A DNA stretch of 31,670 bases from a virus, in IMG/VR virus record IMGVR_UViG_3300032245_000153, positions 1 through 31,670 of that record; one strand, written 5' to 3'. Below are positions 1 through 31,670 of this stretch, piece after piece. Under the pieces are notes generated by a model. It had not been told where the DNA came from. It was given only the letters and a program-made list of their open reading frames with translations, and did no database searches. The first letter of the stretch is position 1. Every line of letters begins with the position of its first letter. Made by a program: the position numbers and the translations under genes.

Positions 1-1095
1 AAGGACTCTTGTAAAGAACTAGCTAACGAACTAAAAAGATTAGTCAGTGAAAACAAAACTGTCAAAGATGAACAATGCCCTAAGTCACAAGCTATTCATG
101 GCACTGTAACTTTTGATAAGCTACTAGAAGATTTAACCCCACACTTTGAACAAGCCTCAGGACTTAAACTATTCCCTACCTATTCATATGCACGACTTTA
201 TAATGCACAAGATGAAGAACTAAAAGTTCATAGAGACAGACCTGCATGTGAAATATCAGCTACGCTTACATTAGATTTTGAAGGTGATGTATGGTCTATT
301 TACATGGGTGCTAATGAAGATAAGTCAGAAGCTACAGAAGTTAAGATGGACATTGGCGATGCTGTTATGTATAGAGGTTGTGACATATACCATTGGCGTG
401 AAGCATACAAAGAAGGTAAATGGCAGGCGCAAGTATTCTTACATTATGTAGATCAGAATGGTCCTCATGCTGAATGGAAATATGATAAGCGCGAGTCATT
501 AGGTGTAAGTAAAACAGCGTGTGAACAAACAAATCAAATACAACATTTTGATAATTGTTATGCTGTGCATAATGCCATCACTGAAGCTTTCTGTAACAAA
601 TTAATAGAAGAATATTCTAAACCCGAAGTAGAAAAAGAACTTCCCTTTATCGGAGAAGGTCGCGACTTAGAAAAGAATATTAATTTAGATATTAGAAATG
701 TTGCAAGGTTACAGTTGCCTTTATATGCAGGAATTGGCGCAACACTCACATCTATAGGTTTGAATGTAAATCATGACTTTTGGCAATACGATATAACTCA
801 CTCTAACCAATCTGAGTTTTTAATGTATGATGTTAAAGGTAAGTATGAAACGCATGTAGATACATTCCATGCACGATCAAATGAAACAAGGAAACTAACA
901 GTATTAGTATTTTTAAATGATGACTTTGAAGGCGGTAAGTTTTATTTGTCAGTAGAACACAATAGAATATATCCACCACAAAACAAAGGAACTGTATTAG
1001 TATTCCCTTCCTTTATGCCGCATGGTGTTGAGCCTGTAACTAAAGGTATGAGATACTCTATCGTAACTTGGATGGTCGGACCATACTTTAAATAA
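1..1095 (+). CDS. Tandem 2-oxoglutarate/Fe(II) oxygenase (5' end missing)
   Basis: The reading frame is open from base 1 to the stop at 1093-1095, so the start lies left of the window; 364 residues are visible, and the methionine at 304 is internal. Two double-stranded beta-helix oxygenase domains follow each other. In the first, the HxD iron motif is H77/D79 and the distal histidine H131 (YHW). In the second they are H285/D287 and H341, with the 2-oxoglutarate-binding arginine R351 (GMRYS), as in prolyl-4-hydroxylase-like enzymes. At the equivalent place of the first domain (GKWQAQVF) there is K or W instead of arginine. Such enzymes hydroxylate protein or nucleic-acid side chains using Fe(II), O2 and 2-oxoglutarate; the substrate here is unknown. 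Family assignment is strong; role is inference. Confidence 0.85.
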   Translation, partial: KDSCKELANELKRLVSENKTVKDEQCPKSQAIHGTVTFDKLLEDLTPHFEQASGLKLFPTYSYARLYNAQDEELKVHRDRPACEISATLTLDFEGDVWSIYMGANEDKSEATEVKMDIGDAVMYRGCDIYHWREAYKEGKWQAQVFLHYVDQNGPHAEWKYDKRESLGVSKTACEQTNQIQHFDNCYAVHNAITEAFCNKLIEEYSKPEVEKELPFIGEGRDLEKNINLDIRNVARLQLPLYAGIGATLTSIGLNVNHDFWQYDITHSNQSEFLMYDVKGKYETHVDTFHARSNETRKLTVLVFLNDDFEGGKFYLSVEHNRIYPPQNKGTVLVFPSFMPHGVEPVTKGMRYSIVTWMVGPYFK

Positions 1096-1096
1096 T

Positions 1097-1210
1097 ATGT
1101 TAGAATTATTAGTAGCGTTTAGTTTGTATAGGTTTGATGCCCATTGGATTTGGTGGGTATTATATGGTATTTTATTAGCGGAGAAATTGAATGAAAAAGA
1201 CTGCACGTAA
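1097..1210 (+). CDS. Predicted 37-residue single-span membrane protein
   Basis: A 37-codon frame begins one base after the oxygenase stop and ends 20 bases inside the next gene. The product starts MLELLVAFSLYRFD, continues with a tryptophan-rich hydrophobic stretch (WIWWVLYGILLA, about residues 17-28) and ends in charged residues, which fits one short membrane span. There is no clear Shine-Dalgarno sequence, so translation would rely on coupling to the oxygenase. Small hydrophobic genes are common in phage early regions. No function is recognised; it may be an accidental frame. Confidence 0.4.
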   Translation: MLELLVAFSLYRFDAHWIWWVLYGILLAEKLNEKDCT

Positions 1211-1385
1211 TGATGTAACAGGCGATTGGTTACAGTCTAAACCAAACAACGAACAGTTTGAAAAGAATTGGGATTTGATATTTGGTAAGAAAAAGAAAGA
1301 ACCCTTAGCAGAGTATGAACTTAATAAATCAACAGGCGAAGTCCAAAAGGTAAATGATGGCGACACAACAAATACATCCAAGTAA
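1191..1385 (+). CDS. Small phage protein of unknown function (64 aa)
   Basis: The product is a 64-residue hydrophilic protein with a GDW motif near residue 11, a segment NEQFEKNWDLIFGKKKK (about residues 20-36) and a polar tail. Short proteins with a similar pattern ending in IFGKK occur in many phage genomes, but no function is known to me. GGAG at 1180-1183 lies seven bases before the ATG and supports this start. It overlaps the 37-codon frame upstream and the next gene downstream, so it belongs to a tightly coupled early operon. Confidence 0.7.
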   Translation: MKKTARNDVTGDWLQSKPNNEQFEKNWDLIFGKKKKEPLAEYELNKSTGEVQKVNDGDTTNTSK

Positions 1386-1539
1386 ACGACACAATAAACC
1401 CATGCTTACACATAATGATAGACCTAAGTATAAAGCGTATACCATTAAGCAATTAAACGAAGCCCTTAGTAAAGCCGAACCTACAGGCAAGAAACGTGCA
1501 AAGATCATGCAAGAATTAAATAGGAAAACAAATGGCTGA
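1357..1539 (+). CDS. Small basic phage protein of unknown function (60 aa)
   Basis: A 60-residue lysine- and arginine-rich protein (MATQQIHPSKRHNK at the start) with a central helix-like stretch YTIKQLNEALSKAEPTG and a basic C-terminus. Two ATGs stand in tandem at 1354 and 1357; the purine-rich AAAAGG at 1345-1350 is better spaced for the second. It overlaps the previous gene by 29 bases and the nuclease gene by 8, a sign of translational coupling. Nothing in it identifies a function; a nucleic-acid-binding or nuclease-accessory role is possible from charge and position only. Confidence 0.6.
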   Translation: MATQQIHPSKRHNKPMLTHNDRPKYKAYTIKQLNEALSKAEPTGKKRAKIMQELNRKTNG

Positions 1540-2206
1540 GTTAAAAACGTGGTCTTACTCAAGTGCTACAACATTCGAGAAATGTCCTAAGCAATACTAT
1601 CACCTGTATGTAGCAAAAGATATTAAGCAAGACCCGAACACAGAACATTTTCTTTATGGTAACGAAGTTCACAAAGCTTGTGAGTTGTACGTTAAGAACG
1701 CAACAGCGTTGCCTGAGAAGTTTAATATGTTTCAGCCAACCCTTGATAAGTTAATTGCAATTCCAGGGGATAAATATTGTGAGTATAAGTTAGGATTAAC
1801 TAAAGACTTAGAACCTTGTGACTTCTTTGCATCGAATGTATGGTGGCGGGGTGTTGTAGACTTACTAGTCATCAACCCCGAAACTAAGTTAGCTACCTTG
1901 ATCGACTATAAGACAGGCAAGTCAAGTCAGTATGCAGATACTAGACAGCTATCTTTGTTTAGTGTAGCTATATTTAAACACTTCCCAGATATGTTAAAAG
2001 TCAAGTCTGGATTGGTATTCTTGGTAAGTAAAGAGATATTGAAAGAAGATTATAGTATTGACAAAGTAGATGAAATGTTTGCTGAATGGGGTAAAATAAC
2101 ACATAGGATAGATACTGCCCATCAGACAGGGGTTTTCAATGCAAGCCCTAACTTCGCTTGTAGGAAGTTCTGCCCTGTTCAATCATGTTCACATTGGGGA
2201 AAATAA
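1532..2206 (+). CDS. RecB/Cas4-like PD-(D/E)XK nuclease
   Basis: 224 residues, typical of stand-alone phage PD-(D/E)XK proteins. Visible motifs in family order: SYSSATTFEKCPKQYYH (residues 8-24) with C18, H47 in GNEVHKACE, D110 in WRGVVDLL, the core D125-x-K127 in LIDYKTGK, and Q139 in the trailing RQLSLF helix. Three more cysteines, C210, C214 and C219, cluster at the C-terminus. One early and three late cysteines is the layout that holds an iron-sulphur cluster in Cas4/AddB-type nucleases, so a 4Fe-4S cluster is likely. The expected role is DNA end processing or recombination in replication. AGGA precedes the ATG, and the stop overlaps the next start as TAATG. Confidence 0.88.
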   Translation: MAELKTWSYSSATTFEKCPKQYYHLYVAKDIKQDPNTEHFLYGNEVHKACELYVKNATALPEKFNMFQPTLDKLIAIPGDKYCEYKLGLTKDLEPCDFFASNVWWRGVVDLLVINPETKLATLIDYKTGKSSQYADTRQLSLFSVAIFKHFPDMLKVKSGLVFLVSKEILKEDYSIDKVDEMFAEWGKITHRIDTAHQTGVFNASPNFACRKFCPVQSCSHWGK

Positions 2207-2517
2207 TGGCAAGAGACTATAAAAAAGAAAATGAATATAAAGCACAACCTGATCAGATAGCTAAACGTGTAGCTAGAAATAAAGCTAGACGAATGATGTT
2301 AAAAGCTGGTAAAGTACATAAGGGTGATGGATTAGCAGTAGATCATATCGTTCCTTTAAGTAAGGGTGGTAAGAATACGCCAAGCAATATGCGAGTTGTA
2401 GATGCAAATTTAAATGATTCATATGATAGGAACAGCGACCATTCGTTGAAGAGAAATGTTCCTAGTAAAAAGATTAAAGCTAAAGAAGCTAAAGAGGGTA
2501 AACGAAACAAGACATAA
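2206..2517 (+). CDS. Small HNH endonuclease
   Basis: The 103-residue product carries a recognisable HNH core: AVDHIVPLSKGG (D46-H47), then PSNMRVV with N61, then N68/N70 in ANLNDSY. The N-terminal part is very basic (RVARNKARRMMLKAGK) and the C-terminus is a lysine tail. The zinc cysteine pairs of some HNH proteins are absent. The start at 2206 is preferred over an in-frame ATG at 2185 because GGGGA (2196-2200) sits five bases before it and it forms a TAATG junction with the nuclease gene. HNH enzymes nick or cut DNA; in phages they serve packaging, host-DNA breakdown or homing, and which applies here cannot be told. Confidence 0.85.
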   Translation: MARDYKKENEYKAQPDQIAKRVARNKARRMMLKAGKVHKGDGLAVDHIVPLSKGGKNTPSNMRVVDANLNDSYDRNSDHSLKRNVPSKKIKAKEAKEGKRNKT

Positions 2518-2662
2518 GTTTTCCCGCTAGACGTGAGTGCGGTAAAACCACGTCAGTTAACAGCAAAGACCTCATGATAATAAAAAACTTTGTGTGTTAG
2601 CAGTGTAGGCGCGTCACTACCTCTCTCGGTGGCGCGTCTATTTTTATCACTAGGAGATTGCA
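2518..2662 (+). promoter_or_regulatory. Structured 5' leader of the helicase gene
   Basis: This 145-base spacer has two stem-loops. The first pairs GACGTG (2530-2535) with CACGTC (2549-2554) across a 13-base loop that contains GGT/ACC. The second is the intrinsic terminator listed separately, ending just before the Shine-Dalgarno AGGAG (2652-2656) of the helicase gene. A hairpin followed by a terminator directly before a ribosome-binding site is the layout of an attenuator or riboswitch-like leader, but I could not find a convincing anti-terminator pairing, so plain termination of the upstream operon is the simpler reading. No clear -35/-10 pair was found. Confidence 0.4.
2606..2645 (+). terminator. 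Rho-independent terminator
   Basis: A 13-pair stem forms between TAGGCGCGTCACT (2606-2618) and GGTGGCGCGTCTA (2628-2640), including three G-U pairs, with a 9-base pyrimidine-rich loop. Five Ts follow immediately (2641-2645). The stem is GC-rich in an otherwise AT-rich neighbourhood. It would end the transcript of the oxygenase-to-HNH block, or attenuate read-through into the helicase gene that starts 17 bases further on. Confidence 0.8.
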
Positions 2663-4222
2663 TTGGAAGTATATAAAGATAAAGCGTTGATTGTAAACAC
2701 AAAACGCCCCGATTTAATATTAGATAAGATACCTAAAAGTAAGATACTTAAATCGTATGATAATGGTGTCACCCAAGTAGCTGTAAATTGGGGACTAGAT
2801 GAAGTGCTTACCTTATCTGACATGAAAGTTAAAAACCCTCCGTCACCTATAACACGTGACTATAACTTTCCAGGTATTCATAAACCATTCGATCATCAAA
2901 GAACAACGGCTGAGTTTCTATCAGCCCATAGACGTGCCTATTGTTTAAGTGAAGCAGGCACAGGTAAAACTTCGGCTATCATATGGGCGGCTGATTACCT
3001 AATGAACCAAGGTAAAGTTAGACGTATGTTAGTGGTATGCCCACTATCTATTATGCAAGCGGCATGGCAAGCAGACTTCTTTAAAACTGCTATGCATAGA
3101 TCAGTAGGTATTGCTCATGGTAGTGCTGAGAAAAGAAAGAAAGTATTTGCAGAAAATACTGACGTAGTTATAATTAACTATGACGGTATAGAAATTGTAG
3201 AGAAAGAAATTAAATCTGGCGGTTTTGATTTAATAGTTGTCGATGAAGCCAACTATGTCAAGACTGTCACGACACGTCGCTGGAAGTCATTAAATCGTGT
3301 AGTAACACCTCAGACATGGTTATGGCTTATGACAGGAACACCCGCTGCTCAATCACCAGCTGACGCATATGGACTGGCTAGACTTGTGAACCCCGCATCC
3401 GTACCTAAATATGCAGGAACGTTTAAGGATATGGTAATGCAAAAAGTTAGCCAGTTCACCTGGGTGCCTAGATTTAATGCACAGGATATTGTATTTAAAA
3501 CATTACAACCTGCCATTCGTTACACTAAAGAAGAATGTTTAGATTTACCTGACGTTCTTTATACCACTCGTGAAGTTCCCCTCACACCACAACAAGATAA
3601 GTATTACAAGAAGCTTAAAAAAGATATGTATATGGAAGCTTCAGGTGAAGAAATTACTGTGGTCAACGCAGGGGTTATGCTCACTAAACTATTACAAGTA
3701 AGTGCAGGCGCTATCTATTCAGATAAGTCAGAAGTCATAGAGTTTGATATATCTAATCGTATGACGGCTCTTAAAGAAATCATTGAAGAAGCCAGCCACA
3801 AAGTTCTTATCTTCTGCCCGTTCAGACACAGTATTGAAAAGATTATGGGAGAGTTAAATAAAGATCACATTACATGCGCTGCAATACATGGCGACGTATC
3901 TATGAATAATCGTTCAGATATATTTAAACGATTCCAAGAAACTAAAGATCCACAAGTATTAGTAATACAACCTCAAGCTGCATCACATGGAGTTACCCTC
4001 CACGCAGCTAACGTAGTTGTGTTTTGGTCGCCTGTAATGTCTGTTGAAACCTACATACAATGTTGCGCTCGTGTAGATAGAGCGGGACAAAAAAATAAAA
4101 TGACCGTAGTGCATCTACAAGGTTCGCCTGTCGAACAAAAAATTTACAAAATGTTGCAAGGCAAAATAGATCACCATATTAAATTAGTAGACCTTTATAA
4201 AGAGGAGTTTAATGATGTTTGA
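2663..4222 (+). CDS. SNF2/DEAD-like superfamily 2 helicase
   Basis: 519 residues with a full superfamily 2 motif set: FDHQ (77-80), Walker A EAGTGKT (97-103), motif II VVDEAN (192-197), motif III TGTP (224-227), a second RecA-like lobe beginning near VLIFCPFRHS (381-390) with IHGD (408-411), and motif VI QCCARVDRAGQ (466-476) with arginine fingers R470 and R473. The VDRAGQ signature and helicase-C spacing match SNF2-type DNA translocases found in many phage replication modules. The start is a TTG at 2663, chosen because AGGAG lies six bases upstream and no in-frame ATG fits. The stop overlaps the next gene. It likely remodels or unwinds DNA during replication or recombination. Confidence 0.9.
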   Translation: MEVYKDKALIVNTKRPDLILDKIPKSKILKSYDNGVTQVAVNWGLDEVLTLSDMKVKNPPSPITRDYNFPGIHKPFDHQRTTAEFLSAHRRAYCLSEAGTGKTSAIIWAADYLMNQGKVRRMLVVCPLSIMQAAWQADFFKTAMHRSVGIAHGSAEKRKKVFAENTDVVIINYDGIEIVEKEIKSGGFDLIVVDEANYVKTVTTRRWKSLNRVVTPQTWLWLMTGTPAAQSPADAYGLARLVNPASVPKYAGTFKDMVMQKVSQFTWVPRFNAQDIVFKTLQPAIRYTKEECLDLPDVLYTTREVPLTPQQDKYYKKLKKDMYMEASGEEITVVNAGVMLTKLLQVSAGAIYSDKSEVIEFDISNRMTALKEIIEEASHKVLIFCPFRHSIEKIMGELNKDHITCAAIHGDVSMNNRSDIFKRFQETKDPQVLVIQPQAASHGVTLHAANVVVFWSPVMSVETYIQCCARVDRAGQKNKMTVVHLQGSPVEQKIYKMLQGKIDHHIKLVDLYKEEFNDV

Positions 4223-4643
4223 TGTCAAAGCGTGGAAGAAAACATGGCGAGAAAAAAATAGAGACAAACTAAGACTATACGGGTATGAGTATAGTCAAAA
4301 AAACCCACAAAAAATATTGTTATTAAGTGCTAAACATAGATCAATAAAAAAAGGAGAGCCTTTTACAATATCTGAAGAAGATATACATATACCTACTACT
4401 TGTCCTGTATTAGGAATTCCTATAGAAAAAGTATTTAGCCCTAGTGGTAAAAGAGGTGCTTGTGAAGGCTCACCTTCACTAGATAGAATTGATAATACTA
4501 AAGGGTATGTTAAAGGTAATGTACAAGTAATAAGTAATAAAGCTAATAGTATGAAAAACAGTGCTTCCCCAAAACAACTATTGCAATTTGCTTTTTGGGT
4601 AATACTTACCTATGGACATTTAATAGATAAAGAAATAAGTTGA
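4215..4643 (+). CDS. HNH/endonuclease VII-like nuclease, possibly a homing type
   Basis: The product (142 residues from the second of two tandem ATGs, 4212 and 4215; GAGGAG at 4202-4207 is better placed for the latter) carries a CPVLGIPI segment and then SLDRIDNTKGYVKGNVQVIS followed by NKANSMKN. The DRIDN...GYV.GNV...AN pattern belongs to small phage HNH-fold endonucleases related to the endonuclease VII group. Only one cysteine of the usual zinc ligands (CP near residue 63) has an obvious partner nearby, C83. The N-terminus is strongly basic. The gene is richer in A-runs and in ATA codons than its neighbours and sits between two replication genes, which fits a free-standing homing nuclease, though that is inference. 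Confidence 0.75.
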   Translation: MFDVKAWKKTWREKNRDKLRLYGYEYSQKNPQKILLLSAKHRSIKKGEPFTISEEDIHIPTTCPVLGIPIEKVFSPSGKRGACEGSPSLDRIDNTKGYVKGNVQVISNKANSMKNSASPKQLLQFAFWVILTYGHLIDKEIS

Positions 4644-4667
4644 CAAAGTAAATAGTTGTGATATACT
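4640..4667 (+). promoter_or_regulatory. Strong sigma70-type promoter with extended -10
   Basis: A perfect -35 TTGACA (4640-4645) is followed after 16 bases by -10 TATACT (4662-4667), and TG at 4659-4660 makes it an extended -10. The -35 box overlaps the stop codon of the upstream nuclease gene. The inverted repeat GATAT-ACTA-ATATC (4660-4673) covers the -10 box and could be an operator. The promoter drives the coiled-coil/ssDNA-binding/HTH gene group that starts 30 bases downstream. It is the only convincing host-type promoter I found in the window. Confidence 0.8.
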
Positions 4668-4696
4668 AATATCCTTAATGTTTGAAAGGAGAGAAT

Positions 4697-5101
4697 ATGG
4701 AATTAGATGACAATAAGATAGAAAAGATGATGCAGGCTTCTGTCAATATGAGAGATAAAATTGATGAACTAGAAAATCAAATCACTGAAATTAAAACTCA
4801 GAAAGACAAAGTTGATTTAGCATTAAATGAAGCATGCAGGACACTTAATGTAACTAGTTTAAAAACTAAAGTTGGAACATTATCAAGAACTTTACGTACA
4901 AGATATTGGACAAGTGATTGGCCTGAAATGTACAAGTTTATAAAAGAAAATGATATGCCTGAGTTCTTTGAGAAGAGATTAGTTCAATCGACAGTTAAAG
5001 AGTTTTTAGAACAAAACCCTGACAAAGCACCACCAGGTTTACAAGCAACAAGTGAATATACAGTAAGAATAACTAAAAGTAGAACTAAGGAGGAAGTATG
5101 A
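4697..5101 (+). CDS. Conserved phage coiled-coil protein next to ssDNA-binding gene (134 aa)
   Basis: The ATG at 4697 is chosen because AAAGGAGAG (4685-4693) stands right before it; an in-frame TTG at 4682 would place the ribosome site inside the gene. The first 45 residues form a heptad-rich helix (KIDELENQITEIKTQKDKVD). The C-terminal half has aromatic and acidic blocks: RYWTSDWPEMYKFI, FFEKRLVQS, PPGLQATSEYTVRI. Similar proteins are frequent in phages beside single-strand-binding genes, but I know no proven function. It overlaps the following gene by four bases (ATGA), and both are read from the promoter just upstream, so a role in DNA replication or recombination is likely. Confidence 0.65.
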   Translation: MELDDNKIEKMMQASVNMRDKIDELENQITEIKTQKDKVDLALNEACRTLNVTSLKTKVGTLSRTLRTRYWTSDWPEMYKFIKENDMPEFFEKRLVQSTVKEFLEQNPDKAPPGLQATSEYTVRITKSRTKEEV

Positions 5102-6015
5102 GTACAGAATTAGACGTATTTGGTAACACCGCAGTATCAACAGTTTCACGTAGAGATGATGGCTTTACTGCAAACATTACAGGAAGCACATCAACAGCTA
5201 AACGTATATCAATACGTGGTGGTAAGTTTAGATTAATGGTTAATGGTAAAGAGATTGAGAAGTCTAACCAAGACGCTCTCGAAGTAATTATTGTTAATGC
5301 ATCGCCTCATGTACATAGAATGTATTTTTCTAAAGCTTATGTACCAGGTGAAAAGATGCCACCACCAACATGTTGGACATCTGATAGCCAAAAACCTGAT
5401 GAAGCGGTTGTAGAAAAGCAAGCAGAAAATTGTTTATCATGTCCACAAAACATTAAAGGTTCAGGCGCTAATGGAACTAAAGCATGTCGTTTTAGTAGAC
5501 GTATTGCTGTTGTTCGTGCTGATGATTTGAATGGTGATGTGTATCAAATGACTTTACCTGCACAATCAATATTTGGTAATGGTACAAAAGACTGTAAACC
5601 TTTACATGAATACACAGATTATGTTCGTGCAAATGGTCAAAACTTAATGTCTGTTGTATCACGTGTAAGTTTCGATGAAGATTCATCAAGCACTAAGATT
5701 GGCTTTAAAGCTATTCGTGTTCTTAATGATGACGAGTATGCAGTATGTGCCACGAAGTCAACTTCAGAAGAAGCTAAACGTGCTATTACATTATCAGTAA
5801 ATATTAATAAAGAAGATGGTGAAGAGTTTGAAACAAAGAAACAACAACCTATTCAACGTCCACAAGTAACCGCACCTAAAGTAGAAGATGATATTCCTGA
5901 ACCTACAGTTCGTGCAGCAGAAAAACCTGTGGCACCACCTCCTCCTAAACCAGCAGCACCTAAAGCAGATCAAGGTGACGTTAGTTTAGATGATCTAGTA
6001 TCAGATTGGGCGTAA
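5098..6015 (+). CDS. Putative zinc-containing single-stranded DNA-binding protein
   Basis: 305 residues in three parts. Residues 30-220 are a mixed beta-rich core. Inside it C92, C112, C115 and C130 form a CxnCxxCxnC set able to hold zinc, reminiscent of the zinc site in T4-type gp32. Residues 245-292 are a proline/alanine/lysine linker (PPPPKPAAPK). The last twelve residues, DVSLDDLVSDWA, form an acidic tip with a terminal tryptophan, the hallmark of ssDNA-binding proteins that recruit partners through their tail. AAGGAGG (5087-5093) precedes the ATG. The assignment rests on architecture and neighbours (helicase, primase), not on a recognised OB-fold signature, so it remains tentative. Confidence 0.6.
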   Translation: MSTELDVFGNTAVSTVSRRDDGFTANITGSTSTAKRISIRGGKFRLMVNGKEIEKSNQDALEVIIVNASPHVHRMYFSKAYVPGEKMPPPTCWTSDSQKPDEAVVEKQAENCLSCPQNIKGSGANGTKACRFSRRIAVVRADDLNGDVYQMTLPAQSIFGNGTKDCKPLHEYTDYVRANGQNLMSVVSRVSFDEDSSSTKIGFKAIRVLNDDEYAVCATKSTSEEAKRAITLSVNINKEDGEEFETKKQQPIQRPQVTAPKVEDDIPEPTVRAAEKPVAPPPPKPAAPKADQGDVSLDDLVSDWA

Positions 6016-6017
6016 TC

Positions 6018-6245
6018 ATGCGTGGTTACTCCCAAGTAGTTATAGAAGCAAACGCTAAAGCTAAAGAAACTACAGGGACACTTTTAGGTGCGATCTGCAT
6101 ATCACTAAAATACCCTGCTAGTCAAGTAGCGAAAGCGCTTAACGTTTCAAGGCAAACGGTGTATGATTGGTTTTCGGGTAAAGCAAAGCCATCAAGAAAA
6201 CTTGACCAAAAGATTAAGGAATTAATAGTTAATCTTAATCAGTAA
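6018..6245 (+). CDS. Small helix-turn-helix DNA-binding protein (75 aa)
   Basis: A 75-residue protein whose centre, residues about 35-58, reads as an XRE-like helix-turn-helix: YPASQVAKALNVSRQTVYDWF, followed by SGKAKPSRK, the typical end of recognition helix and wing. The ATG at 6018 lies two bases after the previous stop; a TTG at 6006 in frame is less likely. It could act as a transcriptional repressor or copy-control protein of the phage, and the palindrome over the promoter at 4660-4673 is one possible target. It is the last gene of the promoter-driven group. Confidence 0.75.
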   Translation: MRGYSQVVIEANAKAKETTGTLLGAICISLKYPASQVAKALNVSRQTVYDWFSGKAKPSRKLDQKIKELIVNLNQ

Positions 6246-6349
6246 CACAATGGGCGAAAGCACCTTATTTATATATTGCTAGACGGTAGTTAATTTATAA
6301 ACCGCAAGTAGCCCACCTATTTTAAGCAACACAACATTTTGAGAGATAA
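6246..6349 (+). other. Structured 104-base non-coding spacer
   Basis: No gene fits here. TGGGC (6251-6255) can pair with GCCCA (6311-6315); GCTA (6278-6281) can pair with TAGC (6309-6312), which competes with the first stem; and CGGT (6284-6287) pairs with ACCG (6301-6304). A short T-rich run (TATTTT, 6318-6323) follows, so a weak terminator is possible. The octamer GCTAGACG at 6278-6285 also occurs at 2526-2533 in the other early spacer. GAGAG at 6341-6345 serves the primase start at 6350. I found no convincing promoter. Confidence 0.4.
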
Positions 6350-9196
6350 ATGCAAACAAAAGAATTTTTACAACAAGTATGGCCTGATCAAGGATATTAT
6401 TGTGTCCTAGGCAAAGACCAACAAAATGTAGTAGTTCCCAAGTTTATAAATTCCATAGATGAAGCAATTGAAGTAGTAAATAAATTACTAAGCGATAAGC
6501 AAGACGTTTACTTTGCATGTTCAACTTATGTTGAGCCGACTGAACGAAAGAAAATAAATGCAAAAGAACAACGTATTCTATGGTTAGATATAGACTGTGG
6601 GTTTGATACAAAGAAACGTAAATGGAAAGACTACGAAACTAAAGATGCTGCACTTGTAGCGTTACGTTCTTTTACAGATACTACACAACTCCCTGCTCCT
6701 ACAATTGTAGACTCAGGTAGAGGTATTCATTGTTATTGGCCTTTTACTGAACCTGTAGATAAAGCTATATGGCAACCTGTTGCTGAAGGTTTAAAGTTTT
6801 TATGTGCTAAACATGGACTTAAAGCTGATGGTGCTTGCACTGCTGACATGGCTCGTATCCTACGAGTTCCAGGCACAAAGAACTATAAAGATGTAGCTAA
6901 ACCTGAAGATGTAACTGTGTTAAATCAAGGCACACCTACTCCGTTTGATGAGTTAGCAAGTCTAATACCTATACATCTTACCGATAAACCTAAAGCTAAA
7001 CGTCCACTAGATGAAGCTACAAAAGCTATACTAGGAAACAACTCATCTAAATTTATGAAGATTATTGAACGCTGCCGTAAAGATGATGGCTGCGCTCAGT
7101 TAGTTCATATCATGACTAAACAAGCAACAGTAGAAGAACCACTATGGAGATCAGGTTTATCTATTGCAGCTTACTGTGAAGATTCTGAATCAGCAATCCA
7201 CAACATATCTAAACATCACCCTGATTATGACTATGCTAGAACAGAAGCTAAAGCTAGTGCTATTCCAGGTCCACATACATGTAGACAATTTGAAGGCTTA
7301 CGTCCTGAAGGTTGTGACGGATGTAAACATAAAGGTAAGATTACATCTCCTATAGAATTAGGTAGAGTTATTCTACGTTCTAAAGGTGCAGATAATGTTA
7401 TACAAGCTAAGTCAGAAGAACTAGGTAAAGTTGTCACATACCAAATACCTGACTATCCATTTCCATATTTCAGAGGAAAGAATGGTGGTGTATATAAAAC
7501 TGTAGCTGATGAAGATGAAGAAGCTATCATGGTGTATGACTATGACTTTTATCTTGTTGAAATATTAAATGATCACGCTATTGGTTTCTGTGCATGGTTT
7601 AAATTACATTTACCTCATGAAGGTGTTCAAGAATTCATAGCACCATTAACCCAATTACTATCTCGTGATGAAGCTAGAAAGATTTTAGTAGCTAAAGGTA
7701 TTGTTAGAAATGGTAAGAAGTTAGATAACGTTATTGATTACATCATAGCTGTAGTAGATGCTGATCAAAAGCAAAAGCCATCAACTCCTATGTATAAACA
7801 ATATGGTTGGAATGCTTTATATAACAAAGTTGTTATAGGTAATCGTGAGATTAGTGCTTTTGGTATTAAGTATGTTCCTGTATCTGAAGATTTAAATGAT
7901 GTTAATCCAGCATTACAAAAGAAAGGCACTTATGAAGAATGGAAGAAAGCTATATCAGTTTATGAAAGACCTGGTATGGAGTTACGTGCGTTTGGTTTCT
8001 TCTGTGCATTTGGTTCTTTACTCATGCCCTTCTTTAAAACAAAAGAAAAATCAGCAGTAATTAATTTATACAATCCTGAATCAGGACAAGGTAAGTCTAC
8101 TGTATTACAAGCTATGACTAGTGTATATGGTAATCCTGAACTATCAGCCAAGCTTATTCAAGTATGGGGTGATACAGGTAACTCAGTAATTAATCGTATG
8201 GGTTACATGAATAACTTACCTGCGGCAGTAGATGAATTTACTAAAGTAACACCTGATCAATTACATGAGTTTTTAAAGTTCATGTCAACAGGTCGTGGTA
8301 GAAATCGTATGGGTAGTGGTGGCACAAATAAAGAAAGACAAAATGATACTGTCTTTAATTTGATATGTGTTGTATCTTCTAATACAGACTTTAGAACAGT
8401 TATGTTTTCATCAAATGCCAAAGCTTCAGGTGAGATGGCTCGCTTCTTACAATTACGTATTGATAAAGATACAAGCTTAACAAAGAAAGAAGCTGATGAT
8501 TACTTTGGTAGACTATTTGATAACTATGGACATGCAGGGGAAATATATGCTCAATGGATTATATCTAATCTTGAATCTGTAAAAATAGCTTTAAAACAAA
8601 CTCAAGAAAAAATTGATAAGGCATGGAACATAGCGGGAGAAGACCGCAAGTATTCTGCTACATTAGCTGCAGTATTTTTAGGCGCTCAGATTGCTAAGCA
8701 ATTGGGTATCCATAATATAAACTTAGAACCTGTTAAACATGCTATTAAACTAGAGTTAGATAAATCAAGAATAGAACTTAAGGCTCGTGATTTCGATGCT
8801 ATGGAAACATTAACTACGTTCTTACATGAAAATTTAAAGAACACTTTAGTGATTAATAGTGTCATAGACTCACGAACAGGCTTACAAGAAGCCCCTTTAT
8901 TAAAGCCAATCAATGAATTACGTGTAAGAATTGAACCAGATACTAACACAATATACATTCCTGTAGGTATAATGCGCTCATACTTAAAGGATCTTGGTAA
9001 CGTAGATTACGAGGATTTTATTAAAAAACTTAAAGATAATAATGTTTTGAAGTATAAATCAGGAGATTCTAAAGTGCTACAAAAAGGATTAGATATTAGC
9101 GGCTCAGGCGTTCGATGCATATGGATCGATAACTCTAGCTTTGAAGGACTCAAGACTAACGACTTACCATTGGATATACCACGAAGTGTTCACTAA
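6350..9196 (+). CDS. AEP-type primase fused to P-loop helicase
   Basis: 948 residues. The N-terminal third is an archaeo-eukaryotic-type primase: D80-I-D82 in LWLDIDCG (metal-binding), SGRGIHCYW (122-130), and ARILRVPGTKNYK (168-180). A cysteine/histidine group at H309, C311, C322 and C325, followed by KGKITSPIELG, looks like the small zinc element often found after phage primase domains. The C-terminal part is a DUF927-like ATPase: Walker A SGQGKST (578-584), Walker B PAAVDEF (624-630), and an arginine-rich GRGRNRMGSGG stretch near 648-658. It would synthesise primers and unwind DNA at the fork. Start ATG 6350 is supported by GAGAG four bases upstream; no frameshift is seen. Confidence 0.9.
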   Translation: MQTKEFLQQVWPDQGYYCVLGKDQQNVVVPKFINSIDEAIEVVNKLLSDKQDVYFACSTYVEPTERKKINAKEQRILWLDIDCGFDTKKRKWKDYETKDAALVALRSFTDTTQLPAPTIVDSGRGIHCYWPFTEPVDKAIWQPVAEGLKFLCAKHGLKADGACTADMARILRVPGTKNYKDVAKPEDVTVLNQGTPTPFDELASLIPIHLTDKPKAKRPLDEATKAILGNNSSKFMKIIERCRKDDGCAQLVHIMTKQATVEEPLWRSGLSIAAYCEDSESAIHNISKHHPDYDYARTEAKASAIPGPHTCRQFEGLRPEGCDGCKHKGKITSPIELGRVILRSKGADNVIQAKSEELGKVVTYQIPDYPFPYFRGKNGGVYKTVADEDEEAIMVYDYDFYLVEILNDHAIGFCAWFKLHLPHEGVQEFIAPLTQLLSRDEARKILVAKGIVRNGKKLDNVIDYIIAVVDADQKQKPSTPMYKQYGWNALYNKVVIGNREISAFGIKYVPVSEDLNDVNPALQKKGTYEEWKKAISVYERPGMELRAFGFFCAFGSLLMPFFKTKEKSAVINLYNPESGQGKSTVLQAMTSVYGNPELSAKLIQVWGDTGNSVINRMGYMNNLPAAVDEFTKVTPDQLHEFLKFMSTGRGRNRMGSGGTNKERQNDTVFNLICVVSSNTDFRTVMFSSNAKASGEMARFLQLRIDKDTSLTKKEADDYFGRLFDNYGHAGEIYAQWIISNLESVKIALKQTQEKIDKAWNIAGEDRKYSATLAAVFLGAQIAKQLGIHNINLEPVKHAIKLELDKSRIELKARDFDAMETLTTFLHENLKNTLVINSVIDSRTGLQEAPLLKPINELRVRIEPDTNTIYIPVGIMRSYLKDLGNVDYEDFIKKLKDNNVLKYKSGDSKVLQKGLDISGSGVRCIWIDNSSFEGLKTNDLPLDIPRSVH

Positions 9197-9380
9197 CGGC
9201 GTAAATTATCAGATTGATTGGCCTACGTTTTTACCAGGCTCGTCTATCTTTATACCTGCTATTGATACTGAGTCAGCTATCAAAGCTATACAAAAAGAAA
9301 GTGAACGACTAGAGTTTCAGTTCGTTCACAAAGTTGTTATAGAAGACCATGTTAAAGGTATACGAGTCTGGAGACTATAA
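9141..9380 (+). CDS. Small conserved phage protein of unknown function (79 aa)
   Basis: The frame runs to 9380 and overlaps the primase end. The body reads YHWIYHEVFTNGVNYQIDW, then FLPGSSIFIPAIDTESA, and ends HVKGIRVWRL, a pattern known from small phage proteins next to replication genes; no function is known to me. The start is uncertain: TTG at 9141 keeps the aromatic N-terminus, GTG at 9186 would give 64 residues, and neither has a good ribosome site, so it may depend on coupling to the primase. It is the last forward gene and its final six bases overlap the end of the convergent late operon. Confidence 0.6.
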   Translation: MKDSRLTTYHWIYHEVFTNGVNYQIDWPTFLPGSSIFIPAIDTESAIKAIQKESERLEFQFVHKVVIEDHVKGIRVWRL

Positions 9381-12300
9381 ACCACCACGATAACGTAGTT
9401 GTTGTATATATCTATCCATCGTACCTCTAACTTTAAGTTGATGGCCTAGTAAATCCTGACGGCGTTTTTCAATTCGTTCTAGCTGTTCTTTCTTCGAAGC
9501 AGGGGTATATCTTTCAGCGTCTCTGCTGGCAATAATTTTATTCTCATGTGAACGTAACAATGATAGTTGGTCACTTATGCGTCTCATTTCTCCTGCCATA
9601 ATAACAAGTTCTCTATTGTTATCTTTGTCTAGATATTCTTGATACTTATTATAATCAAGACCTTTAAATTTATTTGCAGATTGAACAGCTTTATCTACAA
9701 TATCTGATAACTCATAGAAGTCAGTTATATTACGTGAACCATGTTCTCTTGCTAAGAAAGAACCACTGCTAGGAAGTTTTAAGAATACTTCTCTAATAGA
9801 TTGCTCAGGTAATATATCGCCTCTAGAACGCGCTAACATAGATGTAGTCATTAAACCTAATAATCCTGCAGTCGTACCAAAGTATCGATTCATAAAATGA
9901 TCTACTTGTATTGGTGCTAATCCACTAAAATCACCAATAGTCTTTGCTAATTCAGAAGTGTATTTAGGGCTGAATTGTAATTCAGGTTCTAGATTAGCTT
10001 GACCTTGACCTATTAAAGGTCTACCTGTTACTAAGTCAATATTATATGCACTTTCAACTAAAGGAGTAACTAGCGTAGGTATAGCTGATGGTGTAGCTAA
10101 TGCTCGTTTAAGTCCTCTAGCAAATGCTGTAGCAAACTTTTCAGAATCTTCTGATTCAGCAATCATAGTATTATAGATATGCTCAGGAACTGTTTTAAAA
10201 AATAAAGTAAATATGTCATTACGTAATGGAATCTTAAATCCATCAGCGCCATACATTAACAAGAATCTATCTCTTTCTGAAGGATCAAGTTCTTTATATT
10301 TGTCATCATCAGCACCCATAGCTGCATACGCAAAGCTAAGTAGCATCACTTGACCTGCAGTTAACCAGAATCGTTTAAACGCATCTGATCTAGCATCGGG
10401 TGTAATACCATCGTTCATAATTGTGCTAAACGCTACATGTAATGCTTGTAAGTTAGCATTAACAAATGGTGCATTTTGACGCATAATATTAATAAGTTGG
10501 TTAGTACCTGTTCTACGGAAGTTAATAATTTCTTCAGCTACATGAACAGCACGAGCCTTGTCACCTGTTTCAGCTACTGTTTGAGCATATACCGCTTGAC
10601 GTATAACGTTATCAGAAGCCATAGATAACATCTCTAATGGATGCATGATAGCTTTAAGTAACTTATCTAATGTTTTATATTTTTTAGCTTCTTGCGTAGC
10701 TTCAGCATCAATACGTTCATATTCAGAACTAAAGTCATGCTTGCCTACTGTACCTGTTTTTTTAAGTTCTTCACGAGCAGTACTTTGATGCAACGGAGTT
10801 AACACAATCTCCTTCATCACTTGTAGAGGAATAGCTAAAGGATACTTAACACCTGAAATAAACATAGAGTTAAATGCGTCCATAGGTATTTGAGCTACAG
10901 AGAATATAGGTTGTAATACAATGTTTAGTCTTAAGAAGTTTGCATAAGGTCTAAAAAAGCCTTTAAGTCCTGTAAGCATAACAGGTTCTAATCCTGTAAA
11001 GCCACCTACCATAGACTCACCATCATTACCTTGGAACTCATACTTAACAAGCTTACCATCTTGCCAAACGTTCACAGTATTACCTGTAGTGCTGCGTTCT
11101 TTATCTTTAAGTACTTTAATGTCGTTAGCTACGTAGTTACTAAATAAACCAATCTTAGCTTGAGCTGCGGTATTGTTAATTGATTTTCTAACAATATATC
11201 TAGTCCAACGTTCCATGTTATCAAACACATTGTTTACAGATTGATAACTACCTTTAAGTCGTTTATCTGTAGCTGCATCTAATAAACCTCTAGCGTATTC
11301 TTTAGGACCTTTACCTGCTTCAATTTGGGCATCTCTATAGAATGGAACATAGTCCATTACATTTAATAGATCTTCTACTTGTTCTTCAGTATATAAACCG
11401 CTATCTTTAGCAAGATTTAAAACTTTACGTCTAACACCATTCCATGTATCAGCTATATTTTCTAGCTCAGGGAATTGAGTAAAGAACTTTTCACCTTCTT
11501 TAATTTGAGCTGGTGTTAAATGCACAAGTTTATAGTTAGCTTTTAAGCGTTTCTTAGCTAAGTCTGTTTTGTTTTGAGTTAAAAGTTTTAATACGTCTTT
11601 TTCTAATTCTTTATTAGCATCCATTAAACCTTGTGAACGACGAGCAATAAAAGCTTTACTTGCATATACAAACATCTTATTAACAGGAAGACCATTTTTT
11701 TTAGCTAGTGCTTCAATTTTATTTCGAATAGCAATCATGCTATCTTTAGCATCAGTTACTTCAAACTTAAATAAGTTATTATTATATTTAATATTGCCGT
11801 GTTTTAAAAAGAGATCAGCTATCTGATCAGATTTAACGGCTTGTGATACTTGTAACATGTAATAAGCTTTAGCTAGTTTTTCAGGTATTACCCCTGCTTT
11901 ACGCATGCCTTCAAGTATCTTTTTGTTTATAGATGTATCGAACGAGAATAGATTAGATCTAATCATGTTCATAATTTTAGGTAGGGTTTGTACGGGTTGT
12001 GATTTAAATTCTTTCCACACTGTGACAGGTTCTACTTTTACAGCTGCTTTATTACCTGCAGCATCTGCTTGTTTATCAAGGTCTTTTTCAGACATTCTTT
12101 GATAGAGTGGTTCAACCGCAGGGAACCCTGCTAATTCTTTAGGACGATAGCCTGTAAATAAATCAGGAGCAACACCAATAATATCGCTTAATAAAGTATC
12201 TGATATGTCACCAAGTTTTAATAAGTCTTTAACTGCTGATAGGAAGTCAGTCCACAACGAAGTTAACGTAGTCTCACTAGGAGCCACACTTGGTTGATCA

Positions 12301-14681
12301 GCTAAGAATCTTTGGAAGTCAGCGGTATTAAATGCTTCAGCAATAAATTCTTCCATGTTATCAAATGCATGGCCAAAGTCTTTGCCTTGCTCCCGAGCAG
12401 CATCTTGTGCTGATGTAAAAATAGCTACCATCTTACGACCTACATCATCAATACCTCTCATTTTGCCATTCTTAGTCTTTACATGTTTTTTAATTTCCCA
12501 TGCAGTGGCAGCATGTGTTCCTTCGTGGAAAATAGCATTAGTACCAGCATCTGGGCTAATCGTTGTTTTATTATTAGTAGGACTGTAGGAACCAAACTTA
12601 TTCTTTCCTATTGCACTAATATGGTATCTACCCTTAGTTACATTTTGTATACTAGAGAGCACATTATGTAATACTTTTTCTACAGGATTAAGTTTTTCAA
12701 AGTGTTGTTGTTTTAATATATTTAAAGCTTGACCCATAGTCTTTGCAGGCTTAGTCGTATTAACAATTGCTTTACCTTCAGGAGTACCTTCAAAGTTTGT
12801 AGGTAATTCTTCCTCTTCAGGAGCTGTTTTTGTTAAGTCTACTTTTTTAGCTGCACGAGATTGTTTTAATTCTTGAATAGTATCGTGTGCAGTTGCAATT
12901 TCTTCTTCAGATGCTGCACCGGTTTGTAATGATTCAATAAGCGGATTAGTAGGATCTAATGTTTGTAAAAGTTTACCCATGCGATTCATGGCTTTTACTT
13001 CTGGAGTTAATTCTTCTTCGCTTTTTATTACTTCTTGAGTAGCTGGCGCTTCAGGTACTTTTGTTTTAATAGTTTCAGGCGTAGTTGTTTCTAATGGAGC
13101 GTTGCTTGCCTTTTCTCCTGTTTGAGTGAGTCTAGCAAGATTTCCACTGAAATCAACTGCAGTTCCGAAACGTCCTTGAGTTCCTCCGGGAGTTCCATCG
13201 TTAAGTCCTCCAAGTATTTCATTGCTAGTTCCAGCTGCTCTACTGACAGATCCTGCATCGGGTAGTCCTTTCAAATAAGCATCGACTGCTGTTTCATTTA
13301 TTTTACCTGTATGTACTTCTAAAGTCTTGTTCATTATATCAAGACCTTCAGGTGTATTAATATCTTGTCCGACTAGTGCTTTATATGCATTAGAACGAGG
13401 GTTTAGTCCCCACGAAGTTAAAGTAGTTTCGTCTAATACACCAGGTTCTGTCGGTTCTACTTTGTTAACTTCTTGTTCTACTTCAGCAGCTGTAGTATCT
13501 TCCTCTGCTTTTTGTTTAGCTGCTTGTATATCTTTAGCTTTAGAATTTAATGTATTAAATGTGGAGTTAATAATTGTATCACGACTAGCACGTTTTTCTT
13601 CTGCAGCAGCAGGTTCAATTACATCATCTTTTTTCTCATCGACAGCTTTATCTATCTGCCTATTAGTATTCATTTGTCTAACACCAGTGTAACCACCAGC
13701 CATAGCAAAGCCTGCTAATGCACCAGTAGCAGCAGCTTCAGCTACACCTTCATCCCAAGGTTTTTCAGCAGCTAAGTTTTGTGCAATTTGTTCTTGAATA
13801 GATTGTGGAAGTTCTTCTAAACCAGCTTCACTGATAGCACTCTTGAAGGCTGAAGTAAGAACACTTTTCTTTTCCGCTTGTCCTGCGCCACCTGCCATAA
13901 GAGTATCGATATCATCAAAGCCTAATTTTTGAGCTACTCTACCCCCAAGTAAACCAAAACCACCAGTTAGTACACCACTACCCGTAGCAATTACTGCTTG
14001 TTTAGGAGTAAGTAAACCATCTTCTTGTTGTTGACGTGTTTGTTCTGCAATAGAACCTGCGGTAATAGCACCTTCACCTGCAGCACCAGCTACAGTTCCA
14101 GCAGCTTTTTTACCTACCATAGTAGCTATTTTTTTACCACCAACACCTAATACTTTTCTAGCTAGACCTGCACCACCAACCATTGAAGGTAGAGATTCAG
14201 TTAATATATTAAGAAACGCTGCTGGATTTTGAGCAAGAGCACCGACAGTGTTTTTAAAACCTTTAGCTTCGGCAACTGCTTGTTCTTGTTTTTGTTCTTC
14301 TGGAGTTTTTAATGCTTGAAGTTTTGTTTGTAAGTCTTTTGAAGTACCACCAAATAAACCTTTTTCAATAGCATTAGTAGCTTTACCTGCTAAACCTAAA
14401 GTAGGAATATCTGCTAAACCTACAATAGCTTCACCTGCACTCACAGCACCTTTAGCTAGACCTAAAGCAGGATCAGCTAAATATCTACGAGCAGCACTAC
14501 TAGGCGCTTGGGTAATATCTTTTTGAGGTTGAGTAACATCTTGAACAGATGATTCAGGTGTAGCTTCTTCAGCAACACCTGCTTGTGATCTTATGTAATC
14601 TGCTAATGTTTTTGCAGATTCAGTATCTCCCGCAGCATGGGCTTTTTCCAAAGCCTTATATACGGCATTTAAATCGGCCAT
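9375..14681 (-). CDS. Large internal virion (ejection) protein with HExxH metallopeptidase motif
   Basis: 1768 residues, the size class of phage ejection/polyvalent proteins. The N-terminus (AVYKALEKAHAAGDTESAK) is a short helical motif common at the start of such proteins. Residues about 145-300 are glycine/alanine-rich and hydrophobic (GGAGLARKVLGVGGKK; GSGVLTGGFGLLGG), suited to membrane insertion. Residues about 350-640 are low-complexity and glutamate/threonine-rich. H719-E-G-T-H723 in IFHEGTHAATAWE, with E782 in NMEEFIAEAF as likely third zinc ligand, gives a gluzincin-type peptidase site like those described in phage polyvalent proteins. The C-terminal half is helical, with a hydrophobic block near 1440-1460. 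It is last in the late operon; its job is probably genome delivery. Confidence 0.8.
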   Translation of the reverse strand: MADLNAVYKALEKAHAAGDTESAKTLADYIRSQAGVAEEATPESSVQDVTQPQKDITQAPSSAARRYLADPALGLAKGAVSAGEAIVGLADIPTLGLAGKATNAIEKGLFGGTSKDLQTKLQALKTPEEQKQEQAVAEAKGFKNTVGALAQNPAAFLNILTESLPSMVGGAGLARKVLGVGGKKIATMVGKKAAGTVAGAAGEGAITAGSIAEQTRQQQEDGLLTPKQAVIATGSGVLTGGFGLLGGRVAQKLGFDDIDTLMAGGAGQAEKKSVLTSAFKSAISEAGLEELPQSIQEQIAQNLAAEKPWDEGVAEAAATGALAGFAMAGGYTGVRQMNTNRQIDKAVDEKKDDVIEPAAAEEKRASRDTIINSTFNTLNSKAKDIQAAKQKAEEDTTAAEVEQEVNKVEPTEPGVLDETTLTSWGLNPRSNAYKALVGQDINTPEGLDIMNKTLEVHTGKINETAVDAYLKGLPDAGSVSRAAGTSNEILGGLNDGTPGGTQGRFGTAVDFSGNLARLTQTGEKASNAPLETTTPETIKTKVPEAPATQEVIKSEEELTPEVKAMNRMGKLLQTLDPTNPLIESLQTGAASEEEIATAHDTIQELKQSRAAKKVDLTKTAPEEEELPTNFEGTPEGKAIVNTTKPAKTMGQALNILKQQHFEKLNPVEKVLHNVLSSIQNVTKGRYHISAIGKNKFGSYSPTNNKTTISPDAGTNAIFHEGTHAATAWEIKKHVKTKNGKMRGIDDVGRKMVAIFTSAQDAAREQGKDFGHAFDNMEEFIAEAFNTADFQRFLADQPSVAPSETTLTSLWTDFLSAVKDLLKLGDISDTLLSDIIGVAPDLFTGYRPKELAGFPAVEPLYQRMSEKDLDKQADAAGNKAAVKVEPVTVWKEFKSQPVQTLPKIMNMIRSNLFSFDTSINKKILEGMRKAGVIPEKLAKAYYMLQVSQAVKSDQIADLFLKHGNIKYNNNLFKFEVTDAKDSMIAIRNKIEALAKKNGLPVNKMFVYASKAFIARRSQGLMDANKELEKDVLKLLTQNKTDLAKKRLKANYKLVHLTPAQIKEGEKFFTQFPELENIADTWNGVRRKVLNLAKDSGLYTEEQVEDLLNVMDYVPFYRDAQIEAGKGPKEYARGLLDAATDKRLKGSYQSVNNVFDNMERWTRYIVRKSINNTAAQAKIGLFSNYVANDIKVLKDKERSTTGNTVNVWQDGKLVKYEFQGNDGESMVGGFTGLEPVMLTGLKGFFRPYANFLRLNIVLQPIFSVAQIPMDAFNSMFISGVKYPLAIPLQVMKEIVLTPLHQSTAREELKKTGTVGKHDFSSEYERIDAEATQEAKKYKTLDKLLKAIMHPLEMLSMASDNVIRQAVYAQTVAETGDKARAVHVAEEIINFRRTGTNQLINIMRQNAPFVNANLQALHVAFSTIMNDGITPDARSDAFKRFWLTAGQVMLLSFAYAAMGADDDKYKELDPSERDRFLLMYGADGFKIPLRNDIFTLFFKTVPEHIYNTMIAESEDSEKFATAFARGLKRALATPSAIPTLVTPLVESAYNIDLVTGRPLIGQGQANLEPELQFSPKYTSELAKTIGDFSGLAPIQVDHFMNRYFGTTAGLLGLMTTSMLARSRGDILPEQSIREVFLKLPSSGSFLAREHGSRNITDFYELSDIVDKAVQSANKFKGLDYNKYQEYLDKDNNRELVIMAGEMRRISDQLSLLRSHENKIIASRDAERYTPASKKEQLERIEKRRQDLLGHQLKVRGTMDRYIQQLRYRGGL

Positions 14682-14683
14682 TA

Positions 14684-15940
14684 TTATTCTTCGTCTTCTG
14701 GGTACTGATCTAAGATTGATTGAACATTTTTAGGAACATTTAATTTAGCTGTTCCTGGTTTACCTGCAATAACAGGCTTGTGTATATCTGCAATTTGAGT
14801 GCCACCAGGAATTGCAGGGGTCTCACCACGTAAAATATACCCTTCAGCATTTTTAAGATATCTATTCCACTCTTGTTGTAAAAGTTGAGGATTACTATCA
14901 AATACAGTTTCTGCTGAACCTTGTGGATATTTAGAAGTAAAGTCTTTAATAGCTGCATTTAAAATTGAGGCATTAAGTTTTTCACTAACCCCTGCTTTAG
15001 CATATCTATTTTTTGCATTAGCAAGAATAGCACTTGTTTCAAGTTCTGCATTCTTCATAGCAATATTAGTATTAATATTACGTCTCTCATCAATAGCTTT
15101 TGTAGCTCCAGAAGCATCACCACGAGCTTGAGCTTGTTGAGCTTCAAGAGTTTTTCTATCAGCCATTTTGTACATGCTATTAATTTCTCTTTGAGTTTTA
15201 CCCATAGCTCCAACAATAGGTCCGGCTTTTTCACCACCTTTTGCTAATGCTCCACCAAAAGTAGGAGTTCCTGCAAAAGCACTACCATAAGCTAATAATA
15301 ATTGAGCTTGATCCATTTTTTTAGCGTCTTCTAGTTCTTTAACTCTTTCAGTTTTACTGTCTGCTAAAGTAGATTTATAAAACTCAGGATCTACACCAAA
15401 AGCTTCTTGCGCTTGCTTTTGTTGAATAATGTAATCATCTAAAGTAATTTCATCTATAGGTTTAACTAAAGCTGCTTTAGCATCTTTATAATATGTAGGA
15501 TCATATTTAGCTGGATCTGTTTTAGTTTTACCGCCATAAGCATAATGTTGAACTGGACCACCATCATCGAATGCAACAATACCACCAGTAGCAAAGTTTT
15601 CTTCATTAAACATTTGATTATCCATAGCTAAATCTGTAAGTCCACCTTGTGCCATTTGTTCTACAGGCATTTCTTCAGGAGGTTGCATAGCTTCCATCAT
15701 AGGTTGAGCTTCAGGTAAAGCAGCAATACCAGGTTGTGGTTGTGCTTCTTGAACTAAATCTTCTGCAACAGTTTTATCTTCAGGTTTATTAGCTTGATAA
15801 TTACTACGCATTTCTTTTCTACGTTGTAATTCACTTAAAGCTAAATAGGTAGGTACTTGTCCTGTAGGGTTTTGAACATATCCTACGAGAGTATCGTCTG
15901 GAACACCTTTTAACTGATTTTGTATTTTAATAATGTTCAT
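14684..15940 (-). CDS. Internal virion/structural protein (418 aa)
   Basis: The product has an N-terminal helical motif GVPDDTLVGYVQNPTGQ followed by YLALSELQRRKEMR (about residues 12-44), then a glutamine/proline/methionine-rich linker (60-105) and a glycine-rich GGIVAFDDGG motif near 119-128. The rest is a long helical region rich in lysine, alanine and glutamine. This order is seen in many phage proteins placed just before a giant ejection protein. Its stop lies two bases from the start of the 1768-residue gene, so the two are co-translated. No enzymatic motif is visible; role as virion component is inferred from family and place. Confidence 0.7.
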   Translation of the reverse strand: MNIIKIQNQLKGVPDDTLVGYVQNPTGQVPTYLALSELQRRKEMRSNYQANKPEDKTVAEDLVQEAQPQPGIAALPEAQPMMEAMQPPEEMPVEQMAQGGLTDLAMDNQMFNEENFATGGIVAFDDGGPVQHYAYGGKTKTDPAKYDPTYYKDAKAALVKPIDEITLDDYIIQQKQAQEAFGVDPEFYKSTLADSKTERVKELEDAKKMDQAQLLLAYGSAFAGTPTFGGALAKGGEKAGPIVGAMGKTQREINSMYKMADRKTLEAQQAQARGDASGATKAIDERRNINTNIAMKNAELETSAILANAKNRYAKAGVSEKLNASILNAAIKDFTSKYPQGSAETVFDSNPQLLQQEWNRYLKNAEGYILRGETPAIPGGTQIADIHKPVIAGKPGTAKLNVPKNVQSILDQYPEDEE

Positions 15941-15943
15941 GTT

Positions 15944-17041
15944 TTATCCTAGAGCTTTAGAAAGACCAAGTAAACCTAATCCACCACCAAGAGCTTGTTG
16001 AACACCTGACGGTTGAGGTGCATAATTGATTTGCGTTTGAGCCAAACCAGCATTTCCACGAAGCATTGCATTGTAGAACTCGAGTTGTTTCTTTTCCCAA
16101 TCTCTAGCTTCCATAGCTGTTTGATATTTAAGATCATCAATTTTTTGTTGTAGCGCTTGTTTTTCGCCTTCACTAGCAGCTTGTGTTTTAAGTCTTTCAA
16201 GTTCTGATGTTTGTTGAGCTGCTGCTGTAACTGCTTGTTGATGTGAAGCTTCAAGACCTGCTTGTAAACCACTAATACCTGTTTGACCTGCAAGTTGAGC
16301 CGCGCCTTGTTCTGCTTGTTGATTAGCTTGTTGTGCTTGTAAACTACGTGCAGTATCTTCACCATAAATCTTTTGAGCATTTTCATATGCTGCTTGTTGA
16401 CCTTTAGTATAAATGTCACCAATATTTTGTTGTAAGCCACGTTCTTGTTCAGCTTGTAATAAAGCTTGACGCGCACCACCAAATGTACCACGGCCAATAG
16501 CACCCATAGCTCCTTTAGATTTTTCAATATCTCCTGCACGTCTTAATTCACGAGCAGCAATATCAGATACATTAGTTGTATATGGTGACATATATGCAGA
16601 AGCGGCAGCTGGAGTAAAGGTACCTGTAGAAACAGTTCTAGGTGTATAACCCAATGCTTTTGATAGTCCTGTACCTGCCGTACCATAACCCATACCTGAA
16701 CCTACACCTAAACCACGAGTAGCATCCGCAAAACCACCTGGTGTTGTAAGACCAGCAATATTTTTTTGTATTGTTTCTTGACCTGGAGTAAAACCGGCAA
16801 CTCTTTCACCTGTATAAGCAGGCATGCCTTGAACACCAGTAACAGCACCAGTAGGATCTGTAGTAAATACATTTTTACCTGCTGAAACTAAAGCTTGTTC
16901 AAAGAAAGGCTTGGCGTACTCTGGTAAATTAGAAGTATAAGTAGTACCTGTAGAAGTTTGACCTCCGCCGCCACCACCCATTTGGAATGTAAAAAATCCT
17001 ACAAGTGAATGTAGCCAGTTGGTTAAATTTAAAAGCTTCAT
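15944..17041 (-). CDS. Internal virion/structural protein with hydrophobic N-terminus and coiled coil (365 aa)
   Basis: Residues 1-20 (MKLLNLTNWLHSLVGFFTFQ) are hydrophobic/amphipathic and are followed by GGGGGG. Next is a glycine/threonine-rich region with PEYAKPFFEQAL and MSPYTTNVSDIAARELRR, then RGTFGGARQALLQAEQERG and a long alanine/glutamine coiled coil (about 195-320), ending in a hydrophobic GGGLGLLGLSKALG. This pattern is common in phage internal or tail-associated proteins. The start at 17041 overlaps the upstream stop as ATGA and has GGAG upstream. The two hydrophobic ends could contact membrane during DNA ejection; that is inference. Confidence 0.7.
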   Translation of the reverse strand: MKLLNLTNWLHSLVGFFTFQMGGGGGGQTSTGTTYTSNLPEYAKPFFEQALVSAGKNVFTTDPTGAVTGVQGMPAYTGERVAGFTPGQETIQKNIAGLTTPGGFADATRGLGVGSGMGYGTAGTGLSKALGYTPRTVSTGTFTPAAASAYMSPYTTNVSDIAARELRRAGDIEKSKGAMGAIGRGTFGGARQALLQAEQERGLQQNIGDIYTKGQQAAYENAQKIYGEDTARSLQAQQANQQAEQGAAQLAGQTGISGLQAGLEASHQQAVTAAAQQTSELERLKTQAASEGEKQALQQKIDDLKYQTAMEARDWEKKQLEFYNAMLRGNAGLAQTQINYAPQPSGVQQALGGGLGLLGLSKALG

Positions 17042-17448
17042 ATTGTTTTCTCCACCACGTGCGTTACGGTATTAAGACCCATTTTCATTCTGTATAATCT
17101 TGCTTGAGCATTTTTAGCAAATGCTCTAATCTTTGTTGCACCTTGTGATTTAGCCCAATCTTCAAATTGCTTAATCATATCAGGTTCAATCAATGCTTTA
17201 CCACCCATCGATGTAATATGTAATACTCTTTGATTAGGATAATTAATAAACTCAACTGCTGAAGCCCCAATTATTTTTTCGTCTTCAACGGCTACTAAAA
17301 GCTTTTGATGTCCATTTACTAATAACATCTTTATTTGATCAATACTGTAATCATCATTACTATATTTAAATGATGCATCAAAAAAAGGTTGTATTTTATC
17401 CCAGAGTTTACTAACAAAGTCTGGACTTACTAATTGTATTTGTTTCAT
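17038..17448 (-). CDS. GNAT-like N-acetyltransferase in the late operon
   Basis: 136 residues with the order of a GNAT fold: an N-terminal helical part, strands LLVAVEDEKIIGASAVEFI (50-68) and QRVLHITSMGGKAL (73-86; beta-4 then the acetyl-CoA loop), helix IKQFEDWAKSQG (92-103), strand KIRAFA, then ARLYRMKMGLNTVTHVVEK, which resembles the usual C-terminal 'YxxxGF' end. The classical Q/RxxGxG/A loop is degenerate (TSMGGKAL), so acetyl-CoA binding is unproven. It overlaps both neighbours by four bases, which places it firmly among virion genes. GNAT-like genes occur here in other phages; the substrate is unknown. Confidence 0.7.
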   Translation of the reverse strand: MKQIQLVSPDFVSKLWDKIQPFFDASFKYSNDDYSIDQIKMLLVNGHQKLLVAVEDEKIIGASAVEFINYPNQRVLHITSMGGKALIEPDMIKQFEDWAKSQGATKIRAFAKNAQARLYRMKMGLNTVTHVVEKTI

Positions 17449-18773
17449 GCAGGCATGTATTTATGTGGTTTAATTTCTTTACCTTGTTTAGTATGGCCTG
17501 TTCTTGCTTTTCTAATGCGATCTAACATTGCATATAATTGTTTTGAACCTGCTTTAGATGAGCCATTACCAATATGACTTACTACATCAGCAGGAATTAC
17601 AAATTCACCATCAGCTAAGCGAGCTGGTTGTTGTCCTTCTATTGTAGCAGGAATTGAATCACTCATACCATCACCAGCGCCATCTAAATAACCTTGATGT
17701 CCACCTTTAGCAAAAGCAATTGGACCACCCATAGCGTAGAAAGTATCAGCAGCTTTAGCTCTAGACCCTGCAGCAGCTAAGTTATTTAATCTACCAATAC
17801 CATAACCATCTTGGCTTAATACTGGACTGCCTGTTGTTTGATCACTAGTTCCGTATAAATCTTGAATGCCGCCTGTTGATATAGAACTTTGATTAGAACC
17901 AACTGTTCCACCGGTTGCCATTAATCTTAAACCTGGAGAAGCTTGAGCTAAGTTTAATAAACCTGTTTTAGGATCTCTATATTTGTTTTCTTCAGCTTTA
18001 CGTTTTTCTTCTATACTCATATCTGCTTCAGGATACATATCTTCAGAAGCACCGGATAATGCAGCCATACCTAATGGTGCAGCTAATTGCATTCCAGATC
18101 CACCAATAGCTGGTGAAGTAAATTTAGCATAACCTCCAGGAGATATTAAATCTCCTATACCACGACCCATTTGACCAAGACCTTGTGTATAACTCATAGG
18201 AGCAGCTGCCCCCGCACCAGAAGATGCAAGATTTGTTAATGCTGGATTAACTGTTCCTGGAGCTCCTAGTAATGGGTTTGTCATATTTAAGGCTTCTTTA
18301 CCCGCTGCAGTAGTAATTGCTTCACCTTGAGCAATTGGTGAACCTGCACCAAAACCACCTTGAATTCCCATTTTACCTAATGAACTTCCTAGATTACCAC
18401 CACCATAACCACCCAGACCGCCCATAAGACCGCCAGTTAATATGTCTTCACCTTTAGCGCCAGCAACAGCAGCACCAGTTGCCATACCTGCAGCAATAGG
18501 AGCAATCGTAGCAGCTGCGCCTTCAAGTCCCATAGCAGCCCCTGCTGGACCACCTACTAAAAATCCTGCGGCAGTGGGTAAAAGAGATGTAAGGAAATCA
18601 CCAAAACTAAAAGCTTCAGGCATCCCTGTATGAGGATTAGTAGTTAATGTACGACCCGTCATATGACCAATAGCTTTTAAACCAGCTACTTCAGATGGGC
18701 TAACGTGCATAAGCATGGAATCACCATGTCTACCTAGGGAAGCTAAGCCTTTAGCTAATTGATGTGTTGCCAT
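17445..18773 (-). CDS. Virion/tail-associated structural protein (442 aa)
   Basis: The N-terminus carries GDSMLMHVSPSEVAGLKA and GRTLTTNPHTGMPEAFSF (about residues 17-57), followed by a glycine/alanine-rich hydrophobic middle (60-200). The C-terminus reads GGHQGYLDGAGDGMSDSIP, ARLADGEFVIPADVVSH, and KQLYAMLDRIRKARTG. Both ends are familiar from phage proteins encoded between tail genes and ejection proteins. The LADGEFVIPADVV motif also occurs at the ends of some tape-measure-like proteins. AAAGGAC lies before the ATG. It leads the internal-virion group; exact position in the particle is not known. Confidence 0.75.
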   Translation of the reverse strand: MATHQLAKGLASLGRHGDSMLMHVSPSEVAGLKAIGHMTGRTLTTNPHTGMPEAFSFGDFLTSLLPTAAGFLVGGPAGAAMGLEGAAATIAPIAAGMATGAAVAGAKGEDILTGGLMGGLGGYGGGNLGSSLGKMGIQGGFGAGSPIAQGEAITTAAGKEALNMTNPLLGAPGTVNPALTNLASSGAGAAAPMSYTQGLGQMGRGIGDLISPGGYAKFTSPAIGGSGMQLAAPLGMAALSGASEDMYPEADMSIEEKRKAEENKYRDPKTGLLNLAQASPGLRLMATGGTVGSNQSSISTGGIQDLYGTSDQTTGSPVLSQDGYGIGRLNNLAAAGSRAKAADTFYAMGGPIAFAKGGHQGYLDGAGDGMSDSIPATIEGQQPARLADGEFVIPADVVSHIGNGSSKAGSKQLYAMLDRIRKARTGHTKQGKEIKPHKYMPA

Positions 18774-18811
18774 AAAAAGTCCTTTTTAAGATAGTGTAAT
18801 ATTACCATGAT

Positions 18812-19147
18812 TTATACAGCTTCTCCACCAGAAACTGTAATTGTAGCGCCAGTTGTAGAAGCTTTAACTTGTATGGTATCGCCTTCATTCATAATTTGTA
18901 CCCCTTGCCATCTATATAAATCGCTACCAAAAAGTGTTAAGTTATATATTAACGCATTTCCAGTGCCTGCTGTACCACCACTCGGTACTAAACAAACAGA
19001 TACAGTGCAAGATATTCCAGTTGTGTTACATATATTAATGTCTTTTACATAGGTTCTTGTTATTGCGGGTGTAGTATATAGCGTAGTAAAGCCTGTTGTT
19101 ATCTCAGCTTGACCTAATTTAATTCCTGTTATATTTTGAAATGCCAT
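18812..19147 (-). CDS. Small beta-rich virion protein (111 aa)
   Basis: The product is a compact beta-rich protein: TTLYTTPAITRTYVKDINIC (19-38), CTVSVCLVPSGGTAGTGNAL, then DTIQVKASTTGATITVSGGEAV to the end. Short proteins of this type are common in phage tail regions and are thought to be structural or decorating parts. Its stop is 38 bases from the next gene start; its start directly abuts the stop of the 61-residue gene upstream. No catalytic motif is visible. Confidence 0.65.
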   Translation of the reverse strand: MAFQNITGIKLGQAEITTGFTTLYTTPAITRTYVKDINICNTTGISCTVSVCLVPSGGTAGTGNALIYNLTLFGSDLYRWQGVQIMNEGDTIQVKASTTGATITVSGGEAV

Positions 19148-19333
19148 CTAGATTCCTAACCAAACCATAGTATTAAGACTGTTAACTGCTTGTTGTGTTT
19201 GTACATTAGCTGCATCTAACGTATTAAAATAAACACGAAGTTGAGCATTAAGTAAATCAAAATGCACTTGAGAAAACTGTGTAGGAGTTAACGCTAGTGC
19301 TGGGGCTTTTGAAGTTGTGATAAGATTTGCCAT
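19148..19333 (-). CDS. Small phage protein between tail genes (61 aa)
   Basis: A 61-residue product with a helical centre: TQFSQVHFDLLNAQLRVYFNTLDAANVQ (residues about 18-45, given here as one helix with FNTLDAANVQ as its best-conserved-looking end). It is preceded by the large tail gene with one base between them and followed at once by the beta-rich protein. FNxLDxxN motifs occur in small proteins next to podoviral tail genes. Function is unknown. Confidence 0.55.
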   Translation of the reverse strand: MANLITTSKAPALALTPTQFSQVHFDLLNAQLRVYFNTLDAANVQTQQAVNSLNTMVWLGI

Positions 19334-19334
19334 A

Positions 19335-21512
19335 TTAGTTCCTCATTCCATCTGGACGTGCATCAACTCTTGGCATACCAAGTTGCCACTGAGTTCCCAC
19401 ATCGTTTGACTCAATTCTAAAGCTCATCTGACGACCACGACATCTTATAAACACTTGATTTGTATACTGATCTACAGTTGCTGTTGACGTTACAATGTTA
19501 CGAGCGGTAGTTACACCTGAAGCGTTTGTTGTAGAAGATGCTGCACCTGGGAAGTTTTGAACACCCACAGTAATTGTAGTTTGAATAGTATTAGGAGCGC
19601 CTGTCACAGGATTAGTTTGTTCTGATTGAGTAAAGTTAATGTCAGGAATAATACGGCGTACTAACATATATTTATCACCATCATCAATATCCACATTTGC
19701 AGACTGAATATAAGCTGAAATAGGTAGAGGTGCAGCACCATTAGGCTGACCATTATCTACACCGTTTTCTTGATCATATATCCAACCCCCTGCAGCTGCA
19801 ATAGGATTAGTGAAGTCACCTGAATCTAACCACGAAGTTCGCTCTAGTTGACCATAGTACCAAATACTTTCTGCATAGTTATATATCACATAACGATCAA
19901 TTTCATTTGCAGTAGCTGAGCAATAGAACCAAACAATTTCATTAAACTGATTATTAGTACCCGCAAAGAATAGTTGTGCTTGGTTATAATTAATATCAGA
20001 GAATATGTATTGACGTAGTGTACAAGGTAATGCATCTACACGACCAGAGTATGTGAAGAACTTATCACGTCCCATCCAGTAAGCTACGTTATTAATACCT
20101 ACTACAGCATTAGGTCCAGCAATAGATATATTATGTGATAGTTCTTGTAAACCGAAGACTTCTGTAGTACCTAAGAACTGCATAGATGTTACAGCAGTAT
20201 CTGTAAAGATTAACATTTCTTGTCTTGAATTTAAAGCAGCTATAACTCTTGAACCTGATTGTAAACGTAAGAACCCAGCTGTATTAGTAGCCGTAGGTTG
20301 CCATACTTCTGGCTCAGGACCTATGGTCGCATCAACGTTTGCCCAACGAATAAGTAGTGGATCATAATCACCGGTATAATTATTGTATACATAAGTACCT
20401 ACAGTTGTGGCGTTATTAGCAGGCGCTGATGTCATTGTGTAACTAAAATGGGTAGCATCAATATAAGTAATTTGGAAAGTACCATTAAACTGCGTAGGTA
20501 TACATCCTGATACAGTAATACTATCGCCTGATTGTAGACCATAAGCTGTAGATGTTGTAACAGTCGCTGTTAAGTTACCCGTGCCACCACGAGTCATAGT
20601 TGACATAGATACACCTGCTACAGTGGATGGTAAGTAATTAGTACAACCTAGCGCTACATAATGACCACTTGATGCAAACAATGAAAAATCTACTTGGCGA
20701 GGCACAGCAATAGCCCCTGGTATAGACTGTAATGTTACAGCACGTGTTGTAAAACCAGGATCATATGCCCAATAATAAAGATCAGCGCCATTAATATTAA
20801 ATACTAAATCTTGATTAAAGTTATCAAAGAACTCTAAACGCGCTGGGAAGAAAATAGGTACAGTAGAACCTGAACCCCAAGTACCACGAGACCATCCACC
20901 AGCACCCCAACCATAACCTGCTGTTACAATAGGGTAACCAATATTAATTTCAAATTTAGCCGTGATGGCTGTATTACCTGCAGATGTGGCAGTAGAAGAT
21001 GCAGTTGTAGCCACCGCAATATAAGGTGTACCACTAATAATTGTAATTTGGAATGAGCCGTTAAAGTCAGCTGCTGGTACACCACCTACGGCAACAGTGA
21101 CTCCACTAAATGTAACCCACTCACCATCTAGAATACCTGCTGTGATATTTAAGATTTCAACTAATTTAGAACCTGATGTTGTTTTAAAACAATTATCACT
21201 TGAAGGCGTTGTTGTAGATGTATAAGTAACACGAAGAGGTGTTATATCGTAGAGCGAAGTAGCTGAGTTAACATATATTTTTTCATTAGTGCCAACAGAA
21301 ACTAATTTACTACCATCTGAAGTTGCCCATGTAAATAGACTACGAGCTGAACCTTCATATGCAGTAAATGTTTTAACAGTCCAGCCACCAATTTTTTCAG
21401 GGAACCCTGAACGGAAGCGAACTTTGTCCATTGAGTACCAGCCACCCTCAGACGCATAATCAGTCTGATCTCGGTTAACTCCTGGTTTAAAGACTAGTTT
21501 ACTTAACGGCAT
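19335..21512 (-). CDS. Tail tube / DNA-stabilisation-like virion protein with two inserted Ig-like modules
   Basis: 725 residues. The N-terminal motif PLSKLVFKPGVNRDQT followed by WYSMDKVRFRSGFPEKIGGW is typical of podoviral proteins similar to P22 gp10 packaged-DNA stabilisation proteins and T7 tail-tube B, built as beta-propellers. Repeated strands with aromatic ends follow (VSVGTNEKIYV; LVFNINGADLYYWAY; PLLIRWANV). Two related beta modules are embedded: residues about 116-187 (FSGVTVAV...ADFNGSFQITII) and 316-376 (VSGCIPTQFNGTFQITYI). It would seal the portal channel or form the tail tube. The start lies against the lysozyme stop, sharing one base. Beta-propeller assignment is by family likeness, not by visible catalytic residues. 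Confidence 0.75.
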   Translation of the reverse strand: MPLSKLVFKPGVNRDQTDYASEGGWYSMDKVRFRSGFPEKIGGWTVKTFTAYEGSARSLFTWATSDGSKLVSVGTNEKIYVNSATSLYDITPLRVTYTSTTTPSSDNCFKTTSGSKLVEILNITAGILDGEWVTFSGVTVAVGGVPAADFNGSFQITIISGTPYIAVATTASSTATSAGNTAITAKFEINIGYPIVTAGYGWGAGGWSRGTWGSGSTVPIFFPARLEFFDNFNQDLVFNINGADLYYWAYDPGFTTRAVTLQSIPGAIAVPRQVDFSLFASSGHYVALGCTNYLPSTVAGVSMSTMTRGGTGNLTATVTTSTAYGLQSGDSITVSGCIPTQFNGTFQITYIDATHFSYTMTSAPANNATTVGTYVYNNYTGDYDPLLIRWANVDATIGPEPEVWQPTATNTAGFLRLQSGSRVIAALNSRQEMLIFTDTAVTSMQFLGTTEVFGLQELSHNISIAGPNAVVGINNVAYWMGRDKFFTYSGRVDALPCTLRQYIFSDINYNQAQLFFAGTNNQFNEIVWFYCSATANEIDRYVIYNYAESIWYYGQLERTSWLDSGDFTNPIAAAGGWIYDQENGVDNGQPNGAAPLPISAYIQSANVDIDDGDKYMLVRRIIPDINFTQSEQTNPVTGAPNTIQTTITVGVQNFPGAASSTTNASGVTTARNIVTSTATVDQYTNQVFIRCRGRQMSFRIESNDVGTQWQLGMPRVDARPDGMRN

Positions 21513-21961
21513 TATTTACCTTCAAAGAGTGCTTTCTCATCTAATCTACGAGTTTGTAGACCTTTGAGTATTTTACCACCTGCACGACAATATTTCACTA
21601 ACGATTCCATAGCCGCCGTTTTATCGCCGCGAAGAAGCGCTTGACGGAGTGTTGATCGCTGAAATGTACCCAAGCCAAGGTTAAAGGCAAAAGATACAAG
21701 GCAATCAAATTCACATTGTCTAAGAGGCACGTTAGGTAACATCTTAGATATTCCCAGCTCGAAGCGACGTAAGTCGGATTTAAGAAGTCCATCTATTTCC
21801 TCCGTCGAAAAAGTTCTGTTCCAAGAATCAGGCAACAATTTGCCATCCCCGATAAGATGACCAACACCAACAGTCCACAAGTGTGCAGGGCAACGATAGG
21901 GACGACTACGCACACCCTCGTGATGTTTGATAAGAGCGATGCCAGCTTTTGATACATTCAC
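21512..21961 (-). CDS. GH24-type lysozyme (endolysin)
   Basis: 149 residues with a T4/P22-type lysozyme layout: catalytic E15 in HHEG, position +9 is C24 instead of the usual aspartate, and T30 in WTVGVGH. The E-x8-D/C-x5-T triad with cysteine is known among phage lysozymes. Further matching parts are the QCEFDCLVSFAFNLG helix (about 102-116) and the C-terminal KILKGLQTRRLDEKALF. There is no signal peptide or signal-anchor, so release to the periplasm must depend on the holin gene directly upstream. It cleaves the beta-1,4 glycan bond of peptidoglycan at the end of infection. Confidence 0.92.
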   Translation of the reverse strand: MNVSKAGIALIKHHEGVRSRPYRCPAHLWTVGVGHLIGDGKLLPDSWNRTFSTEEIDGLLKSDLRRFELGISKMLPNVPLRQCEFDCLVSFAFNLGLGTFQRSTLRQALLRGDKTAAMESLVKYCRAGGKILKGLQTRRLDEKALFEGK

Positions 21962-22447
21962 TTATTTCTTTTCCCAAGTTCTAGCACCAAAGTAGAATCC
22001 AATAATAGAAGCTACAATTGCCATCTCATCAGTAGAGAATATAATATCCATAGCTTCACCACTAAACCCTACAGTCTTAACAGCCCAGATAAAGCCGCCA
22101 ATATCTACAAATAGTAGTAAGCCTACAAAAGTGAAAGCAACAATAGGACGGACAGAGGCATTAAGAGTTCTAACCCATGGTGCAGCATCATGAACCAGTT
22201 TAGCATCGTGTTCATATAAAGCTTGACGTTCTTGTGCGAATGTTTCTGCATATGTACCCTCCAATTCAATAGCAGCTATTTTTTCTTGGGCAATAAAACC
22301 CTTTTCAGCCATAGCCATTTGTTGTTGATTTTGAAGCTGTGCCATTTCACGTTCATGCGCTTGGTCTCCCTTTTGTTGGAAAAAACCTAGTATAGACGGG
22401 AGCCCCGCAGTTGCGAAGCCGAGAATCGAGGAGAGGATGGATAGCAT
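21962..22447 (-). CDS. Holin, gene-transfer-agent 3TM type
   Basis: 161 residues. A hydrophobic N-terminal segment (1-23), a glutamine/glutamate-rich helix (25-85), then WVRTLNASVRP (91-101) leading into a membrane span (102-122), and a last hydrophobic stretch MAIVASIIGFYFGARTWEK (142-160). The WVR..ASVRP and FYFGxRT motifs are those of the holins with three membrane segments first described in gene transfer agents. It lies between the spanin-like gene and the lysozyme, with gaps of one base or less, which supports the lysis role: forming membrane lesions that let the lysozyme out. Confidence 0.85.
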   Translation of the reverse strand: MLSILSSILGFATAGLPSILGFFQQKGDQAHEREMAQLQNQQQMAMAEKGFIAQEKIAAIELEGTYAETFAQERQALYEHDAKLVHDAAPWVRTLNASVRPIVAFTFVGLLLFVDIGGFIWAVKTVGFSGEAMDIIFSTDEMAIVASIIGFYFGARTWEKK

Positions 22448-22448
22448 A

Positions 22449-22844
22449 TTAGTTGTTCAATGGATTAACCATTGCCTTTCGTAGTTGTTTCATTTCGTCT
22501 TTAACATTAGCAACTGTATCTACAACTTTATCTGCAGTACTTTTAGCAACACTATTAGCTTCAATAGCTTTACCATAAGCTTCATTTGCTTTTTCGAGAG
22601 ATCGATTGTTAGACATCATGACATCTACTAATTGTCTTTCTACTGATTTAGATCTATCTTCTAAAACTATAATACGAGTCTCAACTGAGCTCATCTTTTT
22701 TACTTCTTCAATCGTCCCCGTCAAATCGTTGAAGAGGGTTATCCCGTAGTATACTGCGCCACCTAATGGCACTAGTATTGAACAGGCGATCCCCAGTATC
22801 ATTTGCGCTGATAAATTCAAGGAGTATGTTTTGTTGTCGCTCAT
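22449..22844 (-). CDS. Spanin-like inner-membrane coiled-coil protein (131 aa)
   Basis: One membrane span (about residues 13-37: AQMILGIACSILVPLGGAVYY in the middle, written here only to mark it) follows a short polar N-terminus, and the rest (45-125) is a long charged coiled coil with few helix breakers. This N-in, C-out layout next to holin and lysozyme fits an i-spanin (Rz-like), which links inner to outer membrane in the last step of lysis. AGGA lies eight bases before the ATG. Its first 45 codons, including the span, overlap the end of the upstream secreted-protein gene in another frame. Alternative: an unrelated lysis regulator. Confidence 0.6.
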   Translation of the reverse strand: MSDNKTYSLNLSAQMILGIACSILVPLGGAVYYGITLFNDLTGTIEEVKKMSSVETRIIVLEDRSKSVERQLVDVMMSNNRSLEKANEAYGKAIEANSVAKSTADKVVDTVANVKDEMKQLRKAMVNPLNN

Positions 22845-23766
22845 AATCTTGTTCCTGTAGTAAGTTAATATATTCTTTCATTTGTTCTTGCTGCAGGTTG
22901 TAACCTGAGTTTAATAGCTGCATAGACATAACTATGCCAAATCCTGGTACTAATGCTTTACCTTTAGGCACGTCCATGCCTTTTACATTATCTTTTTTAT
23001 CTGTACCCGATGTCGTCGTAGTACTTGCGGGGCTTGGTGCAGATGTCGTTCCACTTGCCTCGCTTTTTACTGTGGCTACTGAAGTAGCTGGTGTTTCCGG
23101 TGTTGACGGGGTAGTTGCAATAGCAGTTAGGTCTTGTACCGTTACAGATTCCACAGAGGTCATTGGTGCAGTTGTGATTGAGTTCATTTGTTGGCTTATC
23201 ACGCTGTTTGGATTCGTTGGGCTTATTGGACTGATTGGTGATGTCGGATTGTTTAAGTTCGTCGCCGTCATCTTGCAAGTATTGTATATTTCCAACCAAG
23301 TGGTCCAAGTTGGAGAACCATACGGATCCGAGCAAATCGAATTTCTTTGTTCTTGTAATGATCCCTCGAAGCCAGCTGAACATGTTAGTGTTCTCGTTTC
23401 AGTGCTTTGTATACACGTTGCAGGATCTGGCGTGCAATTGTCAGAAGTTGTTGTCCAAGGTCCCCAACTTTGTGAAGAACATGTATAAGTCCTACTTTGA
23501 TTAACTGCGCCTGAATGATGAGGTTGGCAACTAAGCGATTGATACTCTGTTTGATTTGAGCAAGTGGGTTGGAGATAGTAGCCACACTCTGGTATATTAG
23601 GGTAATACTGACACGCAACTTGTTGGCAAGCAGCAAGAGTTGTTCCTTGATTAACGTACAAACTGTCAAACACTGGGCCATAAGACGTCCAAGAACTTGC
23701 GTAACAAGCTGCATATGCATTATTCCTTAGTAGGAGGAAGAGCAGGAATGTTATAATCCTCGCCAT
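22708..23766 (-). CDS. Secreted cysteine-rich protein with two TSP1-like repeats (352 aa)
   Basis: Residues 1-19 are a Sec signal peptide (ARIITFLLFLLL, cleavage near NAYA-AC). A cysteine at 21 makes a lipoprotein conceivable, but Y-A-A-C is a poor lipobox. The exported part has 12 cysteines up to residue 164. Two repeats share the pattern C-x15-C-x14/18-C with WxxW before the last cysteine: C80/C96/W101/W104/C111 and C129/C145/W154/W157/C164, each with G and QxR between the first two cysteines, like thrombospondin type-1 modules. A serine/threonine/proline linker (172-258) follows, then a glutamine-rich helix (286-322). It overlaps the upstream gene by 47 and the spanin-like gene by 137 bases. 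Function unknown. Confidence 0.7.
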   Translation of the reverse strand: MARIITFLLFLLLRNNAYAACYASSWTSYGPVFDSLYVNQGTTLAACQQVACQYYPNIPECGYYLQPTCSNQTEYQSLSCQPHHSGAVNQSRTYTCSSQSWGPWTTTSDNCTPDPATCIQSTETRTLTCSAGFEGSLQEQRNSICSDPYGSPTWTTWLEIYNTCKMTATNLNNPTSPISPISPTNPNSVISQQMNSITTAPMTSVESVTVQDLTAIATTPSTPETPATSVATVKSEASGTTSAPSPASTTTTSGTDKKDNVKGMDVPKGKALVPGFGIVMSMQLLNSGYNLQQEQMKEYINLLQEQDYERQQNILLEFISANDTGDRLFNTSAIRWRSILRDNPLQRFDGDD

Positions 23767-24205
23767 ATAATTTTTTAAATCTTTCTGGATACTTAGTGAA
23801 CCAAGCTTTCTTAGCAGCTTGACCTACAGCACCACCCATAGGACATGGTGAACCTGACATCTCCATAGCGTCCCACACAGTTGGGTCTTGGCATAGTACG
23901 GATACTGCAGCTACTTTAAGTCCTAAATCGTTTAATGTTTTAGCTAACTTAATTTTGACACAGTTCTGATCTAGTACCACAGTACCACCTGATAATGACA
24001 CTACACCAAAGTTACCTGCTCCACTTATAGGAACCGCACAAACATCTTGTGAAAACGCAGACATACTAGGCGCCATAGCACTTTGTACTGGCATGCCTTT
24101 ATTTTGTATGATTGTGGTTTCTGCGTGAGCTGGAAATATAAGTAACCAAGCAATAGCCGAGACTATCACTGGGAACAACATTGAGGTTATTTTTTCCATG
24201 TTCAT
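23720..24205 (-). CDS. Secreted phage protein with four cysteines (161 aa)
   Basis: A Sec signal peptide is clear: basic start (MNMEK), hydrophobic core (LFPVIVSAIAWLLIF) and AHA-ET cleavage near residue 28. The mature part has NKGMPVQSAMAPSMSAF, C56 in DVCAVPISG, C82, C105 in VLCQDP and C121 in GSPCPMGG, an even number suited to two disulphides, and helix KLAKTLNDLGLKVAAVSVL. The mature motif pattern is familiar from uncharacterised phage proteins near lysis genes. No Shine-Dalgarno is visible; the start overlaps the end region of the fibre gene by coupling distance only. It should act in the periplasm or outside the cell; its role is unknown. Confidence 0.7.
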   Translation of the reverse strand: MNMEKITSMLFPVIVSAIAWLLIFPAHAETTIIQNKGMPVQSAMAPSMSAFSQDVCAVPISGAGNFGVVSLSGGTVVLDQNCVKIKLAKTLNDLGLKVAAVSVLCQDPTVWDAMEMSGSPCPMGGAVGQAAKKAWFTKYPERFKKLYGEDYNIPALPPTKE

Positions 24206-24206
24206 T

Positions 24207-25046
24207 TTAGTATTCTACGACTACAACACCGCCAGCACCAGCTCCACCTGGATTATTACTACCACCTCCAGAGCCCCCGCCGCCATAATTACCCCCTGCA
24301 CCTCCTGTTAGATCAAAATTAGTCCCAACAGCACCACCACCTAAATAAGATGATCCGCCTGTACCTGCTGATTGTGCACCCACGCCCCAGACACCGCCAC
24401 CGCCTTTAATTTGTAAAGTTCCAGCACTGCCAGCACCACCAGAACCACCAGTACCCAATGGTACGGCGGTACCTCCACTTCCACCAGTAGCAGAAGCTAA
24501 AGCACCAAAGGATGAAGTACCTCCTGTGCCACCAGTACCAGGAGAAACACCTGCCGTCCCAGCAGGCCCAACAGTCACTGCATAAGGTGTTGAAGCAGTT
24601 ACAGCACCTACATATATAGCTGCACCGCCGCCACCGCCGCCAGCCGCTTTAGCCCCAGATGAACCACCGCCACCACCACCTCCAACCACAGTCACTTTAA
24701 TTTGTGTAGTTGTAGCAGGCGTAGTAAATGTACCAGGGGATGTATAGACAGTCATGTTAGAGAACCCACCAGCAGCAGCTGCGGCAGAGGTCCATGTTGT
24801 ACCGTTAGATTTTAAGATGTTACCGGATGCACCAGCAGCAACCAATGAAACAGCGCTTGTACCAGCACCTACTAGCACAGAGCCAGAAGTTAGAGTAGTT
24901 GCACCGGTACCCCCTTGAGCTACGCCCAAAGTTGTTGTTAGCGTTACAGCGCCTGTAACACCAAGGGTACCTCCGATGGTTTCGTTACCACTATTAGTAA
25001 CTGCGGGCGTCGTTATCCCTGTGGTGCCGTCTAATGTAATTGCCAT
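24207..25046 (-). CDS. Glycine-rich tail fibre / adhesin, copy 1 (279 aa)
   Basis: N-terminus MAITLDGTTGITTPAVTNSG is a classic phage fibre start. It is followed by repeats with GGTGATTLTSGSVLVGAGTS and SNGTTWTS (about 45-90). The module SPGTFTTPATTTQIKVTVV (about 102-120) begins a glycine-rich domain (GGGGGGGSSG, NYGGGGSGGGSNN) that ends in VVVVEY. Such domains resemble the glycine-rich adhesin tips that bind host receptors in some phages. The last of three tandem relatives; the other two are at 25378 and 26264. Structural family is clear, receptor unknown. Confidence 0.8.
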   Translation of the reverse strand: MAITLDGTTGITTPAVTNSGNETIGGTLGVTGAVTLTTTLGVAQGGTGATTLTSGSVLVGAGTSAVSLVAAGASGNILKSNGTTWTSAAAAAGGFSNMTVYTSPGTFTTPATTTQIKVTVVGGGGGGGSSGAKAAGGGGGGAAIYVGAVTASTPYAVTVGPAGTAGVSPGTGGTGGTSSFGALASATGGSGGTAVPLGTGGSGGAGSAGTLQIKGGGGVWGVGAQSAGTGGSSYLGGGAVGTNFDLTGGAGGNYGGGGSGGGSNNPGGAGAGGVVVVEY

Positions 25047-25069
25047 GTTCTACTCCTAGTTTTTAATTT

Positions 25070-25348
25070 TTATAGTGCTGCAATTTGAGCTTGTAACGCT
25101 GCGAGTTGTGCAGCTAGCTCTTCTTTTGTAGGCGCAGGGATTTCAGCTGGTGCTGCTTCAACCACAACAGGATTAGCTTTGATAAGCTCGTCACTCGGGT
25201 CATACCAGAATTGATCTGCTACTACATTGTCTGCACATGGTGTCCAGAATAATGGTGCGCCTACTTCAAATGTTTCAAGTTCAACTTGTGCTACTCTGTA
25301 GCCAGATTCTCTTGGTTCATTTGGACTGATTAATGCTTGTTTTACCAT
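25070..25348 (-). CDS. Small fibre-associated protein (92 aa)
   Basis: MVKQALISPNEPRESGYRVA, then FEVGAPLFWTPCADNVVADQFWYDP (split here as FEVGAPLFW and CADNVVADQFWYDP), and a C-terminal alanine/glutamate helix (EELAAQLAALQAQIAAL). Proteins with the SPNEPR and ADQFWYDP motifs are common next to phage fibre genes; an assembly or attachment-accessory role is plausible but unproven. AAGGAG lies close before the ATG. It sits between fibre copies 1 and 2. Confidence 0.65.
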   Translation of the reverse strand: MVKQALISPNEPRESGYRVAQVELETFEVGAPLFWTPCADNVVADQFWYDPSDELIKANPVVVEAAPAEIPAPTKEELAAQLAALQAQIAAL

Positions 25349-25377
25349 TTTGTTTCTCCTTACGTTTTTAAATTAAA

Positions 25378-26241
25378 TTAACCTACATATTCTACTATAA
25401 CAACACCGCCAACACCGCTGCCACCACCTGCGGCACCTTGGCCTCCTGTTCCATAAGCCCCTGCAATGTATATTGATGTAGCTGAATAAAGTTTTGCGGC
25501 GGGTGAGCCTAGCGCTACACTTCCGGCGCCATTTATTGCATGTACACCAAAACTAGTTAATGCAGTAGAGCCATTTACATTTCTAATTGCTGTTGATCCT
25601 GTAAAAGTTGCTGCACCTGGAGCTGCTTGAGTACCTGGTGTTGTTATGATGCCTCCAGTGCCCCCAGTACAAGAAATATAAGTTCCAAAAGATGATGTTC
25701 CTCCACTTGTTCCAGCTCCGCCAGGAACTCCCCCTGTTCCACCCGTTCCTACTGTAATTGCAACGGGACTTGTTGGTATAGTAGCTGTTCCATAAGCATA
25801 TGCAGCATATCCTCCACTAGATCCATTATTTACGCCTGGGTTACCGCAACCTGCTCCACCACCACCTGATATTACAGTTAGTCTAACTGATGTAACTGTT
25901 CCTGGATTTGTCCAAGTTCCTGGAGTATAAAATACTTGTGTTTGTGATTGACCACTTGCTGCGGCGGTAGAAGCCCATGTTGTACCATTAGAAGTTAACA
26001 CATTACCACTTGAGCCTGGAGCTACAAAAGTTACAGCAGATGTGCCGTTACCTAAGATGACGTTGTTGGCTGTTAGAGTCGAGGCACCTGTACCACCAGA
26101 AGCTACACTCGTAACTCCAGCCGTCCCTACAATCACTGTTCCACTTGTTGCTGGTAAGGTAAGTACTGTTGACCCAGCTACCGCTGGTGCGTCTAGTGTG
26201 ACTGATCCCGATGTATTACCTGATATGACTACGCTACTCAT
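25378..26241 (-). CDS. Glycine-rich tail fibre / adhesin, copy 2 (287 aa)
   Basis: N-terminus MSSVVISGNTSGSVTLDAPAV differs from the other copies but is another common fibre start (GSVTLxAPAVAGSxTLTLPA). Next come GGTGASTLTANNVILGNGTS and SNGTTWAS, then FYTPGTWTNPGTVTSVRLTV and a glycine-rich domain with fewer long glycine runs than copies 1 and 3, ending VVIVEYVG. The centre has threonine/alanine-rich stretches (TGGIITTPGTQAAPG). It is a paralogue by shared order of modules, with a diverged tip, as expected of receptor-binding proteins. Confidence 0.8.
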   Translation of the reverse strand: MSSVVISGNTSGSVTLDAPAVAGSTVLTLPATSGTVIVGTAGVTSVASGGTGASTLTANNVILGNGTSAVTFVAPGSSGNVLTSNGTTWASTAAASGQSQTQVFYTPGTWTNPGTVTSVRLTVISGGGGAGCGNPGVNNGSSGGYAAYAYGTATIPTSPVAITVGTGGTGGVPGGAGTSGGTSSFGTYISCTGGTGGIITTPGTQAAPGAATFTGSTAIRNVNGSTALTSFGVHAINGAGSVALGSPAAKLYSATSIYIAGAYGTGGQGAAGGGSGVGGVVIVEYVG

Positions 26242-26263
26242 AATTTATTTCCTCTTTGTTAAC

Positions 26264-27274
26264 TTAGTATTCTACGATTACTACGCCTGGACCGCCATTA
26301 CCGCCATTACCTGAAGCATTACCACCGCCACCGCCACCGCCGCCATAATTACCTCCAGGAGTTCCAGCAGGCGCTGGAGCAGCTGATGCTCCGGCAGCTC
26401 CAAAAATAGATGATCCGCCCATACCTCCAGCAATAGTTCCTGCTGAGCCACCAGGCACACTAAAGTTAGGAGAACCACCTCCATTACCGCCTCGAAGTTG
26501 TAATGTCCCAGCAGAACCAGAACCTCCCGCACCTCCTGTACCTGAAGTTGCCCCTGATCCACCAGTCGCAGAAGCTAATGCAGCAAAAGATGATGTACCC
26601 CCTGCTCCACCTGGCTGAGAACCTGCAGAACCTACAGTAACAGCATATCCAGTAGAAGCCGTTACAGGACCTACATAAATAGCAGCACCTCCACCGCCAC
26701 CACCAGCACCTCCACTATTAGGGCCTGTAGCACTAGAAATTCCCCCTCCACCACCAGCAACCACAGTGACTTTAATTTGTGTTACTGTAGCTGGGGTTGT
26801 GAATGTACCGGGTGAAGTAAATACTTGCATGTTAGAGAAACCACCTGCAGCCACAGTTCCCCAACTAACTCCTGCGCCTGGACCATTTGATTTTAAGTAT
26901 TGACCTGAGGTACCTGATGATACTGTACCTGGTGCTGTTCTTACATTGAGTTCACCGTTGTTTCCCATTTGGAAACGGATGTCATTATTTGTGTAGAAGC
27001 TTAAAGGTAAGTATGAACCTGATCCATTAGCACCGGATACGATTTGTGTATCGGTTGAACCATTAGTAGCTACAACTAGTTTAGATGCGTTTGTAGGGTC
27101 AGCTACATTGGATACTTGAACTGAAGCAGAGGTTGCTGAACCATTAGGTACCACATAAACACCTGTTGTAGCGTTCGTTGTACTTGTCTGCATACGAGTT
27201 CTTAAAGACAGCGTAGCTGTATCAAAGTCACCTTGTATTAAGTTATTCGCTGAATCTAAAATAATTTGTGCCAT
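26264..27274 (-). CDS. Glycine-rich tail fibre / adhesin, copy 3 (336 aa)
   Basis: N-terminus MAQIILDSANNLIQGDFDTAT with RTRMQTSTTNATTGVYVVP is a third kind of fibre start. Residues 60-140 include FYTNNDIRFQMGNNGELNVRTAP, here given in part. Then GGFSNMQVFTSPGTFTTPAT begins the glycine-rich domain, closely matching copy 1 (QIKVTVVAGGGGG, AIYVGPVTAS, SSFAALASATGGSG, NYGGGGGGGG), ending VVIVEY. The domain is the most alike between copies 1 and 3, the heads are not, which speaks for domain exchange. Confidence 0.8.
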   Translation of the reverse strand: MAQIILDSANNLIQGDFDTATLSLRTRMQTSTTNATTGVYVVPNGSATSASVQVSNVADPTNASKLVVATNGSTDTQIVSGANGSGSYLPLSFYTNNDIRFQMGNNGELNVRTAPGTVSSGTSGQYLKSNGPGAGVSWGTVAAGGFSNMQVFTSPGTFTTPATVTQIKVTVVAGGGGGISSATGPNSGGAGGGGGGAAIYVGPVTASTGYAVTVGSAGSQPGGAGGTSSFAALASATGGSGATSGTGGAGGSGSAGTLQLRGGNGGGSPNFSVPGGSAGTIAGGMGGSSIFGAAGASAAPAPAGTPGGNYGGGGGGGGNASGNGGNGGPGVVIVEY

Positions 27275-27283
27275 TTATATCTC

Positions 27284-28195
27284 CTAAAGAATTACCCAAC
27301 GTTGGCCGGATGGGATTGTTACTGTAGCTCCTGAATCTATGGTTATAGGTCCAGTTGACATTGCATTTCTATTTGTAGTTAAAGTATAGCTTGTTGTTAC
27401 AGTTAATTCGTTTTCATAGAATACTTGGTCTCCGCCAGCACCTGTAGCACCGCCACCAATTGAACCCCATGCACCCCCCGCATAACCTTCAAAACCAGAT
27501 GTGGTAAGATTGTAGCGAATCATGCCGTCAGCTGGTGTAGGTCTTTGACCTGTTGTACCATTAGGTAAAGTGATACTTCCTGTACCGCTAAAGTTTAAAT
27601 TATTAGGTATTGAAGCCGTTGCTGCATTAAGTGTTATTGTATCACCAGAAGCATCACCTAGAGTAGTGTTTCCTGTAGCTTCTAAAGTTGTAAATCGTCC
27701 TGATGAAGCTGTAGTAGCTCCAATAGTAGTACTATTAATCGTACCGCCTGTTATGGTAGCAGCACTTGAAACAACCGTTCCTGAGAAATAAGTTAATACA
27801 TCAACTACATCGGTTGCATTATTAAACACATACATGGACTTACCAGCGGGTACTGCAACACCAGAGCCTGTTGTATTCTTTACGGTCACAGCATCTGCTA
27901 AACCATTGTTAACAAGATATAATTTTTCAATTTGACAGCCTGAACCTAAAATTAAGTTTCGAGCGCCGCCTGACGTACCTGTAAGGTTAAGTCTTAAATT
28001 ACGCGCTGTTTGAGCAGCATTAGTATTAGTTAAAGTTAATGTAACATCTGCACTTGAGAAAGCAACATCGGCTGTACCTGTAATAGCTTCGCCTAACGCT
28101 GTTCCTAAATTGTTATTCGTCGTTGTGCCCCAGGTACCTGATTGCTCACCAGTCCCGATCAGTTCTATCTTTAAATCACTATAGGTACTTGCCAT
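27284..28195 (-). CDS. Tail fibre protein with C-terminal RWVIL motif (303 aa)
   Basis: N-terminus has GTGEQSGTWGTTTNNNLGTA, a very common start of phage tail proteins, then strands with NLILGSGCQIEKLYLVNN and KSMYVFNNATDVVDVL (about 80-135). Middle repeats follow (TGGTINSTTIGATTASSG, RFTTLEATGNTTLGDASG), then PTPADGMIRYNLTTSGFEGY and a C-terminal tip ITIDSGATVTIPSGQRWVIL shared with the 613-residue fibre. It lies between the 20-residue-repeat protein and the glycine-rich fibres. Part of the host-adhesion apparatus; precise attachment is not known. Confidence 0.78.
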   Translation of the reverse strand: MASTYSDLKIELIGTGEQSGTWGTTTNNNLGTALGEAITGTADVAFSSADVTLTLTNTNAAQTARNLRLNLTGTSGGARNLILGSGCQIEKLYLVNNGLADAVTVKNTTGSGVAVPAGKSMYVFNNATDVVDVLTYFSGTVVSSAATITGGTINSTTIGATTASSGRFTTLEATGNTTLGDASGDTITLNAATASIPNNLNFSGTGSITLPNGTTGQRPTPADGMIRYNLTTSGFEGYAGGAWGSIGGGATGAGGDQVFYENELTVTTSYTLTTNRNAMSTGPITIDSGATVTIPSGQRWVIL

Positions 28196-28227
28196 AAATC
28201 GTCCTTTTCATATTTCGGTATTATACC

Positions 28228-29166
28228 TTAACTACAAGGTACAGTAGTAGGTATTGTGCCCCAACCTGGTGTTTGAGCATCATTAATATCAACCCAACTA
28301 GGCGTTTGTGAATCATTTATTGCAAACCAACCTGTAGCACATGCCATATCCATGAAGAAAATAGACTCAGCTACTGTTGGTTTAAAGTTAGCTACTACTG
28401 TATAAGTATCTGTAAATCCTGCGGTATCTACTACCGTTACATTAACTGCTCTAAGTACACCATAAGTATCGCTAAATGTTACTGAATCATCAACATCTAC
28501 AAAGTAAGCAAATGATCCAGCATAGTCATCTGAGAATGTAACTGCATCTGTTATAACATCATAGAAATCAGCATTACCAATGACTGCATCTGTTATTGTA
28601 GTACTTTCATCTACAGCACCTACTAGGTCACCTTGAGCTGCCGCGGTGTCTGTTAATGTTATTGCTTCCGTTGCTGATCCAGCAAATGCAGCCTGACCAT
28701 CTTCTGTTGTAGCTAGGGTTATACTTTCTTCATCTAAGCCTACAAAAGTAGCACCAGCACTTTCAGTTGTAGTTAATGTAGCCGCTTCGTCACGATCTGC
28801 TAAGAAAGTAACAATTGAAGATACTGCTTCACTTATACTAAATGTTTCAGCTAATGATGAACTTGTATCCCATGCACCATATTCTTCTGTGGTAAGTGCT
28901 AAACTTTCATCGTTAGCGGCGCTTGAATCTAGATTACCTGTATAGTCATCTGCTAAGTCAAACGCTTCTGCATTAGTTAAAAAGTAATTAAATTGGTTTG
29001 GTACATCATCGGTTATTGCAATAGTGTCATCGACTACACCTGCATAATCTATTTTTGATATATCAAATACATCACTTAAGCTAAAGCTCTCATCCGTAGC
29101 TACATCATATTTAGTTCCACCTAATGAAGCAAACGGAGCTTGGGCAAAGGTTGATAGCCCAAACAT
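28228..29166 (-). CDS. Acidic virion protein with exact 20-residue tandem repeats (312 aa)
   Basis: The N-terminus FGLSTFAQAPFASLGG is common in phage structural proteins. From residue 25 to about 266 the protein is made of twelve tandem units, ten of exactly 20 residues and two of 21, with pattern [DAE]-[ED]-[SAT]-hydrophobic-[TSA]-[LIF]-[TS]-[DTE] and then twelve variable residues (for example DESLALTT, EESITLAT, TEAITLTD, DDSVTFSD). The C-terminus has WFAINDSQTPSW and VDINDAQTPGW, a repeated W-INDxQTP-W element found in other phage tail proteins. Such regularity suggests a beta-solenoid or trimeric shaft. It is strongly acidic. Function inferred from position among fibres. Confidence 0.7.
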   Translation of the reverse strand: MFGLSTFAQAPFASLGGTKYDVATDESFSLSDVFDISKIDYAGVVDDTIAITDDVPNQFNYFLTNAEAFDLADDYTGNLDSSAANDESLALTTEEYGAWDTSSSLAETFSISEAVSSIVTFLADRDEAATLTTTESAGATFVGLDEESITLATTEDGQAAFAGSATEAITLTDTAAAQGDLVGAVDESTTITDAVIGNADFYDVITDAVTFSDDYAGSFAYFVDVDDSVTFSDTYGVLRAVNVTVVDTAGFTDTYTVVANFKPTVAESIFFMDMACATGWFAINDSQTPSWVDINDAQTPGWGTIPTTVPCS

Positions 29167-29167
29167 G

Positions 29168-31009
29168 TTACAGCACTACCCACCTAGACCCGCTAGGAAT
29201 AGTTACTGTTGCTCCACCTGATACTGTTATAGGTCCTGCAGCAATTGCGCTTGATCCTACGGGTATTGAATAGCTTGTTGATACTGTATTACTATTAACA
29301 AGCATGCCGTTTGATGCTTCTACGTTAGGTGCTGTAAAGGTTCCTGTTGATGGAACAAATTTTAGTTTAGTACTTGTTACACTTAAACCTGATACAGAAC
29401 CTGACGTTGCACTTGTAAATGATGGATATAAAGCAGTTGCTGTCGTTGTATCATTTGTAATAGTTACGCCAGAAGTTACAGTAGACGCAATACTAATTGA
29501 ACCAGAACCAGGAGTAATAGATATACCTGTACCCGCGGTTAGTGAAGCTTTAGTTAAAGTATTACCTGTTGAGTTACCAATTAATAATTGGCCGTCTGTA
29601 TAAGTAGTTTGTCCTGTACCACCATTAGCTACTGGAAGTGTACCTGATACATGTGTAGTTAAACCAATTTTACCCCATGAAGGAGCAACGCCTACTCCAC
29701 CAGAAATTAATGCATTACCTGTTGCTACATCTGCTAGGGCAGATAATGTGTTTGTAGCTGAGGCATAAATAATATCACCGGTAGTATAAGCAGATAGTCC
29801 TGTACCACCTGATACAGCACCTAAAGTTCCTGCTAAAGTTACAGCACCTGATGTAGCTGAACTTGGTGTCAGTCCATTTAATGATGTTTGGAATGTATTA
29901 ACTGCGCCTGTAGATGGAACTGAACCCCATGTTGGAGCGCCACTTGTATTAGCTAAAAGAACTTGTCCTGTAGTACCAGCTCCTGTTACACCTAATGCAG
30001 ATGTGCCGTTACCATATAAAACACCATTCGCTGTAAACGTAGTAGCTGCTGTACCGCCTGATCCAACAGGAAGTGTGCCGCTAGTTAAAGATGAAGTTGA
30101 TGTTGCATATAAAGCACCACCAGAAGTATAGCTAGTTAACCCTGTACCGCCATAACCTGTACCAATCGTGCCACCATTCCAAGTACCACCTGTAATAACT
30201 GTAGAATTTAAATATAAAGAATTGGTTCCCCACTCAATATTTTCAGGAATAAATCCATGTGTATCCCAAACACCATTAGCAGTACTAGTTGATGTTAAAA
30301 ATAATTGTGTGGCTCCACCATTATCTACAGTAGCAACTGGATTAGAACCATAATCTACAATAGTCATGTTACCTGTAGAGTTATTATTAAATTGGAAACT
30401 AGCACCATTAACTAGTGTAGTAGCATCGGGTAACTGATAAGTTTGAGTTGTAGAACCTGTTAAAACTTGTGTAAATGATGAAGCTGCTGTAAGTACTGTT
30501 GTTCCCGCTGCAGATACTGTAGAAGTTATATTTCTAAAGATGTTATTAAGTGAAGTATTTTGATTAGCATCTCTTAATACTACGCTATTTCCACCTGAAG
30601 AAGCTGTTACACCTGTACCGCCGTAAGAAACTCCAACCGTAGTTCCTTGCCAAGTGCCAGACGCAATGGTACCTAAAGGAGTAACATTACCAGAAGCATC
30701 TAGATTGACTGATTTTTCAGCAGTATAAGTAACAAAGACTTGAGCTGTTCCGCCTGATAAAGTAATAGGCGATGTATTACCATTTGAATTAGATAATACT
30801 GTAGTACGTGCTAATGTAGGGCCAGATGTAGAATACGTGCCAATACCAACTTCCCATTGAGCACCATCTGTAATAGTGTAATAGGTAGTATTGCTATTTC
30901 CAACAACAGCAAACGATTGGAATCCGCTGACTGCACCAAGTAAGGTTACAGAACCCGTACCTGATGTAGTCGTCGTTTCCTGGACTCGATCATAGACCAC
31001 TAGAGCCAT
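29168..31009 (-). CDS. Large repeat-rich tail fibre (613 aa)
   Basis: N-terminal module RVQETTTTSGTGSVTLLGAV with FAVVGNSNTTYYTITDG and WEVGIGTYSTSGPTLARTTV (about 8-75) is a widespread phage fibre attachment domain. The shaft has at least five GGTG-type repeats (YGGTGVTAS, YGGTGLTSYTSGGALYA, GGTAATTFTANGVLYGNG, GGTGLSAYTTGDIIYAS, NGGTGQTTYTDGQLLIGN). The C-terminus ITVSGGATVTIPSGSRWVVL matches the 303-residue fibre. It is the largest of the fibres and lies upstream of the others in the operon, so it is likely the main shaft. Confidence 0.8.
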   Translation of the reverse strand: MALVVYDRVQETTTTSGTGSVTLLGAVSGFQSFAVVGNSNTTYYTITDGAQWEVGIGTYSTSGPTLARTTVLSNSNGNTSPITLSGGTAQVFVTYTAEKSVNLDASGNVTPLGTIASGTWQGTTVGVSYGGTGVTASSGGNSVVLRDANQNTSLNNIFRNITSTVSAAGTTVLTAASSFTQVLTGSTTQTYQLPDATTLVNGASFQFNNNSTGNMTIVDYGSNPVATVDNGGATQLFLTSTSTANGVWDTHGFIPENIEWGTNSLYLNSTVITGGTWNGGTIGTGYGGTGLTSYTSGGALYATSTSSLTSGTLPVGSGGTAATTFTANGVLYGNGTSALGVTGAGTTGQVLLANTSGAPTWGSVPSTGAVNTFQTSLNGLTPSSATSGAVTLAGTLGAVSGGTGLSAYTTGDIIYASATNTLSALADVATGNALISGGVGVAPSWGKIGLTTHVSGTLPVANGGTGQTTYTDGQLLIGNSTGNTLTKASLTAGTGISITPGSGSISIASTVTSGVTITNDTTTATALYPSFTSATSGSVSGLSVTSTKLKFVPSTGTFTAPNVEASNGMLVNSNTVSTSYSIPVGSSAIAAGPITVSGGATVTIPSGSRWVVL

Positions 31010-31019
31010 TTAAGACTCC

Positions 31020-31616
31020 TTAGCCCGAAGCTGATAAAGTATATGTTACGTTAATTGTATCGCCTGATGTTACAGTTTTAGATCCAGCAGTAAAGTTACC
31101 TGCAGAGAACAATGTACCTGTTGTATTATCAATTGTTGCTGAACCACCAATATTAATAAATGCGCCTGTTACAGTACCAGAACCAGTCATTGTAAATACT
31201 ACCGCTGCTGATGTAGAAAGTACTGAAGGGTTAGCATTTGTTGCAGTACTAAACGCTGGTGTTTTTCTTGTACCAGAATATGTAGGTGCATTAGTTGCTC
31301 CTGCTTCATACCAACCTGCGTGAGATGCTTGCGTATCTGTATAAGCTGGGATAGATGCTGGTACAGCATTATTAGTCATAAGACCCATAACAACTGCGCC
31401 GCCACCTGTGTTAGCAAAATAAGAATTTAGTAAGTTTTGACGACCTACGTTTGTTGTTAAATTTTCAAATGCGTCTTCCCATTTAACATTGCCGTCTTGA
31501 TCGTAGCATGTAAATGTATAGACGCCGTTTAGACCAAACTCTTCGCCTGATCCAGCATTTCTTGTCACAGACGCATCAACTGAGTCGCCCATTCCAAATT
31601 TGTCTATGTTGCTCAT
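31020..31616 (-). CDS. Conserved phage tail/virion protein (198 aa)
   Basis: Motifs in order: GLNGVYTFTCYDQDGNVKWED (partly, about 28-48), NLTTNVGRQNLLNSYF, QASHAGWYEAG near 100-110, KTPAFSTATN, and repeated small-residue strands to the C-terminus (GTVTGAFINIGGSATI, SGDTINVTYTLS). The HDKxGxxKWxDxFxNLVTNxG and ASHxGWxE pattern is well known in tail-region proteins of many phages; no enzymatic role. AAAGGAG precedes the ATG at ideal spacing, overlapping the end of the gene upstream. Confidence 0.75.
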   Translation of the reverse strand: MSNIDKFGMGDSVDASVTRNAGSGEEFGLNGVYTFTCYDQDGNVKWEDAFENLTTNVGRQNLLNSYFANTGGGAVVMGLMTNNAVPASIPAYTDTQASHAGWYEAGATNAPTYSGTRKTPAFSTATNANPSVLSTSAAVVFTMTGSGTVTGAFINIGGSATIDNTTGTLFSAGNFTAGSKTVTSGDTINVTYTLSASG

Positions 31617-31626
31617 AATTACTCCT

Positions 31627-31670
31627 TTAGTTAATTCGTATTACAGCAGTGGTTGAAGTTGCTGAAGGGA
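31627..31670 (-). CDS. 3' end of an upstream late gene (partial)
   Basis: On the reverse strand the last 13 codons before a TAA at 31627-31629 read PSATSTTAVIRIN. The small-residue and threonine-rich composition fits a phage virion protein, and the spacing to the next gene's ribosome site is right for the compact late operon. Another frame ends at 31631-31633 but reads less convincingly (cysteine and asparagine-rich). The rest of the gene is outside the window. Confidence 0.45.
   Translation of the reverse strand, partial: PSATSTTAVIRIN

Follow-up and report, generated by a model that had tools for sequence, protein, structure and literature searches.

We identified a three-gene cassette, A-B-C, beside the lysis genes of a virus represented by a 31,670-nucleotide stretch of DNA, hereafter the window (IMG/VR record IMGVR_UViG_3300032245_000153, positions 1 to 31,670). 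That A, B and C constitute one conserved cassette is nearly certain, whatever their function, and as a unit the cassette appears undescribed: our literature search, with most subscription journals outside its reach, found no paper describing it. Its likely roles fall within known kinds, either control of lysis or superinfection exclusion. We tentatively favour an optional, envelope-spanning complex that is linked to lysis and may act as a sensor controlling it. The relevant features of the window are the following.

24207..25046, minus strand: tail-fibre-like glycine-rich protein, immediately upstream of A with a 1-nt gap (PHROG tail families, PF21722)
23720..24205, minus strand: gene A, a 161-aa exported disulfide protein (ORF, relatives, AlphaFold2 (AF2) model, four invariant cysteines)
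22708..23766, minus strand: gene B, a 352-aa exported protein with a leader, tip, beta modules, stalk and C-terminal helices (ORF, homologues, AF2 model)
23563..23709, minus strand: B tip domain, type I, about residues 20-68, replaced by types II or III in relatives
23275..23562, minus strand: B repeats, residues 69-164, two cysteine-rich three-stranded beta modules (AF2, pLDDT 91-97)
22942..23250, minus strand: B Ser/Thr/Pro stalk, residues 173-275, predicted to be disordered (AF2, pLDDT mostly below 50)
22744..22941, minus strand: B C-terminal helices, residues 276-341, predicted with low confidence (AF2, pLDDT about 55)
22449..22844, minus strand: gene C, a 131-aa protein with an N-terminal transmembrane (TM) segment, a coiled coil and a C-terminal NPL motif (homologues, constrained B/C overlap)
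21962..22447, minus strand: holin-like 161-aa protein, 1 nt past C (PHROG holin, E 0.004; Pfam GTA_holin_3TM, E 0.02, below the curated cut-off)
21512..21961, minus strand: endolysin of the GH24 phage lysozyme type, directly after the holin-like gene (PF00959, E 3e-32)

The initial annotation of this region described A and B as two exported, cysteine-containing proteins that feed into the lysis genes. Both ORFs exist at the described positions with a 47-base overlap, and the link to lysis is supported. C, the 131-aa gene annotated there as spanin-like, is the third gene of the same conserved unit and shares 137 bases with B, two features that the annotation missed. Synonymous divergence drops to 0.10 in this B/C overlap, compared with 0.34-0.38 in A or C alone, which indicates that both frames are coding there. 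Purifying selection acts on A, on the tip, repeats and stalk of B, and on C (dN/dS 0.10-0.37; 0.14-0.37 for the A and B genes). A further gene on the minus strand of the window (9375-14681) encodes 1768 aa that include an LPD38 (large polyvalent protein) domain; its product may be delivered along with the virion.

The cassette is widespread. Searches with tblastn matched A in 11 annotated phage records, namely six Pelagibacter phages including the T4-like Mosig, two roseophages, one uncultured Mediterranean phage and two Manatee Spring phages, and at least 594 further A-encoding stretches were found in IMG/VR. We examined 125 A-bearing loci (isolates, IMG/VR contigs and the window) representing 21 A lineages, whose carriers comprise podoviruses, a T4-like myovirus and roseophages. 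B and then C follow downstream of A in almost every one of these loci that reaches far enough. In the annotated phages, the neighbouring genes keep the order of A, a larger exported protein and a small TM-plus-coiled-coil protein with an NPL-type ending, from which only the first C-like protein of HTVC115P deviates. Existing annotations list the cassette proteins as unknown or misannotate them (TonB, OmpA family). The myovirus Mosig and the podovirus HTVC023P share 64.7% identity in A, suggesting that the gene has moved between phage families. The cassette also appears to be optional, since HTVC027P, a phage of the HTVC023P type (PMC9599517), retains a holin-like gene and has no match to A. 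Homologues of A were further observed on metagenome-assembled or single-cell contigs assigned to marine and freshwater bacteria (loci L129-L142); these may be prophages or misbinned phage contigs.

Protein A begins with a hydrophobic leader spanning about residues 1-28 (24205-24122) that ends in AHA, followed by ET. Its four mature cysteines, C56, C82, C105 and C121, are invariant in 52 homologues, in agreement with the signal peptide and four mature cysteines originally annotated. The AF2 model of A (mean pLDDT 69) is disordered past the leader and then shows a predicted beta-hairpin between C56 and C82 (residues 57-78; 24037-23972), followed by helices. No convincing match to this model, which is of moderate quality, was found among solved structures (Foldseek best E 0.69; VIA best Z 2.4), and the only PHROGs entry for A is phrog_20531, to which no function is assigned. 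In one marine lineage of 17 loci (L092, L096, L101, L106, L108, L111, L112, L115-L118, L120-L122, L125, L126 and L128), A measures 328-470 aa and B can be as long as 876 aa; B of this lineage bears an exported “MATNGCLHF” domain with no Pfam match.

According to a simple hydrophobicity rule, a signal-peptide-like leader is kept in 120 of 123 A homologues and in 100 of 106 B homologues, which upholds the export predicted for both proteins. A lipobox was detected in only 4/123 and 3/106 of them, respectively. With a consistent lipobox in neither A nor B, the suggestion that one of them serves as an outer-membrane partner of a spanin was weakened.

The leader of B ends in AYA, followed by AC. All the elements attributed to B from its sequence were seen: the signal peptide, 12 cysteines, two modules (C80-x15-C96-x14-C111 and C129-x15-C145-x18-C164), two WxxW motifs, the stalk and the C-terminal helices. 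In the AF2 model, two three-stranded beta modules are predicted with confidence (pLDDT 91-97, about residues 70-165), and the repeats look like real folded units. Counting by eye from translations, we found 2-4 copies of the module in homologues (L021, L080, L089). The identification of these modules as thrombospondin-1 (TSP1)-like is not supported. TSP1 repeats, too, are tandem beta modules of small size that are rich in disulfides and conserve Trp and Arg residues, but the modules of B match no TSP1 profile or solved TSP1 structure in the searches run. No TSP1 family was matched in Pfam at E<=1 among 38 B homologues, no TSP1 chain was retrieved from the PDB by sequence with the B profile, and none appeared in the Foldseek and VIA lists for B, where the best Z was 4.3, no solved structure matched convincingly and small domains are poorly covered. 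Relative to the cysteines, Trp and Arg also come in a different order in B than in the TSP1 pattern.

Matches of B and C in Pfam and PHROGs were confined to weak, low-complexity or coiled-coil ones, and the position of B is filled in different ways across the carriers. In marine phages, it is occupied by other exported proteins; in one group, a single member has a weak match to CBM_4_9 (E 0.009, below the Pfam cut-off), and another group carries a domain without a Pfam match. In roseophages, the protein at this position is helix-rich by inspection. The C-termini of freshwater and marine B proteins showed no similarity in profile comparison (probability 0.2%), and B is therefore defined by a shared position and layout; the freshwater and marine proteins may be unrelated. 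In many homologues, the +1 and +2 frames inside B remain free of stops for longer than expected from codon shuffling, and in the window such alternative-frame ORFs lie at 23385-23720 and 22997-23383 (minus strand), open across freshwater homologues beyond this expectation. We do not claim hidden overlapping genes here, because the synonymous rate is 0.39 in the tip and 0.24-0.25 in the repeats, compared with 0.10 in the B/C overlap.

The CBM_4_9 resemblance raises the idea that an infected cell displays B as an adhesin that captures neighbouring cells, as in the “sibling capture” proposed for phage curli genes of pelagimyophages (PMC7029224). The curli (type VIII secretion) modules of pelagiphages are, similarly to A-B-C, exported multi-gene cassettes found across Pelagibacter phage families (PMC9599517, PMC7029224), but the present cassette differs in gene set and position. 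None of A, B and C matched the curli families CsgG, CsgF or CsgA in Pfam or PHROGs or showed homology to curli proteins; the carbohydrate-binding match falls below the Pfam threshold, and no route to the surface was found. We consider adhesion highly improbable.

The most variable part of B is its tip. In freshwater B proteins, the first approximately 45 mature residues fall into three types. Mean tip identity is 65% within a type and 27% between types, whereas A is 84% and 83% identical in the same sets; loci L012 and L057, for example, share 99% identity in A and 89% in the repeats, but only 24% in the tip. Mapped on a tree of A and C, tip types change at least 16 times, compared with a possible minimum of 2 and a mean of 19.1 for shuffled labels; branches with good support require a minimum of 6-7 switches involving types I and II. 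Tips of one type show purifying selection (dN/dS 0.18 and 0.36). Tip variation is an exchange of discrete types between close relatives and not gradual drift, with recombination presumably the route.

Such exchange is expected of a domain that faces a variable ligand, and it fits a close rival to the sensor, namely superinfection exclusion or receptor masking. Here the B tip would sit at the cell envelope and block a receptor or the entry of a competing phage, or keep progeny off debris, with C as the anchor and A as an accessory. The leaders of A and B, the optional nature of the cassette, its passage between phage families as seen in the 64.7% identity above and the tail-fibre gene just upstream in the window are all consistent with this role. 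T5 Llp is a phage outer-membrane lipoprotein for superinfection exclusion. Like such lipoproteins, the cassette encodes phage-made exported envelope proteins and could face a receptor, but it lacks a lipobox, comprises three genes and adjoins a holin-like gene (T5 exclusion is treated in PMC9586334). Exclusion does not predict the frequent holin-like neighbour, the genes lie in the late operon, and no lipobox or outer-membrane anchor was found; we regard this role as possible but somewhat doubtful.

In protein C, an N-terminal membrane segment is present in 114/114 homologues (residues 13-31 in the window, 22808-22752) and an NPL-type motif at the C-terminus in 113/114 (22466-22458 in the window). 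Phage HTVC115P encodes two C-like TM-plus-coiled-coil proteins (L003, 5902-6264 and 6607-7035), the second of which ends in NPLSNMK. The only matches of C in our searches were to coiled coils. An extra gene of 112-121 aa with a metallopeptidase-like HExIH motif was observed between C and the holin-like gene in a clade of relatives, comprising L001 (7751-8089) and, at the same position, L070, L072, L073, L074, L077, L079, L084 and L090.

In the window, the tail-fibre-like gene, A, B, C, the holin-like gene and the endolysin gene follow one another in this order with 0-1 nt gaps or overlaps. Across the examined loci, a small protein with at least two TM segments is encoded by the first gene after C in 67 of 101 cases and by the first gene before A in 16 of 105, and rarely at the farther slots (D3, 0/71; U3, 1/75; U2, 2/91). 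Mosig and uvMED S28-C10 carry the multi-TM gene directly upstream of A, and no endolysin was detected in their flanks that were examined. About a third of the A lineages had no multi-TM gene that we could recognise in the vicinity. The initial annotation had raised the question of whether the exported pair always occurs beside GTA-type holins; a multi-TM gene does usually adjoin the cassette, but these neighbours belong to several families, of which one is a curated GTA_holin_3TM and phrog_3427 holin and others are PHROGs without known function. The position of the cassette could alternatively be due to a late-operon hotspot for accessory genes.

The adjacency to the tail-fibre gene, together with a tip that varies like a receptor-binding domain, would also suit minor particle proteins, whose apparent leaders would then be hydrophobic N-termini. 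The leaders retain signal-peptidase-like sites and the cysteines are conserved, however, and the carriers of the cassette differ in particle type and may have it at non-structural positions, such as near a DNA primase gene in Mosig. A virion role is accordingly very unlikely in our estimation.

The location within a lysis cassette and the layout of C, an N-terminal TM segment with a coiled coil as in i-spanins, would suit a spanin substitute. C, with a putative N-in/C-out topology, would be the spanin-like inner-membrane component and A and/or B its outer counterpart, and together they would breach the outer membrane once the endolysin has acted. Two-component Rz/Rz1 spanins share with the cassette its position, the architecture of C and the overlapping genes, and the spanins of phage lambda join by their C-termini (PMC6139136), the C-terminus being the most conserved feature of C. 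An Rz-family protein (PF03245) was found in 0/42 cassette-bearing records, with a positive control genome, a result that excludes only Rz, as spanins are diverse. No lipobox ORF was found on the minus strand around the lysis genes (window 18-26.5 kb). Absence of spanins is itself weak evidence, given that none were found in 91 of 677 phages surveyed (PMC6139136). With neither an Rz-type spanin nor a lipoprotein partner found, the cassette is not a canonical spanin, and it departs from Rz/Rz1 in its third gene and its swapped recognition domain. The latter is unexpected for a membrane fusogen, and optionality would go unexplained. HTVC027P has no A match, and no Rz pair was recognised by eye in the stretch read. 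Four loci with the same holin and no A (L143-L146) show no obvious Rz pair by eye either, which makes them neutral on a replacement of spanins by the cassette. Overall, we find a spanin substitute unlikely.

A sensor controlling lysis would account for the exported proteins, the coiled coil anchored in the membrane and its fixed tail, the frequent holin-like neighbour, optionality and the swapped tip, and we infer this role only tentatively. In such a scheme, A, B and C would be made along with the late lysis genes as an optional, horizontally moving envelope complex. C would be anchored in the inner membrane, its coiled coil lying in the periplasm, B would dock on C through its C-terminal helices and its stalk would reach across the periplasm. 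A would be a disulfide-locked partner, perhaps the receptor for the NPL tail of C. The tip would recognise a variable ligand, either a component of a competing phage or a host surface molecule, and its state would be passed to the neighbouring holin and so set when lysis fires. Such a scheme would work like lysis inhibition in phage T4, with unrelated parts. The T4 protein RI is a periplasmic antiholin with a cleaved signal peptide that is believed to sense superinfection (PMC8385771). RI and holin T thus resemble the cassette in combining an exported periplasmic phage protein with a link to a holin, which here consists of genomic proximity only. No sequence or architectural similarity to RI was found; the cassette has three genes where RI is one, together with a tip that is exchanged, a long stalk and a membrane coiled coil on a protein of its own, and its sensing is putative. 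Whether it represents an undescribed class of envelope machine, in which a sensor of three proteins spans the periplasm, bears interchangeable exported tips and cues the holin, in unrelated aquatic phages, is a more doubtful proposition.

The cassette is common (IMG/VR holds at least 594 stretches that encode A), and its carriers include phages that infect Pelagibacter and bacteria of the Roseobacter group. The swapped tip offers a direct handle for finding its ligand. If the cassette controls lysis, abundant aquatic phages would sense their surroundings as in T4 lysis inhibition, but with unrelated parts. Should it instead exclude other phages, the cassette would represent a widespread competition system acting at the level of the envelope.
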